In this document: piece after piece, positions 1 to 64,000 of the stretch
Layout of the letters: each line of letters starts with the position of its first letter
Position numbering within the stretch: position 1 is the stretch's first letter
From: Terriglobales bacterium
GTDB taxonomy: Bacteria; Acidobacteriota; Terriglobia; Terriglobales; Acidobacteriaceae
Assembly: GCA_035764005.1 (NCBI GenBank)
Contig: DASTZZ010000069.1
Coordinates: forward strand, 62,001 to 126,000
Direction: 5' to 3'
DNA: 64,000 bases
Program-made: the position numbers and the translations under genes
The notes under the pieces: generated by a model
The model's input: the letters and a program-made list of their open reading frames with translations, nothing else
What the model was told of the DNA's origin: nothing
Database searches by the model: none

Positions 1-748
1 TCTGGCACATCACCTTGTAGCTCGAATCCCAGTAGCCACCCGGGCCATCGAGATCGCCGCCACCTGTGAGCACCAGCGCGTGTATGCGCTCATCGACCGC
101 GCCGGTGAGCGCGCTGACAAACGAGCCCATGGAAAAACCCAGAACAGCGATGCGTCGGCCGTCCACGTCGGAACGGCTGCGGAGGTACGACACGCCCTGC
201 ATCGCATCGGTGATCATCAGCCCGCCCATGCGCTGCGGCAGCGTGGGGATTTCGATGATCTTGTCGTGCTCGATCGACAGCGGTTCGTGGTCGTCGTTCC
301 GTTCTTCCGAGCCGATCGGATCATACGTGACCACCACCGCGCCCGCCTGCGCGTAGAGGACACCGGTGTAGTACGAGTACCAGGCTGTCTTGTCACCGCC
401 ATGGCCATCGACGACGACGATGCCGGGCATTTTCTTCTTTGACGATTCCGGTCGATAGACGATTGCCGGAATTCTCATCCCGAATTCCGTTCCGTAGCTG
501 ACGCGCTCGGCAACTACGCCCGGCACTGGGGAAAAACTACCGTGTGTTTCCGGCTTGAGTTCCGGCAGCGGATCAGGAACGAAGAGCGCCTGGCGGATCT
601 GCCTGCGCCACTGCTTCACCTGCTGTTTTGACGCCGGTGTGGCGAACGCGGGAGAGTGCGCCTTCACATCGAAAGGCTCTGACTTTGTCTGTTGCGCGAA
701 AAAGGCAAGTACCAGCAGCGAAACGACCAACAAAATGGCAGATTTCAT
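1..748 (-). CDS. Exported alpha/beta hydrolase, C-terminus beyond window
   Basis: The minus-strand frame is open from ATG at 748 to the window edge (249 codons visible). Residues 1-20 form a signal peptide (MKSAILLVVSLLVLAFFAQQ), so the protein is exported. The nucleophile elbow GFSMGS, after a DGRRIAVL strand, is the G-x-S-x-G of serine alpha/beta hydrolases; an upstream DGHGGDKTAWYS stretch may be the oxyanion-hole region. The overall pattern resembles acetyl-xylan esterase or dienelactone-hydrolase-like acidobacterial proteins. The catalytic Asp and His should lie in the missing part. A GGAG sits 5 bases before the ATG. The substrate cannot be told. Confidence 0.8.
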   Translation of the reverse strand, partial: MKSAILLVVSLLVLAFFAQQTKSEPFDVKAHSPAFATPASKQQVKQWRRQIRQALFVPDPLPELKPETHGSFSPVPGVVAERVSYGTEFGMRIPAIVYRPESSKKKMPGIVVVDGHGGDKTAWYSYYTGVLYAQAGAVVVTYDPIGSEERNDDHEPLSIEHDKIIEIPTLPQRMGGLMITDAMQGVSYLRSRSDVDGRRIAVLGFSMGSFVSALTGAVDERIHALVLTGGGDLDGPGGYWDSSYKVMCQ

Positions 749-955
749 CGTTCTCCGAGAGTTTATTGGGCAGCATTAACAATGAAGAAGGATGAAAGTA
801 CGCTGCCTGAGAGAGAACGTCAAATTCAAGCCCTGAGTACACGACTTACTACGGAAATCATTGGCTGCCGGTCTGAAATTCTGAGGTATCTTGATTCCTG
901 AGAATCAGGATGGCAAGGCGCGGAGTATCACGCGTCCTCCTTCGTTAGGCTTCTA

Positions 956-1630
956 GTGGCGCATTGGTTCCGATCGACGTTGCAGTCCTGCCTTCGCGGG
1001 CAGAAGAAGTTGCCGCCATTTGGGCTGGCTCTGTCGCTATCCGGAATTCTCCATCTTGGCCTCTTGCTGCTGTGGTTTGAGTTTGTACACACCACTCGGT
1101 TCGTTCTTGTCACCGACGTGATGGTTGCAGCTTCACCTGTCTCTCACGAAGCCATCGTATTCCAGCCGCAAGCTTCCTCCGGCGCGGCGCTCCTTCCAGC
1201 GCGGCGCCGCATCAGGCGCCCGCACAAAGCAGCGCCGGCCAATCCCAATATGGGATCTTCCGAATCAGCTATGGCGACGCTCCGTAAGGAGGCACAGCGC
1301 ACCACTGCGAGCCTGATGAAGCAGCTTAAGTTCCGATTGAACTTTGGCATTGGAAGCAAGGATTACGAACTACCGATTCATAAAGAGGGCGAAATTCCTT
1401 TGATCAGTGCCGCCGATCTGCCGCCCCGGTTCGAGCAGTACCTGGAGATTGAAGTGTTAATTGATGTTACCGGCAGTGTCGCCGAAGCAAAGATCGTACA
1501 TGGAGCTGCGGATCAGAAGATCGAGGACCGTCTGCTTGCGGCGGTTCGTCAGTTCAAATACATACCAGCCAAGTATCTGCAGAGACCGGTGCCGTGCCAG
1601 ATGGACATCGTGGTCCACATTCCGAGCTGA
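956..1630 (+). CDS. TonB C-terminal domain protein
   Basis: This 224-residue protein starts at GTG 956. A short basic N-terminus is followed by one membrane segment (about residues 22-40, GLALSLSGILHLGLLLLWF), a variable Pro/Ala/Arg-rich linker, and a C-terminal domain from about residue 150. That domain (EIEVLIDVTGSVAEAKIV, later LLAAVRQFKYIPAKY) has the look of TonB-C: an inner-membrane anchored protein reaching the periplasm to energise an outer-membrane receptor. No exbB, exbD or receptor lies nearby, so its partner is unknown. The start is uncertain because no clear ribosome site is seen. The TonB-C call rests on pattern, not an alignment. Confidence 0.65.
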   Translation: MAHWFRSTLQSCLRGQKKLPPFGLALSLSGILHLGLLLLWFEFVHTTRFVLVTDVMVAASPVSHEAIVFQPQASSGAALLPARRRIRRPHKAAPANPNMGSSESAMATLRKEAQRTTASLMKQLKFRLNFGIGSKDYELPIHKEGEIPLISAADLPPRFEQYLEIEVLIDVTGSVAEAKIVHGAADQKIEDRLLAAVRQFKYIPAKYLQRPVPCQMDIVVHIPS

Positions 1631-1761
1631 TCCAGGACTGCGGCGCCACGCAGGCGGGATAAAACGGTCGGGTGCTCGGCGCTTCAAATTCCACGCTTCC
1701 AGAATTCCATCCCAGCAGGTATCGTTGCTCCACTCGCACAAAATGCTGGGAAGAGGATGGA

Positions 1762-2328
1762 ATGAGCTTTCCAAGGCGACAATTCCTTCAAGCCCTGTCA
1801 TACGCTTTTGGGTCCAGCTTGATTTTGCCCCACAGAGAGTTAGCCATGGTGGCACAAAACGTCACACAGCCAGCGAGTCCTGCGCCGCCCTCAGAACCCC
1901 CTGCGGTAGCGGGAGGTGCATTTGCAAAGGCCGCTGTTAAACACGAATCGGGAGGAACGGGAATGGAAAAAGTCGCCGGAATTGGAGGGTTGTTCTTCCG
2001 CGCTCATGATCCCAAAGCGTTGGGCGCGTGGTACCAGCAGCACTTGGGCATCGCGCTTACGCCAACCAGCGAAGGCGGAACCGTTTGGCAGCAGGAGGCC
2101 GGACCGACCGCTTTCAGTCCTTTTCCCGAAACGAGCAAGTATTTCGGGGATGCCAACAAAGTCTGGATGGTCAACTTCCGAGTGCATGATCTCGACAAAA
2201 TGGTGGCCCAGCTACGAACAGCAGGGATTGAAGTCAAAGACCCGGAATCTTATCCGAACATCGGGCGCTTCACTCGTCTGCATGACCCTGAAGGAAATCC
2301 CATCGAATTGTGGCAGCCTGCAGACTGA
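1762..2328 (+). CDS. Exported VOC (glyoxalase/bleomycin-resistance fold) protein
   Basis: This 188-residue protein begins at ATG 1762 with a twin-arginine-like leader (FPRRQFLQALSYAFGSSLIL). A Pro/Ala-rich linker follows, then one VOC module from about residue 75 (KVAGIGGLFFRAHDPKALGAWY to RLHDPEGNPIELWQP). The final DPEGNPIELW is the hallmark closing motif of the family, where the Glu is a typical metal ligand. Single-module VOC proteins usually dimerise to make two metal sites; the reaction cannot be told from sequence. The exported form is unusual because most VOC proteins are cytoplasmic. An upstream in-frame start at 1672 would bury the leader and is disfavoured. Confidence 0.75.
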   Translation: MSFPRRQFLQALSYAFGSSLILPHRELAMVAQNVTQPASPAPPSEPPAVAGGAFAKAAVKHESGGTGMEKVAGIGGLFFRAHDPKALGAWYQQHLGIALTPTSEGGTVWQQEAGPTAFSPFPETSKYFGDANKVWMVNFRVHDLDKMVAQLRTAGIEVKDPESYPNIGRFTRLHDPEGNPIELWQPAD

Positions 2329-2374
2329 ACTACTGATAGTCCCCAGAGTAAGGCGAAACAAGAGTTTGACGAAG

Positions 2375-3322
2375 CTATTTAAGCGGGCCGGGCGGATCAG
2401 CATAATAGCCGCGCCGGGAGCGTACTCTGAAGCCGCCGCGAACAGTGCGGATGCGAACCGATCGAAAGCGTCCATCGCGGATCAAATGCGCCGGACGATA
2501 GGCTACGAAATACTGAGCACGTATCGCTTCTTCCGCTCGTGAAAGCCCTTTCAGCACACCTCTTTTCGTGTCCGCAAGAAAGAGCTGGCCGCCGCTGAAT
2601 TCCGCCAACTTGCGAAGCTCACGAGAGGGAGAGGAATACCCGGTGTAAACAACCAGCACGATGACTCCAGACCGCAAAGCAGTCTCAAGCGACTGGTTGA
2701 AGCTCGAGTGACTGCTGTTATCTTCACCATCGCTGATCACTACCAGCACATTGCGTCGATGCGAATCATTACTCGCATCGACCAATCGCTTGCATGCAAA
2801 TATGACGGTGTCATAGAAGGCGGTTCCACCCGCCGGATCGCGACGCATCACCTCCAGTAACGTGTCGCGCGCTCGCGCCCAGTCACTCACGAGGTGCGGC
2901 CGAAAGTTGAAACCGACAATCCAGCCGGCATCACCAGCGCCGATAACGCGCTTCAGAAATTGAGTACTTACATCCAGTTCGTATTTCACTCTTCCATGCA
3001 CTGAGCCGCTCAGATCGATTGCGACCGCCGTATGCAGGGGAACCTCGGATTGCTGCTCGAATGCTCTCAGCTCATCTACCTGTTCGCCATCGTCTGACAA
3101 AATGAAGTCTTTTCGTTCCAGGCCCGCCACAGGTTTTCCTTTTTGGTCCAGAACCGTAAAAACCTGCGTCACCTCGTTTGCCGTTGACTCAAAGCGCGGA
3201 GAAGATTCGAGCGTAGGGGAAGGAAGTTGCGCAGCGAAAAGCGCCGGGATTGCCGCCACGGCAGCGAAAACGAACTGCCGCAAGATCCCGCATGCAATGA
3301 TCACGATTGAAGCGCTTTTCAC
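2375..3322 (-). CDS. Secreted VWA-domain protein (acidobacterial VWFA-related type)
   Basis: A 315-residue protein with an N-terminal hydrophobic signal (about residues 5-30). A short beta-rich segment (VTQVFTVLDQKGKPVAGLERKDFILSDDG in pieces) is the typical lead-in of the acidobacterial VWFA-related family. The von Willebrand A fold follows, with the MIDAS motif DLSGS (D-x-S-x-S) near residue 98, a GGTAFYD threonine and an ISDGEDN strand. The metal-site residues therefore look intact, suggesting a protein-binding role in the envelope. Start is GTG at 3322 without a clear ribosome site. It is a single gene, convergent with the VOC gene. Confidence 0.85.
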   Translation of the reverse strand: MKSASIVIIACGILRQFVFAAVAAIPALFAAQLPSPTLESSPRFESTANEVTQVFTVLDQKGKPVAGLERKDFILSDDGEQVDELRAFEQQSEVPLHTAVAIDLSGSVHGRVKYELDVSTQFLKRVIGAGDAGWIVGFNFRPHLVSDWARARDTLLEVMRRDPAGGTAFYDTVIFACKRLVDASNDSHRRNVLVVISDGEDNSSHSSFNQSLETALRSGVIVLVVYTGYSSPSRELRKLAEFSGGQLFLADTKRGVLKGLSRAEEAIRAQYFVAYRPAHLIRDGRFRSVRIRTVRGGFRVRSRRGYYADPPGPLK

Positions 3323-3546
3323 AGGGCAGATAATCTATACCGTTTCTGCTTTCTTTACAGCTGTCAGGAGGCATTGTTCGCGCGCATGAGTTTTGCTTCG
3401 CCATTCGCCGCGAGGACTTGCTGGAGAATGCTTGTGATCGTATCGAGTGCCTTATAGTCTGTCCGGCTCCAGGCCGCTAAGTCACGTTTGGCATTCTTCG
3501 GCGCTGTACCGTACCATCCTCCTTCAATTCATTCGGAGAATTTCTC

Positions 3547-5865
3547 ATGTGCCTGCATGTCGTTCGGCGGTTTGTATTTATTTCAATCCTGCTGTTGTCT
3601 GCCGTGTCCTTCGGGCAGCAAGCTGCGCCGGCTTCTGAAGCGCCGAAGGACACGATCACCCGCATCTTCAGTGGGGAATTTAGAGAGCGTTTGTCGCCTC
3701 CGCCGCGCTGGTTCGATGGCGGGCAATCGTATATCGAGACGGAAGCAGCGGCCGGGGAGCATGGGCATGACGTCATAAGGTACGACACGGCGACGGGCAA
3801 AAAACGCGATGCCCTGATCACCGCCGCGCAGCTCACTCCTGCGGGAGCAAAAGAGCCGTTAGAGATCGCCGCTCTTAGTTGGTCGAAGGACAACCAACGC
3901 GTCCTGATCTTCACGAATACTCGTCGTGTGTGGCGCACCAATTCTCGAGGAGACTACTGGTTCCTCGACCGCACGACGGGCAAGCTCAAAAAGCTGGGTG
4001 GAGATGCACCCGAGGCTAGCTTGATGTATGCCAAGTTTAATCCTGAGGCGACCAAGGTCGCCTACATCAAGAACAACGACATCTATGTCGAAGACCTCGC
4101 GAGCGGAAACATTCAACGCCTCACTCACGATGGCTCCGATCTTGTCATCAATGGCGGCTCCGACTGGGTGAATGAAGAAGAACTCGATCTGCACGATTGC
4201 TTTCGCTGGAGTCCGGACGGCAAGCAAATTGCGTTCTGGCAATTTGACTTGCACGGCGTCGGAGATTTCGCGCTCATGTATTACCTGGGCAAAGAGCGCG
4301 AGATCGTCACTGAGATCCCCTATCCGCAGACCGGCCCGTATCCAGTGGAGATGCAGGTCCCTTATCCGCTGGCAGGGACCACGAATTCGGCCGTGCGCGT
4401 TGGCGTCGTGAATGCTGATGGCAATGGAGAGGTGAAGTGGATGAATGTCCCAGGCGACCCACGCCAGAATTACATAGCGCGCATGCAGTGGGCCGATGCT
4501 GACACGCTCCTCATCCAGCAACTCAACCGCTTGCAGAACACCGACAATTATCTTCTCGCCGACGCCGGCTCGGGGACCGTCCACCAGATGTGGCGCGATC
4601 ACGATGACGCCTTCATTACTATCGGCTTTGGCGGATTGCCGGAGGCGCAGCCGATTCATGATGGCCGCCAGTTCCTCGCCGTCAGCGAAAAAGATGGATG
4701 GATGCACGTCTGGGCGATCGATCGCAGCGGGCATGAAACGCTAGTTACGCGCGGAGCCATGGACACCGCGGGAATTGAAGGCGTCGACGAAAAGGGCGGA
4801 TGGGTTTACTTCATCGCCTCTCCCGATAATGCGACTCAGCGTTATCTCTATCGCTCACCGCTCGACGGCAGGGCCGATCCGGTGCGTGTCACCCCGCGCA
4901 ACTTCGTCGGCGTGAATACTTACGGCATTTCCCCAGACGGGAAGTACGCCTTCCACAGTTTCTCCAGCATGAACGATCCTGGGCTGCGCGAACTGGTGTC
5001 TCTGCCGGATCACAAGCTCGTGCGCGTCAGCAGCGATAGCGCGGAATACAAAAAGAAGATTGCGCAATTCCTCGCAACCGGAGTGGAGTTCTTCAAAGTC
5101 GATGCCGGCGATGGTGTGACGGTAGATGGCTGGATGATCAAGCCACCCAACTTTGATCCGTCGAAGAAATACCCGGTGCTCGTGAACATCTACGGTGAAC
5201 CAGCCGGGCAGACCACGCTCGACCGCTGGGGTGGCAACGGCAATCTATTTCACCGCTACATCGCGTCGCTTGGATACCTCGTAGTCAGCTTCGACAATTC
5301 CGGGACTCCCTCGCCACGAGGCCGTGCGTGGCGGAAGGCCGTCTACGGTGATGTCGGGTTTCTCTCGTCCAAACAGCAGGCGCAGGCTCTTCGTTCGCTC
5401 GGCAAGATGGACAGCTTCGTCGATCTCGATCGCGCCGCCGTATGGGGTTGGAGCGGCGGCGGCACCAACACTCTCAATCTGATGTTTCGCTCGCCCGATC
5501 TTTACAAGGTTGGCATGGCGGTCGCGCCGGTGCCTGACCAGCGCCTCTATGACTCGATCTACCAGGAACGCTACATGGGTCTGCCGCAGAACAACGTCGA
5601 TGGCTACAAGCGCGGCTCGGCGATTAACCTCGCGGAAGGATTAAAGGGCCATCTGCTGATTGTGCACGGATCCGGCGACGACAATGTTCATTACCAGGGA
5701 ACGGAATTGCTGGTGAATAAGTTGATCGCGCTCGGGAAATCGTTCGACTTCATGACTTATCCGGGTCGCTCGCATGGCATCTTTGAAGGCCCGGGCACTA
5801 CCGTTCATCTCTATCACTTGCTCGCACGGTACCTTACCGAGCATCTCCCGGCAGGTCCGCGGTGA
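3547..5865 (+). CDS. Dipeptidyl peptidase IV (S9B serine peptidase)
   Basis: A 772-residue exported prolyl dipeptidase that should remove N-terminal X-Pro dipeptides. A signal peptide covers residues 1-24. An eight-bladed beta-propeller (about 40-500) contains DWVNEEELDL, whose Glu pair corresponds to the N-terminus-binding Glu-Glu of DPP IV. The C-terminal alpha/beta-hydrolase domain carries the full triad: Ser636 in GWSGGG, Asp711 in GSGDDNVH and His743 in GRSHGI. The YGEPAGQ loop supplies the oxyanion-hole Tyr. Length fits the family (about 740-780). It is a single gene; the start at ATG 3547 leaves a normal signal peptide. Confidence 0.95.
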   Translation: MCLHVVRRFVFISILLLSAVSFGQQAAPASEAPKDTITRIFSGEFRERLSPPPRWFDGGQSYIETEAAAGEHGHDVIRYDTATGKKRDALITAAQLTPAGAKEPLEIAALSWSKDNQRVLIFTNTRRVWRTNSRGDYWFLDRTTGKLKKLGGDAPEASLMYAKFNPEATKVAYIKNNDIYVEDLASGNIQRLTHDGSDLVINGGSDWVNEEELDLHDCFRWSPDGKQIAFWQFDLHGVGDFALMYYLGKEREIVTEIPYPQTGPYPVEMQVPYPLAGTTNSAVRVGVVNADGNGEVKWMNVPGDPRQNYIARMQWADADTLLIQQLNRLQNTDNYLLADAGSGTVHQMWRDHDDAFITIGFGGLPEAQPIHDGRQFLAVSEKDGWMHVWAIDRSGHETLVTRGAMDTAGIEGVDEKGGWVYFIASPDNATQRYLYRSPLDGRADPVRVTPRNFVGVNTYGISPDGKYAFHSFSSMNDPGLRELVSLPDHKLVRVSSDSAEYKKKIAQFLATGVEFFKVDAGDGVTVDGWMIKPPNFDPSKKYPVLVNIYGEPAGQTTLDRWGGNGNLFHRYIASLGYLVVSFDNSGTPSPRGRAWRKAVYGDVGFLSSKQQAQALRSLGKMDSFVDLDRAAVWGWSGGGTNTLNLMFRSPDLYKVGMAVAPVPDQRLYDSIYQERYMGLPQNNVDGYKRGSAINLAEGLKGHLLIVHGSGDDNVHYQGTELLVNKLIALGKSFDFMTYPGRSHGIFEGPGTTVHLYHLLARYLTEHLPAGPR

Positions 5866-5959
5866 AGTCTGGGATCGCGATCGCAAAATGGGAATGGAGA
5901 CACTTCGAGCCTAGCCGCGATCACGATTGGCTTGGTCCATTGCTCGACATGGCCTTCTC

Positions 5960-7243
5960 TCAGGCGTACTTCAGCCACTTCATAATTTCCGGCAGTGTCG
6001 GACGCTTGCCGTACATGAGGATTCCCACTCGATAGATGCGCGAGCAGATCGCGAGCATGGCGTAGATGGTCCCGACCAGCAGCACCAAACTCAGAGCTAT
6101 CTGCCAGACGGGAGGGGTTTCCACGAGAATCCGGATGTACATCAGCAGTGGCGTGCAGAACGGGATGAGCGATAGAACCGTCGCCATTGTAGAGTGCGGC
6201 TGAAGGATGACAGGAGTCATGAAGATTACCGAGACGATCATCGGCATCATGATGACAAACTGAAATTGCTGAGCTTCCTGCTCGGAGTTCACCGACGCTC
6301 CCAAAGCCGCAGCCAGAGCCGAGTACAGGATGAATCCCAAAATGAAAAACACGCCAAAGAACACCATGTTGGCGATGCTCAGATTCAGGTGAAACTGCTC
6401 GCCTCCGATGCTGATCGCCTGCGCCGCGAACGGAGTGGCTGCGAGGGTCCAGATTGCGATCTGAGTGATTCCAACTGCTGCAGCGCCCAGAATTTTGCCT
6501 GCCATTAATTCTTTCGGAGTTGCAGCGGAGAGCAGAACCTCGAAGATGCGCGAGTTCTTTTCTTCAAGTACAGAGCGCATCACGCTCATGCTGTACATAA
6601 GAATGGTCACGTACAGCAGGATCATTAACAGGATCACTGAGAAGAACGTTCCCATTCCACTGGACTCAGTCACTCGACCGTTCTCGATCTTCTTCGCTTG
6701 CACATCGACTGGCTTCAGTGCATCTTCGATTTCCTGAGCGCTTGCGCCATGTTTTCTCAAAGACTGCTGCAGCAACGCGCGACGAACCGCGCTGCTCAAG
6801 GTGCCTACGGTATCGAGGTCGCCTGAATTTCGCGAGCGATAACTGAACTTGCGGGCGGTCAGCGATTCCGGCGGCGCCCAAAGATAGCCGTCGATTTCAT
6901 GTGAATTGACCTTTTGCGTGAGAGCTTCCTCTTCCTGCGCGCTCACATTTGTATCGACCTGAAAATCAAAGTTACGGGTTGCTGAGTCCGAAGCTTTGCC
7001 CTGGCGCGAGGTGTTCTCGGCATCTGGCTTACTGAATTGGTCGCCGATATCCTTCGCGAACTGCGCGTCAGAGGTAGCTATCACGATGTGCTGCATCTCG
7101 CCTGAATGCTTCGAGGCGATCATGCTGGGAAGCACGGTGAAGCCGAACATCATTGCGGGCAGAAGAATCGTCATGACGATGAACGATTTCTTGCGCACGG
7201 TTTCGAGATATTCCCGGCGAGCGAATAGCAAAGTGTTATGCAT
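5960..7243 (-). CDS. ABC-2 type exporter permease (NatB-like)
   Basis: A 427-residue inner-membrane protein with one N-terminal membrane helix (about 20-40), a large extracytoplasmic domain (about 45-190), then five or six helices in the C-terminal half. This is the NatB/YhaP layout of ABC-2 permeases. The conserved box MRSVLEEKNSRIFEVLLSAATP at about 225-246 is the family signature that couples to the ATPase. It overlaps the ATPase gene upstream by 8 bases, so the two are co-translated as one exporter. The substrate is unknown; relatives export sodium, antibiotics or peptides. Confidence 0.9.
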   Translation of the reverse strand: MHNTLLFARREYLETVRKKSFIVMTILLPAMMFGFTVLPSMIASKHSGEMQHIVIATSDAQFAKDIGDQFSKPDAENTSRQGKASDSATRNFDFQVDTNVSAQEEEALTQKVNSHEIDGYLWAPPESLTARKFSYRSRNSGDLDTVGTLSSAVRRALLQQSLRKHGASAQEIEDALKPVDVQAKKIENGRVTESSGMGTFFSVILLMILLYVTILMYSMSVMRSVLEEKNSRIFEVLLSAATPKELMAGKILGAAAVGITQIAIWTLAATPFAAQAISIGGEQFHLNLSIANMVFFGVFFILGFILYSALAAALGASVNSEQEAQQFQFVIMMPMIVSVIFMTPVILQPHSTMATVLSLIPFCTPLLMYIRILVETPPVWQIALSLVLLVGTIYAMLAICSRIYRVGILMYGKRPTLPEIMKWLKYA

Positions 7244-8138
7244 CGGTCTTCCCCACGGTGTCGATGAAGATATCTTCGAGCGACGGCTCGACCAGTTCGA
7301 ATTTGTTTACGCGCGAGCGCTGCGCAACAGCCTGAAGAAGCTTTTGTGAGTCGGCGCCGGGAACCATGCGTACTTCCACGTAATTGCCGTAGTTGTTGAA
7401 CGATTGCACGAGGCCGTTTTCGCGCAGAAACTCATCCGAGCCTTCGTATTCGATCTGTACATTGCTGCGTCCGTAACGTCCTTTGATCTCCTTCAACTTG
7501 CCTTGCAGCACGGCTTCGCCGCGATTCACGAGGCAGATCGAACTGCAGAGCTTCTCGACCTGGTCCATGCGATGGGTGGAAAACAGGATTGTGCGACCCT
7601 CCTTGCTGAGTTCGCGCAGAACGTCCTTGAGGAGCGTTGTATTCACGGGATCGAGACCGGAGAAGGGTTCGTCCATTATGAGGAACTCGGGATCATGCAG
7701 CAGGGTGGAGATGAACTGCATCTTCTGCTGCATGCCCTTGGAGAGCTCTTCGGTTTTCTTGTCCATCCAGCCTGCGATGTCCATGCGTTCGCACCATCGT
7801 TTGGCGCGCGCCAGGGAGTCAGAAGCGGAGAGTCCGCGCAATTGGCCGAAAAGCACCAACTGCTCGCTGACCTTCATCTTCTTATATAAGCCGCTGGTTT
7901 CCGGCAGGTAGCCGACGCGTTTGAGATGCTCGCGGCGGAAGGGCTCGCCGAACATCCGAACCTGTCCGGAATCGGGAACCGTGATGCCGATCATCATGCG
8001 AATGGTGCTGGTCTTGCCGGCTCCATTCGGGCCAAGCAGGCCAAAGATGCTGCCTTGCTCGATCTTCAGAGAGAGGTCCTTCACCGCGACAAATTTGTCG
8101 TAGCTCTTCCGGACCTGATCCAATTCGACTGTGTACAT
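7236..8138 (-). CDS. ABC exporter ATP-binding protein (NatA-like)
   Basis: A 300-residue ATPase that powers the permease overlapping its 3' end. Walker A GPNGAGKT lies at about 37-44, the signature ELSKGMQQKM (LSGGQ equivalent, with SKG) near 132, Walker B FLIMDEPFSGLD near 155, and the switch His in STHRM. A C-terminal domain follows (about 215-300). ATG 8138 was chosen because the frame runs another hundred codons upstream, but only through the inverted repeat at 8201-8307 and low-quality sequence, and MYTVELDQVRKSYDKF is the normal N-terminus. Known NatA-type partners use the same LSKGM variant. Confidence 0.92.
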   Translation of the reverse strand: MYTVELDQVRKSYDKFVAVKDLSLKIEQGSIFGLLGPNGAGKTSTIRMMIGITVPDSGQVRMFGEPFRREHLKRVGYLPETSGLYKKMKVSEQLVLFGQLRGLSASDSLARAKRWCERMDIAGWMDKKTEELSKGMQQKMQFISTLLHDPEFLIMDEPFSGLDPVNTTLLKDVLRELSKEGRTILFSTHRMDQVEKLCSSICLVNRGEAVLQGKLKEIKGRYGRSNVQIEYEGSDEFLRENGLVQSFNNYGNYVEVRMVPGADSQKLLQAVAQRSRVNKFELVEPSLEDIFIDTVGKTDA

Positions 8139-8200
8139 GGTGGTATTTACGTGAGTTCTTGCGTCCCAGTTCGACGATTCTCGGACGAACTGCAAAAGAT

Positions 8201-8307
8201 TGAACACGGAGGGCACGAAGGAAACGAAGGTCAAAGACAATTGCGCTGGTCTCGATGGTTTCTGTTTTCCTTTGCGCCCTTCGTGTCCTCCGTGTTCGCT
8301 CCTGGTT
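8201..8307. repeat. Dispersed inverted repeat, CACGAAGG family, copy 1
   Basis: Left arm ACACGGAGGGCACGAAGG and right arm CCTTTGCGCCCTTCGTGT pair across a spacer. The right part ends in CGTGTTCGCTCCTGG directly at the stop codon of the GGDEF gene. The same arms recur at 17320-17424 and 46161-46269. It lies between the ATPase start and the cyclase stop and can form a long RNA hairpin. Confidence 0.75.
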
Positions 8308-9795
8308 TTAGGCTGTAGTCTTACGCGCCGCCGAAGCGGGTGAAACTCGGTTACGTCCGCCTTCCTTCGATGCATACAAAGCAGCATCTGCGGCAGCCAC
8401 GAGTTCATCGCGCGTGCTCCCGTTTGACGGATACTCGGCCACACCGGCGCTGATCGTCACTTTCACAGGCACCCCGGGAAACCGGTATGCCGCAACTACA
8501 CGTCGCAGCTTTTCTGCGACTTCCATCGCGTTGCTTCCGGAAGTCTGCGGTACCAGAATGGCAAATTCCTCCCCACCATAGCGGCACACAACGTCAACTT
8601 TGCGAAGCTGTTGGCCAAATACAGTAGAAACCTGCCGTAGCACTTCATCACCAAGCAGGTGTCCGAATTCGTCGTTAAGGCGCTTGAAATTGTCGATATC
8701 GATCATGATGATCGCCAGCCGCCCGTCGTAACGCGAAGCGCGTTCGATTTCTGATGCGATCTGCATCTCGAAGTAGCGCCGGTTGTAGATGCCGGTGAGT
8801 CCATCGCGGTAAGCAAGCTGCTGCGCCTGTTCGAAGTAGTGCGCATTCTTGATGGCGCCAGCGCAGATATCGGCTACAGACTCGAGCGGCGGCACATCTT
8901 CGGCTGTGAAGTTGCCGGGAGTAGCGCTTTCGAGCATCAGCACTCCGAGCTTTTCGCCGAAGAAGATGAGTGGAACGCACATCTCGGAGCGTGTCTCGAC
9001 AAAGCTCGCAAGATATCTGCGCAGCGAGCGAACATCGTTTTCTACTACGGTTTTTCCCAGTTCCAAGGCGCGCATTCCCATTCCGGTACCGACCGGAAGC
9101 GCAGCGCCTTGCGGCAGGATCGGCGTCAGTTTTCCTTTGTGTGCGCGGACGCTGAGATGATCATCTTCGTCGAGCAGAGAGACCACAACATGATCGACGG
9201 CGAATTTTTCCAGGACGAGATCGCAAACCTTCGTGAGTAGTTCATCAAGGTTCAGCACTGCGGTCGTCTGGCGCGCAATCGCGTTGATCGCTTCCAGCTG
9301 CTTGGTTCGCCGTTGCTCGAGCGTATAGAGGCGAGCATTTTCGAGAGCGATGGAGGCTTGCGTAGAAAACAGCGTGAGGAGGTCGAGGGTTTCCGAATCG
9401 AATGCATCCAGCTTTTCGCTCTGGATGTCGAGAACCCCGGCAACCTCGTCGCGCACCATCAAGGGAATAGCCACCTCTGACCTGGTGGTCGGGAAACCGG
9501 CGATGTAGCGCGAATCCTGACTGACATCCGGCGCATATACAGGACGCTTGAGCTCCGCAGCGCTGCCAATGATGCCTTTTCCAAGCGGAATGCTGATGTG
9601 ATCTTCCTTTTGGGGACGGCCGATCGAGGTGCGAACGAAGAACTCGCGCGTGCTCGGATTCAGCATCAGCACCGCGGAATTGGTTACGTGGAAGTAGTCC
9701 CTGACAATGCTGAGGATCTGCTCCAGAACCTCGTCCAAATCGAAAGTAGACAGGACGGCCTGGCTGGCGTCATAAAGTAGGGCAATCTTCTGCAT
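8308..9795 (-). CDS. GAF-GAF-GGDEF diguanylate cyclase
   Basis: A 495-residue cytoplasmic protein without membrane segments. Two GAF sensor domains lie at about 1-160 and 165-310, joined by a helical linker (YFEQAQQLAYRDGLTGIYNRRYF). A GGDEF domain covers about 325-485. The active site is GGEEF, and an RKVD motif exactly five residues before it is the RxxD inhibitory site, so product feedback by c-di-GMP is expected. The substrate Asp is in IDIDNFKRLND. The enzyme should make c-di-GMP in response to ligands bound by the GAF domains. No EAL domain or partner is adjacent. The stop codon abuts the dispersed repeat downstream. Confidence 0.93.
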   Translation of the reverse strand: MQKIALLYDASQAVLSTFDLDEVLEQILSIVRDYFHVTNSAVLMLNPSTREFFVRTSIGRPQKEDHISIPLGKGIIGSAAELKRPVYAPDVSQDSRYIAGFPTTRSEVAIPLMVRDEVAGVLDIQSEKLDAFDSETLDLLTLFSTQASIALENARLYTLEQRRTKQLEAINAIARQTTAVLNLDELLTKVCDLVLEKFAVDHVVVSLLDEDDHLSVRAHKGKLTPILPQGAALPVGTGMGMRALELGKTVVENDVRSLRRYLASFVETRSEMCVPLIFFGEKLGVLMLESATPGNFTAEDVPPLESVADICAGAIKNAHYFEQAQQLAYRDGLTGIYNRRYFEMQIASEIERASRYDGRLAIIMIDIDNFKRLNDEFGHLLGDEVLRQVSTVFGQQLRKVDVVCRYGGEEFAILVPQTSGSNAMEVAEKLRRVVAAYRFPGVPVKVTISAGVAEYPSNGSTRDELVAAADAALYASKEGGRNRVSPASAARKTTA

Positions 9796-10010
9796 AGTGG
9801 CGCTACACGCAATTTTTTAAGGCCATTCCGGCCGAATCGCTGCCAGGAGAGATACCAGACCAAACCAGAAAGGACCCAAAGGAGCAAGCCTAACGCTCTC
9901 ATTAGGCCCGATTTACGGCGGATTGACAAGAGTTTTGCGCCATTTTGGGCCAATTGAGGGTTCGATTTAATACGGCTTTAAGCTATTTGCCTCAGAAACA
10001 TAGGGACGAA

Positions 10011-10241
10011 TTAGCGGCGCTGTTCGCTGGGTGGCCGTCCTGGTTGCGGACGAAACAGCAGGGCAATCAGCCCATAGAGGACAAGGCAAATCCAAAAATC
10101 GATGAACAGTCCGAGGTCGGGTAGCAGCCGATTGCTGCGGTGCTGTGCCGCTGGCGGCAGGTGGGGCATGATGAGGAAATAGATCAGGTTCCCCAGCACC
10201 ACCGCGGCGAGAGAGATGAAAAAGTTTCTCGAAAGGCTCAC
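10011..10241 (-). CDS. Small two-helix membrane protein
   Basis: A 76-residue protein with two hydrophobic segments (about 7-27 NFFISLAAVVLGNLIYFLIM and 44-64 LGLFIDFWICLVLYGLIALL) and a Pro/Arg-rich tail. The start is GTG 10241. No family is recognised. It lies between the thioredoxin-like gene and the cyclase, all on the minus strand, with gaps of 91 and 215 bases. Hydrophobic segments arranged as a hairpin and a charged tail make it more likely real than chance, but nothing supports a function. Confidence 0.55.
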   Translation of the reverse strand: MSLSRNFFISLAAVVLGNLIYFLIMPHLPPAAQHRSNRLLPDLGLFIDFWICLVLYGLIALLFRPQPGRPPSEQRR

Positions 10242-10332
10242 TCTCTCTCATTAGACACCCGAATAAGGCGCGCAGGTTTCCAATTCGAGAGACGCTCATT
10301 GCTTCGCGAATCCGCCGGCGGCAGGCACTAGG

Positions 10333-10830
10333 CTAAGCCGAAGGCTTCCAAGTCTTTAGGAACTCAACAATTACCTGCGGATCCAGACTCCTAGCTGTGG
10401 AGAATTCATGTGTCTTCTGGCTGTACAGGAGCTTGCCCCGGCTTGAGAGGACGGCTACCACCGGGACGCCCTCAATTGGCGTGTCGTATTTCTTCGCAAT
10501 GTCAAGGTTCTTATCGCGCTCGCCGATGTCGACGTGGACAACATGATAGTTCTTATCAACCAGCGGCTCGATGTCGGGCTGATGGAACCGATAATCCAGG
10601 GCAAAGCAGTCGAAGCACCAATTGGCTCCGAAGACGAGAAGCACGCGCTTGTGGTCTTTTGCGGCAGCCTGCAGCGCCTCAGCAATTTCCTTGTGAGCGT
10701 CAGCATTGGCGGGGTAGAGCTCGCGAAGCTTGGCAGAAATTCGATCTTGAGTGGGCGGCGCTTGCTGGGCCAGCAGCAGCGCAGAACCTAACAACACCAA
10801 TAATGTGACGGGCAGCCGCATACTTCTCAT
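10333..10830 (-). CDS. Exported thioredoxin-family protein
   Basis: A 165-residue protein with a signal peptide (about 1-22) and a thioredoxin fold. The motif GANWCFDCFALDY gives a WCxxC active site (Cys-Phe-Asp-Cys) near residues 71-74, and the cis-Pro is in IEGVPVVAVL. This is the thioredoxin_7/DsbD-gamma-like type, so a periplasmic thiol-disulfide role is expected. Asp next to the second Cys is unlike the CGPC of thioredoxin. It is followed by the small membrane protein on the same strand and is divergent from the Nramp gene. ATG 10830 or the next ATG four codons later could be the start. Confidence 0.85.
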   Translation of the reverse strand: MRSMRLPVTLLVLLGSALLLAQQAPPTQDRISAKLRELYPANADAHKEIAEALQAAAKDHKRVLLVFGANWCFDCFALDYRFHQPDIEPLVDKNYHVVHVDIGERDKNLDIAKKYDTPIEGVPVVAVLSSRGKLLYSQKTHEFSTARSLDPQVIVEFLKTWKPSA

Positions 10831-10947
10831 GAAACCAATATAACCGGCCTATCGCGGTACACTCCAGCCGGTCCCTGGTGATTTCGGAGCCACTCACTAT
10901 GAGCGTCTGTTAGGAGCCTCTGTTTATACTGATCCATTCTGCACAAA

Positions 10948-12306
10948 TTGCAGACTGTTTCTGCCGTGGCCAACGACATTGGGACTACCCCTACCTCCGA
11001 ACCGGGCACCTGGACCTTGCGTTTCAAGGCGCTCCCCGCGTTCCGTAGCGGAGAGCTCTGGTACTACTTCGGTCCGGCATTTGTCGCCAGTATCGCCTAT
11101 ATAGACCCAGGCAACTTCGCCGCCAACATCGAAGGTGGCACTCGCTTTGGATATTCACTGTTGTGGGTCTTGTTGTGGTCGAATGCCATGGCGATCCTGA
11201 TTCAATACCTCGCGGCTAAGCTTGGCATTGCCACCGGACGCACATTGCCTCAGTGCTGTCGCGAAAACTTCTCTCGTCGAATGAACCTGTTCTTGTGGTT
11301 CGCGGCTGAAGGAGCAGCGCTCGCAACCGACCTCGCCGAATTTCTCGGGGCGGCGCTGGGCTTTTATCTGCTGGTTGGCCCTTCGCTCGTCGCTCGCGGC
11401 TTCGATAAATCAACAGTCCTGATGCTAGCCGCTCTCGCGACTGCGGTTTGCGTCTTTCTCATTTTGGCACTCGAGCTCTATGGATTCCGCAAGCTCGAGG
11501 TCGCCATCATGATGTTCGTCTTCGGCATCGCCGCGTGCTACGCAATTGAGCTGTTCCTGGCAAAGCCAAATTGGGCACAGGTCGGATTCCACATCCTGGT
11601 GCCTGAGATCAGCTCTCAAAACATTTATGTCGCCGTCGCGATGTTAGGCGCAACGGTGATGCCGCACGTCGTATACCTGCATTCGGCCTTGGTTCAGGAT
11701 CGTGCAAGGCAGGCGACGGAAAGCTGTCCAACCGGTCAGCGAATCCATCGCCTGCGCCATCTGCAATTCGAGCTCATCGATGTTCTCGCTGCAATGAACG
11801 GTGCATGGCTAATCAACACAGCCATGATCGTCATGGCAGCCGCCGTGTTCTTCGCATCAGGAAAACACGTAACCTCGATCGAAGAGGCGCATCAAACGCT
11901 GGCTCCGTTGCTCGGCCGAGTATCCGCAGGAGCATTCGCGCTCGCGCTGCTGCTCTCAGGCCTATCTTCGTCAACGGTTGGCACCATGGCCGGCCAGGTG
12001 ATCATCGAAGGTTTCCTCAACATTCGCTTCAGCGTCTTCCTCCGCCGACTCATCACGATGATTCCCGCGCTCATCGTGATTGCCATCAAACTTGATCCAC
12101 TCAAAATTCTCCTGCTCTCCCAGGTTGCCTTGAGCTTCGCCCTTCCGTTCGCTCTGGTGCCGCTCATCGCACTCACACGCCGAGCCAGTATTATGGGCGA
12201 ACTCGCCAACGGAAAAACGACGAATGTCCTCGCTTACATAACCGTCACGGTGATCATCGGCTTGAATCTATTGCTGATTTATCAGGCCGTTGGTGGAAGC
12301 TTCTGA
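10948..12306 (+). CDS. mntH: Nramp-family divalent metal (Mn2+/Fe2+) transporter
   Basis: A 452-residue, roughly 11-helix inner-membrane proton-coupled metal importer. The first helix holds the metal-binding motif DPGN (AYIDPGNFAANIEGG) and helix 6 holds MPHVVYLHSAL, the Met-Pro-His motif that with Asp and Asn binds the ion and selects manganese or iron. Length is slightly above typical MntH (about 410-440). The start shown is TTG 10948; GTG 10966 in the same frame is equally possible. No MntR or Fur gene is near, and no metal riboswitch was recognised in the leader. Confidence 0.9.
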   Translation: MQTVSAVANDIGTTPTSEPGTWTLRFKALPAFRSGELWYYFGPAFVASIAYIDPGNFAANIEGGTRFGYSLLWVLLWSNAMAILIQYLAAKLGIATGRTLPQCCRENFSRRMNLFLWFAAEGAALATDLAEFLGAALGFYLLVGPSLVARGFDKSTVLMLAALATAVCVFLILALELYGFRKLEVAIMMFVFGIAACYAIELFLAKPNWAQVGFHILVPEISSQNIYVAVAMLGATVMPHVVYLHSALVQDRARQATESCPTGQRIHRLRHLQFELIDVLAAMNGAWLINTAMIVMAAAVFFASGKHVTSIEEAHQTLAPLLGRVSAGAFALALLLSGLSSSTVGTMAGQVIIEGFLNIRFSVFLRRLITMIPALIVIAIKLDPLKILLLSQVALSFALPFALVPLIALTRRASIMGELANGKTTNVLAYITVTVIIGLNLLLIYQAVGGSF

Positions 12307-12363
12307 ACCAGAGTTTGCCTGTCACAACGAACCCATTCCGGCGTATGACCACAAAAAAACGTG

Positions 12364-12392
12364 TGGACTTAGTCTTTAGACTTAGTCATAAT
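12364..12392 (+). promoter_or_regulatory. Promoter and twin operator of the 12.4-kb toxin-antitoxin pair
   Basis: Two copies of the half-palindrome GACTTAGTC (12366-12374 and 12379-12387) lie 13 bases apart. They sit between a possible -35 box TGGACT (12364-12369) and a -10 box CATAAT (12387-12392) with 17-base spacing. The antitoxin ATG is 26 bases further on. This is the expected place for autorepression by a Phd/YefM-type antitoxin. The boxes are by-eye matches. Confidence 0.5.
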
Positions 12393-12418
12393 TGGAGTAT
12401 TCAGTTAGCGGAGCCATT

Positions 12419-12685
12419 ATGAAAGAGGTCGAAGTTAATGTGCACGAGGCGAAGACTCATCTATCGCGACTGCTGCAGCGTGTAGCGAATGGGGAGGAAA
12501 TCACGATTGCGAACCGTGGGGTCGCGGTGGCTCGTCTGGTCCCAGTAGTTCCACCTGGTAAGAATCGTCCGCTGGGTATCGATGATGGAAAGATTCGAAT
12601 TGCAGACGATTTCGATGCTCCCCTACCCGATTCAGTGCTCCACGGATTTCTCGGAAATAGCCGGCAACGAAAGAGAGCTCGTTGA
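12419..12685 (+). CDS. Phd/YefM-family antitoxin
   Basis: An 88-residue protein. The N-terminal half (EVNVHEAKTHLSRLLQRVANGEEITIANRGVAVARLVP in pieces) is the Phd/YefM fold that binds operator DNA. The C-terminal tail (about 50-88) should fold on the toxin. ATG 12419 was preferred to TTG 12392 because GGAG lies 6 bases before it and the family starts here. The stop TGA overlaps the toxin start (TTGA), the tight coupling usual for these pairs. With the PIN toxin downstream it forms a two-gene operon that should repress itself at the GACTTAGTC sites. Confidence 0.9.
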   Translation: MKEVEVNVHEAKTHLSRLLQRVANGEEITIANRGVAVARLVPVVPPGKNRPLGIDDGKIRIADDFDAPLPDSVLHGFLGNSRQRKRAR

Positions 12686-13077
12686 AGTATTTGCTCGATA
12701 CTTCCATCTTTCTTTGGATGGCAGGCTTCGTCCAAAGACTGAACCCTCAAGTCCGTGAGTTGCTGGCGGAACGAAGCGCAGAGGTGTATCTCTCGTCCGC
12801 GAGTTCTTGGGAAATTGCTATTAAGTCGGCGCTCGGAAAACTCGATTTACCCGAACCACCACCCCAATATGTGCTCCGCCGGCTTGCCGACTTCAGCATA
12901 AGATCACTCCCAATTGCCCACGACCACTCTTTCGCAACTGGCTCTCTGCCGCATTTCCACGACGATCCATTTGATCGGATGTTGATCGCGCAGGCCAGTG
13001 TCGAAGGAATGGTTATGCTCACCGCCGACAAAGTCTTCCGGCGCTATCCCGTCGAAGTTCTCTGGGCTGGGAAATAG
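12682..13077 (+). CDS. vapC: PIN-domain toxin (VapC-like ribonuclease)
   Basis: A 131-residue PIN domain. Acidic residues of the Mg2+ site are visible: Asp6 in YLLDTSIFLW, Glu in SASSWEIAIK, and Asp-Pro-Phe-Asp in FHDDPFDRMLIAQA; the fourth is in LTADKVF. The sequence is closest to the type paired with Phd-like antitoxins. Such toxins cleave tRNA or rRNA when the antitoxin is lost. Start is TTG 12682, overlapping the antitoxin stop. Nothing suggests degradation. Confidence 0.92.
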   Translation: MKYLLDTSIFLWMAGFVQRLNPQVRELLAERSAEVYLSSASSWEIAIKSALGKLDLPEPPPQYVLRRLADFSIRSLPIAHDHSFATGSLPHFHDDPFDRMLIAQASVEGMVMLTADKVFRRYPVEVLWAGK

Positions 13078-13550
13078 GTCGGCTTCGAGGCGAGGGGCGG
13101 GGGGCGAAGCCATCGCCGTTTTGTTTCGCTGGGACGAAGTCTCATTTTCCCGAGATGAATGTGCTACGTCGCCAGCTCGCCTAAATCCGCGACGCGATGT
13201 GCCTCCGTACATGAAGCAGCGTTGGCCAAACGTGGGGACAAAGTCTTCGCAAGTGGCTAATTTGCTATTGCTCGCACTAGAAGTGGCGGTTAGAATTGCC
13301 GCCCATCCACAAAGAGGTGCATACAGTTTGTCGCTGTGTGGGCCGAAATGGCTCGATTCAGAGGCGGTCTGTTCCATCACTGTGCGGAGCGGCTTCGATC
13401 TCGAGCGGCGGAGAGCTTGTCACATTTTCCGCAGCAGGGAATCACATCCGGGTGCGTAATTCAGCGCAGGGTCGAGAGCTAATCCTGGCCAGGCGCAGGC
13501 TCATGTCCGTGGTAGGAACCCCAATCCAGAAACAAAATTAGGAGAATCTC
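13078..13550. other. Gene-free gap before the bufferin cluster
   Basis: Short ORFs here show no family features. A G-rich run with GGGGCGGGGGGCG (about 13093-13107) follows the toxin stop. No clear promoter or terminator was recognised; a good ribosome site (AGGAG) is present 7 bases before the bufferin precursor ATG. Confidence 0.5.
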
Positions 13551-13841
13551 ATGACGAAGTCAGTAAAGTTGGCGATCGCAAGTGCGGCTCTGGCGGGTAT
13601 GGTGGCAGGAACCAGCGCGAGCATGTTTGCGCAGGACCAGTCGGGCAGCACCAGCACCGACAAGAGCACAAAAAAGAGCACAAAGGCCTCCAAGCACGTA
13701 AAAGAAAAACATGCTTGTAAAGGCCAAAACTCTTGTAAAGGCAAGGGCGGCTGCAAGAGCAGCGACAACGGCTGCAAAGGCAAGAACTCTTGCAAGGGCA
13801 ACGGTGGATGTGCCACTGACGGCTCCAAGATGCCGGAGTAG
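13551..13841 (+). CDS. bufA: BufA2-type bufferin precursor (Cys-rich RiPP)
   Basis: A 96-residue protein. A Sec signal peptide covers about 1-28 (ending SASMFAQ), then a Ser/Thr/Lys linker, then a core with six cysteines at 56, 62, 68, 75, 81 and 87. The core is two near-identical repeats, CKGxNSCKGxGGC, separated by KSSDNG. Cys-Lys-Gly units in a Lys/Gly-rich tail match periplasmic bufferin-type metallophore precursors, whose Cys residues are modified by an MNIO enzyme so that the peptide binds copper or another metal. The MNIO gene follows 84 bases later. The exact modification and metal are inference. Confidence 0.85.
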   Translation: MTKSVKLAIASAALAGMVAGTSASMFAQDQSGSTSTDKSTKKSTKASKHVKEKHACKGQNSCKGKGGCKSSDNGCKGKNSCKGNGGCATDGSKMPE

Positions 13842-13925
13842 TAATAGGTCCTTAGTAGTCTCGGGGCCGAGTGCTATTCTGGGACTCGGCCCTCTCTCAC
13901 TTCAGGTAGAGGTCGCAGTTTCCTA

Positions 13926-14786
13926 ATGTCGTCCAACCGCTTTAACGCGTTCAAAGATCTCGGGGTCGGGATCGGTCTCCGGATTCCTCATTACAACCAC
14001 ATCCTGAGTGAGAAGCCAGTCGTCGGCTGGTTCGAGATCATCTCAGAGAATTACATGATCGACGGCGGACGCCCGCTGCATATCCTCGACCAGATTCTCG
14101 AGCAGTACCAGGTTATCCAGCATGGCGTCTCGATGTACTTCGGCTCGGCGGAGCCTCTGAATCGCGAGCATCTGAAGAGACTCAAAGCGCTGGTGCGTCG
14201 GACGAAAACGCCGTGGCTCTCCGATCACCTGTGCTGGGGCAGCGTCGACGGCACATATAGCCACGATCTGCTGCCGATGCCGTACACCTTCGAAGCGGCG
14301 AAGCTGACGGCTGAAAAAATTAAAGAAGCACGCGACTTTCTCGAGGTGCCGATTGCGGTCGAAAACGTGAGCAGCTACGCCGAGTTTCACGTCTCAGAAA
14401 TGACGGAATGGGAATTCTTGAACGAAGTGGTCGAGCGCGCCGACTGCGGCATTCTGCTCGACGTGAACAATATCTACGTCTCGTCGCAGAACCACAACTT
14501 CGATCCGTTTACCTATCTTGAAAGCGTTCCGATTGAGCGTGTTGCGCAGATTCACATCGCCGGTCACTCAAAATACGAGAAGTACATTCTCGACACACAC
14601 GATCATCCGGTGATCGATCCAGTGTGGAAGTTATATGCGCGCGCAATCGAACTCGCTGGCCCAACTCCTACATTGCTCGAATGGGACGATCACATTCCAT
14701 CCTTCGATCAAGTTCATGCGGAAGCGCTCAAAGCGAATCGCTACGTGCCATCGAATGTTCCCGTATTAGCGGCGGTGTCGGAATGA
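13926..14786 (+). CDS. bufB: DUF692/MNIO RiPP-modifying enzyme
   Basis: A 286-residue TIM-barrel of the multinuclear non-heme iron oxidase family (MbnB-like, DUF692). Typical family elements are visible: GVGIGLRIPHY at the N-terminus, the substrate strand GWFEIISENYM, QHGVSMYFGS, LSDHLCW, AVENVSSYAEF, ILLDVNNIYVSSQNH, QIHIAGHS and LLEWDDHIPSF. The His, Asp, Asn and Glu in these segments provide the iron ligands of the family. It should oxidise Cys residues of the Cys-rich precursor encoded just upstream, using the DUF2063 protein as partner. Its stop overlaps the next start (ATGA). Length is normal (about 280). Confidence 0.95.
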   Translation: MSSNRFNAFKDLGVGIGLRIPHYNHILSEKPVVGWFEIISENYMIDGGRPLHILDQILEQYQVIQHGVSMYFGSAEPLNREHLKRLKALVRRTKTPWLSDHLCWGSVDGTYSHDLLPMPYTFEAAKLTAEKIKEARDFLEVPIAVENVSSYAEFHVSEMTEWEFLNEVVERADCGILLDVNNIYVSSQNHNFDPFTYLESVPIERVAQIHIAGHSKYEKYILDTHDHPVIDPVWKLYARAIELAGPTPTLLEWDDHIPSFDQVHAEALKANRYVPSNVPVLAAVSE

Positions 14787-15667
14787 ATCTGGCAGAACTC
14801 CAGCGCCGTTTTTCTGAAGCGTTATACACGCCGCTCAATTCCGATGAAGGAATCGCGGATCGCACACCGAGCGGCGAATCGATGCAGCGGGTTGCCGAAA
14901 CGATCATTAAACCGAACGATCGCTTGAGTTCAACCGAGCGGCTTGAGATCTACAGCCGCTCTTATTGGTTTCGACTGATCTCCAGCCTCAACGACGATTT
15001 CGTCGGTTTACGTGCAGTGGTTGGTGACGAAAACTTTGATGCGCTGGTTCAGACATATCTGACTGCGAATCCATCGCGATCTTTTACATTGCGCAATCTG
15101 GGCTCACGCCTGGAATCGTGGCTGCGCGGGAATCCGCAATACATTCATCCCCACGAACAGCTAGCGCTCGACATGGTTCGCCTGGAATGGGCGGACACCG
15201 AGTGCTTCGATGCCGCAGAAGAACCAGCGCTCACTCTCGATGACGCCACGCATCTCGCCGAAGATCCAAAGCTGCGCTTGCAGCCACACATTCAATTACT
15301 CGATCTGAACTACCCGGTTGACAAATTGCTGCTCGAAATCCGAGAAGAAGCAGAAGACGAGTCTGACGAAGCAAGCAATACCTTCTCTGAGAGACGCAGC
15401 CGCGCACGCGTTAAACGCGTGCGTAATGCCAAACCGAAGCCGGTCTTTGTAGTCGTCCATCGCGTCGATTACCTCGTGTATTTCAAACGAGTCACGCCGG
15501 AAGCTTTTCGGATTCTGGCTTCGCTCCGAAATGGGATGCGATTGTCGGAAACGATTGACGCCGCGTTCAATCCCTCTACCCTGCCACAAAAGAAAATCAC
15601 CGAACTGGTTCAAGGTTGGTTTCGCGACTGGGCGGAGTGGAAGTGGTTTGCGAAAGTAGCTGCTTAA
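14783..15667 (+). CDS. bufC: DUF2063 partner protein of the MNIO enzyme
   Basis: A 294-residue protein. The N-terminal half (about 1-150) is the DUF2063 helical domain (LQRRFSEALYTPL, LEIYSRSYWFRLISSLNDDF, LALDMVRLEWADTE), which in this family recruits the precursor to the enzyme. The C-terminal part (about 165-294) contains a basic linker (ERRSRARVKRVRNAKPK) and a second domain with VVHRVDYLVYFKRV, a C-terminal extension seen in BufC-type proteins. The start ATG 14783 overlaps the enzyme stop by four bases, so translation is coupled. No transporter or sigma factor follows. Confidence 0.9.
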   Translation: MNLAELQRRFSEALYTPLNSDEGIADRTPSGESMQRVAETIIKPNDRLSSTERLEIYSRSYWFRLISSLNDDFVGLRAVVGDENFDALVQTYLTANPSRSFTLRNLGSRLESWLRGNPQYIHPHEQLALDMVRLEWADTECFDAAEEPALTLDDATHLAEDPKLRLQPHIQLLDLNYPVDKLLLEIREEAEDESDEASNTFSERRSRARVKRVRNAKPKPVFVVVHRVDYLVYFKRVTPEAFRILASLRNGMRLSETIDAAFNPSTLPQKKITELVQGWFRDWAEWKWFAKVAA

Positions 15668-15831
15668 CTTCTAAGCTGCTGAGCTTCTAAGCCGGCGCAT
15701 GGGGCGCATTCACTTGGTGCGAAGGTCTCTGGGGTACTGCCTCGCCGCTCCACTTCTGCTCAGATAGAATTGTCGGTCGGACTGTACGCTCCACGTCCAT
15801 CTTCGTTCGTTTTCGGAAGTCGAGATCCCGA

Positions 15832-17319
15832 ATGCACGCAAAAATCCCGAATGTAACTACTGCTTCAAAATGGATCCTGCTCTTTTTCGCGCTGTTGACG
15901 ACGGCTTATCTCGCGGCTCAACAGGAACCTTGGCAAAAAATCCCCATCCCTCCTCTCCACAAATTCACGCCGCAGGAGCCCACGCGCATTCAGCTCTCCA
16001 ACGGCATGGTGATCATGCTGCAGGAGGATCACGAGCTGCCGCTGATCAGCGCGACTGCTCTGGTAAAGGGCGGATCAAGTTCCGAGCCGGCATCGAAGGT
16101 GGGATTAACTTCGATTTACGCCTCCACCTGGCGCACCGGAGGCACAGACAGCAAAACCGGCGATCAACTCGACGATGAACTCGAAGCCATTGCCGCCCGG
16201 GTAGAGGCAGGCGGAAGCATCGATACCACTTCGCTCAGCTTCAACTGCTTGAAACAGAACCTCGACCAGGTATTCGCCGCCTTTCTTGATCTCCTGGAGC
16301 ATCCCGCATTTCGTGAAGACAAGATCGAGCTTGTAAAAGGCCGCATCAAGACTGCCATTTCGCGCCGAAATGACGAAGTCGGCAGCATTGCCGGGCGTGA
16401 AGCTGCCATTTTGGGCTATGGTCCGCAAAGCCCTTATGCGCGCGAAATGGAGTATTGGACCGTGGATGCGGTCACTCGGCAGGACTTAGTCAATTGGCAC
16501 AAACAGCACTTCGCGCCCAATAACATCATCATCGGAGTAGTTGGCGATTTCGACTCCAAACAGATGGAAAGTCGACTGCGCCAGGCGTTCGGATCGTTGC
16601 CGAAAGGTACTCCATATAATCCGCCGCAAATTCCCGTTCCGGGACCAAAGCCCGGCGTATATCTTGCCGAAAAGGACGATGTGAACCAGAGCGACATCAG
16701 CCTCATCGGTCTGGGAATCCGCCGCGACAATCCCGACTACTTCGCTGTACGCGTGATGAACGAAATCTTCGGCGGAGGCTTTTCTTCGCGGTTATTCAAA
16801 AATCTCCGTGCCACGCAGGCTCTGGCTTATTCCGTGGGCGGTGGCATCGGCGCGAGTTATAACCACAAGGGTCTGATCGACATCAACATGGGCACGAAGA
16901 GCGGTTCGACCGCGAAGGCGATCGAGGGACTCTACAAACAGATCGATGATCTGCTCAGCAATCCGCCCACTGACGCCGAACTGAAGCAAGCCAAAGACTC
17001 GATCCTAAACGGTTTTATTTTCGCCTACGACTCGCCCGACAAGGTTCTGAGTGAGCAATTGACTTACGAGCTGTACGGCTATCCTAAAGATTTCCTGGAA
17101 CGGTTCCGCGATGCGGTGGAAAAAGTCACAGCTGCAGACGTGAACCGCGTCGCCCGCAAGTACATCGACAAAAGCAAACTCGCCGTACTGGTGGTTGGAA
17201 ACCCGAAGGAGTTCGACAAACCGCTCACCGCCTTCGGACAAGTAACGACGCTCGATATCACCATCCCCACCGCGCCGCCTGGAAATAAAGCAGCCGTTGC
17301 TGCAAGTGAGAGACGATAA
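15832..17319 (+). CDS. M16-family protein lacking the zinc motif
   Basis: A 495-residue exported protein (signal peptide about 12-30) with two M16 domains: RIQLSNGMVIMLQEDHELPL starts the first, and the second includes the R/Y motif NLRATQALAYSVGGG typical of the C-terminal half. Where active M16 peptidases have HxxEH, this protein reads LTSIYASTWRTGG, with no His or Glu ligands. It therefore looks like the non-catalytic subunit that pairs with an active M16 protein. No active partner lies in the window. Upstream is the bufferin cluster, but the 164-base gap gives no sign of one operon. Confidence 0.88.
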   Translation: MHAKIPNVTTASKWILLFFALLTTAYLAAQQEPWQKIPIPPLHKFTPQEPTRIQLSNGMVIMLQEDHELPLISATALVKGGSSSEPASKVGLTSIYASTWRTGGTDSKTGDQLDDELEAIAARVEAGGSIDTTSLSFNCLKQNLDQVFAAFLDLLEHPAFREDKIELVKGRIKTAISRRNDEVGSIAGREAAILGYGPQSPYAREMEYWTVDAVTRQDLVNWHKQHFAPNNIIIGVVGDFDSKQMESRLRQAFGSLPKGTPYNPPQIPVPGPKPGVYLAEKDDVNQSDISLIGLGIRRDNPDYFAVRVMNEIFGGGFSSRLFKNLRATQALAYSVGGGIGASYNHKGLIDINMGTKSGSTAKAIEGLYKQIDDLLSNPPTDAELKQAKDSILNGFIFAYDSPDKVLSEQLTYELYGYPKDFLERFRDAVEKVTAADVNRVARKYIDKSKLAVLVVGNPKEFDKPLTAFGQVTTLDITIPTAPPGNKAAVAASERR

Positions 17320-17424
17320 CCCAGGAGCGAACACGAAGGTCACGAAGGTAGAAACGATAAGGTCACAAAAAAGTCTTCGTGACCTCTTCTTTTTACCTTT
17401 GTGACCTTCGTGTTCGCTCCTGGG
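17320..17424. repeat. Dispersed inverted repeat, CACGAAGG family, copy 2
   Basis: Left arm CCCAGGAGCGAACACGAAGG (17320 on) and right arm ending CCTTCGTGTTCGCTCCTGGG (to 17424) are a perfect 20-bp match with further pairing inside. An inner pair (AAGGTCAC and GTGACCT) gives a second small stem. It begins immediately after the stop of the M16 gene and lies upstream of sodC. Confidence 0.9.
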
Positions 17425-17457
17425 TTTAGAATTCCGGGGCACAGGAGAGTTCGACAC

Positions 17458-17976
17458 ATGAAGAATCAACTCATGCCATTCGTTATTGTCTTTGCGGGAA
17501 TAGCCATCGCGGCTAGCGCGAAAGACAAAGGCGCAACCGTGCAGATGAAGAACGCACAAGGCGAGGACGTAGGCACGGCAACGCTATCATCGGCAGGAAA
17601 GAAAGGCGTGAAGATCAAACTCGATCTGAAAAATCTGCCGCCAGGTGAGCACGCCATTCACATTCATCAGAACGCGAAATGCGATCCGCCGGACTTCAAA
17701 TCAGCCGGCAGCCACTTCAATCCCGACAACAAGAAGCATGGCTTGGAAAATCCCGAAGGCCACCACGCCGGCGACATGAAAAACTTCAATGTAGCCAGCG
17801 CCGGCACGGCGAAGACAGCGGTCACAGACTCCGATGTGACGCTCGGAACCGACAGTCACTCAGTATTCAGCAATGGCGGCACAGCTCTGATCATTCACGC
17901 CAAAGCCGATGACATGAAGTCCGATCCAGCAGGAAATGCCGGAGACCGCATCGCCTGTGGAGTGATCTCGAAATAA
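17458..17976 (+). CDS. sodC: Periplasmic Cu/Zn superoxide dismutase
   Basis: A 172-residue enzyme converting superoxide to peroxide and oxygen in the periplasm. Residues 1-20 are a signal peptide. Copper ligands are in [11 protein letters not shown] and the later [10 protein letters not shown]; bridging and zinc ligands lie in [25 protein letters not shown]. The disulfide cysteines are in NAKCDPP and RIACGVI. All ligands of the family appear present. ATG 17458 has AGGAG 11 bases before it; the upstream frame only crosses the inverted repeat. It is convergent with the dcw cluster. Confidence 0.96.
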
Positions 17977-17980
17977 GAGA

Positions 17981-18025
17981 ACCGCCGCCGGTAGGCGGTG
18001 GGGCAGCCGCATGTTTTGCGGCTGC
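17981..18025. terminator. Two hairpins between convergent sodC and murC
   Basis: ACCGCC/GGCGGT (17981-17999) is followed by a perfect 9-bp stem GCAGCCGCA/TGCGGCTGC with a 5-base loop (18003-18025). There is no T-run, so this may be a weak or factor-aided terminator serving both converging transcripts. Confidence 0.4.
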
Positions 18026-18122
18026 GTCTGAGCTCGGCGGACCAGCAATCAAAGCTGGCGATCCGCCCATTACTAATCAGCTGTCGGGGACCATCCTGTA
18101 AGGTGGTGTTAGCTCTGGTTCC

Positions 18123-19532
18123 TTACGACGCACTCTTGGCTGCAGTTCGTTTCTCCAATTCCTCCAGCACCATCGGCCCAATCTGGTACACACTGCCCGC
18201 ACCGAGAGTCAGAACAAGGTCTCCATCCTCGACACGCCGCACTGCTGAATTCACGGCGTCCTGAAAAGAGGCGGCATAGTGGACATCATTTCCCGCAGAA
18301 CGAATCCGTTGAACCAGCGACTCGGCCGTGATTCCCGGAATGGGATCCTCGCTGGCCGCGTAAATATCCAAAATCTGTAGAGTATCGGCATCACGGAATG
18401 CGGTTGCGAACTCCTCGGCCAGATCGCGCGTCCGAGTGTATCGATGCGGCTGAAAGATCACATGGATGTTGTGATAACCGCACTGCCGCGCTGCGGCGAG
18501 AGTAGCCCGAATTTCTGTCGGATGATGGCCGTAGTCATCGACCACGGCCACGCCTTCTGCAGTCCCTTTCAGTTGAAAGCGCCGATCTACACCACGGAAT
18601 TGAGTCAAAGCCTCTGAGATCTTGTCCGCCGGAACGTCGAGCCCAATTCCAGCGGCAACCGCGGCCGTAGCGTTCAGGATGTTGTGATGACCAGGCACGT
18701 GCAAAGCGAACTCGCCCACCCTCTTGCCGCGATTCTCAACTGCAAACCGGCTGCGCGGTGCACCTTCTGCCGGTTTGACCGCTGCGTTGATGACATTCGC
18801 ACGAAAATCAGCTTTCTCCGAAGTGCCGTAAGTGATCACACGACGCTCAAGACGCGGCAGCAACTCGGCCAGCCGCTCGTTATCGATGCATGCGATCACC
18901 GCTCCATAGAACGGCACGCGATTCATGAACTCCACAAAAGCTTGGTCCACGTCGTCCATGTCGCGATAGCAGTCCATATGCTCGCGATCGATATTGGTAA
19001 CGATCGAGAGAATCGGTGAAAGCTTGAGGAACGACCGATCGCTTTCATCGGCCTCAGCGACGAGATACTGCGATTTGCCCAGACGCGCGTTCGATCCCAT
19101 GGCGTCGACGCGCCCACCAACAACAACAGTAGGATCGAGTCCTCCGGCAGCGAGCACGGCAGCGACCATCGAAGTTGTTGTCGTCTTCCCATGCATTCCG
19201 GCGATAGCAATACCGTACTTGAGCCTCATTAGCTCGGCGAGCATCTCGGCGCGAGGAATGACGGGAATCTTTTGTGCTCGCGCCGCCTCAATCTCAGGAT
19301 TGTCGCGCGCAATCGCCGAACTCGTCACCACAGTCTCCGAGCCGGTGACGTTTCCCGCCCTGTGACCGATGAAGATCAGCGCTCCCAAACTGGCGAGGCG
19401 CTTCGTGACCGAAGATTCGCGCAGATCAGATCCAGAGACCTTGTAGCCCAGAGTGAGCAGCACCTCCGCAATGCCGCTCATGCCGATACCGCCGATACCT
19501 ACAAAGTGGATGCGCTGAATCTTCGCGAACAT
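18123..19532 (-). CDS. murC: UDP-N-acetylmuramate--L-alanine ligase
   Basis: A 469-residue Mur ligase adding L-Ala to UDP-MurNAc with ATP. The N-terminal Rossmann motif is HFVGIGGIGMSGIAEVL, the ATP loop is GMHGKTTTTSMVAA near residues 110-123, the central-domain stretch ADESDRSFLKLSP is the MurC type, and HHPTEIRATLAAAR and FQPHRYTRT mark the C-terminal domain. This is the last gene of the dcw cluster here, 48 bases after murG. In many bacteria murB, ddl, ftsQ, ftsA and ftsZ follow; here the cluster ends and sodC runs toward it. Confidence 0.97.
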   Translation of the reverse strand: MFAKIQRIHFVGIGGIGMSGIAEVLLTLGYKVSGSDLRESSVTKRLASLGALIFIGHRAGNVTGSETVVTSSAIARDNPEIEAARAQKIPVIPRAEMLAELMRLKYGIAIAGMHGKTTTTSMVAAVLAAGGLDPTVVVGGRVDAMGSNARLGKSQYLVAEADESDRSFLKLSPILSIVTNIDREHMDCYRDMDDVDQAFVEFMNRVPFYGAVIACIDNERLAELLPRLERRVITYGTSEKADFRANVINAAVKPAEGAPRSRFAVENRGKRVGEFALHVPGHHNILNATAAVAAGIGLDVPADKISEALTQFRGVDRRFQLKGTAEGVAVVDDYGHHPTEIRATLAAARQCGYHNIHVIFQPHRYTRTRDLAEEFATAFRDADTLQILDIYAASEDPIPGITAESLVQRIRSAGNDVHYAASFQDAVNSAVRRVEDGDLVLTLGAGSVYQIGPMVLEELEKRTAAKSAS

Positions 19533-19580
19533 AGGGGATAGGGTACTGAGAACAGGTTACAAGGAATTGCCTTTGCTGTC

Positions 19581-20651
19581 CTATGCCTTCTGTGCCTCGG
19601 TCGCGAGCTTGGCAGCCATCTCGCCGATTTGGCGCACAGCTTCAGGATGAGACAGCGACCGAGCCTTGAGGGACATTTCATTCAAAATTGCTGGACTTTG
19701 AAGCAGGTCGGCAACTGCAGCACTCAGCCGTTCAGGAGTCAGCTCCGATTCGGGAATGAGCCGCGCACCTCCAGCGTTCTCTACTGCCTCCGCGTTCTTG
19801 CGCTGATGATCGTCGGCAGCAAATGGGAACGGAACGAAGATGGCCGGCTTCCCTGCCGCCGTGATTTCTCCTACGGTGCTTGCGCCAGAGCGACACAACA
19901 CCAAATCGGCCTCGGCAAACGCTGAAGGCATGTCATCGATGAAACGACTCACCTGCGCGGGAAAGGCTGCCTGCTTGTACGCCGAATCAACCTTTTCGAA
20001 ATCGCGCTCGCCGGTCTGGTGCCGAACCCGAATTCCCAATTCCTTCCATTTTGGAATTGAATCGATCATCGTCTGATTCAGAACGCGTGCGCCCTGGCTG
20101 CCTCCGAATACCAGCAATGATCCAGGAGGCGTGAACGGACGCTCAGGAATACGGAAGAACTCTTGCCGGACTGGCACGCCGGTTACTACAGCATTGCGAA
20201 AGAAGCGTTTGGTCTCCTCAAAGTGCACTGCTGCTGCGCTTACGAAACGAGCAACCATCCGGTTAGCAAATCCGGGAACCAGGTTGGGCTCAAACGCCAA
20301 AGTGGGAATTCGCATCAGGATAGCCGCGAGCATCGCCGGACCCGATGCATATCCTCCAACCCCGATCACCACCTGCGGTCGAAAGTCGGCGAATAGCTTG
20401 CGGCAGGCGAATACAGCTCGGGGAATGTCGGTGAGAGTGCGGGCGCGTCGAGTAATGCTGACGTTCTTTAATTGACCGACTTGAACCAGATGAAGCGGAA
20501 AACCGGCCTGCGGAACAAGTCGGGTTTCGATCCCGCGACTCGTTCCGATGAACATGATTTCCGCGGAGTGGCGCTCACGCAGCTCGCGCGCAATCGCCAA
20601 AGCGGGTATCACGTGCCCGCCTGTACCACCGCCTACAATTGCGGCTCGCAT
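19581..20651 (-). CDS. murG: Lipid II synthase (GT28 GlcNAc transferase)
   Basis: A 356-residue peripheral membrane glycosyltransferase that adds GlcNAc to lipid I. The N-terminal GGGTGGHVIPALAIA loop, GVGGYASGPAMLAA, FGGSQGARVLNQ and the UDP-binding LVLCRSGASTVGEITAAGKP segment with FVPFPFAADDHQRKNAE are the family motifs. Length is standard. It is separated from ftsW by the vapB-vapC insertion; 10 bases separate its start from the toxin stop, so it may now be translated from a transcript that also carries the toxin pair. Confidence 0.97.
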   Translation of the reverse strand: MRAAIVGGGTGGHVIPALAIARELRERHSAEIMFIGTSRGIETRLVPQAGFPLHLVQVGQLKNVSITRRARTLTDIPRAVFACRKLFADFRPQVVIGVGGYASGPAMLAAILMRIPTLAFEPNLVPGFANRMVARFVSAAAVHFEETKRFFRNAVVTGVPVRQEFFRIPERPFTPPGSLLVFGGSQGARVLNQTMIDSIPKWKELGIRVRHQTGERDFEKVDSAYKQAAFPAQVSRFIDDMPSAFAEADLVLCRSGASTVGEITAAGKPAIFVPFPFAADDHQRKNAEAVENAGGARLIPESELTPERLSAAVADLLQSPAILNEMSLKARSLSHPEAVRQIGEMAAKLATEAQKA

Positions 20652-20661
20652 TGCCCCTGTT

Positions 20662-21075
20662 CTAACCTCGGGACCAATCTTCCCAAGTCAGTCCTTTTAT
20701 GCGCGAGAACTCCGAAACATTTGCAGTCACCAGCGTCCAGTTGCGCCGCAACGCTTGTCCCGCAATCAGGAGGTCATACGGACCGATCGGCCGTCCCACC
20801 TTTTCAAGAGCCGCTCTCTGCATACCAGCTATTTCAGCGTCTTCCGCATCGAACGAAACTGCCGAAAGTGAAGGCGAAAGAAACTTTAATAGCATGTTTC
20901 GATTCCTTTCCGTCCGACTGCCCTTCCCTACGCCATACCACAGTTCGAAAAGGACAATTGCCGAAACGTGTATGGTATGGCCAGACTGGATCGCCTGTTC
21001 AAATTTTTTCCTTACTTCTTCATCCTGCTCGTTAAGCAGCGCGATACACACATTGGTATCGAGAAGATAGTTCAC
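20662..21075 (-). CDS. vapC: VapC toxin (PIN ribonuclease) inside the dcw cluster
   Basis: A 137-residue PIN-domain protein. Metal-site residues are visible: Asp6 in [13 protein letters not shown], Glu in [11 protein letters not shown], Asp in [12 protein letters not shown] and Asn/Glu in [14 protein letters not shown]. It is the VapC subfamily that often cleaves initiator tRNA. The GTG start at 21075 overlaps the antitoxin stop (GTGA). The longer ORF to 21168 runs through vapB out of frame and is rejected. It lies between ftsW and murG on the same strand as both. Confidence 0.93.
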
Positions 21076-21320
21076 TTGAACACGTCCCGCTTGGGCGTTC
21101 GCGGCTGGTTGCGTCCTTCTTTCATAAAGGGTTCGTCTCCTCGCAGACGATCGATTTCCGCAAACCACTCTCGCACGTTGAACTTGACCGGTTGGAGGAG
21201 CACTCCGTTGCGAACTCGCCGAATCAGCACACGATCTCCTTCAAAGCGGAATTCCTTCGGAAGTCGAACCGCCTGGCTTCGGCCGTTCCGAAACAATTTG
21301 GCTAACACTTCTTTTGCCAT
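21072..21320 (-). CDS. vapB: VapB antitoxin (AbrB/SpoVT fold)
   Basis: An 82-residue antitoxin. The N-terminus [20 protein letters not shown] with [14 protein letters not shown] is the swapped-hairpin AbrB-type DNA-binding domain of VapB proteins. The C-terminal half (about 45-82) should block the toxin. AAGGGG lies 8 bases before the ATG. It has its own promoter-like region just upstream, so it need not depend on the dcw transcript. Confidence 0.93.
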
Positions 21321-21329
21321 CTCAGGATC

Positions 21330-21354
21330 CCCTTGTTCTAGTATATATCAAGGG
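21330..21354 (-). promoter_or_regulatory. Operator-like inverted repeat upstream of vapB
   Basis: CCCTTG and CAAGGG arms (21330-21335, 21349-21354) enclose 13 bases that include TATACT (21340-21345, minus strand), a good -10 box. The site ends 10 bases before the vapB start, the usual place for VapBC autorepression. No convincing -35 box was found. Confidence 0.5.
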
Positions 21355-21370
21355 TATAGACCAGACGGCT

Positions 21371-22462
21371 CTAGTCTGTCTGCTGGCTAATGTTCAGCAA
21401 TACTCCAACACACGCCAGAGTGATGAATAAAGAACTGCCGCCATAGGAGATGAAGGGCAGTGGGATGCCTTTGGTTGGCAGTAGCCCCAGCACGACGCTG
21501 ATGTTGAAGAACGCCTGAATCGCGACCGTGCCGGTGATCCCGACGGCAAGGAAGCGGCCGAAGAGATCGGATGTACGGATCGCGGCGCGCATGCCGCGAT
21601 AGCAAAACACAGCGAATAACGTGACTACCGCGACTGTTCCGATCAGGCCAAGCTCTTCTGCGATCACGGCAAAAATAAAGTCCGTATGCGGCTCAGGAAG
21701 ATAAAAGAGCTTTTGCTTGCCTTCCATCAATCCCAATCCGGTAATGCCTCCGGTCCCAACAGCGATTAGCGATTGAATCATGTGGAAGCCGGCGCCCTGC
21801 GGATCGGCCCAGGGATTTACGAACGCGAGCATACGCTGGCGTCGAAATCCGACATGGAAGAGGAGGTAGTAGAGGAACGGCAGGCTGGCGAGGATGCCGT
21901 ATCCGAGATACTTGATCTCCATCCCGGCAACGAAGAGGACGGAAGCAGTCATGGCCATGCACACCAGCGCCGTTCCCAAATCGGGCTGCTTCACAATCAG
22001 CAGAGAGAAAATCAAACTGGGCACAACGGCGGGCAACAGCGTGTGCTTCCAATCTTCAATGCTCTTCGTTCTCGTCTCGAGGAAATAGGCCAGAAACAAA
22101 ATCAGTGCAGGTTTGGCGAGCTCCGACGGCTGGAAAGAAAACGGTCCAAAGCGAATCCACCGATGCGTGTTGTGCGAGCGATCGAGGAATAGCACTGCGA
22201 CGAGCAGCACCATGGTGACGCCGAGCAGCGTGAAAACCACCGCGGGATGCTTGTAGCGGCGGTAGTCCACGCGCATCAGCGCGACCATGGCCAGCACTCC
22301 CGCGCATGCCCACCCGATCTGGCGCAGAACAAATGTGTAAGGAGAGCCGAAGCGATCCTTGGCCATCACTGCCGACGCGCTGAAGACCATTAGTAATCCG
22401 AGAAGAACGAGAAGAATAGTTGCGCCGAACAGCCAGCGATCAACGCTGACGCGTTTTGCCAT
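21371..22462 (-). CDS. ftsW: Lipid II polymerase of the divisome (SEDS family)
   Basis: A 363-residue membrane protein of about ten helices that polymerises lipid II at the septum with its partner PBP. Family motifs are present: WIRFGPFSFQPSELAKPALI, KQPDLGTALVC, the catalytic-loop region with GAGFHMIQSLIAVGTGGITG (Asp in PWADPQGAG), and PTKGIPLPFISYGGSSL near the end. ftsI upstream should encode the transpeptidase partner. The start overlaps the murD stop by one base (TGATG). After its stop the dcw order is interrupted by vapBC. Confidence 0.96.
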   Translation of the reverse strand: MAKRVSVDRWLFGATILLVLLGLLMVFSASAVMAKDRFGSPYTFVLRQIGWACAGVLAMVALMRVDYRRYKHPAVVFTLLGVTMVLLVAVLFLDRSHNTHRWIRFGPFSFQPSELAKPALILFLAYFLETRTKSIEDWKHTLLPAVVPSLIFSLLIVKQPDLGTALVCMAMTASVLFVAGMEIKYLGYGILASLPFLYYLLFHVGFRRQRMLAFVNPWADPQGAGFHMIQSLIAVGTGGITGLGLMEGKQKLFYLPEPHTDFIFAVIAEELGLIGTVAVVTLFAVFCYRGMRAAIRTSDLFGRFLAVGITGTVAIQAFFNISVVLGLLPTKGIPLPFISYGGSSLFITLACVGVLLNISQQTD

Positions 22463-23850
22463 CAGTGGCGCTCCGATCCTGCTGGGGTCGCATCAGCTAA
22501 GCGCTCGACGAGCGCGCGGAAGGTGCGACCACGATGTTCGTAGTTCTCGAACTGATCGAAGCTGGAACAGGCTGGGGCGAGCAAGACGACGTCGCCGGAC
22601 TTCGCGAGATCGCGAGCGCGATCGACCGCCGCGTCGAGAGTTTTACAAGGTAGTACTTCAACGGCGGATTGGACGTGCGCGCGAATCTTCTCTGCCGCCG
22701 AGCCAATCGTGTACACGCGCTTCACACGCTCACGCAGCAGGTGATTCATGAGCGTGTAGTCGCTGTCTTTGTCTTTTCCGCCCAGGATGAGGTGAATGTT
22801 TCCCGGGAATGACTCGATCGCTTTGATCGTGGCGTCGACGTTTGTAGCCTTGGAATCGTTGTAGTACTCGACGCCGCTGATGGTGGCGATGTATTGCAGA
22901 CGATGTTCGACAGCTTTGAACTTGCGCACCGCGTTGGCGATGGTGACAGCGTCGCAGCCGCAGAGTCGCCCGACAGCAACGGCTGCCAGAACGTTTTCCA
23001 GATTGTGCGCACCTTTGAGCGGAATCTCAGAAGCAGGCATGATGGCTTGCTCGTGCATGCCGTCTCGCCAGTAAATTCGGCCTTCACGCACAAACGTTCC
23101 CGTCTGATCACCAGACAGCTGCTGCTTGCGCGTGAACCAGCAGAGCTGGCCTTGGGTTCGCGAGCGCAGTCCCGCGCTGCCTTCGTCATCGAGATTCAGA
23201 ACCGAGTAATCGGATGCATCTTGATTTTCGAAGATGCGAGCCTTCGCCGCGGTGTATGCCTCCATGCTGCCGTGACGATCAAGATGGTCGGGCGTGATGT
23301 TGAGTACAACCGCAATATTAGGATGAAATGTTTCGATGGTCTCGAGCTGAAAGCTCGAGACCTCAATTACATTTACCGTGTCGTCAGTCGAATCATCGAC
23401 TAGCAAAATCACAGGGGTCCCGATGTTGCCGCCCACCAGCGTGCGTTGACTCGCGCTCGCAATCACTTCGCCGCAGAGAGTAGTTGTTGTGGTTTTGCCA
23501 TTAGAGCCGGTGATCGCAACGATCTTGCCTCTCAGAAAACGTGCGGCGAGCTCGATCTCACCGATGACCGGGATTCCCTGCCCCCGAGCGCGTACGAGCT
23601 GCGGCAAATCGGACGGAACGCCAGGACTAACGACTATTAAATCTTGATCGCGGAAAGTGCGCTCCCCATGGCCACCGGTTTCGACCGCAATACCGCGATC
23701 GAGCAGCGCAGGAATCTGCGTCTTGAGTTCGTTCTGGCTGCGCGTATCGGAAACCGTAACGCGCGCTCCACGAGCGGCGAGAAACTGTGCCGAAGCCACG
23801 CCGGACTTTCCCAGTCCGACGACCAGCACACGTTTGCCTTTTACTTCCAT
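22462..23850 (-). CDS. murD: UDP-MurNAc-L-alanine--D-glutamate ligase
   Basis: A 462-residue Mur ligase adding D-Glu. The Rossmann start is KRVLVVGLGKSGVASAQFL, the ATP loop is AITGSNGKTTTTTLC, and later motifs are VLNITPDHLDRHGSMEAY, HNLENVLAAVAVG, EHRLQYI and YNDSKATNVDAT, all as in MurD. ATG 23850 (MEVKGKRV) was preferred because it matches the normal family start; ATG 23871 seven codons earlier is possible. It is 37 bases downstream of mraY and joined to ftsW. Confidence 0.95.
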   Translation of the reverse strand: MEVKGKRVLVVGLGKSGVASAQFLAARGARVTVSDTRSQNELKTQIPALLDRGIAVETGGHGERTFRDQDLIVVSPGVPSDLPQLVRARGQGIPVIGEIELAARFLRGKIVAITGSNGKTTTTTLCGEVIASASQRTLVGGNIGTPVILLVDDSTDDTVNVIEVSSFQLETIETFHPNIAVVLNITPDHLDRHGSMEAYTAAKARIFENQDASDYSVLNLDDEGSAGLRSRTQGQLCWFTRKQQLSGDQTGTFVREGRIYWRDGMHEQAIMPASEIPLKGAHNLENVLAAVAVGRLCGCDAVTIANAVRKFKAVEHRLQYIATISGVEYYNDSKATNVDATIKAIESFPGNIHLILGGKDKDSDYTLMNHLLRERVKRVYTIGSAAEKIRAHVQSAVEVLPCKTLDAAVDRARDLAKSGDVVLLAPACSSFDQFENYEHRGRTFRALVERLADATPAGSERH

Positions 23851-23886
23851 TGCCACTCGCCATTGTGCCATGAGTTGTTGTGGAGA

Positions 23887-25020
23887 TCAGCGTAGTTTAA
23901 GCGTGGTCAGAGCAAAAAGTGCAAACACCAGTGCAGCGATCCAGAAGCGCACGATCACCTTCGACTCGCTCCATCCAATCAGCTCGAAATGATGATGAAG
24001 CGGCGCCATTTTGAAGATGCGTTTCTTGCGCAGCTTGTAGGAACCGACCTGCAGCATGACCGATAACGCTTCGAGTACAAAAACTCCCCCAATGAATGGC
24101 AGCAGCAGTTCCTGCTTGATGATCACCGCAACCGTACCAATCGCGCCGCCGAGCCCAAGAGAACCCACGTCGCCCATAAATATCTCGGCGGGATGAGCGT
24201 TGTACCAGAGAAAGCCGATACTCGATCCCACCATGGCGCCGCAGAAGATCGTAACTTCGGCGACCTGCGGCATCTTCTGCAAGCCAAGATATTCGGCAAA
24301 TCGCGCATGTCCACTCACATAAGTAAGAACGGTCAGAGCGGCGGCGGCAACGATCGTGCAGCCGATCGCCAACCCATCGAGTCCATCGGTCAGGTTGACG
24401 GCATTGCTTGATCCCACGATCACCAGTGCAACAAATGCAATAAACGGAATGAATGCTACCAGCCACAGATGCGGAACTTTCTCTAATGCGCCAATGGCAA
24501 GATCGGGCTGGAATCGTTTCACGAATGGGACCATCAGATGCGTCGAATACTTCCCTGCCGCTTGCATCCAAACCAGCACTACGGCGATTCCTATGCTGGT
24601 CACAATCTGGAATCCCAGTTTGGCCCGTCCTGTAAGTCCCAGATTGCGATGGTGAACGATCTTTAGATAGTCGTCGGCAAATCCAATTGCCGCGAATGCG
24701 ATCGTGGAGAGCACCGCTATCCAGATATACGGATTCGACAGGTCCGCCCACAGCACGGTCGGAACCAGAATGGCGACAACGATCAGCACGCCTCCCATCG
24801 TCGGCGTGCCGGCTTTCTTCTGATGAGCCGCAGGTCCTTCTTCTCTTATATATTGCCCAATCTGGAACTCGCGAAGCTGGCGGATGATCGCCGGACCAAC
24901 CACCATCCCCATGAACAGAGCGGTCAGGCTCGCGAAGGCCGTGCGGAAGGTGATGTAACTGAAGATGCGAAACGGAGGAAAAAACGTATGCAGCTTCTGA
25001 TAAAGGAGCCAGTAAAGCAA
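23887..25020 (-). CDS. mraY: Phospho-MurNAc-pentapeptide translocase (lipid I synthase)
   Basis: A 377-residue, ten-helix enzyme that attaches phospho-MurNAc-pentapeptide to undecaprenyl phosphate. Motifs: GTPTMGGVLIVVA, FADDYLKI (the Asp-Asp pair), NAVNLTDGLDGLA, FMGDVGSLGLGGAIG and PLHHHFELIGW. The start is difficult. The frame stays open 68 more codons upstream, but those are made by the dispersed repeat at 25108-25276. TTG 25020, after GGAGG and followed by LYWLLYQKLHTFF, matches the normal MraY N-terminus and length. Confidence 0.94.
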   Translation of the reverse strand: MLYWLLYQKLHTFFPPFRIFSYITFRTAFASLTALFMGMVVGPAIIRQLREFQIGQYIREEGPAAHQKKAGTPTMGGVLIVVAILVPTVLWADLSNPYIWIAVLSTIAFAAIGFADDYLKIVHHRNLGLTGRAKLGFQIVTSIGIAVVLVWMQAAGKYSTHLMVPFVKRFQPDLAIGALEKVPHLWLVAFIPFIAFVALVIVGSSNAVNLTDGLDGLAIGCTIVAAAALTVLTYVSGHARFAEYLGLQKMPQVAEVTIFCGAMVGSSIGFLWYNAHPAEIFMGDVGSLGLGGAIGTVAVIIKQELLLPFIGGVFVLEALSVMLQVGSYKLRKKRIFKMAPLHHHFELIGWSESKVIVRFWIAALVFALFALTTLKLR

Positions 25021-25107
25021 TCTTCCTCCGAAAAGGATTACGTTCGCGGCCTTTGAATCGCGTGACGTGGATGCCAACGCCGGTGATCCTTGGCCGCAGG
25101 CCCGGAG

Positions 25108-25276
25108 GGCCGAAATGTGACAGCCCAGGACGAAGTCCTGGGAAACATCCCAATCGCAATCGAGTGCCGGAGGCACGACACTTCCCGAGGTGCCGTCCCT
25201 CTGGGACTCTGATTTTGCAAACACGCAAACCCAGGACTTCGTCCTGGGCTTTCACATGACGTGCCTCCGGCACTCA
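25108..25276. repeat. Dispersed nested inverted repeat before mraY
   Basis: Outer arms CAGCCCAGGACGAAGTCCTG (about 25121-25140) and CCCAGGACTTCGTCCTGGGC (about 25230-25249) and inner arms GAGTGCCGGAGGCACG (25162-) and CGTGCCTCCGGCACTC (25260-25275) interleave. Each CCAGGACGAAGTCCTGG arm is also a small palindrome. It fills the murF-mraY gap. Confidence 0.8.
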
Positions 25277-25297
25277 GCCTTGCAACAATTGCAGAGG

Positions 25298-26689
25298 CTA
25301 CTTCACCTGCATTGACGTACCGAGCCGTTCATTCAACCGCTCCAGCGCCCGCTCGAGTTTCACGCCGCGCGATGCCTTCAAAAGAACGACGTCACCTGCC
25401 TTAAGATTCTCCGCTAACCAATCTCCTGCCAGTTCGGGCTCGGGAACGAACTTCGCGAAAACACCTCCGGCTGCGGCTCCCTCCACTATAAAGCTGGCAG
25501 CGCCGCGGACTCCGAGAAGAATGTCGATCTTGCGTTGAGCAACGTGATTCCCGCTCTGACGATGAAGCTCAGGAGCGGCGGGACCAAGTTCCAGCATTTC
25601 ACCGGCGACCACTATGCGCCGCTTTGCCGGAGAAGAGGCCACCACATCCACCATTGCCTCCAGCGCCTTGGGATTCGAGTTGTAGCAATCGTTGATGATC
25701 GTGGCTCCGTTGATCTGAAGAACCTGACCGCGTTTATCAGGAGCCTTCAAGGAAGCTAAAGAAGCCGCGGCTTCGGATGGAGTGACTCCAGCCTCAAGCG
25801 CCACGGCGACTCCGGCGAGGGCGTTGGAAACGTTATGGCTGCCGAGCAATGGAAGTTCCGCCGGAGTGATCACTCCGCCAGCCTGCAATTGAAAGCGCGA
25901 GCCACGCGGACCGAGATCTTCCAGCGATTTCGCCGACACATCCGCCGCGTGCGAGATCCCGAACATGACTACCTTGCCGCGAAAGTCGCGTCCGAATTGG
26001 GAAACATAAGGATCATCGGCATTCAGGAAGGCCACACCGGAGGATGGAAGCGAAGCAATCAGCTCGTATTTCGCTCGTGCAATTCCAGCAATTCCATCAG
26101 GAAAGAATTCGAGATGGACGGGAGCAACCGCCGTAACGACGCCCCAGTCCGGCTTTGCGACATCGCAAAGCGCAGTGATCTCCCCAGCATGCGACATTCC
26201 CATTTCGATCACAGCGATGTCGTGCTCGGCCTCAAGCTTCAGCAACTGCAGCGGCAGTCCAAAATGGTTGTTGAGATTGCCTTGTGATTTCAGCACGCGA
26301 AAGCGCGTCGAGAGCACATGGGCGATCACGTCTTTGGTGGTTGTCTTTCCAGCCGATCCAGTGACTCCCACGAGGCGCTTGCCCCAGAGCCTGCGCACGG
26401 CCGCACCGAGACGCTGCAGAGCGACGAGCGTGTCCTTCACGATCAGGACTTTGCCGGATGCTGCGAACCTCTCGGCTTGATCGATCGCGATTATCGCTCC
26501 CGAGGCTCCCGCCTGCAGAGCTTTCTCGACATAGTCGTGCCCATCGAGACGCTCGCCGCGAATCGCAAAGAAGAGGTCTCCGGGTTGAAGTGTGCGCGAA
26601 TCGATCGAGTACCCGCCGGCGACCTGCTCACCATCGAACTTGCCCGAGGCCTGCACGAATTCGGCAACGCGCCACAGCGGAAGCTTCAT
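25298..26689 (-). CDS. murF: UDP-MurNAc-tripeptide--D-alanyl-D-alanine ligase
   Basis: A 463-residue Mur ligase adding D-Ala-D-Ala. The N-terminal domain (IDSRTLQPGDLFFAIRGERLDGH) is the MurE/MurF uridine-binding type, the ATP loop is GVTGSAGKTTTKDVIAHVL, then GNLNNHFGLPLQLL, EMGMSHAGEI and NDCYNSNPKALEAM mark MurF. The start ATGA overlaps the murE stop. A repeat-filled gap of 277 bases separates it from mraY. Confidence 0.96.
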   Translation of the reverse strand: MKLPLWRVAEFVQASGKFDGEQVAGGYSIDSRTLQPGDLFFAIRGERLDGHDYVEKALQAGASGAIIAIDQAERFAASGKVLIVKDTLVALQRLGAAVRRLWGKRLVGVTGSAGKTTTKDVIAHVLSTRFRVLKSQGNLNNHFGLPLQLLKLEAEHDIAVIEMGMSHAGEITALCDVAKPDWGVVTAVAPVHLEFFPDGIAGIARAKYELIASLPSSGVAFLNADDPYVSQFGRDFRGKVVMFGISHAADVSAKSLEDLGPRGSRFQLQAGGVITPAELPLLGSHNVSNALAGVAVALEAGVTPSEAAASLASLKAPDKRGQVLQINGATIINDCYNSNPKALEAMVDVVASSPAKRRIVVAGEMLELGPAAPELHRQSGNHVAQRKIDILLGVRGAASFIVEGAAAGGVFAKFVPEPELAGDWLAENLKAGDVVLLKASRGVKLERALERLNERLGTSMQVK

Positions 26690-28200
26690 GCGACTGGCGC
26701 TCCTTCACGAGCAGCTTGATATCCCACCTGCGCCAGCGCCTCGCGCGCGACCTGCACGTCGTCGAAGGAAAATGTTCCCGCGCGGGTGATCTGATATTTT
26801 TCGTGCCCCTTTCCGGCAATGAGCACGATGTCGCCTGATCGAGCTTCGTTAATCGCTATGCCAATAGCTTTTCGCCGGTCTGGCTCGACCACATGACGGC
26901 TGCCGGTTTGTGTCAATCCGGGAAGCGCATCGGCGATGATCGCCAGCGGATCTTCACTGCGCGGATTGTCGGATGTAAGCACCACGAAATCGCTTCCCTC
27001 ACCTGCAGCGCGCGCCATCAGCGGACGCTTGGTGCGATCGCGATCGCCGCCGCAGCCGAAGAGCGTGATGATTCGTCCTTCAGACTTCTGCTGCGCCAAC
27101 AGTTGGCGAGCGATGCGCGTTAGATTGCGAAGAGCGTCGTCAGTATGCGCATAGTCAACGACAACAATGAACGGCTGACCGCAATCGATGCGCTCAAACC
27201 TGCCCGGCACGCGCGTGAAGCTTGCGATCGCATCACGAATCTGATCGAGCGCACATCCCCGCGCGTAGGCAGCAGCCGAAGCCGCGAGCACGTTGTACAC
27301 GTTGATCTCGCCGATCAGACGAGACTCACAGCCGATCGTCTCGTCGCCGAGACGCAAATCGAATCGTGTTCCAGTGGGGGAATACACAATGTTCTCGGCT
27401 CTTGCTCGCGCTCCGTGTAATCCATAGCCAATCACTTCGGAGCCGCTCTCCTGCGCGATTTCGCGCAGCTTGACTCCGTACTCATCGTCTTGATTTATGA
27501 CCGCAATGGCAGGAGGCGCAGCGCCATCGCCCTGAAACAACTTGGCTTTCGCTGCTAAGTACGCTTCCATGCTCTGGTGATAGTCGAGGTGATCACGCGT
27601 GAGATTGGTAAAGACGGCAACATCATAGTGCAGCCCGTACACGCGACCCTGCTCCAGCGCGTGCGAGGAGACCTCCATGACGGCTTCTGTTGCGCCCGCA
27701 TGCACAGCTTCCGCAAAGGTCGCATTCAACTCCAGCGATTCCGGCGTGGTATGTGGAGCAGGCAGCACACGTCCGGCGACGTGATATTCAATCGTTCCAA
27801 TCATCGCAACCGAGCGGCCGGCGGTGCGCAGAATGTGCTCGACAACAAACGTAGTCGTGGTCTTTCCATTCGTGCCGGTAACGCCGGTCAGCTTGAGATG
27901 ATCCGCCGGACGACCATAAAAGTTCGCGCTGATCTTGGCCAGAGCCTGCCTTCCATGCGCGACTTGTGCAAATGCAATGTTCGGCGGCGAGACAGTAGTA
28001 TCCGAATCCGTAACGATTGCTGAGGCGCCTGCACGCAGCGCAGCATCGATGAACCGATTGCCATCACTACTCTCGCCGCGCATGGCGAGAAACAGAAATC
28101 CCGGCTTCACCTTCCGCGAGTCATAAGCAATGCCGGTAATCTCGGCGTCGCCGCTCACAGAGAGCGTCTCGACATTGCGGATGATGTCGCGGAACTTCAT
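26686..28200 (-). CDS. murE: UDP-MurNAc-tripeptide synthetase
   Basis: A 504-residue Mur ligase adding the third stem residue. Motifs: ITGIAYDSRKVKPGFLFLAM, GVTGTNGKTTTTFVVEH, TTPESLELNATF, MEVSSHALEQGRV, NLTRDHLDYHQSMEAYLAAK and the C-terminal TSDNPRSEDPLAI. DNPR is the specificity motif of enzymes adding meso-diaminopimelate (lysine enzymes differ here), so the wall is expected to be of the mDAP type. ATG 28200 was chosen over TTG 28206. It overlaps murF by four bases. Confidence 0.96.
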   Translation of the reverse strand: MKFRDIIRNVETLSVSGDAEITGIAYDSRKVKPGFLFLAMRGESSDGNRFIDAALRAGASAIVTDSDTTVSPPNIAFAQVAHGRQALAKISANFYGRPADHLKLTGVTGTNGKTTTTFVVEHILRTAGRSVAMIGTIEYHVAGRVLPAPHTTPESLELNATFAEAVHAGATEAVMEVSSHALEQGRVYGLHYDVAVFTNLTRDHLDYHQSMEAYLAAKAKLFQGDGAAPPAIAVINQDDEYGVKLREIAQESGSEVIGYGLHGARARAENIVYSPTGTRFDLRLGDETIGCESRLIGEINVYNVLAASAAAYARGCALDQIRDAIASFTRVPGRFERIDCGQPFIVVVDYAHTDDALRNLTRIARQLLAQQKSEGRIITLFGCGGDRDRTKRPLMARAAGEGSDFVVLTSDNPRSEDPLAIIADALPGLTQTGSRHVVEPDRRKAIGIAINEARSGDIVLIAGKGHEKYQITRAGTFSFDDVQVAREALAQVGYQAAREGAPVA

Positions 28201-28263
28201 TTGCAAATTATAGCGGTACCAATTCGGGGCTGTTCACCACGCAGCCACGGAGGAGGTCTTTTG

Positions 28264-28448
28264 TTGTCATTCCGAACCGCCGATTGTTGGCGGCGAGGAA
28301 TCCCTATGATCAAACACACAGTTGATGTCTCGTGAATTCCGAGATTCTATAAAGCCTCGAAATCGGTAGAGGTAAACTTTCAGCCATACAACGGTTGTGA
28401 GAATCAATAGGGATTCCTCACCGCAAAATCGGCGGTTCGGAATGACAA
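28264..28448. repeat. TTGTCATTCCGAA dispersed repeat, copy downstream of ftsI
   Basis: Begins TTGTCATTCCGAACCGCCGA and ends TCGGCGGTTCGGAATGACAA, a near-perfect terminal inverted repeat. GAGGAATCCCTAT and ATAGGGATTCCTCA form an inner pair. The same arms occur at 30700-30827, on the other side of ftsI. Confidence 0.85.
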
Positions 28449-28490
28449 TGAAACCCTCCGTGTCCTCCGCATCTCTGGTGAAAAAAAGCT

Positions 28491-30665
28491 TTACCGCGCG
28501 AACTGGACAGTGACGTGTCCGCCTGCTGGAATGCGGGCTCCCGGCGGAGGATTCTGTTGCTTAGCAACTCCCGATCCGAAGACGTCCACCTCCAGTCCTG
28601 CTCTTTCACTCTCTTCAATCACTGTCCGAACCGGCTTGCCCAGGAACGAGGGCACGGTAAGAGCGGAATCGGAATCAAGAACGACGGTGCCGGTTTTCGG
28701 AGGAGGATTCTGTTGCTCCGATGGAGTTATTGCCGACGCATTGCTCCCATCTGCAACGGGCAGATTCGGAGTTTGGTTTACGGGCTGATGATAAGTGACC
28801 GGGACTACGCCGTTCGAGGCTTGCGTTACCGTGCTCACCGTCGGCTCTGTTTCTGTGTTGTCGCTTTCCGCGACTTCTTCTCCGATATGGTCGGGGGACC
28901 CTTCCATCGAATCACCTCGATCCTTCGAGGCGCGAAGCAGCATCCGTTGCGAGCTTCTTACGTCAACGTCATGCGGGACGTCGAGGTATTCCAACACCTG
29001 CTGCGCGATTCGTGCCCAGGCGGGCGCAGCCACCAGTCCACCCTCATGCGGTCCCACGGGCGAGTCCAGAATCACCGTGATCGTGACGGCTGGATTATTT
29101 ACCGGAGCAAAGCCGGAGAACGACGCAATGTCTTTCGACCCGTACCTATGTGTCAGCGGATTGATCTTTTGTGCGGTGCCGGTCTTCCCCGCGGAGCTGT
29201 AGCCGTCGAGAATCGCCTTTTTACCAGTGCCCTTTAGCACGACCTCCTGCAGCATCTCCCGCATTTCCGCTGCAGTCATCGAGGAGATCACGCGATGCTG
29301 CTGCCCAGGATGGAAGACCAGCGACCGCGCCGGCCCTCCTACTACATCCACCGATCCTGCCGTTGTTCCCGCGACGATGCGTGGCGGAGTCCAGATGCCA
29401 TCGTTCGCCATTGCCGAGGTCATAGACACAAGCTGAAGCGGAGACACTCCGATCTCCTGACCCATGGAGATCGCGCCAATGCTCATCTTGGACCAGCGGC
29501 TCACCGGCTTGGTCATGCCGCGAGTCTCGCCCGGCAGCTCAATCCCAGTTCGGGAACCGAAGCCGAAGTCGCGGATGTACTTGTACATGCGATCATCGCC
29601 GAGGCGGAGCGCAATCTTAATGGCGCCTACGTCGCTGGAGTTTTGCAGAACCTGGCTGACCGTGAGCATACCGTAGGCCTTGTGGTCGTGAATCGTGCGG
29701 CCACCGAGGAAGATCTTGCCCATCTGGCAATCGAACACTTCGTTCGGATTCGTAACCTTCTCTTCGAGCGCGGCCGCAATGGTGACCATCTTGAACGTCG
29801 ATCCCGGCTCATACGCGTCGCTCACTGCGCGATTCCTCAGCGACTTCGGACTGATCCCACGCGAGTTGTTCGGATTGAACGTCGGATAGTTGGCCAGCGC
29901 CAGAATCTCTCCCGTTCTGGGATTCTGAATCACGACTGTGCCGGCCTCGGCGTGCGTCTGCTGCATCGCAGCCTCCAGCTCTTTTTCCGCGATATGCTGG
30001 ATATCTTCATCGATGGTGAGCACGAGGTTCTGGCCCGGCACGGGATTCTTCTCCACTCGCCCTACCCAGCGATGCCGCGCATCCATGGTGATGAGCATCT
30101 TGCCTGCACGTCCGCGTAGACGCTCATCGAACGATCGCTCGATGCCGGCAAGGCCCTCGTCGTCCATACCGACGTAGCCGATCACCTGAGCGGCCAGATC
30201 GTTTTTCGGATAGAAACGTTTGGGTTCCTTCTGGAAGTAGATGCCTTTCAGATTCAACGCGCGAATTCGGGCGGAAGTATCGTTGTCGAGCTTGCGAGCA
30301 ATCCAGGCAAAAGAGCGCGAGGACTCCAACTTGGCAAAAATCTCTTTAGGATCAGCTTTAAGAATGCGCGCCAACAGCCGCGCTGTAGTTCCTTGATCGG
30401 GAATTTCAGAAGGAACCGCGAACACTGAGTCCACCTGGATGCTCATCGCCAGTTCCCGCCCTTTGCGGTCATAGATGATGCCGCGTGGCGGTGCGACCTC
30501 AATGCTGCGCTGCTGCTGGCGTGCGGCTTTTTGCGTCAGAAATCCGTATTCGCCAATCTGGAGCCACAACAGCCGGAGGAAGATGGCGAAAATCCAAAGA
30601 CAAAAAAATGTCGCAAAGAGCGACAGGCGGAGACGGCCCTCGGTTTTCGCGGTGACTGTGGGCAT
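28491..30665 (-). CDS. ftsI: Septal penicillin-binding transpeptidase with PASTA domain
   Basis: A 724-residue class B PBP that cross-links septal peptidoglycan with FtsW. A short cytoplasmic tail and one membrane helix (about 14-36) are followed by the dimerisation domain (RGIIYDRKGRELAMSI) and a transpeptidase domain with SxxK in PGSTFKMVT (about 287), SxD in NSSDVGAIK in place of SxN, and KTGT in GKTGTAQK (about 491). After a Thr/Pro-rich linker, a C-terminal PASTA module (about 665-724, TVPSFLGKPVRTVIEESERAG) is present, as in SpoVD or PBP2X-like proteins and unlike E. coli FtsI. Confidence 0.95.
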   Translation of the reverse strand: MPTVTAKTEGRLRLSLFATFFCLWIFAIFLRLLWLQIGEYGFLTQKAARQQQRSIEVAPPRGIIYDRKGRELAMSIQVDSVFAVPSEIPDQGTTARLLARILKADPKEIFAKLESSRSFAWIARKLDNDTSARIRALNLKGIYFQKEPKRFYPKNDLAAQVIGYVGMDDEGLAGIERSFDERLRGRAGKMLITMDARHRWVGRVEKNPVPGQNLVLTIDEDIQHIAEKELEAAMQQTHAEAGTVVIQNPRTGEILALANYPTFNPNNSRGISPKSLRNRAVSDAYEPGSTFKMVTIAAALEEKVTNPNEVFDCQMGKIFLGGRTIHDHKAYGMLTVSQVLQNSSDVGAIKIALRLGDDRMYKYIRDFGFGSRTGIELPGETRGMTKPVSRWSKMSIGAISMGQEIGVSPLQLVSMTSAMANDGIWTPPRIVAGTTAGSVDVVGGPARSLVFHPGQQHRVISSMTAAEMREMLQEVVLKGTGKKAILDGYSSAGKTGTAQKINPLTHRYGSKDIASFSGFAPVNNPAVTITVILDSPVGPHEGGLVAAPAWARIAQQVLEYLDVPHDVDVRSSQRMLLRASKDRGDSMEGSPDHIGEEVAESDNTETEPTVSTVTQASNGVVPVTYHQPVNQTPNLPVADGSNASAITPSEQQNPPPKTGTVVLDSDSALTVPSFLGKPVRTVIEESERAGLEVDVFGSGVAKQQNPPPGARIPAGGHVTVQFAR

Positions 30666-30699
30666 CGAGGCTGCGGAGGTGATTCAGTTGTCGTTCAGT

Positions 30700-30827
30700 T
30701 TGTCATTCCGAACGAAGTGAGGAATCCCTATCGACATTCACAATTTCAACTCTTACGGCTCACTTGACGTGAGTCGCAGGCTATAGGGATTCCTCACCGC
30801 CAAAAATCGGCGGTTCGGAATGACAAT
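30700..30827. repeat. TTGTCATTCCGAA dispersed repeat, copy upstream of ftsI
   Basis: Starts TTGTCATTCCGAACGAAGTG, AGGAATCCCTAT; ends ATAGGGATTCCTCACCGCC and TCGGCGGTTCGGAATGACAA. Same family as 28264-28448 with a shorter, unrelated centre. It lies 34 bases upstream of the ftsI start. Confidence 0.85.
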
Positions 30828-30910
30828 CTTGAACAGATAAACGTGCGTGGCGGCCTGGTTGGTTTTCCGAGGCCACCACCCGGGTCGGTTATCACCGGCC
30901 AACTTGTAGA

Positions 30911-31006
30911 AAAGCAGTCAGCACTCAGCTCTCAGCATTCAGCCAAAGCTCCTGAACTGGGCCGCAGTGGCTGATTGCTGACGGCTGAGTGCTGATTGCT
31001 GCTTTA
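30911..31006. repeat. CAGCACTCAGC inverted repeat at the ftsL stop
   Basis: AAAGCAGTCAGCACTCAGC at the left pairs with GCTGAGTGCTGATTGCTGCTTT at the right, with short CAGC-type units between. The right end runs into the TAA of ftsL (31004-31006). It fills the ftsL-ftsI gap. Confidence 0.8.
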
Positions 31007-31483
31007 CTGCCAACTATCCACCACCTGAATCCCACTCGCCTTCGCCATCACTGGCGCGGAAGGATCGACGGAGACTTCGAGGTGCATAACTTGTCCTGCC
31101 TGAGGGGACACAAGGCCCATCCGCGCGGCTAGCTGCTCGATTCGATCAGGGTCTCGAAGCGATGCTTCTTCCAATCGCAGTGCGCGGTTCTGTTCGAGGA
31201 GCGCATCGCGCTCGATCTTCTGCGCTTCGATCTTGTAGCCGTACTCGATCGAGCTCAGGTGCTGCCACGCGTAGATCATGATGAAACTGAAGAGTACGGC
31301 GGCAGCGATGGAAAACATGCGAATCTCTCGCGCGCGCTGCGGATCGGCGACCTTCACCAGGCGCGAGTTGTCGATCGCCTTGTTGAAATAGATCTCCGGC
31401 GTGACTCCGCCCCATTTTCGTTGTGAGCCGACCGGCTGCCACATGCGGTATCCGCAATAGCCGGGGATTGCCTGGGTTGCCAT
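31004..31483 (-). CDS. ftsL: FtsL-like divisome protein
   Basis: A 159-residue bitopic protein. A cytoplasmic part of about 55 residues is followed by one helix (about 57-74, SIAAAVLFSFIMIYAWQH) and a periplasmic coiled coil (IEAQKIERDALLEQNRALRLEEASL in parts), then PDRIEQLAARMGLVSPQAGQV, the closing motif of FtsL/DivIC proteins. It should bridge FtsI/FtsW to the rest of the divisome. The position between rsmH and ftsI is the standard one. The start directly follows the stop of the 51-residue ORF (TAAATG). Confidence 0.9.
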   Translation of the reverse strand: MATQAIPGYCGYRMWQPVGSQRKWGGVTPEIYFNKAIDNSRLVKVADPQRAREIRMFSIAAAVLFSFIMIYAWQHLSSIEYGYKIEAQKIERDALLEQNRALRLEEASLRDPDRIEQLAARMGLVSPQAGQVMHLEVSVDPSAPVMAKASGIQVVDSWQ

Positions 31484-31639
31484 TTATGCTACTCCGGCGT
31501 ACTGGTGATGGAACGAAGCTTCGAGCATGTGCGCGGCGATGAAGCCCTCCACCGGCTCTTCCTCACGATAGATGTGCGCTTCGTTCTCGGCGCGCTGCAC
31601 GCTCTCGATCAGTTCGTCGATTAGTCTGCCCGTGTACAT
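31484..31639 (-). CDS. 51-residue acidic protein of the dcw cluster
   Basis: A tiny ORF between rsmH and ftsL. ATG 31639 has a strong GGAGG ribosome site 7 bases before it, and its stop touches the ftsL ATG, so it is probably translated and coupled to ftsL. The sequence (YTGRLIDELIESVQRAENEA, then a HIYREEEPVEGFIAAHML stretch) is acidic and helix-prone with no membrane segment or known family. A longer ORF to 31717 would run through the repeat and is rejected. Function is unknown; location suggests a division-linked or regulatory role. Confidence 0.7.
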   Translation of the reverse strand: MYTGRLIDELIESVQRAENEAHIYREEEPVEGFIAAHMLEASFHHQYAGVA

Positions 31640-31681
31640 GTTTGCTTCCTCCTTAATACGTGTGCTTTGTACAGCTTGCTT

Positions 31682-31748
31682 GTCAGTACCGTCCGCGTAG
31701 CGGATGGGTGTTGCCACTGACCCGTTCGCTACCGCGAACGGTACTGAC
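31682..31748. repeat. CAGTACCG inverted repeat, copy 1
   Basis: GTCAGTACCGTCCGCGTAGC at the left pairs with GCTACCGCGAACGGTACTGAC at the right. Related copies are at 36264-36340 and 41483-41511. It lies between rsmH and the 51-residue ORF of the dcw cluster. Confidence 0.8.
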
Positions 31749-31888
31749 TGCTACTGCTGACTCTCTACTTCCAAACTTGTTAAGCCGGTTCAGCACCGCT
31801 CGATGAGGTAGGTGTGCTGAAGATTTGTCTTTCGCCCTTAAGTTTCATCCGGCAGGACGATACTGAACCGGTCAACCTCGAAAAACCA

Positions 31889-31986
31889 TTTCGTGATTTC
31901 CTGATTTCGCGATTTCGCGATTGAGAATCAATCTGCCTTTACAATCGCGCAATCACGAAATCACGAAATCACCAAATCACCAAATT
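31889..31986. repeat. CGTGATTTC/GAAATCACG repeat at the rsmH stop
   Basis: Left units TTTCGTGATTTC, CTGATTTCGCGATTTCGCGA and right units AATCACGAAATCACGAAAT then CACCAAATCACCAAATT form an imperfect long hairpin made of 7 to 9-base units. The right end adjoins the rsmH stop at 31988. Confidence 0.75.
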
Positions 31987-31987
31987 C

Positions 31988-32926
31988 CTAAACTCTTTCC
32001 GCCGAGCGTAGCTTTGCGCTTCTTGCTCGCGGATTGCGATCCACTTCTTCTTCCGAAGCCGTCACCGGCTTTTTTGTCAGCAGTCGGTAGACGCCGTCCT
32101 TTGCTCCCTCGCGCATCGCTTCTTTCACTATGCGATCTTCCAGCGAGTGAAAGCTGATCACTACCAATCTCCCAACCGAAGGGAGGAGGACCTGAGGAGC
32201 TGCCTCGAGTAACTCCTTCAGGTCCTCAAGTTCGCGGTTTACGAAGATTCGGATTGCCTGGAAAGTGGTCGTCGCTGGATGAATGCGCTGGTATTTCATT
32301 GCCGGGAGCGCGGCCGCTACAACTTGAGCTAAATGCGCTGTCGATCGTATCGGCCGTGCCCGGACAATGGCTCTGGCGATTCTCCGCGACCTCCTTTCCT
32401 CACCGAATTCGTAAATCACATCGGCGAGAGTTCTCTCGTCGATGCGGTTTACCACTTGATCGGCGGTGCGCTCACTGCGCGGGTCCATGCGCATGTCGAG
32501 CGGCCCTTCCGCCTGAAAACTGAATCCGCGTGCTGCGTCGGAGAGTTGCATGGAGCTGATTCCCAGATCCGCCAGCAGACCGTCTGCGCTCGCGGCCTCG
32601 ACTCGTTGCCCGATTCGGGAATACGAATCGTGAATCAGCTCGATGTTCGGCGCCTCGCCGCCGAGTTCAGCCGCGAGACCATCGAGACGATTGCGCGCCA
32701 GCTCCAGCGCCGCCGGATCCTTATCGAAGCCAATCAAACGTCCCTGTGGGCCGAGGAGCCTTGCGATTTCGTAAGAGTGGCCGCCAAGCCCGAGGGTCGC
32801 GTCTATATAGGTGCCGCCGCGCCGCACGTTCAGAAAATGGATCGCTTCTTTTAAAAGAACTGGAACATGACGCTTTCCACCATCCCCGCCATGTCCGACC
32901 TCCTGGGAGGCCTTGTTGTCTTCCAC
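31988..32926 (-). CDS. rsmH: 16S rRNA (cytosine1402-N4)-methyltransferase
   Basis: A 312-residue SAM methyltransferase (MraW) acting on 16S rRNA at the P site. Motifs: RHVPVLLKEAIHFLN, the SAM loop DATLGLGGHSYEIA, GFDKDPAALELA, GLLADLGISSMQLSDAARGFSF, PLDMRMD and ISFHSLEDRIVK. Start is GTG 32926, two bases after the mraZ stop, so the two are co-translated. A longer N-terminal tail (EDNKASQEVGHGGDGGK) precedes the conserved part. Confidence 0.97.
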   Translation of the reverse strand: MEDNKASQEVGHGGDGGKRHVPVLLKEAIHFLNVRRGGTYIDATLGLGGHSYEIARLLGPQGRLIGFDKDPAALELARNRLDGLAAELGGEAPNIELIHDSYSRIGQRVEAASADGLLADLGISSMQLSDAARGFSFQAEGPLDMRMDPRSERTADQVVNRIDERTLADVIYEFGEERRSRRIARAIVRARPIRSTAHLAQVVAAALPAMKYQRIHPATTTFQAIRIFVNRELEDLKELLEAAPQVLLPSVGRLVVISFHSLEDRIVKEAMREGAKDGVYRLLTKKPVTASEEEVDRNPRARSAKLRSAERV

Positions 32927-32928
32927 CG

Positions 32929-33372
32929 CTAGATACCCAGATCAGCGAGTGTCTTTTCATCCTCTGGAGTGATCGGGTTGGCTTCGAGGTGCTTGCGGAA
33001 CTGTTCAGCGTTCCGAACTTCCAGGTACGTCAGGTTCCCGAAGACCAGCACTTCCCCTTTCACATCCGCCGAATCGCGCAGCAACTGCGGAATCAGCAAT
33101 CTCCCCTGGTTATCGATCTCGACCATCTGCCCGTAGTAATTGACTCGGTCGAGAAACTTTTTCTTGGCCGGATTGAAGTTTGAAACCTTCGCCAGCTTCT
33201 CTTCGATCCGCTGCCACTCCTCAAAGGGATATATCTCGGCAACCTTCCCATCGCGGCTGGTGATGTAAAATTGCCCGCCACCATAGCTCTCGTCGATGGT
33301 GCGCTTGAACTCGGCAGGGACCTTGAGTCGTCCCTTTTCGTCCACGCGCGTTGGGTGATTGCCGCGAAACAT
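32929..33372 (-). CDS. mraZ: Transcriptional regulator MraZ
   Basis: A 147-residue protein with two AbrB-like swapped-hairpin repeats: MFRGNHPTRVDEKGRLKVPAEFK and VEIDNQGRLLIPQLLRD, each with the DxxGR motif. MraZ forms rings and represses its own dcw promoter. It is the first gene of the cluster; a promoter and repeated GTGG sites lie 130 to 220 bases upstream. No good ribosome site is seen at ATG 33372. Confidence 0.97.
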   Translation of the reverse strand: MFRGNHPTRVDEKGRLKVPAEFKRTIDESYGGGQFYITSRDGKVAEIYPFEEWQRIEEKLAKVSNFNPAKKKFLDRVNYYGQMVEIDNQGRLLIPQLLRDSADVKGEVLVFGNLTYLEVRNAEQFRKHLEANPITPEDEKTLADLGI

Positions 33373-33500
33373 TGATTAACCGTCTGGCTCTGGCTGGCTA
33401 CGGCCAACAGCGCCAAGGAGGCTGAAGCAGCGAAAAATCGGGTCTTAGAGGTTGTTTTCCTGTGGTTCGCCGGATTTTGAAGTCTCATTCGCATCCGCTG

Positions 33501-33592
33501 CCACTCTCGACCACTTTGACCACGAATACAGCTTGTTCGACCACTTTCAACCACTTTTGACCACATCCTACGCCGAAGTGGTTGGATGTCAA
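33501..33592 (-). promoter_or_regulatory. dcw promoter with MraZ-type operator repeats
   Basis: On the minus strand, TTGACA (33587-33592), a 16-base spacer and TAGGAT (33565-33570) form a promoter. Next to it are three GTGG boxes at exactly 10-base steps (ending at 33564, 33554, 33544) and, after a gap, three more (33523, 33514, 33504; steps 9 and 10). MraZ of E. coli binds TGGG direct repeats with a 10-bp period just after its own promoter, so the arrangement fits autoregulation. Confidence 0.75.
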
Positions 33593-33717
33593 TAGGATTT
33601 TTTTAGGTTGAGGTGTTTTATTGCTCGCTTCTATGTGGAAAACAGGGGCTGGTAGGAATCGGAGACGCCAACACTAGCGGTGGTGTTTAGAAGTGTGGTT
33701 CGGCGTCAGATTCAGTC

Positions 33718-34296
33718 CTAGGTGCTCCACGAAGACGACGCCGATCTCCTCTTGAGTGCTTCACGTAGCCAAATGTCGTATTCCCAATCTGCAATGTGAA
33801 GTGGATGTGCCTTGTTCCGAATTAGACCCACCCAATCCATGTATTGATGCTCGGAGTCGCATTTCGTCCAGTTACCGTCAATACCTGCTGCTTGTAAAAC
33901 AATGCTGTCGATTGGGCAATGCGGTGGAGGTATTTGCGTTCGTCCCATTCGCCAAATGTATTTGAGGTACAAATTGAAGCTCTTCTGCGCTGTGCCCAGC
34001 CGAAAACGCCGACCAACCAAGTAGGAACCAAATTCCAGCGATAAATTGTCTGATATGCGTCGAAGCGACGCGCAATGCTGCACATCAGATACTGCCGAAT
34101 CGCTGTAGCAACTCGCTTCTTCCCGGAGCAATGCAACCCATCGCTTCCGAAACTCATTCCGGCGCGCTTCCGAAACGCCCTCTGCATAGGTGAGATTGCG
34201 TTGAAGCGCTCCGAGCAGAGAGGCTGTGATTGCATCTCCTTCACTCTGAATGCGATCAGCTAACAGAAATGGATCATTGAAAATGCGTCTTTCCAT
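33718..34296 (-). CDS. Hypothetical protein, 192 residues
   Basis: No family is recognised. The protein is soluble, charged and Trp/Arg-rich, without signal peptide or membrane helices. ATG 34296 (MERRIFNDPFLLADRIQ) was preferred to TTG 34320. A DWVGLIRNKAHPLHIADWEY segment near the end is followed by a basic and Ser-rich tail. It is transcribed divergently from nothing obvious and lies between the dcw promoter and a small membrane protein gene on the same strand. Base use is lower in GC than neighbours, which could hint at transfer. Confidence 0.5.
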   Translation of the reverse strand: MERRIFNDPFLLADRIQSEGDAITASLLGALQRNLTYAEGVSEARRNEFRKRWVALLREEASCYSDSAVSDVQHCASLRRISDNLSLEFGSYLVGRRFRLGTAQKSFNLYLKYIWRMGRTQIPPPHCPIDSIVLQAAGIDGNWTKCDSEHQYMDWVGLIRNKAHPLHIADWEYDIWLREALKRRSASSSWST

Positions 34297-34352
34297 GCTT
34301 CGCAAACGATAGTGCCTCAATCGAGTTTTCGATTATCCAGTTACTCCCACTC

Positions 34353-34730
34353 TCAGTCCGGCATTTGCGACACTACATTCAAGTCAGATCCTCTCGCGTG
34401 AAAGTAGGTATTTGCTTGGCCGCGGCAGAGAAAATACGCGAACACGGCGAGCAGCAGCGCATGAAATGCAGCCGATGGGAATGAGTGAAAAGCGCTTAAT
34501 ACCACGTGGAACGCAATCCAAACAATCGCGAGCCAACGTGCCCAGTTGGCGCCGCGCAACATGAATATTCCAGCAACAACGGCCAGCAACCGAACGATTA
34601 GCGCGAGCACGACGTCGTTCGAGAATGGATGCCGCAGATCGAGTTCGGTTGCGTGCGCGGCAATGCCTCCGATGCCAGCGACTATATAGACCCAGCTTAC
34701 GATTGTTACCGAAATGGGACGTTTCTTCAT
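34353..34730 (-). CDS. Small four-helix membrane protein
   Basis: A 125-residue protein with about four hydrophobic segments (10-27, 41-58, 64-82, 85-101) and a polar tail. The pattern (ISVTIVSWVYIVAGIGG, LRGANWARWLAIVWIAFHV) resembles small acidobacterial inner-membrane proteins of unknown function. It lies 23 bases before the sulfatase stop region on the same strand, so it could be co-transcribed after it. No function can be assigned. Confidence 0.65.
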   Translation of the reverse strand: MKKRPISVTIVSWVYIVAGIGGIAAHATELDLRHPFSNDVVLALIVRLLAVVAGIFMLRGANWARWLAIVWIAFHVVLSAFHSFPSAAFHALLLAVFAYFLCRGQANTYFHARGSDLNVVSQMPD

Positions 34731-34753
34731 GCTTGCGACAGTCTAAAGAACAT

Positions 34754-36193
34754 TCATGGATATAGCGGCGCCGGCACAATCTGGGCGGGTTCTTCTCCTG
34801 CTTCTTTCATTCGACTGAGCAGCCGCTCGCGTAGATGGGCGGAGATATCGCGAGTCTCGCGACGGCCGGCTAGATTTAACAGTTGATGCGGATCTGCGAA
34901 CAGATCATAGAGCTGATATTCAACGTAAGTAGAGGCTGACTCGTGTGATTTTCCGTCGGGCTCGGTTACCACGTAGCTCCATTGCGGAGTTCGCAAAGCG
35001 CGGCCGGTCATGGATTCGCTGATCTGGATGAAGACTTCGTCCCGCCAATTTGGATCGCCTTCATCCGCAAGTCGCAGAAAGTTCTTTCCCTGAATGGAAC
35101 TTGGCGCCGGAATGCCTGCGGCTTCGAGCAGAGTCGGTGCAACGTCGATTTGCCCGACGAGCTGTTTTATGGTCCGGCCCTTATCAAGTCCGGGCCCAGT
35201 CATCACGAGCGGAACATGAACGGAGCTTTCGTGACCGCTGCGCTTGTACTCGGCATTGCGTGTACGGAAATGGCAACCGTGGTCGCTCAAGAATGCGAGC
35301 ACTGTGTGCTTTGTAAGTCCAAGCGAGGCGAGTTCCTGACGGAGGCGTCCAACGTTCTCGTCCACGCGCGCGACGCATCCATAGTAGTCAGGCAATTGCT
35401 CCTGCCAATCGCCGGGAAAGAATGACAGGTCGCGCGGGATAAAGGAATTTCTGTAGCGATCTGCATAGCCCTTGGGAGCGACGAAGCAGTTGCAATCATT
35501 CTGGAAGTGCGGCTCGAGGTAGGAAATCACAAGCAGAAACGGCTCTCGCGGCTTTTGTCGCAAGAAGCGCACCACACGGTCGGTAATGAAATCGACGCGA
35601 TATGTGTCTTTAAACGTGATCGGATTTCCCGCGGAGTCCCAGATCGTGCCTTCATAAGGATGAGATGTGAGCTCGAGCACATTGCATCCTTCCCAGAAAT
35701 CGTCGAAGCCTCCCCGGTACTGTTTTGGGACTGGGCCGAGCGTCGCTGGATCCTTATGGTTTTCTGGAGCGAGATGCCATTTGCCTACATAGTTCGCTGT
35801 GTAGCCTGCCCGGCGGAATGCCTTTGCAAACGTTTCCGACTCCGGTGGAAGCGGCAGGCCGTTGTGCCAGACACCGTTTCGGGTCGCATACATGCCGGTG
35901 AAGAGACATGCACGAGACGGCCCGCACACCGGTTGGTTCGTGATCGCATTCGCGAAGTTTGTGCCCTCCGCAGCCATTGCATCGAGATTCGGGGTGAGGT
36001 TCAGTGGATTGCGGCCGTTAGCACCCACGCAATCCCAGCGAAACTGGTCGGAGATGATGAGAATTACGTTGGGCCGAGTCTGCCCTTCTGCTTGCGACGT
36101 AAGCAGCGGCGCAGCAGCGACGACAGAGGAACGTCGCAAGAACTCGCGACGGCTGACTCCGGAAGCTGCGCTTACTCTCCGAGATGATTCCAT
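34754..36193 (-). CDS. Exported arylsulfatase-type sulfatase
   Basis: A 479-residue type I sulfatase. A twin-arginine-like leader (SRREFLRRSSVVAAAPLL) lies at about 14-35. The catalytic motif is CGPSRACLFTG; in C-x-P-S-R the Cys becomes formylglycine. Metal ligands appear in LIISDQFRWD (usually Asp-Asp) and FLSDHGCHF (Asp-His). The first pair reads SDQ rather than DD, which is a common variant. It likely desulfates a polysaccharide, as the next genes upstream are sugar-modifying enzymes. No sulfatase-maturing enzyme is near. Confidence 0.93.
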   Translation of the reverse strand: MESSRRVSAASGVSRREFLRRSSVVAAAPLLTSQAEGQTRPNVILIISDQFRWDCVGANGRNPLNLTPNLDAMAAEGTNFANAITNQPVCGPSRACLFTGMYATRNGVWHNGLPLPPESETFAKAFRRAGYTANYVGKWHLAPENHKDPATLGPVPKQYRGGFDDFWEGCNVLELTSHPYEGTIWDSAGNPITFKDTYRVDFITDRVVRFLRQKPREPFLLVISYLEPHFQNDCNCFVAPKGYADRYRNSFIPRDLSFFPGDWQEQLPDYYGCVARVDENVGRLRQELASLGLTKHTVLAFLSDHGCHFRTRNAEYKRSGHESSVHVPLVMTGPGLDKGRTIKQLVGQIDVAPTLLEAAGIPAPSSIQGKNFLRLADEGDPNWRDEVFIQISESMTGRALRTPQWSYVVTEPDGKSHESASTYVEYQLYDLFADPHQLLNLAGRRETRDISAHLRERLLSRMKEAGEEPAQIVPAPLYP

Positions 36194-36263
36194 TCGGTAC
36201 AGACTGCCCGTGCGCAGATTTCTCCTGAAAGAGCTTTCAATGCAAACAACTACGTGTAGCAGC

Positions 36264-36340
36264 GTCAGTACCGTTCGCGGGTAGCGAATAGGTTCCTCGA
36301 CGACAGCGCCGACCCATCCGCTACCGCGGACGGTACTGAC
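36264..36340. repeat. CAGTACCG inverted repeat, copy 2
   Basis: GTCAGTACCGTTCGCGGGTAG pairs with CTACCGCGGACGGTACTGAC across about 35 bases. It lies between the sulfatase start and the isomerase stop. Confidence 0.85.
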
Positions 36341-36350
36341 CTTTCAGCAT

Positions 36351-37214
36351 CTACACGTCGCAGAGCGTGGTGGCCGCCTCCAATGATGCGAGCGGATCGC
36401 CCGTGGGTACAAACTCATGCGCAACGTATCCGCGGAAACCGCTGTCGGCAATCGCGCGCATCACCGCGTCCCACTGAACTTCCTGTGTGTGGTCTAGCTC
36501 ATGACGTCCGGGCACACCGCCGGTGTGGAAGTGGCCGAGCCATTGAATGTTCTGGCGGATAGTGCGGATCAGATCACCTTCCATGATCTGCATGTGGTAG
36601 ATGTCGTAAAGGAGTTTCACATTGGGAGAGTTCACTTCCTGGACTACGCGCGCGCCCCACGCAGTGTGATCGCACATGTAGTCAGGATGATCGATCTTGC
36701 TGTTGAGCAGTTCGATACAGATCGTCACGCCGTGATCTTCGGCGATGTGCTTTACGCGATTGAGCCCAGCGATGGTGTTCTTCGCGCCTTCTTCATCCGA
36801 CATGCCGCGTCGATTTCCCGAAAACGTAATCACGTTGGGAACGCCTGCCTTCGCAGCTTTAGGAATATTGGTGCGAAAGCCCTGTTCGATCCCGGCGTGG
36901 TTCTCGGTGCGGTTCATCCCATTGGCGATCTCGCCGCCTCCGGCGTAGCCCATGGTGCAGATGAGTCCGTACCGACGCGGCACATCGTATTCTTCGGGCT
37001 GAAGCAGATCGACGCCGCGCAGTCCGATCTTCGCAGCGTATTCGCAGAGTTGGTCGAGCGGAATCTTCGCGTAGCACCAACGGCTGACTGACTGGTGAAT
37101 GCGTCCCTTGCGCACAGGCGTAGAGGACTGCCGATCTTGCGCAGCAAGCGGCACGCGCATCGCTGCGATTCCCGCAGCCGAGCTTGCAATCAATGTGCGT
37201 CGAGTGATGCTCAT
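36351..37214 (-). CDS. Exported hydroxypyruvate isomerase-like TIM-barrel
   Basis: A 287-residue protein with a twin-arginine-like leader (ITRRTLIASSAAGIAAM). The xylose-isomerase-like TIM barrel shows the metal-site pattern: CIELLNSKIDH with a Glu, LLYDIYHMQI with Asp and His, HFHTGGVPGRHE, and AHEFVPTGD with a Glu. NSKIDHPDYMCD and HTGGVPGR match hydroxypyruvate isomerase (Hyi). An exported form suggests action on a sugar or keto-acid in the periplasm; the substrate is not known. It lies 24 bases after another isomerase gene and probably shares its operon. Confidence 0.88.
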   Translation of the reverse strand: MSITRRTLIASSAAGIAAMRVPLAAQDRQSSTPVRKGRIHQSVSRWCYAKIPLDQLCEYAAKIGLRGVDLLQPEEYDVPRRYGLICTMGYAGGGEIANGMNRTENHAGIEQGFRTNIPKAAKAGVPNVITFSGNRRGMSDEEGAKNTIAGLNRVKHIAEDHGVTICIELLNSKIDHPDYMCDHTAWGARVVQEVNSPNVKLLYDIYHMQIMEGDLIRTIRQNIQWLGHFHTGGVPGRHELDHTQEVQWDAVMRAIADSGFRGYVAHEFVPTGDPLASLEAATTLCDV

Positions 37215-37238
37215 GCCTTTCTTAAACTTGCGTTGACC

Positions 37239-38090
37239 TTAACTTATCGTCTGCAACACTCCTCGCATGTACCCAAATGACTCCGCCATTCCTGGAACCG
37301 GATCTTTTGCTTCGACCTCGTATTCAAGCTGCACTTCGCCTTTGTAGTTGGAGCGCACCAATTCGCGCAGGATTCCGATGATCGGCATCACTCCCGTGCC
37401 TACCGGCACGCCTTTCGCGTCGACGTGATCGGATTCGAGATCCTTAAAGTGCATGCTGTAAAGGCGGTCGAAGGTCCTCTTTATGTCGTCCACGATGTCT
37501 TCATGCATGCGGAAGGTGTGGCCGATATCCATGCAGACGCCGATGCGCTTATCGAGTCCTTTAATGGCGTCGTACACCTGCAGCGGAGACGGAAACCTTT
37601 TGTCATTCGGTCCGTGATTGTGAATCGCGGCCTTAAGATCGTAGTCGCGGATTACCTTATCCAGCGTTGGCAGTTGTTCGTGAGTCACGCCAATCACGGC
37701 TATCGAAGCTCCGAGATCGCGGACATAATCGAACGCCTGATGCATCGATGCTTCATCGTCTTTCAGGTAAATCACGCCGCAACTCGTGATCGTGAGACCC
37801 ATGTCTTCGGCCTGTTGCTTCACCTGCTTGCGCTGATCGGGCGTGGAAGATAGTGGAAGATGAACGTCCTTCAACGAAACATAATGCACGCCCAGACGCT
37901 TGATGTCCTGCAAAGCTTCCGCAAGGGGAAAGGCACGCACCGAGTAGGAACATGCTCCTACGCGCAATCCGTGGAACTGCTTATCATCATTTCCTGCTGG
38001 AGCTTGAGCGAAAGAGAACATCGGCCGAATCGCGGTGCAAGCTGCGGTGAGCGCCGCGGATTTCAGAATTGAACGTCGGGTCAGGTTCAT
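37239..38090 (-). CDS. Exported sugar-phosphate isomerase/epimerase-like protein
   Basis: A 283-residue TIM-barrel of the xylose-isomerase-like type with a leader (LTRRSILKSAALTAACTAIRP) that looks like a twin-arginine signal. Metal-site residues are in AAIHNHGPNDKRFPS, VCMDIGHTFRMHED, HFKDLES and QLEYEVEAKDP. It is the first gene of a two- or three-gene minus-strand unit with the Hyi-like isomerase. It is divergent from the Gfo/Idh/MocA gene, with which such isomerases often work on modified or keto-sugars. Confidence 0.88.
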   Translation of the reverse strand: MNLTRRSILKSAALTAACTAIRPMFSFAQAPAGNDDKQFHGLRVGACSYSVRAFPLAEALQDIKRLGVHYVSLKDVHLPLSSTPDQRKQVKQQAEDMGLTITSCGVIYLKDDEASMHQAFDYVRDLGASIAVIGVTHEQLPTLDKVIRDYDLKAAIHNHGPNDKRFPSPLQVYDAIKGLDKRIGVCMDIGHTFRMHEDIVDDIKRTFDRLYSMHFKDLESDHVDAKGVPVGTGVMPIIGILRELVRSNYKGEVQLEYEVEAKDPVPGMAESFGYMRGVLQTIS

Positions 38091-38289
38091 GGGGTCTCCG
38101 GATCAGTCAAACTGTGTTCCAACACAAAAGGAAAGATTGCCGACCAACATCCGCCGCGGGATACTCCAAACTTCTCCTTCTTCTCTGCTATGACAAATTT
38201 CTGCAGAAGTCAATAGTTCGCGGCGACTCATTGTATGCGCAACTGCTCCTGCCCGTTTCGCACGGCACAACGTATTCTTGTTTTGTGTA

Positions 38290-38310
38290 GCGCGGATATA
38301 CTATCCGCGC
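38290..38310. promoter_or_regulatory. Palindrome upstream of the oxidoreductase gene
   Basis: GCGCGGATA and TATCCGCGC are perfect 9-base arms separated by TAC. The site lies 37 bases before ATG 38347 and inside the divergent intergenic region, a natural place for an operator. No regulator gene is adjacent. Confidence 0.45.
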
Positions 38311-38346
38311 TTGCGCAAGTCATATTACTGAATACAGGAACAAACT

Positions 38347-39762
38347 ATGGATATGGATCGTCGTGATTTCTTGAAGACCGCGGGCAAGGCCGCTACGGTA
38401 GGCGCTGCCACGTTGGCGCTAGGTGGCCGAGTTCTGGGCGCGAACGATCGGGTCCGGCATGCAATTGTCGGCCTTCGCGGACGCGGTAATGATCATTTGC
38501 GCGGATTTTCCAAGGTGCCAAACGTCGAGATCGCTGCCTTCTGCGATATCGACGATTCCGTCCTCGCGCACCGGCTCGATGAAGTGCAGAAGATGGGTCT
38601 GCCGAAGCCGAAGACGTATACCGACGTCCGCAAGCTGCTCGAGGACAAAGATATCGACACCATCTCCATTGCCACGCCCAATCACTGGCATTCGCTGATT
38701 GGGATCTGGGCGTGCCAGGCCGGCAAAGACGTCTATGTCGAGAAGCCGTGTTCGCACAACACCTTCGAAGGCAAGCAACTGGTAAAGGCGGTGAAGAAGT
38801 ACAACCGCATCTGCCAGCACGGCAGCCAGTCGCGTTCCAATCCGGGAATGATGGAAGCTATCAAGCACAGCCAGGACGGCACCATCGGCGACGTCTATCT
38901 CGCGCGCGCTCTCTGCTACAAGTGGCGCAACACCATCGGGCACGCCTCTCCCGAACCAGTTCCGCCCGGAGTGAACTATGACCTCTGGACCGGGCCAGCG
39001 CCGATGAAGCCATTCACGAAGAATCGTTTCCACTACAACTGGCACTGGATCTGGGACACCGGCAACGGCGAAATCGGAAACCAGGCCATCCATGAAATCG
39101 ACATTGCGCGGTGGGGACTCGGCGTGAAGTTTCCCGTTCTGGTCTCCGCCACCGGTGGGCACTTCATGTTCGATGACGATCAGGAAACACCCAACATCCT
39201 CAACGCGACGTATTACTTCGAAGGGCCGAACGGCAAGCGCAAGATGATGGAGGTCGAGGTTCGCCACTGGATCACCAATCACGAGGCTGAGATCGGCACG
39301 GGGGCTTACGGAAGTTCCGCCGTTCCCGCAGCAGGACTCGCGCCGGCGCGCCCGGCACGTGCATCAGCCGGAGCTCAGGCGCTTGGTCCGCAGGACGCGA
39401 AGACGAACACGATTGGGAACATCTTCTATGGCTCAAATGGCTATCTCGGCATTGACGGCTACGACGCGTACAAGACGTGGCTGACCAACAAAGCTGAGCC
39501 AGGTCCGTCCGGCAAAGCATCAGGCAATCACTGGGCCAACTTCATCGATTGCGTGCGCAGCCGTAAAGCGGAAGACCTGCATTGTCCGATTGAGGAAGGT
39601 CACATCTCAACGACGCTCGTGCATCTCGCGAACGCCTCATACCGTTTAGGTCGCACGTTGAAGTTCGATCCCGAAACGGAACAGGTGGTCAATGACGACG
39701 AAGCGAACACGATGTTGCGCGGAACGTACCGTGAGCCTTATGTAGTGCGGGAAGAGGTGTGA
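38347..39762 (+). CDS. Exported Gfo/Idh/MocA-family oxidoreductase
   Basis: A 471-residue NAD(P)-dependent dehydrogenase with a twin-arginine leader (MDRRDFLKTAGKAATVGAAT). The Rossmann domain includes VRHAIVGLRGRGNDHL, AFCDIDDS and ISIATPNHWHSLI; EKPCSHN holds the catalytic-region Lys. The C-terminal domain contains WHWIWDTGNGEIGNQAIHEID. Exported members of this family oxidise or epimerise sugar rings with bound cofactor. Together with the isomerases it forms a carbohydrate-modifying set. The next isomerase (40238) would follow directly were it not for the inserted S23-type unit. Confidence 0.92.
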   Translation: MDMDRRDFLKTAGKAATVGAATLALGGRVLGANDRVRHAIVGLRGRGNDHLRGFSKVPNVEIAAFCDIDDSVLAHRLDEVQKMGLPKPKTYTDVRKLLEDKDIDTISIATPNHWHSLIGIWACQAGKDVYVEKPCSHNTFEGKQLVKAVKKYNRICQHGSQSRSNPGMMEAIKHSQDGTIGDVYLARALCYKWRNTIGHASPEPVPPGVNYDLWTGPAPMKPFTKNRFHYNWHWIWDTGNGEIGNQAIHEIDIARWGLGVKFPVLVSATGGHFMFDDDQETPNILNATYYFEGPNGKRKMMEVEVRHWITNHEAEIGTGAYGSSAVPAAGLAPARPARASAGAQALGPQDAKTNTIGNIFYGSNGYLGIDGYDAYKTWLTNKAEPGPSGKASGNHWANFIDCVRSRKAEDLHCPIEEGHISTTLVHLANASYRLGRTLKFDPETEQVVNDDEANTMLRGTYREPYVVREEV

Positions 39763-39766
39763 AAAA

Positions 39767-40236
39767 AGCTGCCAGCTACCAGCTTCCAGCTACCAGCCAA
39801 AGGCCCCCCGCGTGAGCGCGAGACGGATTTTGCAGATAGACCATGAGTGATTTTCGCAATCTGATTGTTTGGCAGAAGGCCCACGCCTTGGCGCTTGATG
39901 TGTATCGAGCCACCGGTGCATTTCCGCAATCGGAGCTCTATGGATTGACGTCGCAGATGCGGCGATGCTGCGTTTCCATTGGATCCAACATCGCCGAGGG
40001 CTGCGGACGTGTCGGCGAACTTGAGAAGAACCGTTTCCTGCGTATTGCCTCGGGTTCCGAAAGTGAACTCGAATATCAACTCATTCTCGCCACCGATCTC
40101 GGTTACCTCAACGCGAAAACCGCGCAGGATCTGACGAATAAGGCGAGAGAGGTAGGTCGAACGCTAGCTTCCTTGATCGAGAAAGTTCGGGGTGCCCATG
40201 CCTAAACTGGAGGCTGGTAGCTGGTAGCTGGCAGCT
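39767..40236 (+). mobile_element. Inverted-repeat unit carrying a four-helix-bundle gene
   Basis: Left arm 39767-39798 (units AGCTGCCAGCTACC, AGCTTCCAGCTACCAGCC) and right arm 40212-40236 (GGCTGGTAGCTGG, TAGCTGGCAGCT) are complementary; the right arm lacks one 7-base unit. The unit starts 4 bases after the oxidoreductase stop and ends 1 base before the isomerase ATG. It contains only the gene at 39843-40205. No transposase is encoded, so mobility is inference. Confidence 0.55.
39843..40205 (+). CDS. Four-helix-bundle protein (S23/IVP family)
   Basis: A 120-residue all-helical protein: FRNLIVWQKAHALALDVYRA, FPQSELYGLTSQMRRCCVSI, GSNIAEGCGR, LRIASGSESELEYQLILATD and a final helix. These are the standard motifs of the 23S rRNA intervening-sequence protein family, also related to the Avd accessory protein of diversity-generating retroelements. 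Members form rings and bind nucleic acid; their function is not established. The gene lies not in an rRNA but between two sugar-enzyme genes and inside inverted repeats. Confidence 0.93.
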   Translation: MSDFRNLIVWQKAHALALDVYRATGAFPQSELYGLTSQMRRCCVSIGSNIAEGCGRVGELEKNRFLRIASGSESELEYQLILATDLGYLNAKTAQDLTNKAREVGRTLASLIEKVRGAHA

Positions 40237-40237
40237 T

Positions 40238-41086
40238 ATGTTCACCCGTCGCACTTTCCTTGCCGCTCTCGCTGCTTCGCCCCTCCTTGCTTTCGCGCGT
40301 GAGCACGCGGCCGACATTAAAGTCGGTGTGTGTACTCGCGACTTTAACAATGCCGCAAGGTATGGTTTCGATTACATCGAACCTGGTGCGGCTGACATCG
40401 CCGCCATGAGCGATGACGACTTTAACGATTATTCGACCGAGCTGCTCGCGTCACCTCTTCGTTGTCGCTCGCTGAACAGTCTGATACGCCGTCCCGATTT
40501 GAAAGTGGTTGGGAACGATGTTTCTCTCTCGGCTGTCAGCGATTACTTGGAGCCGTGTTTCGCGCGTTGCAAGAAATTGGGCGCATCAGTCGTCGTGTGG
40601 GGCAGCGCGGGATCGCGCAATGTTCCTGACGGATTTTCTCGCGATAAAGCATGGGAGCAGATTGCCACGTATCTGCACATGGCCGGCGATCTGGCCAAGC
40701 GCCACGACTTGATCGTTGCCATCGAACCGCTGCGCCACCAAGAAAGCAACATCCTGAACACCGGCGCCGAGGCGCACAAGATGGTGCGCACGGTGAAGCA
40801 TCCGAATGTGCGCATGATCATCGACTACTACCATATGCGCGTGGAAAACGAAGACCCACGCATTGTCGAAACCGCCAAGCACGACATCGTGCATCTGCAC
40901 TTTGCCAATCCGCATGGACGCGTGTGGCCGCACGATCTAAGTGAAGACGAGGAGTACAAGAAGTTCTTCCGCTATCTCGGCGACATTCGCTACTCGGGTG
41001 GAATTTCCGTTGAGGGCAAAGGCTCGTTCGATGCGGACGGCACGGCGACGCGGGCGTTCTTTCGGGAAGCTGTGAAGCTGGCGTAA
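40238..41086 (+). CDS. Exported sugar-phosphate isomerase/epimerase-like protein
   Basis: A 282-residue TIM-barrel protein with a leader (FTRRTFLAALAASPLLAFA). Metal-site pattern: VAIEPLRHQESNILNT with a Glu, MIIDYYHMRVENED with Asp and His, LHFANPHGRVWPHD and ISVEGKGSF with a Glu. It is of the same broad family as the genes at 36351 and 37239 but clearly distinct. The ATG follows the repeat arm by one base, so no normal ribosome site is possible; translation would use the repeat sequence or be weak. Confidence 0.88.
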   Translation: MFTRRTFLAALAASPLLAFAREHAADIKVGVCTRDFNNAARYGFDYIEPGAADIAAMSDDDFNDYSTELLASPLRCRSLNSLIRRPDLKVVGNDVSLSAVSDYLEPCFARCKKLGASVVVWGSAGSRNVPDGFSRDKAWEQIATYLHMAGDLAKRHDLIVAIEPLRHQESNILNTGAEAHKMVRTVKHPNVRMIIDYYHMRVENEDPRIVETAKHDIVHLHFANPHGRVWPHDLSEDEEYKKFFRYLGDIRYSGGISVEGKGSFDADGTATRAFFREAVKLA

Positions 41087-41131
41087 GAACACTTCTTCCG
41101 GCAAAAGTAAGCTTCCATTGCGCGACAATCA

Positions 41132-41401
41132 GAGGCCCGAAGGGCCGGAAGAAGCGCAGCCCAGCGGCGTGAGCCCTGGGTAGAAGACACCGAGAGACCT
41201 GAGCCCTGAAAGGGCGGCATAGGTTCTGCGCACAGCATTCCATATCCCATCAACCATGAGCGAAGAACGACGCCCTAGCCCATGATCTGTTCCGATCTGG
41301 GAAAGAGCCATCAATGCCGCCCTTTCAGGGCTCGGCTCGTGGTCGGTCGCTAACCCAGGGCTTACGCCGCTGGGCTGCGCTTCTTTCGGCCTTTCAGGCC
41401 T
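41132..41401. repeat. 270-bp element with long nested inverted repeats
   Basis: Arms at 41132-41181 and 41352-41401 pair over nearly 50 bases with few mismatches (GAAGCGCAGCCCAGCGGCGT against ACGCCGCTGGGCTGCGCTTC). A second pair, GAGCCCTGAAAGGGCGGCAT against ATGCCGCCCTTTCAGGGCTC, is perfect over 20 bases. The middle of about 90 bases is unpaired. There is no gene in it. Confidence 0.9.
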
Positions 41402-41482
41402 GGCATTCTTGCGTTGGATCTGTTTTCACTTGCGCGTGGCGGCAATAAAAATGGCCCTCTTGCGAGGACCATTTTGAGAACT

Positions 41483-41511
41483 CCCCATTCGCTACCGCGA
41501 ACGGTACTGAC
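41483..41511. repeat. CAGTACCG repeat, single arm
   Basis: CCATTCGCTACCGCGAACGG followed by TACTGAC equals the right arm of the copies at 31682-31748 and 36264-36340, here without the left arm. It lies next to the stop of the compact PBP gene. Confidence 0.7.
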
Positions 41512-41519
41512 GTTGTGAG

Positions 41520-42755
41520 TTACTGCGAGACGCCGACTGCGGTCGACTCGGTCGTCTTCTCTTCCGGATTCTTGGCCACGAAGAAGCTGTGATCGTAGAG
41601 GCCGCGGTACATGCGTCCGGCGATTTCGGCTGCTTTCGGGCCATAGGTCGGACGGCCGCCTTCGAGGAAGACCACAGTCACGATGTGCCCGTAGTCGGTA
41701 TTCGCGTAAGAGGCGAACCAGCCGTAGCGCGTTCCCGAATTGGAACAAGTGCCGGTCTTACCCAAAATCTCTTCCTCTGAGAAGTTGATGCGCAGCGGAC
41801 GGGCAGTTCCATATTGGACCGCGCCGGCCATCCCTTCGCTCATCTCGGGAAGATACTTCGCGATCTCCAGGCTACGTTTCACTTTGGGCTGGAAGTTCAG
41901 AACTTCTTCGGGCGTTGTGGGGTGCTGCAGGTAATAGAGGGTGCCGCCATTGGCCATCGCTGAAACGAGCGCGCCAAGCTGCAGCGGCGTCATCGAGATG
42001 CTGTCGCCGAAGGAGCACATCCGCCCGATGCCTCCCAATTTGGCATCGAGTTCCTCATCGGGATAAACGCCGAGGTGCTCGCCTTCGATGTTGTAGCCGG
42101 CAAGCTCGCCAAGCCCGAATTCCGTGGCGTATCGGTGCATGCGCTCGAAACCGAGGCTCCGCCCTAACGCGGCGAAATATGCGTTGTTCGATTTCGCCAA
42201 CGCCTGGGTGAGCGTCAGATAATGATGCGGCGAGATCTTCACCGGCGTGGTGCGCGTGATGATGCCTTCGCTCAGCGCGGCAAGTCCGACGGCCAGCTTG
42301 ATGGTCGAGCATGGCGTAGCACCTTCCGAGAGCGCCAGCTTCTGGTTGACCATCGCCAGAATGCGTCCGCTGGTCGGATCGATCGCGACCACCGTACCGT
42401 TCATATTGCCAAGGGCGTCGATCGCTGCCTGGCGAACGACGGGATCTTCACCGGCGGTGATATCGCCAACCGTCTGGTCGGTCGTGACAAACGACTTCGC
42501 CGTAAAGTGCTCGACGTAGCGATGGCGGCGATGCCTGCGCGTTTTTGATACGCGTCGGGTTCGCACCGTTCGCCGGCTATGGCGCAAGCGGCTCATCTTG
42601 GCCGACGCGCGGCTCGACTCGCTCACTTTACGGCTGGTCTTCTTGGTGCTGGAGGTTCCCGGAGTCGAAATCTTGGCGGCGAACGACGTGCCTACGAAGA
42701 CGAAAAAAGCAATCAGTGCAGGAAGATAGCGGCAGACCTGGCTCTTCTTCATCAT
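41520..42755 (-). CDS. Compact exported penicillin-binding transpeptidase
   Basis: About 411 residues from ATG 42755. A signal or anchor (about 7-25, RYLPALIAFFVFVGTSFAA) is followed by a Ser/Arg-rich region (SKTRRHRRHRY), then a transpeptidase domain: STIK near PCSTIKLAVGLAA, SxN in AKSNNAYFAALG, and KTGT in LGKTGTCSNSG. There is no dimerisation domain as in FtsI, so it is a short class B-like PBP or beta-lactamase-inducer-type protein. Its frame is open 129 codons further upstream, but that part is not protein-like. Role: peptidoglycan cross-linking or binding. Confidence 0.88.
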   Translation of the reverse strand: MMKKSQVCRYLPALIAFFVFVGTSFAAKISTPGTSSTKKTSRKVSESSRASAKMSRLRHSRRTVRTRRVSKTRRHRRHRYVEHFTAKSFVTTDQTVGDITAGEDPVVRQAAIDALGNMNGTVVAIDPTSGRILAMVNQKLALSEGATPCSTIKLAVGLAALSEGIITRTTPVKISPHHYLTLTQALAKSNNAYFAALGRSLGFERMHRYATEFGLGELAGYNIEGEHLGVYPDEELDAKLGGIGRMCSFGDSISMTPLQLGALVSAMANGGTLYYLQHPTTPEEVLNFQPKVKRSLEIAKYLPEMSEGMAGAVQYGTARPLRINFSEEEILGKTGTCSNSGTRYGWFASYANTDYGHIVTVVFLEGGRPTYGPKAAEIAGRMYRGLYDHSFFVAKNPEEKTTESTAVGVSQ

Positions 42756-43155
42756 CCCTCGAACCCGGAGCTGGTTCACTCCGGCGCCGGAAGCAGTCAG
42801 GACGGCTTTTCCACCGCCTTTCTGCTTGGTTCTATTGGCTTTGCCGATAGTAAGTGAGCTCCTGCTCGATTGCAAGCTCATTTGCCATTCGGCGTTCCCA
42901 AATCTATAAACCCATCCTGGACTGAGATGCTGCTGGATTGTGCTCAGGTTTTGCGCGCGAGCTCTTCCAGTACACTCGTGTGTTTTCTGCAACTTACGTT
43001 CACCGGGACAAAAAATCAAAACACGACACGGATCACACGGACGCTTCGCGCACGAATTGCACGGATTTTTTGTTTTCGCTGCAGCAAGGAATGCCCTACG
43101 CATAAATGAGTTCCGATCTGCATTGCACTGGAACCAGTGCAACTCGTGAATGCGT
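42756..43155. other. Gene-free gap between compact PBP and GH39 gene
   Basis: The PBP frame stays open here but encodes Cys/Arg-rich, non-conserved-looking sequence. A short stretch ACACGGATCACACGGACG (about 43024-43041) resembles the dispersed repeats. No promoter or terminator was recognised with confidence. Confidence 0.45.
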
Positions 43156-44889
43156 TTACCAGCTGACTCGAATCAAAGCCAGCGATTCTCGCGGTAGCTG
43201 AAGATCGAGGTTTGCGGCTCCTAGTTTCAATGAAATCCAATGCGGCGAATCGAACTGCTGGAGTTGACCGGCTTCCTCCAACGCTGCATACTGCTCCGCG
43301 GTTGGTTGTTGCGGAGAGCCCATCCTCTTCCATGCCGTCCAGGCATTGCTGTGAGTGTCGTCAATCCGATACTGCCGAACCAGCGCGCGCTCCACGTTTG
43401 TCGGCAGACCGCCGAGATCTAGTTGGACTTTAATTGGCGGCACAGAAACTTCGTCGTCGTGATAATTCCAAATCAGGACTGAGAGTTCATGTTCTCCGGC
43501 TACGGCCAGCGCATCTATATCCGGCTGGCTGCGGACACCGTCCGAAAGAATTGTGTCCAGCGGCACGCGCATGTTGCTTTCGGCTTCGACGCGATCGCCT
43601 GTCATCAGGCCGAGCATGCGGAAGATGTTCAGAACAGGTTTATCGACGCCATTGGTCGCGAGCGTCCGGAATCCATCGAAATACGGCTGATCTTCGAATT
43701 CGAACGCCCAAGTCAGCATTCCTGTGGTATTCGCCTTCTCCTGTGCGGCGAGATCGAGAATGTTTTTGGTCATCACCGCCGTGTAGGTCGGATAGAGAGT
43801 TCCATTTCGGTACGCATTCGGCGGATAAACACGCGCCGAGCATGCTGCGCAGCCTTCGGGGTCGGACTCGCTCAGCACAATAGGCAGGTCGCGGAACTTC
43901 GCGAAGGAGCGAACGATCTGAAAGCCGGCATCCACATCGCGCGTTTGCTGCGCCATGCCCATGCGCACATGACCGGCGACAACCGACGGATGTCCCTTGG
44001 CGTGATAGGTGATGAAGTCCAGCGGAGCGCCTGTCTGACTCGTAGCATTGTTGCGGCCGTTGTCGCAGTGCTCGAGGAAATGCCGTAGAAAAGCAGCCGC
44101 GCGCGGACTCGCCGGTCCAGTAACTGCCGGTCCGCCGATGCGCGCGGTCGGCAGCGCACGTTTCAGTCCTGCGGCGGTGTAGTCGTAAAGCTTCTCGTAG
44201 TCATCAACCGTGCCATGCCAATAGAAGATGTCGGGCTCGTTCCACACCTCCCAGTACCACGACTCGACCTGCTCGCGCCCGTACTTCTCCACGCTGTGGC
44301 GCACCCATTGGTAAACCAACTCTTCCCATTTGTTGTAATCGCGCGGCGGATACGACCACCCGCTGGCGTAGTCCCGATTCGGAGCGCCGGGGATCCAAGT
44401 GGGCTTATACGGATCAGGGTGTGACGAGAGAGCCTGCGGCATGAAGCCGATCTCGACAAACGGCTTCGCGCCATTGTTCAGGTATGTATCGAAGATGCGA
44501 TCGACAATCGTCCAGTCATAGACCGGACGCCCGGAAGCATCTTCTGTATAGGCATTCGTCGATCCCCACTTGAGTCCTCCCGTGCCGTCTCCGGTTGCGA
44601 GCAGAAAGTGCGTTCGGATGTGCACAGGAATCTTGCTTAACTCCGCAAGCTCTCGAATCAGCTTCGTGCCGTTCGCGGTGTAGGTATAGTTCGCCTCGTC
44701 GTATCCAAAGAAAGCGTAAATTGGCGGGAAAGCTCCGATCTTGCGGGCAGCATTCACGCGAATGGTCGCAGCCTGCTGCCCAAAAAGGGAAGAGACGAGC
44801 GCACATAGGGCCAGCCCCAGGCGAATGCGATTAAGAGAATGAATGTTCAGCTCCGTCGAAAAAGAGTTCAACTCTACACAATCTGTCAT
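43156..44889 (-). CDS. Exported GH39-type glycosidase (beta-xylosidase-like)
   Basis: A 577-residue glycoside hydrolase. Hydrophobic residues near 24-40 (LGLALCALVSSLFGQQA) form a signal. The TIM barrel has the acid/base motif WEVWNEPD (about residue 225), the position used by GH39 and other clan GH-A enzymes. The likely nucleophile is the Glu in VLSESDPEG. The rest includes YPPRDYNKWEELVYQWV and a C-terminal beta domain. It should release xylose or a related sugar from plant polymers. Start ATG 44889 falls at the edge of a dispersed repeat. Confidence 0.88.
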   Translation of the reverse strand: MTDCVELNSFSTELNIHSLNRIRLGLALCALVSSLFGQQAATIRVNAARKIGAFPPIYAFFGYDEANYTYTANGTKLIRELAELSKIPVHIRTHFLLATGDGTGGLKWGSTNAYTEDASGRPVYDWTIVDRIFDTYLNNGAKPFVEIGFMPQALSSHPDPYKPTWIPGAPNRDYASGWSYPPRDYNKWEELVYQWVRHSVEKYGREQVESWYWEVWNEPDIFYWHGTVDDYEKLYDYTAAGLKRALPTARIGGPAVTGPASPRAAAFLRHFLEHCDNGRNNATSQTGAPLDFITYHAKGHPSVVAGHVRMGMAQQTRDVDAGFQIVRSFAKFRDLPIVLSESDPEGCAACSARVYPPNAYRNGTLYPTYTAVMTKNILDLAAQEKANTTGMLTWAFEFEDQPYFDGFRTLATNGVDKPVLNIFRMLGLMTGDRVEAESNMRVPLDTILSDGVRSQPDIDALAVAGEHELSVLIWNYHDDEVSVPPIKVQLDLGGLPTNVERALVRQYRIDDTHSNAWTAWKRMGSPQQPTAEQYAALEEAGQLQQFDSPHWISLKLGAANLDLQLPRESLALIRVSW

Positions 44890-45052
44890 CCCTCGCGCAG
44901 CCGCGAACCCGCGTGGGAACTTTGAGAAGCTGCTTTTGCTGCGCGGGGGACCTGCTGTTCCTTACGGGTGTTTCCGAAAACAGCAGATCCCCCGCTCCGC
45001 AAACCAAAGCTCAGAAGCATGCAAAAGTACCGTGGCGGAGCGAGGGATGACA
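44885..45052. repeat. GTCATCCCTCGC dispersed repeat
   Basis: TGTCATCCCTCGC at the left matches GCGAGGGATGACA at the right as inverted ends; inner GCGCGGGGGACCTGCTGTT and AACAGCAGATCCCCCGC also pair. The left end includes the ATG of the GH39 gene. Confidence 0.75.
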
Positions 45053-45227
45053 GGTCCTTGAGAGCATTCACCACACATGAACACATCCTGAAATTTGTGT
45101 TCTCGCAGGGAAATGTGTGGCAAAATTTTCCTCGACTTATCTTCAAACTTTTTCCTCAAATACAACGAATCGCAGGGGTTGTTCCGCTCTTTCTGTGCGA
45201 TTTCACTGGAAAATCCGTTCATTTGAA

Positions 45228-45336
45228 CCCCGGGGTTAACGCCCTTTTTTCCACGGGGTTAACCCCACTTTTTCCACGGCGTTAACGCCGAAATTTCCAC
45301 GGCGTTAACCCCATTGCTCTTCGGCGTTAACGCCGA
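45228..45336. repeat. Five-unit GTTAAC tandem array
   Basis: GTTAAC occurs at 45235, 45258, 45281, 45304 and 45326, steps of 23, 23, 23 and 22 bases. Each sits in a palindrome such as GGGGTTAACCCC or GGCGTTAACGCC, and most units are preceded by TTTCCACGG. The stop codon of the next gene (45305-45307) lies inside the fourth GTTAAC, so its last codons are made by the array. Confidence 0.9.
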
Positions 45337-45955
45337 CTCCTCGGGCAGGCTTGCCTTTCGCAGGCTGCACCATCGTCTTCTCCGGTTTCAACATCGCACC
45401 GGCAATCTGGGTCGCGCGCAGAAGCACGGCGGCATCGCGAGAATTCATCTTCCCGCCGGCCACGAGTTCCATGATCTGCTTGAGAGTGATCTGCACGCTT
45501 TCGCGGTCTTCGAGCACGTCAATCTGTATTTCCGGATGACGCCTGGTCTCGGCGGCGGAGATATGGAAATAGCAGAGCGATTCGCCTTTCATGGCGGGAG
45601 CCCGGCACGGCTCTCCATTCTTCTTCAGACGACCGCACCGCGGAGCCCGATTCGCCTTCTTGAGTAGCCCGATGTTTACCGCCCTGCGATTGGTCTCAAT
45701 GCGCTTCTTCGCCTGCTCGACCTGCTCATCCAGTAGCGCGGCATGCACCTTGAGTTGCTCCTCGCTAAGTGAGTCCAGATCTACATCCGCGAATTCGTAA
45801 GTTTCTTCTTCATCGTCAAGCGACTCGAGCTCAGCTTCCAGCTCTTTTAGCTCGGCTTCGACCTGACGCGCGTATGCCGGGTCCTCGACCATCCGCCGAA
45901 CCTCTTCCTCCGAGTTTGACACCCTCATCCATTTCGCTTCTTTTTCGCTATCCAT
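45305..45955 (-). CDS. Coiled-coil protein with CCCH zinc-ribbon motif
   Basis: A 216-residue protein from ATG 45955. The first half is acidic and helical (VEAELKELEAELESLDDEEE), a likely coiled coil. A Cys/His cluster follows: CGRLKKNGEPC then RAPAMKGESLCYFH, a C-x9-C-x10-C-x2-H spacing like small zinc-binding motifs in phage-related and mobile-element proteins. The C-terminus (about 200-216) is partly encoded by the GTTAAC array. Function is unknown. An earlier in-frame start at 46030 seems too long. Confidence 0.7.
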   Translation of the reverse strand: MDSEKEAKWMRVSNSEEEVRRMVEDPAYARQVEAELKELEAELESLDDEEETYEFADVDLDSLSEEQLKVHAALLDEQVEQAKKRIETNRRAVNIGLLKKANRAPRCGRLKKNGEPCRAPAMKGESLCYFHISAAETRRHPEIQIDVLEDRESVQITLKQIMELVAGGKMNSRDAAVLLRATQIAGAMLKPEKTMVQPAKGKPARGVGVNAEEQWG

Positions 45956-46160
45956 AATTCGGATGCTATCGCGAATTGAGGAAATGTCAAGAGTTTCAAA
46001 TCGGGACACGATGAGCACTTCCAGTGCCAAAAACCGGCCGTGTTTTCGGAAAGCAGAGTGCTGATGTGAGCAAGTCTACTGCCGAATCGGACGGTATTGA
46101 CCTTCGGGCGAACGCAACACTATATGCGCCGGTTCCAGACTCAAGACCCGAACAGCGTAA

Positions 46161-46269
46161 CCTGGGAGAGGCGAACACGAAGGCCACGAAGGCGAAAAGA
46201 AGAGGTCACACGAATTCTCGGCGACCTCTTGTGTTTTCTTTCGTGACCTTCGTGTTCGCCTTTCCCAGG
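46161..46269. repeat. Dispersed inverted repeat, CACGAAGG family, copy 3
   Basis: CCTGGGAGAGGCGAACACGA at the left pairs with TCGTGTTCGCCTTTCCCAGG at the right; an inner pair AAGAGGTC/GACCTCTT repeats the structure of copy 2. It lies 67 bases before the AAA kinase start. Confidence 0.88.
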
Positions 46270-46336
46270 ATGCCTCTATTGCTGCAAAGAACTCTCCGGT
46301 TTGCTCCTGCAAGCGAAAGTATGTTACAAGCCGAGC

Positions 46337-47152
46337 ATGCGCAATTGGGTGCGCGAACGAATGCGCCGCAGAGGCAAACGAGTCAAAAACGAGTCCGAAT
46401 CCACGGGCAAAGTCGGGCAAGAAAAGCCGACGATCGCGGCGGGCCAACCGGCTCCGCTGCAACCTTCTTATTACACGCATGAAGAGTCTCGCCGTGAGCC
46501 TGAAGCGCCTCGCGCAGCCGAGCAGACGCGTCAGGCAACGACGGAGCGGATGCAGGTAGTCACGCAACCTGAATCTCCATCGATGCCGCCGGCAGATCCA
46601 GATGCGATCCTGCGCCAGCCCGCCACTCCGCAGCCAAGCCAAAGCACAGCACCGGAGAAGCGTGCTCCGCGAGGTGTGGTCGTGCTGGCGATCGGCCTGC
46701 CCGGATCGGGAAAGACCACATGGTTCAAGCGCCGTGGCGTAACTCCGCTTTCGAGCGACCTGCTGCGGACTATCCTCTTCGACGACATTACCGAACAGCG
46801 CTATCAAGGCCTGGTCTTCTCAACCTTGCGTTCCCTGCTAAGGGCGCGTCTGATCGCAAAGATGCCCTGGAATTATGTGGACGCGACGAACCTATCGCCC
46901 CATGAACGCCGCCAGTGGATCAAGATGGCGCGCAGCTTCGGATACGAAGTGCAAGCCCTGTTCTTCGACGTGCCGCTTGAAGTCTGCCTCGAACGCAATC
47001 GCCGCCGCGAACGCACGGTGCAGGAAGACGTAATGCGCCGCATGGCGGAAAAGCTGCGTGCGCCATCATTCAAAGAGGGATTCTCGAAAATTGTCGTGGT
47101 GCGAGTGAAGAAGTCCGAAGACGAGACTGAATCGGCTTCGCGATTGCAGTAA
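46337..47152 (+). CDS. AAA/P-loop kinase with disordered N-terminus
   Basis: A 271-residue protein. Residues 1-115 are Pro/Gln/Arg-rich and look disordered. A P-loop kinase domain follows: Walker A AIGLPGSGKTTWFKR at about 121-130, SSDLLRTILFDDI, YVDATNLSPHERRQWI and a lid-like FDVPLEVCLERNRRRERTV. This is the AAA_33/polynucleotide-kinase-like type, related to zeta toxins and RNA-repair kinases. A single gene with no antitoxin beside it, so repair or nucleotide metabolism is as likely as toxicity. ATG 46337 was preferred to TTG 46301, which lies too near the repeat. Confidence 0.8.
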   Translation: MRNWVRERMRRRGKRVKNESESTGKVGQEKPTIAAGQPAPLQPSYYTHEESRREPEAPRAAEQTRQATTERMQVVTQPESPSMPPADPDAILRQPATPQPSQSTAPEKRAPRGVVVLAIGLPGSGKTTWFKRRGVTPLSSDLLRTILFDDITEQRYQGLVFSTLRSLLRARLIAKMPWNYVDATNLSPHERRQWIKMARSFGYEVQALFFDVPLEVCLERNRRRERTVQEDVMRRMAEKLRAPSFKEGFSKIVVVRVKKSEDETESASRLQ

Positions 47153-47250
47153 CGATGGGTCAGCGACAACGAAGACTGCAGAACCGCCGCAGATAAGACC
47201 TCACCAGCTTGGAAGCCTGCCATTACCAGTGCATAATCTCTGCAACTGCT

Positions 47251-48801
47251 ATGGCGGAGCCATTGCTTGCGGAGATCATCGCGAGAACTGAGAGGGAGCA
47301 TCCCACAGCCTCCGGCTACAGGGTGTTCTACGACGAGCAATGCGAGATTTGTCAGGGTTGCGTGGCGTGGTTGAAAACTCTCGACCATGAGAATAAGGCT
47401 CTCGCGCTGCCAATTAGCGCGGAATCCTTACTCAGAGTAGATTCCCGACTCGGATTAGACGAATGTCTTCGGCAGTTGCACGTCGTCACTCCTGCAGGCA
47501 AAATCCTCGTCGGCTGGGATGCCGTCGCAAGTCTCGCTCGTTTGTTCCCGTCTACTTGGCTGATCGGCACTCTGGGACAGTGGTTCCCTTTCAGAAGTAT
47601 TGGACGACTTCTGTACGGCTTCGTCGCCGCAAACCGATATTCGCTCAGCAAGTGCCGCGGCGGTGCATGCCGAGTGACAAGAACAGATGCGGTACGACGC
47701 CAAGCCAGACTCGGAGCGTTTTGGTCGTGTTACACGCTGGGTTTTTTCATTCGGCTGCCGCTTGTCTTGTGGGCTGGAATCAAGGCGGGGATCCAAAGGC
47801 TGAGTATCTTCTCCCGAACATATCGTCGGCGAATCGATCTACTCGAAGGCAAGCTCACTATTCTGTTTTTGAACGGCTTGTTGCCAAATTCAGTCCCGTT
47901 ACTATTCGGAGAACTGTTCACGACAGTACTCTACGATGGAGTTGCGGTCGATCCCGGCTCGCCAAAGATGCGCAAGTCGCTTGAGCGACACCTTCGACAC
48001 GTCCAAGCAAAAATCACAAAGGTTATCGCTACCCATGCCCATGAGGAACACGTCGGCAGCCTGAACTGGCTGTCCGAAGTCACTGGTGCTCCGATTTATG
48101 TTTCGGAGATGACCGCCAGTTTTCTGAGGCCATTCAAGAAACTGCCTTGGGTTCGGGCAACGATCATCGGGCAGCCTCCAAACCTAAAAGAGCCGTATCG
48201 ACTTCTAGGCGATTCACTGGAAACGAATACCGGGCTACTGCACGTAATTGGTACACCAGGTCATTGCGATGATCATGTCGTTCTTTATGATCCAAAGGAA
48301 AAACTCCTCTTGGCGGGCGATGCGTTCATGGGGAGCTACTTTGCTACGCCGAATCCCGACGTGGACAGCCGAAAATGGCTTGCCAGCCTCGAACGTCTGA
48401 TGGAACTTGACATCGAGATTCTCGTCGAGGGACACGGGCACATTCACACTTTGCGTGCTGACATCCCGGATTTTCTCGGCGTTGTCATTCGAGAAGACCC
48501 AAAGGTCGCAATCTCACTAAAGCTAGATTACTTGCGCTGGTTGCGAGAGCAGATTGAAGTCGGATTTGACGAGCGGCTTCCTATCCGGGTGATCGAGGCA
48601 AGTTGTTTTCCATGGGGTAGACGCACGTCGTGGGAAAGTTGTGCTACGGATGAATGCATTCGGCTCCTCAGCCTCGGCCATTTTTCTCGCACTGAGCTAA
48701 TCCGTAGTTTCATTCGCGCCGATTCCAACCCGCTTCCCACTGTTTACGAACTTCGGATGTCTGCGGATGAAGCCGAAAAGCCCCCGGCCTCTGCATTTTG
48801 A
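47251..48801 (+). CDS. DCC thiol-oxidoreductase/metallo-beta-lactamase fusion
   Basis: A 516-residue fusion. The N-terminal domain (about 20-130) is DCC/YuxK-like: RVFYDEQCEICQGCVAWLKT with a CxxC. A linker with one hydrophobic stretch (about 155-180, CYTLGFFIRLPLVLWAGIKA) follows. The C-terminal domain (about 195-420) is a metallo-beta-lactamase fold: THAHEEHVG (HxHxEH; the usual Asp is Glu), GTPGHCDDH, LAGDAF and EGHGHIH supply the metal ligands. The last 90 residues have no known motif. The joint presence of a redox thiol and hydrolase suggests a thiol-ester or persulfide substrate, but that is inference. Confidence 0.88.
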   Translation: MAEPLLAEIIARTEREHPTASGYRVFYDEQCEICQGCVAWLKTLDHENKALALPISAESLLRVDSRLGLDECLRQLHVVTPAGKILVGWDAVASLARLFPSTWLIGTLGQWFPFRSIGRLLYGFVAANRYSLSKCRGGACRVTRTDAVRRQARLGAFWSCYTLGFFIRLPLVLWAGIKAGIQRLSIFSRTYRRRIDLLEGKLTILFLNGLLPNSVPLLFGELFTTVLYDGVAVDPGSPKMRKSLERHLRHVQAKITKVIATHAHEEHVGSLNWLSEVTGAPIYVSEMTASFLRPFKKLPWVRATIIGQPPNLKEPYRLLGDSLETNTGLLHVIGTPGHCDDHVVLYDPKEKLLLAGDAFMGSYFATPNPDVDSRKWLASLERLMELDIEILVEGHGHIHTLRADIPDFLGVVIREDPKVAISLKLDYLRWLREQIEVGFDERLPIRVIEASCFPWGRRTSWESCATDECIRLLSLGHFSRTELIRSFIRADSNPLPTVYELRMSADEAEKPPASAF

Positions 48802-48824
48802 CTGCAATGGCGACGTATCACTCA

Positions 48825-49079
48825 TTACCGTTCTTGTGAAGGCAGGCGTAACCCGGATCCGGGTCCTTTTCGGATAAGCCGCAGAACCGCTCCTAGTACA
48901 GCCAAGACGATGGCTGCGCCAATTAGCAGCCAAAAAGCCGCCACACGAAATGGCACGTATTGAGTGGAAAGTGGTCGATAAAACGTAAAACCAAAGTCAT
49001 TGCCTATGCCAGGCAGAACAGGTGATCTGACAATTAGGGCGAACGCAAGTAACACTAGCGCAGCGATAAACAGCCTCAT
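48825..49079 (-). CDS. Small two-helix membrane protein
   Basis: An 84-residue protein with a hydrophobic N-terminus (about 1-22, LFIAALVLLAFALIV) and a second helix (about 46-67, AAFWLLIGAAIVLAVLGAVL), ending in a basic tail. No family is recognised. It stands alone, convergent with the fusion gene. Hydrophobicity makes it plausible. Confidence 0.5.
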   Translation of the reverse strand: MRLFIAALVLLAFALIVRSPVLPGIGNDFGFTFYRPLSTQYVPFRVAAFWLLIGAAIVLAVLGAVLRLIRKGPGSGLRLPSQER

Positions 49080-49255
49080 GGCAAAAACAGACTACACCCG
49101 AGGTTCAGAAGAAACGCAGTCAGTAATTTTGACGCCGCTATGCCGGCCGAATGTCTTGCAAACAGGCGTTATCACTCAATGAGTGAAATCGGCGATTTTT
49201 CGGCGGTTAACAAGCGTGGCGGCTCCGTCCGGCATTCGAGCTATCATCGTGGAAT

Positions 49256-49645
49256 ATGCAACTGTGCAACGCGATACTGTATGTCAAAGACCTGGAACGG
49301 ATGAAGAGTTTCTATGGCGAGATGCTTGGTACCAATCCCACTGATCAAGGCTGGCCCGGCGCATGGGCTAGCTACAAAACTGGTAGCGTTTGTTTTTCAC
49401 TCCATGCCATACCCGCTGAGATCGCGAAAAGCATCGACATCGGATCCCCGCCGATCCCACGCGAAGCGCACCCGCTGAAGCTCATTTTTGAAGTTAACGA
49501 CGTAGAAGCGGAACGTGCGCGTCTGGAATCGTTTGGAATCCAAACGTTGCGACGTCCTTGGCAGAAATTGGGGGAGGCGTGCGATGTGGTCGATCCTGAG
49601 GGCAACATTTTTCAAATCTGTTCCCAAGGTAAGCTCACCAGATGA
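49256..49645 (+). CDS. VOC-family protein
   Basis: A 129-residue single VOC module: AILYVKDLERMKSFYGEMLG at the start, LIFEVNDVEAERARLESFGI in the middle and the closing DPEGNIFQICSQG with the usual Glu-x-Asn-type metal region. His in CFSLHAIP could be a ligand. Such proteins are glyoxalase I, dioxygenase or antibiotic-binding types; the substrate is unknown. Its stop overlaps the start of the DinB-like gene (ATGA), so both form one operon. Confidence 0.85.
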   Translation: MQLCNAILYVKDLERMKSFYGEMLGTNPTDQGWPGAWASYKTGSVCFSLHAIPAEIAKSIDIGSPPIPREAHPLKLIFEVNDVEAERARLESFGIQTLRRPWQKLGEACDVVDPEGNIFQICSQGKLTR

Positions 49646-50148
49646 CGTTCGACGATCTGAGCAATCTCGTGGATTACAACTACTGGGCTCGCGATCGCGT
49701 CCTCGACGCAGTTTCCGCGCTCACACCGGAGCAATTCACACGCAATCTAGGCAACAGCTTCTCATCGGTGCGCGATACGATCGCGCATATCTGCGACGCC
49801 GAGTCTATCTGGATTTCGCGTTGGCGGGGCGGTCAGCCGACTGGGTTCCAGAGAGCGGAGCGCATTGCCGATGTCGCATCGGCGCGCGCGGAATGGGCCC
49901 GTCTTGAAACCGGAGTTCGCGAGTTCGTGCGCGAGCTGGGTCCGGGTGGAGTGGAACGGGTGATCGAGTATAAGGATTTTCGCGGCGCACACCGATCCAA
50001 CGCGTTCTGGGAAATGCTGCAACACGTGGTGAATCACGGCAGCTATCATCGCGGACAAGTCACAACAATGCTCCGCCAGCTTGGCGCCACCCCGCCGCAA
50101 TACATGGACATGATCGTGTTTTACCGGGAGCGGCAAAACAAAAGCTAG
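49642..50148 (+). CDS. DinB-family four-helix protein
   Basis: A 168-residue protein of the DinB/YfiT superfamily: MTFDDLSNLVDYNYWARDRVLDAV starts it, TIAHICDAESIWISRW has the first His ligand, and HVVNHGSYHRGQVTTML has the other two (H-x3-H pattern) of the metal triad. The tail TPPQYMDMIVFYRE is typical. Members bind metal and some act as thiol-dependent transferases. It is translationally coupled to the VOC gene upstream, and both could detoxify a shared substrate. Confidence 0.92.
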   Translation: MTFDDLSNLVDYNYWARDRVLDAVSALTPEQFTRNLGNSFSSVRDTIAHICDAESIWISRWRGGQPTGFQRAERIADVASARAEWARLETGVREFVRELGPGGVERVIEYKDFRGAHRSNAFWEMLQHVVNHGSYHRGQVTTMLRQLGATPPQYMDMIVFYRERQNKS

Positions 50149-50578
50149 GCGGGTGGGCCCACCCTCTCCTATTGTCAATCTTCCGAGATTTTGTCGCCTA
50201 GGGCTCCAACAAAGTGGGTGCCTCCTTGCCTGCCTTGGCAAGGGTGGGTGAGACAAATGTGTTGGACTCCCACGATGGAATTCGTCTTGGATCGTACGCA
50301 CGACATTAGCAACTCAACCCTCATGGAATCCCACCCTCGCGCAAAGGCCGTGTTCAGTTTCATGACATCCTTTCCACTCTGTTCCGAGACATCCTTTACA
50401 CTCCCGCGCGAGGATGGGGCACCCAGCGCTGCGAACTCGGAAAAGTCCATGTCGTTATCTTGTCGGATTTGGTTCTTTGCAGCCCGCTGTTTGGCCGAAG
50501 CTCCGATGCGTAAGTGAGCATACCCGAAATCGGCAGAGTCAGATGACGCTAGGAGGCTAAACCTATAATGATGATTTC
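50149..50578. other. Gene-free gap with a perfect palindrome
   Basis: Starts with GGGTGGGCCCACCC (50151-50164), a perfect 14-base palindrome right after the DinB stop that could act as a termination hairpin. Further on, TGCCTTGGCAAGGGTGGGTG (about 50230-50249) recurs in part. A 108-codon ORF here lacks protein-like features. Confidence 0.5.
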
Positions 50579-51075
50579 ATGCGTATGGTCCGACTTTCTA
50601 CAGTCCTTTTGGCGCTCCTGTGTTTTCCCCTGTCGAGCCTTGCGGAATGCGTAATGACGTCTCCATGTGCTTCGTACTTTTCGACGCCTGTGATCTTCGT
50701 CGGTAAGGTGTTCAGCGTCTCTGGACCGCATGGCGAAAACCCATTCGAGAATCATGTCGTTCTAGAACCTGGCCAGCCAATCTCTGTGAAGTTTGATGTT
50801 CTGAAGGCAATAAAAGGCATTGAGGCGCCCAAGGTGACGGTCCTCATGAGAACGGATCGTCAGAATGTTGTTATTCGTTTCAGCGCACAAAAATCTATCT
50901 GGTTTTTGCCCGACGACATGATGAAGAACTCGTCACGTCCGGATGCGATCCGAACAAGGTCGTTCAAAATCTGGAAAAAGACGGGGATGTACAGGTTCTG
51001 CTGTCCATGAAGCGAAAAGCCAACCCGGAAGCTCAGAAGCGGTTGTGCACTTCTGCCACTGCGAAGCCAGAGTAA
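50579..51075 (+). pseudogene. Secreted protein, frameshifted near residue 104
   Basis: The frame from ATG 50579 has a signal peptide (VRLSTVLLALLCFPLSSLA), a Cys-containing start (AECVMTSPCASY) and a beta-rich region (VIFVGKVFSVSG, VKFDVLKAIKG). As read, it ends at 51010. The alternative frame from 50894 continues KIYLVFARRHDEELVTSG and CDPNKVVQNLEKD to a TAA at 51073, a more natural continuation. Adding one A to the five-A run at 50889-50893 joins them. Either the gene is broken or a base is missing in the assembly. Function is unknown. Confidence 0.65.
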
Positions 51076-51152
51076 CTGGTATAACGCTGATCTTCCACCT
51101 CGGTGTTCGAGGCTTGATTTGCCGATTCGTTGCCTTATAGACTCCGGGAACA

Positions 51153-51572
51153 ATGAAACGAGCCGTGCGAAGTCGGCGCAAAGTGTTCGGCCAGCTCCTG
51201 GAGCATGCGCGCCGCCAGCCCCATCGAGAATGCTGTGGAATTTTGGCGGGGCAGAACCATGTAATCACGCGGGCGTTCCCCGCCAGGAACGTCGCGGTTG
51301 ATCCGGTGAGGAATTACGCGATTACGCATACGGACATCGTGCGCGTGATGGCGGAATGTCGCGAGCGCCGGCTCGAATTGCTCGGGATCTACCACTCCCA
51401 TCCGCACTGGCTGGACGCGAACGAGCCTTCGAAAAAAGACATCGAACTGGCCTACTATTCTGAAGCAATTCATTTCATCGTCACCCCTCGGCCATACGCA
51501 ACGACGCCGGTCCGGGCATTCTCAATCCAAGATGGGCGTGTGACGGAACTTGAAATTCAAGTACTACCCTGA
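51153..51572 (+). CDS. M67-family JAMM metallopeptidase
   Basis: A 139-residue JAB1/MPN/Mov34 domain. The catalytic Glu is in RECCGILAG (E at about 26), and the zinc motif is HSHPHWLDANEPSKKDIE (H-x-H-P-x8-S-x2-D), complete for a JAMM protease. Bacterial members remove C-terminal extensions from ThiS, MoaD or CysO-like sulfur carriers, releasing cysteine or an active carrier. No such carrier or E1-like gene is adjacent. Length is standard for this family. Confidence 0.92.
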   Translation: MKRAVRSRRKVFGQLLEHARRQPHRECCGILAGQNHVITRAFPARNVAVDPVRNYAITHTDIVRVMAECRERRLELLGIYHSHPHWLDANEPSKKDIELAYYSEAIHFIVTPRPYATTPVRAFSIQDGRVTELEIQVLP

Positions 51573-51655
51573 CAGGGAAGCACGACTGCTATCGAATTAG
51601 GGCGTCTCGTTGACGTTAACAGTCGATAGCCCTCAATGAGTGATATGGCGATTTA

Positions 51656-52168
51656 TCACGAGTCACCCGGCTCTTTCGGTTTCCGGATGAACTCAAGGTT
51701 GATGGCTTCCAGCCTCGCACGCACGTAATGCGATTCGATTAGCAGGTTCGCAATCGCGACCACAATCAGTCCGAACACGCAAGCGATGATGCCGTTCTTA
51801 ACAACATCGAATGGGAACGGGGCGACGCCGAACACTAGCATTAATCCTGCAACGATGAAGAAAGCCAGACGTGCTGCAAGCAGCGGTTTCGGGAATCCGT
51901 CAGGGAACCTCACGACCACGCTGACACGATTGATGGGAATCGCGTCCCCGCTGCGTTCAAATCGCGTGAGCAGCAACGACCTAGTGATTGCGTATCCGAT
52001 GCAAATCGCAAAAGCCGGAGCGAAGGTGCGCCATCCGTTAAGTCCAAAGACAAGCACACAGATTCCAAACACCATCAGCAACAGCCCAGCAAATGCTGTG
52101 TCCATTAACTTCAGGAGAAGCGGCGTCCCACGAGGGAAATCGTGCGTTCTGTGGCCAACACCGGGCAT
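51656..52168 (-). CDS. Four-helix membrane protein, unknown
   Basis: A 170-residue protein with about four hydrophobic segments (24-42, 46-64, 100-118, 124-142). The N-terminus has no clear signal. Sequence PVVVRFPDGFPKPLLAARL separates the two pairs. No recognised family. It is convergent with the JAMM peptidase gene. Confidence 0.6.
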   Translation of the reverse strand: MPGVGHRTHDFPRGTPLLLKLMDTAFAGLLLMVFGICVLVFGLNGWRTFAPAFAICIGYAITRSLLLTRFERSGDAIPINRVSVVVRFPDGFPKPLLAARLAFFIVAGLMLVFGVAPFPFDVVKNGIIACVFGLIVVAIANLLIESHYVRARLEAINLEFIRKPKEPGDS

Positions 52169-52267
52169 AACGGGAGTGTAGCCTTGAACTTGATTGGCGT
52201 GAACAGGCGATTACACTCAAAACGATATTCGCGCGAAGTGACGCAATAATGGGAAACGGAGACCGAC

Positions 52268-53104
52268 ATGAAGTCCGACGAGCCCAGCCGCATGGCTGTG
52301 ATGGTTGCTCGGCAGCGAGCGGCTCATCAGCTGCTTGATCATGGCGCGATTCTCGATGATCCGTACGCCGTTAGAATTCTAGGTGAACCCGAAGACAACA
52401 TAGTGCAAGCCGTCAGCAAGCACCCGTTGATGAGCATGGGACGGCTGTTCACTGCGGCGCGGAGCCGCATCGCGGAGGACGCCCTGTCAAAAGCCGTCGA
52501 GCGAGGCGTTCGTCAGGTCGTGATCCTCGGCGCGGGGCTCGATACTTTCGCGCTCCGCAATCCCCATGGCACTCGCATAAGCATCTTTGAAGTGGATCAT
52601 CCCGCCACGCAGGCATGGAAGCGCCAGCGGCTCGCGGAGGCTGAACTCGCGCCTCCGCCATGGCTGACCTTCGTGCCCAACGATTTCGAGCGGGATGATT
52701 TGCAGCAGAAGCTCAGCAGCGCCGGCTTTCAGCACACCTCCGCTGCGTTTTTCACCTGGCTCGGCGTCGTGCCGTATCTGACAAGGAATGCGATCGACGA
52801 CACGTTGGGGTACATAGCGTCGATCCCGAACTCGGAAGTGGTGTTCGACTACAGCGAGCCGCCTGAAGCCTGGACTGGTGACGTCAAGGCCCATGCGGCC
52901 GCTCGGATGGCGCAGCTTGAGAAGATCAACGAGCAGTGGGTCAGCGGCCTGACGCCAACTGACGTCGCTGCAATCCTCCGCTCGCACAGTTTCGTCGACA
53001 TGGAAGACATTAGTTTTCAGCAGATCGTGTCCAGATTCGGCCGCGACGTTCAAGGGCTCGCGTCGGGACAGATCGGCGTTCATGTCGTCCATGCGAAGCA
53101 TTAG
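52268..53104 (+). CDS. Class I SAM methyltransferase (LCMT-like)
   Basis: A 278-residue methyltransferase of the TIGR00027/leucine carboxyl methyltransferase-like type. The N-terminus MAVMVARQRAAHQLLDHGAILDDPYAVRI is the family entry helix; the SAM-binding loop is VVILGAGLDTFALR, then FEVDHPATQAWKRQRL and FFTWLGVVPYLTRNAI. Such enzymes act on small secondary metabolites or polyketides; the target is unknown. ATG 52268 has no strong ribosome site. It stands alone. Confidence 0.92.
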   Translation: MKSDEPSRMAVMVARQRAAHQLLDHGAILDDPYAVRILGEPEDNIVQAVSKHPLMSMGRLFTAARSRIAEDALSKAVERGVRQVVILGAGLDTFALRNPHGTRISIFEVDHPATQAWKRQRLAEAELAPPPWLTFVPNDFERDDLQQKLSSAGFQHTSAAFFTWLGVVPYLTRNAIDDTLGYIASIPNSEVVFDYSEPPEAWTGDVKAHAAARMAQLEKINEQWVSGLTPTDVAAILRSHSFVDMEDISFQQIVSRFGRDVQGLASGQIGVHVVHAKH

Positions 53105-53189
53105 CAACTCGCTAATTTTTCACAGGGCAAAAGGCGAGGTACTCAAAAATTAAATATGTCCCGAAACCTGCTTCCGCATAATTTATTCC

Positions 53190-53582
53190 ATGAGCATTCG
53201 CGCGTGCGTCGTTGTAATTCTCTGCTCGATGGGTATGGTTTCTGTTCATGCGAAACGAGTTCCGCCTAAACCAGTAGCACCTGTGATTGCCGATGGTATC
53301 CGATACTCGGCTGAGGGTGACGGCATTGATAGTTACGTTGTCGCAACAAACGACACGACTGGGAAGGTGTTATGGAGAAAAAAAGTGTTCCACACACGCG
53401 TACATTGGTGGCGCGGAGAAGAGGACAACCAGTGGTTATTTATCAGTGATTTGAAGCTTGCTGAACATTCCTTGCTCGTCAGAGATGAGAAAAATCGATG
53501 CTATTTGATCTCAGTGAGGACACGCCGAGTCGATAAACATCCTTGTGGTGACGGCTTCCCTCCCCAAACTCCACGAGACTGA
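53190..53582 (+). CDS. Secreted hypothetical protein
   Basis: A 130-residue protein with a signal peptide (about 1-23). The rest is beta-rich (GIRYSAEGDGIDSYVVATND, GKVLWRKKVFHTRVHWW) and includes a run resembling one blade of a PQQ-type propeller. It is too short for a full fold on its own. No family is recognised. The next feature is the tRNA-Gln. Confidence 0.6.
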   Translation: MSIRACVVVILCSMGMVSVHAKRVPPKPVAPVIADGIRYSAEGDGIDSYVVATNDTTGKVLWRKKVFHTRVHWWRGEEDNQWLFISDLKLAEHSLLVRDEKNRCYLISVRTRRVDKHPCGDGFPPQTPRD

Positions 53583-53725
53583 GCGGGCGTTCCAAGCATG
53601 GTGTAGCAGGATTCACCGCTCCACACGCTTACCCATTACGATTTGACCCTCAAAACCGCGCATCATAGAATCAGTTGAGTAACTCCGGATTGCGCGCCGT
53701 CCGGCGCCAGTCACCAACGCAAAAC

Positions 53726-53799
53726 TGCCCCCTCGTTCAACGGCAGGACAGCTGACTCTGGATCAGCATATCGGGGTTCGAATCCCTGGGGGGCAGCCA
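53726..53799 (+). tRNA. tRNA-Gln (anticodon CTG)
   Basis: A full cloverleaf: acceptor TGCCCCC/GGGGGCA, D-stem GTTC/GGAC, anticodon stem GCTGA/TCAGC around loop CTCTGGA with anticodon CTG, T-stem CGGGG/CCCTG with TTCGAAT, then discriminator G and encoded CCA. It reads glutamine codon CAG. Its 3' part is duplicated at 60494-60537, consistent with use as an integration site. Confidence 0.95.
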
Positions 53800-53983
53800 A
53801 TTCAAAATCAACGACTTACCTCAAAATCAAGCCCGCACGGAAGCACTTGCATCAAGTAGCGAAAAGTCCCGTAAAAACGCATTTCGGCTCGTAGCGCACG
53901 GCACACTTACGGCACACCTGTGAAGTTGGTGATGAATATTCATCTTTATGGACATCGGATAATACCGCGTCGGGACCACCCAA

Positions 53984-56186
53984 CTATTTTGCAAATGAAT
54001 ACGTGAACTTCACGGCGAAGCGGTGCTCCATAAGCTGCATTGGATTGGCTGCGGCCAACGAAGCGAAGCGCTGACCGGCGGTGTAGATGACGTAGAGATC
54101 ACTGTCCGGACGGTAGTTCCACCGCAGACGGATGTTCGCGCTTGCCGCCTGCGCGTTGGCTGTGTTCATCTGCAGCACCGTCGAGAGAAATAGGAACCGA
54201 GTGAAAGCGTAATTCGTCTGGGTGCTGCCAAACACGACTGAGAAATTTCCCTGCGGCAAACGGAATCGGTTCCACTGCTCGCTGAAGTCAAGCGACAGGT
54301 GCTCACTCGCGCGGTATGACCATCGCACGCGCGCTTCATTCAGATGTCCGTTGTAGTAGGTGCCGAAACGCTCGAACAGCCGCCAAGTGAATTTGCGGTC
54401 TTGCCGTGAGCCATACGTCAGTTGATGGCGAGCCCATCGGTACATGCCGATTGGGATCACGACATTCTTGTAAATGTTGAATGGCGTGGTAATCCGCTGA
54501 GCAATTACGTCGTAGATGTCGTTATCCGTGTAGGCGCCGTTGTTGAAGTTGGCACGATGTCCCTTGCCATTCCTGCGTTTGAAGGACTCCGGAAAGATCG
54601 GGGTCATGGGCAATAAATCCCTCGAACTGCAATTCGCGAATGCCTTTTAGCTTTGGGCGAGGCTTCAGCGTCAGGTCAGCGAAGTCGCACATGCAGTTGT
54701 TGCGCTCGATAAAGCCCACTTCGGGATTAAAGTTTTGTCCGATGCGGCGGCGCTCGGCTGTGAAATCCAGGAAATCCGTGCGATAGCTCACCGAGGCACC
54801 AGCATCGTTTTGTCCGCCACTCAATTCTGGCGAGCGCGTCAGAACTCCGAAGCCGGTCAGCACAAGGTCTTTGTGAACGACGAAGCGCGCGTCCAAGCCA
54901 CCTGTCTGGTTGTACGAATCAGTCGGACTGCCGGAACGCTTATCCACATACATTGCGCCGACATACGACTCGCCGAAGAGCGAGCGCTTGACGCGAGCGA
55001 CACCGTAATTCGCTTCCGGATTTGGTCCTTCGGCCCGCGTACTGATGTCCATCAAACCAACATCGAATCCACCCAGTGTGCCGGCGATTTTTCCGCCTCC
55101 ATTGACCGGGACCTCCTGCCCTGTGACCGGATCAATACCGATCTGACGACTAAAGAAGAGCAGGTCGCTTTCGCCACCCATTGGAAAGGCAAAGATTCCT
55201 GCGTTCTCTAAGAAGAACTGTCGCTTCTCCGGAAAAAAGAGTTTGTAGGGCGTGAGATTGAACTGAACGATGTCAACGTCTGCGTCAGCAAAATCGGTAT
55301 TCGCGGTGAGGTTGGCAACCAGATTAGAGCGAATGCCGATCTTCGCATCGACACCTCCCGTGTGCTGTATTGAAGTCCCTGGCTCTAATCCGCTGCCAGC
55401 CGCCGCAATCGGGAGATGGCGAAATCCGCCAAGCAAATAGGGCTTAATAACAAGGAGACGGCCACTGCTGATATCAGTGATGCCCTGGAGCACTCCCGCC
55501 TGGCTGACTTTAGTGACGCCGAAGGCGCGCCGCCATCCCGACCAGAGGTCTTCCTCATTTTTCCAGCGAATGAAGCGCTTGAAATTGAGACCCCACACCA
55601 CGTCTTGGGAAGAGATGAAGTTGAGTGTCGAAAACGGTATCTCGACTGTCGCTGTCCAGCCGGATTGTGTTCGTTGTGCTGCTGACACCCAAACGCCATC
55701 CCAGCCCGGATCAAAGTCGGTGTCCCCGCCTCCTTGCTCTTCCGTGATCAAACCGTCGCGTTGTGTGCCCAGAGGATTGATCTCGAAAACGTAAGCATTT
55801 CGACGGTCGTGACGTGAATCGACCACGATCTCAAAATAGTCATCAAAGTCCTGGCTGACGTCCCGACGAAGTTCGCTGGCGGTGACGTGCTGTCCCTCGG
55901 GTTCGAAGCACGTTATGCCGAAGTAGACGGATCGCTTCGTGTAAAGAACTCGGACTTCCGTACGTTCCGTTGCGGGTTCTCCCTCGTTTGGCTCTCGTTG
56001 TCGAAAATCCGTAATCGGTTTTGCCGTGAGCCACAGCGGATCATTAAGGGAGCCATCGAGCTTGGGAGGACTGTCCACCCGCGCTGCATAGGCGACCCGA
56101 GCGAGCGGGAGTTCTTGCGCGAGAGAGGGCGCGCACAACCAAAGCGCCACGAAGCTAATTATCAGTTGTATTGAGCGTGTCCACAT
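53984..56186 (-). pseudogene. DUF5916-type outer-membrane protein, frameshifted
   Basis: The N-terminal frame (54522-56186) has a signal peptide (TRSIQLIISFVALWLCAPSLA), a CBM9-like domain (LDGSLNDPLW, VYFGITCFEPEGQ, VDSRHDRRNAYVFEINPLG) and the start of a DUF5916 beta-barrel with LTPYKLFFPEKRQFFLENAG. It ends after a switch at the GGG run 54562-54564; the second frame (53984-54613) continues HRANFNNGAYTDND to a C-terminal FTYSFAK, whose final aromatic-type ending suits an outer-membrane barrel. Removing one G gives one product of about 733 residues. ATG 56186 was chosen for the signal peptide. Confidence 0.82.
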
Positions 56187-56371
56187 CCGTATCGGAATGG
56201 AACATCTTAACTTCACGCGTTGGGCACATTGCACACCGTGCAGACGGTCATCTTTGCAAAGGGCCGGCCAGCTTGGGTGGATCTCCCAAAAACGAAATGC
56301 CCTGAATCGGCAGGGCTGAAACGGCTCACCCATTTTGCAGTCGTACTGTTACATCTATAGCATATTGGGGA

Positions 56372-57319
56372 ATGCCAGTAGCACCGAAGGCAATGGCGCA
56401 GACGCCGCAACAAGCCACCACTGCCGATGCTCCATGGCTGCTTCTGATGTTCAGTCTGCCCGCAAATCAAGCCAGCCGGCGCGTTGAGGTTTGGCGAAAA
56501 CTAAAGCAGTACGGCGTGTTGCCTCTTCCCAGCTCCGGGTATTTGTTGCCGAATACAGCGGCGAATCACGAACACTTCGAATGGCTTGCTACGACGATTC
56601 GCAAGTACAAGGGCCAGGCATCAGTCGTAAAAGTCAATGAGATCAACGATCAGCCATCGGCACAATTGCGCCAGATGTTCATCGAAGCGAGGTCTCGCGA
56701 CTACGAGCAACTCATGCGAGAGCTGAGGAAGAAAAGCTCAAAACAAACCTCCGGCGAGCTGTCGCGGCTGCGTCGCCGCTTTCAGCAGATTGTCGCAATC
56801 GACTTCTTCAACAGCCCGATGCGTAGCCGCGTGGAGAGCTTACTTAACACCGCAGATGGACTTGCAACAGGCACTTCGGCCACTTCCGCCAAGAAGCGCA
56901 AGGAATTTCTCAACCGAACGTGGCTGACACGAACGCGACCCGGCATCGACCGTGTCTCATCAGCTTGGCTGATTCGCAAATTCATTGATGCGAACGCTCG
57001 ATTCGCCTTCGCTGACGATCCACGCAAATTCCCCGATGCTGTTCCTTTCGACATGTTTCATGCCGGTGGCTTCGGCCATCGCGGTGACGATTGCACGTTT
57101 GAGACGTTGCGCAAGGAATTCGTTATCCGAGATCCCAAGGTGGCTGTGATTGCGCAGATCATCCACGACGCTGATTTGGAAGACGAGAAGTATGGTCGCT
57201 CAGAAGGGACCGGCTTGGACCGCGTGCTGATCGGATGGGCGCATGAAGGCACAGCGGACGAAGAACTGCTACGCCGAGGAATGGAAATGATTGAGGGTTT
57301 GTATCAGTCGCTCACGTGA
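56372..57319 (+). CDS. chrB: Chromate resistance protein ChrB
   Basis: A 315-residue protein with the two ChrB parts. The N-terminal region (about 20-150, PWLLLMFSLPANQASRRVEVWRKLKQYGVLPL) matches ChrB-N, a winged-helix-like regulatory domain; the C-terminal domain (about 183-315, TRPGIDRVSSAWLIRKFIDANARFAF, then FGHRGDDCTFETL and HDADLEDEKYGR) is the ChrB-C type. ChrB usually activates or assists chrA, the chromate efflux pump, in response to chromate; no chrA is present. Its place in the tRNA-bounded island fits horizontal spread of metal resistance. Confidence 0.92.
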   Translation: MPVAPKAMAQTPQQATTADAPWLLLMFSLPANQASRRVEVWRKLKQYGVLPLPSSGYLLPNTAANHEHFEWLATTIRKYKGQASVVKVNEINDQPSAQLRQMFIEARSRDYEQLMRELRKKSSKQTSGELSRLRRRFQQIVAIDFFNSPMRSRVESLLNTADGLATGTSATSAKKRKEFLNRTWLTRTRPGIDRVSSAWLIRKFIDANARFAFADDPRKFPDAVPFDMFHAGGFGHRGDDCTFETLRKEFVIRDPKVAVIAQIIHDADLEDEKYGRSEGTGLDRVLIGWAHEGTADEELLRRGMEMIEGLYQSLT

Positions 57320-57381
57320 TTACCACAGCCGAACGACTAGGTTCCAACAACTTCGATGGAATTCACGAAAGGAGAATCGTT

Positions 57382-58278
57382 ATGAAGTCGGTATTGTTTT
57401 TAATGACATTGCTGGTGGCGCTCATTCCTGCTTGTGCCCAGCAGCCGAACCCCACTTCGGCCGAGTGGAAGCCAGTGGAAGACGCGCTCGGGCGCAAAGG
57501 CTCGATGCAGCCCGGCGATGTTTTCAAATTCAGTATGCCGCGCTCTGATCTAAAGGTCGCGGTAGCGGGAACCCCGATCAAGGCCGGACTTGCCCTGGGC
57601 TCTTGGCTTGCATTCAAGAAAACAGGCAACGAAGCAATCGTGATGGGCGATCTTGTTCTGACCGAATCAGAAGTCGAGCCGGTGATGATGAAGCTGCAAC
57701 AAGAAGGCATTGAGGAGACCGCGCTTCACAATCACCTGCTGCACGAAAACCCTCGTGTGATGTACATGCACGTCTCTGCACATGGCGATCCTGCCAAGCT
57801 TGCGTCCGAATTGAAAGAAGCTTTGGAATTGACCAAAACACCTGCCGCAGCTCCCGCGCCGGCCTCGGCGCAACATAGTCTTGGAATCGATACAGCACAG
57901 ATTGAGAAAACACTCGGATTTCAAGGCAAGAACAGCAACGGTATCTATCAGTTCTCGATCCCGAGGGGTGAAGCCATTCATGACATGGATACTGAAATTC
58001 CGCCGTCGATGGGAACGGCAACTTCGATCAATTTCCAACCGACCGGCAACGGACGTGCAGCCATCACCGGCGATTTTGTGCTGATCGGAACTGAGGTGAA
58101 TCCAGTGATTCGTGCATTGCGCGACAACGGAATCCAGGTGACTGCACTGCACAGCCACATGCTGACCGAAGATCCGCGCCTGTTCTTCATGCACTTCTGG
58201 GCGAACGACAACGCGGGGAAACTGGCGAAGGGACTTAGAGCCGCGCTCGACACAATGAACGTCAAGAAAAGCCAGTGA
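57382..58278 (+). CDS. Secreted DUF1259 protein (LppY/LpqO-like)
   Basis: A 298-residue protein. A signal peptide covers about 1-19 (VLFLMTLLVALIPACA), then two DUF1259 repeats: WKPVEDALGRKGSMQPGDVF to about residue 150 and IEKTLGFQGKNSNGIYQFSI to the end. Each repeat ends in a His-rich segment (ALHNHLLHENPRVMYMHV and ALHSHMLTEDPRLFFMHF), which might bind metal. ATG 57382 has AAAGGAG 7 bases before it. It follows chrB by 62 bases on the same strand. Function is not established. Confidence 0.88.
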   Translation: MKSVLFLMTLLVALIPACAQQPNPTSAEWKPVEDALGRKGSMQPGDVFKFSMPRSDLKVAVAGTPIKAGLALGSWLAFKKTGNEAIVMGDLVLTESEVEPVMMKLQQEGIEETALHNHLLHENPRVMYMHVSAHGDPAKLASELKEALELTKTPAAAPAPASAQHSLGIDTAQIEKTLGFQGKNSNGIYQFSIPRGEAIHDMDTEIPPSMGTATSINFQPTGNGRAAITGDFVLIGTEVNPVIRALRDNGIQVTALHSHMLTEDPRLFFMHFWANDNAGKLAKGLRAALDTMNVKKSQ

Positions 58279-58345
58279 AACATGTCGGACGCATTGCGAT
58301 TTGTTGCGGCGCTCATACTGCCGCTCCGGAAAGGGACGATGGCAA

Positions 58346-59344
58346 ATGTTCCGTCGTTATTTGACTGCCATTCTGATGCTTGCTGTCGGATTATCTGCGC
58401 AGACGCTCAGGCAAGTTGCAAACATTGATCTGCCGGGACCGAAGGGACAACGTTTCGACTATCTCACGATGGATGATGAGGACCACTATTTGTTATCCGC
58501 GCACCTTGGGCCTGGCCTTCTGTACATCATCGATGTCCGCACAAACAAGCTTGTAAAAGCGATTCCCGGCCTGCCTGGCATCACCGGCCTGGAATTCGTT
58601 CCCGAGCTTCGCAAGGTCTACACGTCGGATTGGGGCGAGGAAAAAATCGCCGTCGTTAACCTGCGCACGATGACCGTGACGAAACGGCTGCCGACAGCGG
58701 CAAAGCCGAACGGAAGCACGTATGCCGCTCCGTTTCACAAAATGTACGTTTCCGACACGTTGGGAAAGGCAGTTGCGGTCGTCGACGTTCAGAAGGACGA
58801 AATCGTGAAGACGATCAAATTCGACAGCGAGACCGGAATGCCGCAGTACGATTCCATAGCTCGCAAAGTCTACGTGAATCTGCGCACCACAAACCAAGTG
58901 GCCGAAATTGATCCTGCCAGCGATTCCGTATTGGGAAAGTATCCAGTCGAGGGGTGCCGCTACAATCACGGAATGGCGGTTGATTCGGACCACCATCGTG
59001 GCTTTCTTCTTTGTGGCGGGACCAGATCAATGACTGTTTTCGCCCTCGACACGCACAAAGCGATTGCGCATATCCCGATTCCAGCCGGTGCTGACGTTGT
59101 GAAATTCGACCCAGGACTAGGCCGCATCTATGCTGCCTGTGCCAGCGGATTTATTTCGGTCATTCAGGAGCAAGACGCAGATCATTACAAGAAGCTCGAA
59201 GATTTTCCGGTTCAGAAGCTCGTGCACAGCCTCGCAGTTGATAACGCGACGCATCTCGTTTATGCGCCCGAGCAACAGGAAAATGGTCGGCCGGTGGCAC
59301 GAATGATTGTCTACGAGGCGATTGAGGGAGCACCGAAGCAATGA
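58346..59344 (+). CDS. Secreted YncE-like beta-propeller protein
   Basis: A 332-residue protein with a signal peptide (about 5-20) and a seven-bladed-type propeller: repeats such as LLYIIDVRTNKLVKAIPGLPG, KIAVVNLRTMTVTKRLP, AVAVVDVQKDEIVKTIKF and SMTVFALDTHKAIAHIPIP. There is no catalytic motif. Such proteins are periplasmic or surface-binding, often with metal or alcohol-dehydrogenase partners. It overlaps the next, similar gene by four bases (ATGA). Confidence 0.88.
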   Translation: MFRRYLTAILMLAVGLSAQTLRQVANIDLPGPKGQRFDYLTMDDEDHYLLSAHLGPGLLYIIDVRTNKLVKAIPGLPGITGLEFVPELRKVYTSDWGEEKIAVVNLRTMTVTKRLPTAAKPNGSTYAAPFHKMYVSDTLGKAVAVVDVQKDEIVKTIKFDSETGMPQYDSIARKVYVNLRTTNQVAEIDPASDSVLGKYPVEGCRYNHGMAVDSDHHRGFLLCGGTRSMTVFALDTHKAIAHIPIPAGADVVKFDPGLGRIYAACASGFISVIQEQDADHYKKLEDFPVQKLVHSLAVDNATHLVYAPEQQENGRPVARMIVYEAIEGAPKQ

Positions 59345-60333
59345 CGATTTCGAAAATTGTACTCCGGACACTAGCCATTGTTTTAATCTCTGCAGTTTTG
59401 GCGTTCGCCCAAACGGCACAACCATTGCAGTTGGAAAAGACGATTGAGCTGCCGGATGTGCAAGGGCGGATTGATCACATGTCGATTGACGTTAAAGGCG
59501 AGCGACTGTTCGTCTCAGCGCTTGGGAACAACACAGTCGAAGTCATCGATGTCAAAGCAGGCAAACGCATCAATACAATCCGTGGTTTGCAGGAGCCTCA
59601 GGGAGCTTTGTATGTGCCCGGAGTGGATCGGTTATACGTCGCCAATGATAAAGACGGCACGGTAAGAATTTTTGACGGAACATCATTGAAGCCTCTGAAG
59701 ACGCTGGAATACGGAGACGACGCTGACAATCTCCGGTACGACTCGGCGAAGCAACACATTTATGTTGGCTTTGGCAGCGGTGGCCTGGGTGAATTCGATA
59801 CCAATGGCCAAAAGGTCTCTGAAACCAAACTCGATGCGCATCCAGAATCATTTCAGCTTGAGAAGAACCGGTCTCGGATATATGTGAACCTGCCGAAATC
59901 TTTCAAAATCGTTGTCGTTGACCGCGATAAGCACACTATAGAAGCAACATGGCGAACAGGCGGACCGCAGGCCAATTACCCGATGGCACTAGACGAAGCA
60001 GCCCATCGGCTGTTTGTCGTCACACGTTTTCCCGCACGCCTGCTGGTGTTCAATACCGAAACGGGAAAAGTGATTCACAGCCTTCCCGCTGTTGGCGATT
60101 GCGATGATGTCTTTTATGACCAGGCGCGCAACCGGATTTACGCCAGCGGCGGCGAGGGCGCCATTTCGGTTTTCGAACAACAGAGTCCCGATCAGTACAA
60201 AGAACTCGCTCGCATTCCCACCGTGAAGGGAGCACGAACGAGCTTCTTCTCTCCGAAATTGGGGCGCCTGTATCTAGCAGTGAGGCGTCAGGGGTCGCAG
60301 CCTGCCGGCATTCAGGTCTTCGAGCCGCGGTAA
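59341..60333 (+). CDS. Secreted YncE-like beta-propeller protein
   Basis: A 330-residue paralogue of the previous gene. A signal peptide lies at about 7-24 (LRTLAIVLISAVLAFA). Blades include NTVEVIDVKAGKRINTIRG, GTVRIFDGTSLKPLKTLEYG, GGLGEFDTNGQKVSETKLDA and AISVFEQQSPDQYKELARIP. The two propellers probably arose by duplication and may work as a pair with the DUF1259 protein upstream. Function is unknown. Its stop lies 43 bases before a tRNA-like fragment. Confidence 0.88.
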   Translation: MTISKIVLRTLAIVLISAVLAFAQTAQPLQLEKTIELPDVQGRIDHMSIDVKGERLFVSALGNNTVEVIDVKAGKRINTIRGLQEPQGALYVPGVDRLYVANDKDGTVRIFDGTSLKPLKTLEYGDDADNLRYDSAKQHIYVGFGSGGLGEFDTNGQKVSETKLDAHPESFQLEKNRSRIYVNLPKSFKIVVVDRDKHTIEATWRTGGPQANYPMALDEAAHRLFVVTRFPARLLVFNTETGKVIHSLPAVGDCDDVFYDQARNRIYASGGEGAISVFEQQSPDQYKELARIPTVKGARTSFFSPKLGRLYLAVRRQGSQPAGIQVFEPR

Positions 60334-60375
60334 TTCACCGATCTCGCTCCGCCGAATGAGCCTTGATCTGCGGGT

Positions 60376-60427
60376 CTGGTGAGCGAGCTGGGATTCGAAG
60401 GCAGAATCCTGCTGATTCCGAGTCAAC
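60376..60427 (-). other. Degenerate tRNA-like 3' fragment
   Basis: On the minus strand, GTTGA-CTCGGAA-TCAGC makes an anticodon arm with a CGG anticodon (proline type), followed by a T-arm-like CTGCCTTCGAATCCCAG with two mismatched pairs and a closing ACCA. No 5' half is present, so it is not a working tRNA. It could be an old integration scar. Confidence 0.4.
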
Positions 60428-60493
60428 ACGTCCGGGCTGACGACACTGGCAGGTGATTAAATTCAGGGACCGGTACGCTCCTGATGCTGCGTA

Positions 60494-60537
60494 ACTCTGG
60501 ATCAGCATATCGGGGTTCGAATCCCTGGGGGCAGCCA
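60494..60537 (+). repeat. Direct repeat of the tRNA-Gln 3' half
   Basis: ACTCTGGATCAGCATATCGG, then GGTTCGAATCCCTGGGGG and CAGCCA match 53755-53799 except for one missing G. The 5' half of a tRNA is absent. It is a candidate attachment-site remnant that bounds the 6.7-kb island. Confidence 0.9.
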
Positions 60538-60552
60538 CTTCAAATCAATCAC

Positions 60553-62209
60553 TTACGCATTTGCTATGCGGACGCCGATCTCGCCTGTCCGCTCTAATTC
60601 AAGCGGCAAGCGCACATGAATTGTCGTTCCGCTCATCGGCTTTGATTTAATAGTGATGGTTCCATTTATCAACCGAATCCGTTCGCGCATGCTGGCGAGA
60701 CCCAGGCCGTTGCCCTGCATTGCAGCCTGGACATCGAACCCTCTCCCAGAATCACTGATGATCAGGTGAATCTCTCTCGACTCTTCGCGAAGTTGTACTT
60801 CGACGTGCTTCACGTCGCTGTGCTTGACCACGTTATGGAGAGCCTCTTGCAACACTCTATATAGGGGAAGTCCGATATGGGACGGTAGAACCGTTTGAAC
60901 ATCGCTGCTGAAATCGATTTCCATTCCCTGCAACCCGGCAAATTCCCTGCACCATGCCTTCATGCCTCCAACGACACCGAGGTACTCCAGTTTCGACGAG
61001 TGCAATTCATGAGAGAGGGCCTGGATGTCATTCGAGATCTCCAGAACCTGTGAATGCATACCGTTGACGGCCGTCGGGATCTTAGAGGGATTGTCCAGGA
61101 CTTGTTGTAGTTCGATTGCGAGGATTGCAAGTCTTTGGTTGATGTCATCGTGGAGCTCGCGGCCAATGCGGGAGCGCTCTTGCTCTTGCGCCTGTATCAA
61201 TCCGCGACTCAGGTGTGCGAGCCTATCACCAACAACCTTTTGATCCTCCACGAGCGCGGTAAGCACCAGAAAGGGCGTCGCAGTAACGATGAGGAACCAC
61301 TGCAGTGAGTTAATGCTGCTTCCCGTTCCCATTGCGTGGAACGGACCTTGTCCATGAACTTCACCCCAAACCGATATAAAACTAATAATGATGATGGAAC
61401 TGGTGATTCCAACCGATCCGAAGCGCAAGGCGGACCACAGTAGAAACGGCACCAGAGCGTACAGAAGTGTTGGGAACGCGCTTGTAGCAGGCGTGCCGAA
61501 TATCACCCAAGACAGAAATGCCGTGGCGGTGAGAAGCACACCAAATTCGAGATGAAAGACGGTCGACTTTTTCAGCCATGCAGGCCCTTCGCTGAACCAA
61601 CTTAAGAAAGCCGGCGTCAGAGTGATGAAGGCCAGCGCTTTCCGATAAGAAGCTGACTCTCCAACTAATCCAGTAGGAACCGGGAATCCCCTGTGCGCTG
61701 ATAAATGCCCCGGCTGAAGGAGCGAGAAAAACAGCAACAAAATAGTACTTCGCCAAAGCACCGATATTGTTGAGGCGAGGCACACCTTCAAAGCAGTACC
61801 GCAAACCGGCTGCAGCCACGAGAACTTGGATCGTATCGGCCGGGAGAAACCAGGCAATCGAGGAGACCGGTACGCCTGCCTGGATGTCATAGAGAGCAAA
61901 ACCCAGAAAGGAGGCGGCTATCATCACCGCCCAAATCCTCGTGTGAACAAGCAGCATTGCCGCAACCAGAATCGCGCAACCTGGCCAAAGCGGCCACGTG
62001 GTTTGGGGGTTCAGCATTAAATCGCTTTCCAGTTTTGGGACTACGTAGGACAGGACAGAGACCACACCGATCAGTACGATTGTGGATTGGTGGGAATTCA
62101 GATGCACCGCCCCTGCCGATGATCGATCGGCAGTGCTGCCCACGGTCTGCAAACCGGAACGCGAGGAAATCGTCAGAGCAATGTCCAGTCTATCGAGGGG
62201 ACGCCTCAA
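60553..62209 (-). pseudogene. MASE1 histidine kinase, frameshifted
   Basis: The first frame (61642-62209) encodes MASE1-type membrane helices (IVLIGVVSVLSYVVP, LWPGCAILVAAMLLVHTRIW, GALAKYYFVAVFLAPSAGAF). The frame switches at the AAA run (61639-61641, TTT on the plus strand) to 60553-61640, continuing LAFITLTPAFLSWF with more helices, then a HisKA_3 domain (RSRIGRELHDDINQRLAILA, His about 25 residues after the last helix) and an HATPase (SDSGRGFDV, GNGLGLASMRERI). Removing one A restores one product of about 550 residues. No response regulator is adjacent. The start of the first frame (TTG 62209) is uncertain. Confidence 0.82.
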
Positions 62210-62441
62210 GAGTTCGCCAGAGCGCGACGTCGTAACCCGAAATTTGTTGGAAAATTAAGGATACTGTACCAGAGGCTGATTCAATCGGGTCTAGCGTTAA
62301 CCTGCTATTGCCCGACGGAGATAACTCTAAGGTAAAAAACTGGCTTCAGGCTCTCACCCTTTCCCATTCCGGGTCTGACATGGAATCCCATCTTGCGCAA
62401 GGCGCTTGCCGTATGAGCTCGTTCCCTTCATGGAATCATTG

Positions 62442-63902
62442 CTAGAACTGAACGCTCTTCAGCATGGCCTCGTACGTAGGCTGGAAGCTGCTGAATTCCG
62501 CTTGTGGTGCAACAAACAGGAAAAAGAGCACTACGTTGTTCCGTTGAGGCACAGCAACCAGCCAGTCGCGCTCGAGTTGCGCACCGTTAGCAGATAGAAA
62601 AGGTGAGACCGACTGCATCATCAACGAACGTCCCTGCACTCCGTTTACGGCAATGGCCTGGGCTTCGCCCAAAGGCTTGAGGCGGTGCGTTTTTTCAAGA
62701 TCCCGCACCAATTGTCTGGTGACCTGATCCAGGCTAATGCCAGGACTGTTGGTATTGGCCGCGTTGATCAGGACTCCATAGCCAACACCATTGGGCGTAA
62801 TTCCCGCCTTGGGGGCAATGGTCACGAATTCGTCCTGCTGCTGCGGCATGATTACAGACCAGTTGTTCGGCCGCGCCATTTTCATTTGTCCAAGATCCGT
62901 AGCTACCATTTGCCGGCTGGGCAGCACCCCTTGCAGCGGCACCGGAGCAACAGCGACGCCTGGGCTTGATGCAGTGCGAGCGGATGAGTTGAATGCAGCC
63001 CCGTTTTTCTGATTCACTTGCGCCCATTGGCCGCTCTTGCCGCCTGCGGCGATCTCCTCCGCCGTGTAGGCCTTTACTCCAACCGCGTGTTGGCGGACTT
63101 TCTGAAAAGCCAGGCTGTTTTCTGCGTAATTCCTGACCTGCCAACCATTGATCTCTTTTTCGATGGCTTGCTTGCGATTTCCCGGATTGGGATGGTCGCT
63201 GAGCCACTGCGGCGGTGATCCACCCTGCGACTCCAGAGTCTTGAAGAAGTCCGCCAGGGACTGCGGATTGTAGCCCGCCTTGTATAAGATGATGGCGCCT
63301 ACGGAGTCGGCCTGCGCCTCGTCAGTACGCGAATACTTAAGCATGAGGCCCTGCGCCCCAAACTGGATGCCGTATTGCGCGAGCTGTCCCAACGTTCCTC
63401 CAGTAGTCGATCCGAGGATGCCGCTCGCAAGCCCCGCCAGACCTGACGTCCACTGCGCTTTGCTCGCCTGCTTGGCGGAATGCTGCATGTAGACGTGTGA
63501 CATTTCGTGGGCCATCACGCCTGCCAGCTCTGCCTCATTCGCAGCGGCCGTCACTGTGCCGACGTTCACGAACATAGGACCGCCGGGAAGGGCGAAGGCA
63601 TTGATCTCCTTCTGCGCAACGACGTGAAATTCGAAGGGCCATGAGTATTCAGGCGGAATGGTTGCTACCAGCTTCTGTCCGAGTTGGCGAATGTACTGGG
63701 TCTCCGGGCTGCTATCCGGCAAAACCGGCATTTGCTTATACACCTCGGCCGCAGCTTGCAAACCGAGGGCCCGCTGCTGGTCCCGCGACATGCCAGGTTT
63801 TCCCGGATTGGGAAACGCCGGACCGGACGACTGCGCCGAGACGAACGCATTAAACAACAAAAGTATCGACGTAAGAAGAGATCGCAGCAATGCATGATTC
63901 AT
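62442..63902 (-). CDS. M48-family metalloprotease (BepA/YfgC-like)
   Basis: A 486-residue exported zinc protease. A signal peptide (LLRSLLTSILLLFNAFVSAQ) starts at ATG 63902, chosen over 63950 because AGGA lies 8 bases before it. The zinc motif is HEMSHVYMQH (HExxH), with the third ligand Glu in SRTDEAQADSVG; INAFALPGGPMFV precedes it as usual. The M48 domain covers about 60-290. The C-terminal part (about 300-486) carries no repeats recognised. Relatives clear misfolded outer-membrane proteins. Confidence 0.9.
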   Translation of the reverse strand: MNHALLRSLLTSILLLFNAFVSAQSSGPAFPNPGKPGMSRDQQRALGLQAAAEVYKQMPVLPDSSPETQYIRQLGQKLVATIPPEYSWPFEFHVVAQKEINAFALPGGPMFVNVGTVTAAANEAELAGVMAHEMSHVYMQHSAKQASKAQWTSGLAGLASGILGSTTGGTLGQLAQYGIQFGAQGLMLKYSRTDEAQADSVGAIILYKAGYNPQSLADFFKTLESQGGSPPQWLSDHPNPGNRKQAIEKEINGWQVRNYAENSLAFQKVRQHAVGVKAYTAEEIAAGGKSGQWAQVNQKNGAAFNSSARTASSPGVAVAPVPLQGVLPSRQMVATDLGQMKMARPNNWSVIMPQQQDEFVTIAPKAGITPNGVGYGVLINAANTNSPGISLDQVTRQLVRDLEKTHRLKPLGEAQAIAVNGVQGRSLMMQSVSPFLSANGAQLERDWLVAVPQRNNVVLFFLFVAPQAEFSSFQPTYEAMLKSVQF

Positions 63903-64000
63903 ACGGAGATTCCTTTTGACTCCAACGCCGATGCTCGCAAGCGACTGCACCGTGGCGGAGCCGTGATGTGTCTTGGGCGAAGCGGCTACTATTGTTTGAC

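Follow-up and report, generated by a model that had tools for sequence, protein, structure and literature searches.

The window, by which we mean the whole 64,000-nt stretch of a Terriglobales genome analysed here, contains an operon of three genes, bufA, bufB and bufC. We interpret it, with a probability of about 0.8, as a metallophore operon of the bufferin-2 type ("Cys-Lys" captophorins) that buffers copper and is transcribed from an ECF-sigma promoter. By analogy with characterised systems, its product is very probably a small modified Cys-rich peptide that binds copper outside the cytoplasm. The operon is a variant of a known system, with its own layout of Cys residues and a conserved promoter element of the ECF type.

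Genes of the operon and their products

The precursor, DUF692/MNIO and DUF2063 genes follow each other on the forward strand as first described, and the open reading frames confirm their positions (Table 1). bufB and bufC overlap by 4 nt (ATGA), an arrangement shared by 53 of 76 relatives. The 84-nt gap between bufA and bufB contains a hairpin. Hence the translational coupling proposed for all three genes is supported only for bufB and bufC.

Table 1. Positions of genes and candidate signals in the window.
Feature	Position	Strand	Evidence
ECF-sigma-type promoter-like element TTGTCACATTTTCCGCAGCAGGGAATCACAT	13417..13447	+	matrix scan; same-genus relatives
−35-like box TGTCACAT	13418-13425	+	part of promoter-like element
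−10-like box GAATCACA	13439-13446	+	part of promoter-like element
RBS of bufA, AGGAGA	13540..13545	+	sequence; AAGGAGA enriched upstream of bufA in relatives
bufA, precursor peptide, 96 aa	13551..13841	+	NF050166 BufA2 match; hydropathy
bufA-bufB stem-loop, 9-bp perfect GC-rich stem GGGCCGAGT/ACTCGGCCC	13864..13892	+	folding; hairpin class conserved in relatives
bufB, MNIO (DUF692) maturase, 286 aa	13926..14786	+	NF050167; PF05114; 3bww/TglH/MbnB homologues; residue conservation
bufC, DUF2063-RRE partner, 294 aa	14783..15667	+	PF09836; AlphaFold2 pLDDT 93; Foldseek

By the curated test the enzyme is BufB: it scores 353.5 bits against the MNIO_BufB model NF050167 (cut-off 310) and stays below the cut-offs of the HvfB, ApyH, ChrH and MbnB models, the HvfB model giving 257 bits. 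Its homologues include PDB 3bww, TglH and MbnB, and the iron ligands, whose check against MNIO proteins had been recommended, are present wherever the alignments with these three proteins reach. Residues H66, H101, E146, D179, N181/N182, H210, D223, H225, E252 and D254 are invariant in all 103 BufB homologues, D254 being the proposed catalytic base. The adjacent D255 is present in 93 of the 103. According to PMC13097082, the MNIOs of Cys-Lys captophorins carry an Asp at the FonB-F250/BufB2-D251 site, where it is modelled as meeting the substrate Lys. The window's operon combines both features of that group, with D255 at the Asp site and Lys after the target Cys. D255 is predicted to be the Cys-Lys specificity residue, as in the copper-linked BufB2 type, and nothing points to a metal other than copper for this operon. 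Several genomes of the same genus or family (G001:C34:24623, G004:C36:126054, G002:C193:16737 and others) encode a second MNIO family, which is distantly related (about 30% identical) and absent from the window's genome.

BufC is a PME-type 1 partner (DUF2063-RRE) by both signature and fold. It scores 60.5 bits against PF09836 (cut-off 27.2) and 46.6 bits against HvfC (NF050145), where the cut-off is 142. Its sequence retrieved nothing meaningful from PDB sequences; homologues were found instead by fold, the AlphaFold2 model matching TglI, the DUF2063-RRE protein NGO1945 (3dee; TM 0.75 by target length) and the RRE protein TbiB1 in Foldseek.

The precursor BufA starts with MTKSVKLAIASAALAGMVAGTSASMFAQ; a Lys-rich linker then leads to the core (residues 56–87), which has Cys at positions 56, 62, 68, 75, 81 and 87. 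Both the spacing of 6,6,7,6,6 and the two near-copies of CKGxNSCKGxGGC agree with the earlier note. Judging by hydropathy, residues 1 to about 28 form a hydrophobic, signal-peptide-like segment, in which the hydrophobic residues 7–18 come after Lys. Lys follows five of the six Cys; in most relatives it follows Cys1–5, and Ala follows Cys6. Like Buf2 precursors, which have six or twelve conserved Cys, BufA is encoded just before the MNIO gene and has six; the sixth Cys stands 6 residues after the fifth and not in a C-terminal tail. This displaced Cys is a likely reason why BufA, at 31.8 bits (E 1.3e-7), remains below the curated cut-off of the BufA2 model NF050166 (60 bits). Every one of the 44 aligned precursors of relatives hits this model as well; of the precursors from 100 related genomes, only a 12-Cys form exceeds its cut-off. 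On its sequence, BufA can be classed as a divergent Buf2 precursor failing the present curated threshold. An AlphaFold2 model of the precursor built with 44 sequences had no usable fold (pLDDT 51), and a search of PLSDB plasmids returned no match. In one relative the precursor has an additional match (E 0.004), to TIGR04081, the SbtA thio(seleno)oxazole precursor family.

Taken with the BufB score above its cut-off and the fold of BufC, the BufA2 match supports the suggestion that a bufferin-type RiPP operon is present in an acidobacterium. Two observations had been named as counting against it, a small ORF matching no bufferin family and a Cys pattern lost in relatives. The outcome favoured the suggestion on both, with the BufA2 match below the cut-off.

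At least 575 related MNIO loci were found in GTDB genomes. The best 80 of them belong to Acidobacteriota, Verrucomicrobiota and a few records titled Planctomycetota, and such titles of MAGs may be wrong. About 98 loci, most of them from acidobacteria or verrucomicrobia, have the Cys pattern in front of the MNIO gene, and the spacing is exactly 6,6,7,6,6 in 72 of the 98 precursors read, which places the pattern far beyond chance. Fourteen of the 98 have four Cys with spacings 6,14,6, 6,16,6 or 6,11,6 and lack both Cys3 and Cys4 (loci L057, L065-L068, L070, L094, L017, L020, L072, L074, L076, L053 and L083); this joint loss took at least three changes on the MNIO tree. Cys4 alone is missing in four precursors. 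Two others (L023, L024) have twelve Cys in two copies of the 6,6,7,6,6 core, and their MNIOs carry Glu, not Asp, at the 255 site. Since an MNIO match, sometimes only a distant one, was found in only 31 of 100 relatives of the window's genome, the operon is patchily distributed.

Upstream element, stem-loop and gene neighbourhood

The earlier note found no recognised metal-responsive site upstream of bufA. Patterns of CopY, CsoR-like, CueR, Fur and Zur/NikR-like operators are indeed absent from 95 bufA upstream regions, but the promoter-like element listed in Table 1 had been missed. The motifs CTGTAAC and TGTAACC each occur in 22 of the 95 regions, against 0.7–0.8 expected, and once the regions were aligned on this sequence, a second box, TC..A, appeared 24 nt on. 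With the refined matrix, CTGTAACCTTT-N-GGGAATCTAAC, 46 of the 95 loci beat every one of 400 shuffles. Roughly half of the loci have an element of the form TGTAACC-N17-TCTAA ahead of bufA, and the other half are without it. When the matrix was trained without the window's genus, the element in the window ranked first of 127,940 positions (both strands, 64 kb); three same-genus relatives have it at the same position.

The layout looks like that of ECF-sigma promoters, and we consider the element a candidate stress-sigma promoter. Its −35-like box resembles the GTAAC of the EcfF promoter, GTAAC-N14-15-(t/c)CG(t/a) (PMC3420878), whereas the −10-like box differs; the sequence GTAACC also occurs in the Caulobacter sigF paper (PMC3511200). 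A scan for sigma-70 promoters and terminators yielded promoters not above shuffles. A genome-wide regulon search with a degenerate pattern of the element gave occurrences near chance level, so that the one match in the window's genome is no evidence in itself.

Gene neighbourhoods were counted in the best 80 of the at least 575 related MNIO loci (GTDB genomes). DoxX is linked in 42 of these 80 loci and an ECF sigma, by homology, in 29–30, of which 23 have an adjacent zf-HC2 protein, probably the anti-sigma partner. These genes come in several arrangements, including the co-directional bufABC-doxX-ecf-zfHC2. The element (score 13 or more) is carried by all 23 loci with a linked ECF/zf-HC2 pair and by about one in five of the others. 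The corresponding Fisher p of 2e-11, from 2x2 counts compiled by hand from the neighbourhood data, is inflated by shared ancestry, since the association is clade-bound and the tree allows only five independent pairs to be formed.

In each of the four same-genus genomes that carry the operon, the gene right after bufC encodes DoxX. In the window's genome the nearest DoxX is encoded on another contig (68–70% identical to same-genus DoxX), and the ECF/zf-HC2 pair nearest to the linked type is likewise unlinked (42% and 30% identical). The window has no linked ECF sigma or NrsF of the kind found in Buf1-type regulation. The sister genome G001 carries an unlinked ECF gene (50% identical) that is immediately preceded by the element. 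These observations are most simply explained if the window's lineage lost the linkage and kept the regulation. The missing sigma factor and DoxX had been taken as a hint of different regulation or a different metal; this is unsupported, because it rests on absences that the relatives explain mostly by lost linkage: they have DoxX after bufC, the promoter element was kept, and the MNIO has the Cys-Lys residue.

The stem-loop between bufA and bufB is unremarkable in the window itself (z −1.1 against shuffles). Over the bufA-bufB gaps of 92 loci of unlike sequence, the median z is −3.0 and 69 gaps fall below −2. Control stretches gave medians of −0.55 (upstream of bufA) and 0.1 (inside bufB), and control same-direction gaps of 45–150 nt a median of −0.15, with 8 of 61 below −2. 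The 8 nt 3' of the stem are enriched in T (2.9 vs 2.0, p 9e-5), and an Rfam search gave no match. The stem-loop is not peculiar to this clade but a feature of the class, since a hairpin of this kind was likewise seen in most of the Pseudomonadota bufferin operons examined. Its likeliest role would be that of a leaky terminator leaving bufA more abundant than bufBC; the read-through between nisA and nisB provides an analogy. The gap of the G005 locus (L006/L125) measures 273 nt and contains an inverted repeat (z −11) that is very long but imperfect and might be a repeat element inserted there.

The remark that no transporter adjoins the operon needs correction, since a gene for an Nramp-family divalent metal transporter (10948-12306, 384 bits) lies on the same strand and ends 1.24 kb before bufA starts; even within the genus its presence there is not conserved. 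A Phd/YefM antitoxin and PIN-domain toxin pair (12392-13077) separates it from bufA, and one distant relative (L045) has a comparable pair ahead of its buf genes. Downstream of bufC are genes for an M16 peptidase-like protein and a Cu/Zn superoxide dismutase (15832-17976). Nramp, Phd/PIN, M16 and SodC were rejected as functional partners, being, with the exception of one Phd/PIN pair, not conserved in the four same-genus or the 80 other loci. In about 15 loci buf is adjoined by a gene for a 352-aa secreted-looking protein with an HExxH-like motif (THEMIH) and no Pfam match (e.g. L050, from about 7406, + strand). Near 15 loci a small hydrophobic protein of no known family is encoded beside the ECF/zf-HC2 genes; in L105 it lies just upstream of bufA on the − strand, at −669 relative to bufB.

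Proposed function and alternatives

As we envisage it, transcription probably starts about 100 nt upstream, at the ECF-sigma-type promoter. It would depend on a sigma factor that is encoded with its zf-HC2 partner beside the operon in many relatives and is presumably unlinked in the window's genome. The stem-loop after bufA, acting as a leaky terminator, would probably yield more precursor than enzyme mRNA. BufC would hold the precursor by its N-terminal part. BufB would act as a diiron MNIO and convert Cys of the two CKG repeats into 5-thiooxazoles in a four-electron oxidation, its Asp255 being positioned to contact the Lys that follows each target Cys. Once modified, the peptide would be exported through Sec, and in the periplasm its Lys-rich thiooxazole core would bind and buffer Cu(I)/Cu(II) when copper, or thiol-reactive metals in general, cause stress. 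We infer thiooxazole formation, export and copper binding from characterised relatives, in which the same enzyme pair is associated with thiooxazoles, a 305 nm band, Cu binding and copper protection (PMC12452194, PMC13097082). We likewise infer which type of sigma factor acts here and what effect the stem-loop has.

The same chemistry could serve another job, with copper secondary: a response to oxidants, Au, Hg, Cd, Cr or sulphur stress, or a redox buffer. The linkage of DoxX (42) and of ECF/zf-HC2 pairs (23) among the best 80 of at least 575 loci is compatible with such a role, as are the response of the Caulobacter sigF buf operons to chromate and cadmium (PMC3511200) and the gold-induced and MerC-fused bufferins described in PMC12452194. 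We consider it unlikely, given that the bufferins and captophorins tested so far bind copper, that the MNIO specificity residue is that of the copper-linked BufB2, and that no gene for handling another metal is conserved beside the operon. The peptide could also be a hybrid of thiooxazole peptide and metallothionein, in which some Cys become thiooxazoles and others form disulphides or serve as thiolate ligands. The Ala after Cys6 in most relatives, with Lys restricted to Cys1–5, fits this possibility, and so do the disulphide formed by the outer Cys of Buf1 (PMC12452194) and the absence of Cys3 and Cys4 together in 14 loci through three or more changes on the tree; we would give it somewhat less than even odds.

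The upstream element might also be the operator of an unlinked regulator, as it consists of two boxes at a fixed spacing and most loci are without a linked sigma/zf-HC2 pair. We regard this as improbable: TGTAAC resembles the GTAAC −35 of metal- and ROS-responsive ECF promoters (EcfF, PMC3420878; GTAACC also in PMC3511200), TGTAACC is found upstream of the Novosphingobium Buf2 gene, the pair, where linked, is an ECF sigma with a zf-HC2 protein, and the unlinked ECF gene of G001 is itself preceded by the element. That the operon is a chance ORF or a misassembly is refuted by its position in the middle of a 241-kb contig and by the recurrence of its gene order, overlap and Cys pattern across some 100 genomes of several phyla.

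The bufferin-2 reading can be extended to a broader proposal, which we put forward tentatively, at slightly less than an even chance. Acidobacteriota, Verrucomicrobiota and perhaps some Planctomycetota would share a bufferin-2 subfamily built of two tandem tri-Cys modules, with some lineages having lost the two junction Cys (3 and 4) jointly. A dedicated ECF sigma/zf-HC2 pair acting via TGTAACC-N17-TCTAA would switch the operon in Acidobacteriaceae, with a leaky terminator behind bufA metering its expression. The lineage of the window would have retained the promoter and lost the linkage to the regulatory and DoxX genes.

Acidobacteria and verrucomicrobia rank with the most common bacteria of soils, and to our knowledge their copper handling has been little studied. 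If the proposal holds, a large and mostly unnamed set of their small ORFs, missed by the curated model, would be thiooxazole metallophores. Cultured Edaphobacter, Granulicella and Silvibacterium would allow a direct test of a sigma switch for bufferin-2, which the published survey tied to bufferin-1 only. The natural 4-, 6- and 12-Cys variants offer material for establishing which Cys are modified and which bind metal, and the bufA-bufB stem-loop suggests how such RiPP operons keep the precursor in excess of the enzyme.

Comparison with known systems

With bufferin-2 (Buf2, Buf_6/12Cys; BufA2-BufB2-BufC2; NF050166/NF050167; PMC12452194), the operon shares the bufABC order, a putatively Sec-like N-terminus, a BufB equivalog and a DUF2063-RRE partner, as well as six Cys, the first five spaced 6,6,7,6, with CKGxN motifs; a doubled 12-Cys form exists in both. 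The Pseudomonadota Buf2 precursors of Thiothrix, Pseudomonas luteola and Novosphingobium end in CKGxG[WF] with the sixth Cys in a longer tail, whereas the motif here is CKGxGGC, the first Cys is followed by Lys and BufA scores below the NCBIfam cut-off. The survey (PMC12452194) reports sigma/NrsF genes with Buf1 and not with Buf2; in contrast, part of the present clade has a linked ECF sigma with zf-HC2. The Novosphingobium Buf2 locus also has a neighbouring sigma/DUF1109 pair, although a DUF2282 gene lies opposite.

In the Cys-Lys captophorins (PMC13097082), too, the MNIO carries Asp at the position of FonB-F250, and a Lys follows the target Cys; the accessible part of that paper describes no members from these phyla, and the thiooxazole of the window's peptide is a prediction. 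Bufferin-1 (DUF2282) of the Caulobacter sigma-F/NrsF system (PMC3511200) resembles it in the MNIO-DUF2063-DoxX set, controlled there by an ECF sigma, and differs in the precursor family; here the −10-like box is TCTAA and a zf-HC2 protein replaces NrsF. Finally, oxazolin/HvfABC (EGKCG type) uses the same type of enzyme pair, but BufB and BufC fall below the HvfB and HvfC cut-offs, and Lys precedes Cys there whereas it follows Cys here.

What the first reader, a model, noticed from the sequence alone, without database searches (positions are those of the whole stretch)
39767..40236. Four-helix-bundle gene enclosed by inverted repeats between two enzyme genes
An S23/IVP-type gene sits in a 470-base unit whose arms are (GCTGGTA)-type repeats. 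The unit begins 4 bases after the oxidoreductase stop and ends 1 base before the isomerase ATG, so the transcript could fold the whole gene into a stem loop, as IVS elements do in 23S rRNA. This would be a protein-coding operon version of that arrangement and may point to an RNA-level element spread with the help of its own protein.
Basis: partly seen in the sequence, partly recalled or inferred. Interest (0 to 1): 0.68.

Follow-up and report, generated by a model that had tools for sequence, protein, structure and literature searches.

The report
Mobile gene in heptamer-repeat hairpin
A small gene of unknown purpose, known until now mainly from inserts in ribosomal RNA, sits inside a hairpin built from 7-letter repeats, and the same gene-plus-matched-repeats arrangement recurs in many bacterial phyla as an insert between ordinary genes, which points to an overlooked kind of mobile element.

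Summary
A PF05635 (S23/IVP four-helix-bundle, FHB) gene lies between inverted arms of about four degenerate AGCTNCC heptamers, flush between two co-directional genes. The arrangement is a family rule. Of 136 FHB genes from at least 12 phyla, 106 are enclosed by inverted arrays of period 7 (or 8), against 5 of 1464 control positions. Arm sequences differ widely but follow the protein (Mantel r 0.49, 0 of 1000 permutations). The same heptamers occur elsewhere in this genome as gene-less hairpins, and 5 of 6 sampled match the arms of a resident FHB gene. The unit is absent between the same two genes in 4 of 4 congeners that keep the pair. Two cyanobacterial CRISPR operons show presence/absence between close relatives. 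Near-identical gene-plus-arms units sit at unrelated loci. Units lie in the direction of both neighbours 54 times and against both 9 times. None of 62 cross-phylum loci holds an rRNA gene, so these are not rRNA IVS, but the published Coxiella 23S IVS also has heptamers beside its S23 gene. Best reading: mobile hairpin cassettes whose only protein probably reads its own repeat array. Movement machinery and the nucleic acid bound are not shown; the own genome has no RVT_1 reverse transcriptase.

The parts
39767..39797 (+). 5' arm: four degenerate heptamers (AGCTGCC AGCTACC AGCTTCC AGCTACC) plus AGC
39843..40205 (+). four-helix-bundle (S23/IVP, PF05635) gene, 120 aa
40207..40236 (+). 3' arm: inverted heptamer array, pairs with the 5' arm
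38347..39762 (+). context: Gfo/Idh/MocA oxidoreductase gene upstream (host gene, not part of the unit)
40238..41086 (+). context: xylose-isomerase-like TIM-barrel (AP_endonuc_2) gene downstream (host gene)
30913..31000 (.). gene-less heptamer hairpin of another class (TCAGCAN), the arm class of the FHB gene on contig C99 of the same genome
31888..31985 (.). gene-less hairpin of period 8 (GATTTCGT type), resembling the arms of the second FHB subfamily (resemblance judged by eye)

Best explanation
The unit is a small mobile hairpin cassette: an FHB gene enclosed by inverted arrays of 4-5 heptamers, inserted between two genes of a host operon. Shown: family-wide enclosure by period-7/8 inverted arrays, co-variation of arm sequence with protein, gene-less hairpins of the same class in the genome, presence/absence polymorphism, same unit at unrelated loci, same-strand bias. 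Inferred: the FHB protein, a homopentameric ring in its solved relative, binds its own array as single strand or hairpin, about one heptamer per subunit (4-5 units per arm). It thereby promotes copying or insertion of the folded unit, and gene-less hairpins are non-autonomous copies served in trans, as REPINs are thought to be by RAYTs. In the transcript the arms would form a long double strand that RNase III can cut, so that an insert between operon genes costs the host little, as with 23S rRNA IVS. The catalytic step (host replication, repair or RNA enzymes) is unknown.
For: Enclosure: 106 of 136 FHB genes meet SW>=28 plus period 7/8, against 5 of 1464 control positions; first set 41 of 67 above the controls' 99th percentile; replicate 43 of 50 against 1 of 497. 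Period 7 in 84 and 8 in 22 of 112 loci with SW>=28. De novo scan of 456 kb of the own genome: 15 lag-7 arrays, 15 of 15 with an inverted partner; lags 4, 5 and 6 none. Co-variation: Mantel r 0.49, 0 of 1000 permutations. Gene-less hairpins: 5 of 6 best match a resident FHB arm class. Absence at the site: 4 of 4 congeners; cas10-cmr3 and cas6-cas4 pairs. Unrelated flanks for the same unit, e.g. L314/L308 at 0.91 protein identity, L011/L228 at 0.82. Strand bias 54 against 9, p 6e-9. AG in 51 of 57 distinct main-subfamily repeat units against 31.8 expected; arms of 4-5 units. Five chains each in 2gsc and 2rld. Coxiella IVS heptamers (PMC4990558 passages).
Against: No movement was observed. Congener flanks are 70-77% identical, so the exact junction is not resolved and loss in the relatives is not excluded. 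30 of 136 FHB genes fail the arm test, and 7 of 17 plasmid loci have no arms. The FHB protein has no known catalytic site and its binding is untested. Heptamer hairpins are only moderately tied to FHB presence: paired lag-7 arrays in 5 of 17 FHB-positive and 1 of 10 FHB-free genomes sampled. The FHB-free G057 has them, and one of 6 own gene-less hairpins fits no resident FHB. Many Opitutales copies share a locus and look vertically inherited. Arm unit order is mirrored only weakly (higher than shuffled in 46 of 68, p 0.003).
Confidence: 0.66

Rival explanations
1. REPIN/RAYT-type element: the hairpins are moved by the Y1 (IS200/RAYT-like) transposases of the genome and the FHB gene is a passenger or accessory.
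For: The own genome has 12 Y1_Tnp genes; REPINs are dispersed hairpins with a cognate gene (PMC3116915 passages).
Against: 7 of the 8 Y1_Tnp loci read have long inverted arms of their own, of REP type without heptamer period; the one with some lag-7 signal (L333) has heptamers only at its outer edge; L337 has no arms. FHB arms vary with the FHB protein.
Confidence: 0.13
2. RNA-level retroelement: the excised IVS-like RNA is reverse-transcribed and reinserted with the help of an RT in trans, FHB acting like Avd with its RT.
For: FHB is a distant relative of bAvd (PF22296 E 7e-8 but below cut-off); same-strand bias; RNA fold.
Against: No RVT_1 match in the own genome, control genomes do ring; an RT lost since, or in the missing 2.5%, remains possible.
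Confidence: 0.1
3. Host-side regulatory hairpins: the arrays are terminators or RNA stabilisers grown by replication slippage, and the FHB gene is an ordinary regulator kept beside its own binding site.
For: Hairpins are intergenic; A-rich/T-rich flanks at several (read by eye); several shared-locus copies in Opitutales.
Against: Presence/absence between close relatives and same unit at unrelated loci; slippage alone does not explain inverted partners in 15 of 15 arrays.
Confidence: 0.11

Closest known systems
Intervening sequences (IVS) of bacterial 23S rRNA with an S23 ORF (Coxiella, Leptospira)
   Same: PF05635-type (S23) ORF in a unit of similar size (428 nt in Coxiella) closed by a ~28-31 bp inverted repeat; in Coxiella tandem heptamers (GACAGAT) lie right upstream of the ORF with copy number varying by strain (PMC4990558 passages)
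   Different: Here between protein genes; 0 of 62 cross-phylum loci hold an rRNA gene. The Coxiella paper mentions the heptamers but, in the passages read, states no family rule, no matched arms and no gene-less copies
REPIN/RAYT systems
   Same: Dispersed inverted-arm hairpins with and without a cognate gene; cognate arm classes; short hairpins beside a longer gene-bearing unit
   Different: Protein is a four-helix bundle without known catalysis, not a Y1 transposase; arms are period-7/8 arrays whose sequence varies. Y1 units of the same genome carry other arms
Heptameric repeats of Xanthomonas (GGGAATC) and Nostoc
   Same: Intergenic heptamer arrays, mostly 4 units, 70 and 75 inverted pairs in two Xanthomonas genomes (PMC4692102 passages)
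   Different: That paper treats them as G-quadruplex formers and does not contain 'S23' or 'four helix'. Xanthomonas campestris encodes the FHB protein of PDB 2gsc (XCC0516; organism as named in PMC4990558); whether its gene is enclosed by them was not tested here
Avd of diversity-generating retroelements
   Same: Distantly related four-helix-bundle fold family
   Different: No reverse transcriptase in the genome; bAvd score below its cut-off

Membership tests
23S rRNA IVS | unit bounded by complementary ends that fold into a stem with the ORF in the loop | tested here: met
23S rRNA IVS | S23/IVP-family ORF (where an ORF is present) | tested here: met
23S rRNA IVS | located inside a 23S rRNA gene | tested here: not met
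   window locus lies between two protein genes; 0 of 62 cross-phylum loci have rRNA
23S rRNA IVS | excision by RNase III | not testable with these tools
   needs RNA work
REPIN/RAYT | Y1 (HUH) tyrosine transposase as the cognate protein | tested here: not met
   Y1_Tnp genes lie elsewhere, with other arms
REPIN/RAYT | dispersed gene-less hairpins matching the arms of a resident cognate gene | tested here: met
   (5 of 6)
Diversity-generating retroelement (Avd) | reverse transcriptase in the genome | tested here: not met
   0 RVT_1 matches
MITE / DNA transposon | target-site duplication | tested here: inconclusive
   flanks of the units were inspected by eye only; no duplication seen, and the congeners are too diverged to fix the junction

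The most novel reading that the evidence does not exclude
FHB (S23/IVP) proteins define a class of mobile hairpin elements not described in the papers searched, spread over many phyla, whose only protein is a non-enzymatic ring that reads a 7- or 8-nt periodic array of freely changing sequence, one unit per subunit. The rRNA IVS known for decades are the members that landed in 23S genes, and the unexplained heptamer hairpins of many bacterial genomes are their non-autonomous copies.
Probability: 0.42. Interest if true: 0.92.

Novelty: new variant of a known kind. Interest (0 to 1): 0.82.

Why it matters
It would give a family of widespread 'hypothetical' proteins a job, explain why heptamer repeats are over-represented in many bacterial genomes, and connect rRNA intervening sequences, whose function and origin are still called unclear (PMC4990558), to a general mobile-element class. 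It also offers a protein whose cognate repeat can be read off the genome next to its gene, which makes the recognition question directly testable.

Tried and rejected
Rejected: chance repeats. Rejected: that the shared-locus Opitutales copies are rRNA IVS. Weakened: that heptamer hairpins occur only in genomes with FHB. The first sample gave 0 against 14 lag-7 arrays per 200 kb, but the larger one, which includes the first, gave 6 (2 paired, both in G057) against 26 (12 paired) in about 469 and 506 kb. Weakened: that the period (7 or 8) marks a protein clade; it is clustered on the tree (11 changes, shuffled mean 16.9, 0 of 500 as low) but switches many times. Led nowhere: synteny with congeners beyond the three- to four-gene cluster; the C103 pair with a 400-base gap holds nested hairpins and no obvious FHB ORF (frames read by eye); literature searches for an existing description listed none that, from title and abstract, links FHB genes with heptamer arms, except the Coxiella IVS paper.

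Rows dropped or handled specially: L245 (same gene as L011) was dropped. therefore counts one own-genome gene, and its last three rows (L274-L276) were tested in contig orientation. One search used 106 of the 112 loci with SW>=28 (those with located arms and 350 bases on both sides). One search used 105. The tree used 99 with a clear period, the unit analysis 100, and the mirror test 68. Of 28 plasmid records with a hit 17 were read. Phylum labels were assigned by me from record titles.

Full report
Observation. Its 31-nt arms are 90% complementary, and the enclosed 120-aa gene is a PF05635 23S_rRNA_IVP / TIGR02436 four-helix-bundle (FHB) protein. As RNA the arms close the whole gene in a loop (z -4.4, 0 of 100 shuffles as stable). 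The arms consist of degenerate heptamers, AGCTNCC on the 5' side.

Own genome. By protein search five FHB genes were found: C69 (ours), C106, C65, C19 and a frame-shifted one on C99. A PF05635 profile search counts nine matches, not all listed. Reading the flanks of the five showed that each is enclosed by inverted arrays of a different heptamer: AGCTNCC, GCAATAG, TTCGGCT, GTTTCGG and TCAGCAN. Two of these classes were searched genome-wide: 59 matches against 1 control for AGCTNCC and 68 against 0 for TCAGCAN. Most lie outside FHB genes, often as inverted pairs with a short loop. By my reading of those lists, 12 of 12 inverted TCAGCAN pairs and 7 of 7 AGCTNCC pairs put the same strand of the heptamer first. 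A scan without any assumed sequence over 456,063 bases found 15 lag-7 arrays, all with an inverted partner within 700 bases; lags 4, 5, 6, 11 and 13 gave none, lag 8 gave 6 (3 paired), lag 9 gave 1 (paired), lags 10, 12 and 15 gave 2, 4 and 2 (none paired), lag 14 gave 7 (a multiple of 7). The gene-less hairpin at C19:45686 and the FHB unit at C19:203234 share the arm and the bases on both sides of it. Of six gene-less hairpins in the sample, five best match the arms of a resident FHB gene (best-of-5 null P<0.0005 for four, 0.069 for one); one matches none.

Family rule. One scan of named genomes gave 62 homologous loci. With the five own genes, 41 of 67 had flank pairs above the 99th percentile of 1819 same-locus controls. 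A separate set of 50 loci from related genomes (one of them own) gave 43 of 50 at SW>=30 against 1 of 497 controls. With 20 loci of a second, divergent subfamily added, the joint criterion (SW>=28 and best period 7 or 8 with score >=15) is met by 106 of 136 genes and by 5 of 1464 control positions, the latter from only two loci. It is 39 of 62 across phyla, in 12 named phyla, and 67 of 74 in the acidobacterial and own set. The best period is 7 in 84 and 8 in 22 of 112 loci with SW>=28. On plasmids, nearly all cyanobacterial, I count 10 of 17 loci read with period-7/8 arms.

Matched arms. Arm sequences are almost unrelated between distant FHB proteins and alike between close ones: arm similarity >=0.6 in at most 0.5% of pairs below 55% protein identity and in 72% above 75%; Mantel r 0.49, 0 of 1000 permutations. 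Part of this is vertical, since many Opitutales copies share flanks. But L314/L308 (91% protein identity), L011/L228 (82%), L011/L238 (79%) and the Armatimonadota/Planctomycetota pair L078/L064 (74%) share arms with unrelated flanks. In the main subfamily the repeat contains AG in 51 of 57 distinct units (shuffled 31.8, sd 2.9); in the second subfamily AG is depleted (5 of 18, shuffled 10.1, sd 1.9). Arms are mostly 4-5 units long: 53 of 80 upstream and 57 of 80 downstream in the main subfamily. The period is clustered on the protein tree but switches repeatedly. The unit order of the two arms is mirrored slightly more than by chance (46 of 68, p 0.003).

Insertion. In four of four congeners that hold both neighbours (G001, G002, G003, G004), nothing of the unit lies between oxidoreductase and isomerase; in G002 the genes overlap by the stop/start. 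Flanking identity is 70-77%, so the exact junction is unresolved and loss is not excluded. Closer pairs were found on plasmids. Picosynechococcus PCC 7003 has cas10-FHB-cmr3, whereas PCC 7002 (cas10 93% identical) has 12 bases there; the unit begins at the cas10 stop and ends at the cmr3 start. Anabaena sp. 90 has cas6-FHB-cas4, whereas Dolichospermum UHCC 0315A (99% identical on the cas4 side) has no FHB but a different 245-base spacer. Over 106 armed units both neighbours run with the FHB gene in 54 and against it in 9 (p 6e-9); in the other 43 one runs each way (25 and 18). Where both run with it, the median gap from neighbour ORF to arm is 2 bases upstream and 6 downstream. The neighbours were called as longest ORFs, not by a gene finder.

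Tests that limit the claim. In a first sample lag-7 arrays numbered 14 against 0 per 200 kb in FHB-positive and FHB-free genomes. The larger sample gave 26 (12 paired) against 6 (2 paired), with 5 of 17 against 1 of 10 genomes having paired arrays, so the link of gene-less hairpins to FHB presence is a tendency. No RVT_1 reverse transcriptase was found in the genome. Twelve Y1_Tnp genes were, and 7 of the 8 read have their own REP-type arms. This is a useful contrast: in the same genome, each of two unrelated protein families sits inside its own kind of inverted arm.

Mechanism. PMC4990558 (passages) reports that the S23 protein of Xanthomonas is a homopentameric toroid, that the Coxiella IVS is cut by RNase III in vitro, and that tandem heptamers GACAGAT stand directly upstream of its S23 start codon, varying in number between strains; it also argues that S23 is probably not made in Coxiella, which would make that copy a decaying one. 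I propose that the pentamer binds one arm with about one heptamer per subunit, comparable to the way the TRAP ring reads GAG triplets (recalled, not from a call), that this helps the folded unit to be copied, and that RNase III removes it from operon transcripts. Binding, copying and excision are all inferred.

Novelty. Parts are known: IVS in rRNA, heptamer inverted pairs in Xanthomonas (PMC4692102 passages), REPIN/RAYT (PMC3116915 passages). The rule that joins them was not found in the papers listed by ten searches. That library lacks most subscription journals, so an existing description cannot be excluded. By strict definition the unit is neither an rRNA IVS nor a REPIN.

Noticed in passing
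window 41100-41405: Paired inverted repeats (GGGCC..., CAGCCCAGCGGCG..., GAGCCCTGAAAGGGCGGCA) behind the isomerase resemble by eye the arms of a Y1_Tnp (RAYT-like) gene on contig C115 (L332), so probably a REPIN of that class.
   Followed up: partly
window 30913-31000 and 31888-31985: Two gene-less hairpins, one of period 7 (TCAGCAN) and one of period 8 (GATTTCGT type).
   Followed up: partly
L332-L339 (own genome): Twelve Y1_Tnp genes in the genome; 7 of 8 read are enclosed by long inverted arms of REP type, none truly heptameric.
   Followed up: partly
L156, L317, L323: FHB units sit inside CRISPR-Cas operons of three cyanobacterial plasmids (cas6/cas4 twice, cas10/cmr3 once).
   Followed up: partly
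L058:1991-2254 (contig C129): A heptamer hairpin encloses a second hairpin made of 9-mer-like CACGGAGGA repeats, i.e. nested units of different period.
   Followed up: no
L323:2110-2483: The 5' arm in Anabaena sp. 90 is expanded to dozens of heptamers, so array length can run away.
   Followed up: no
G057 (L365, L366): A genome with no PF05635 match has a paired AGTGGTC/AGTGATC heptamer hairpin; loss of the FHB gene or another helper.
   Followed up: no
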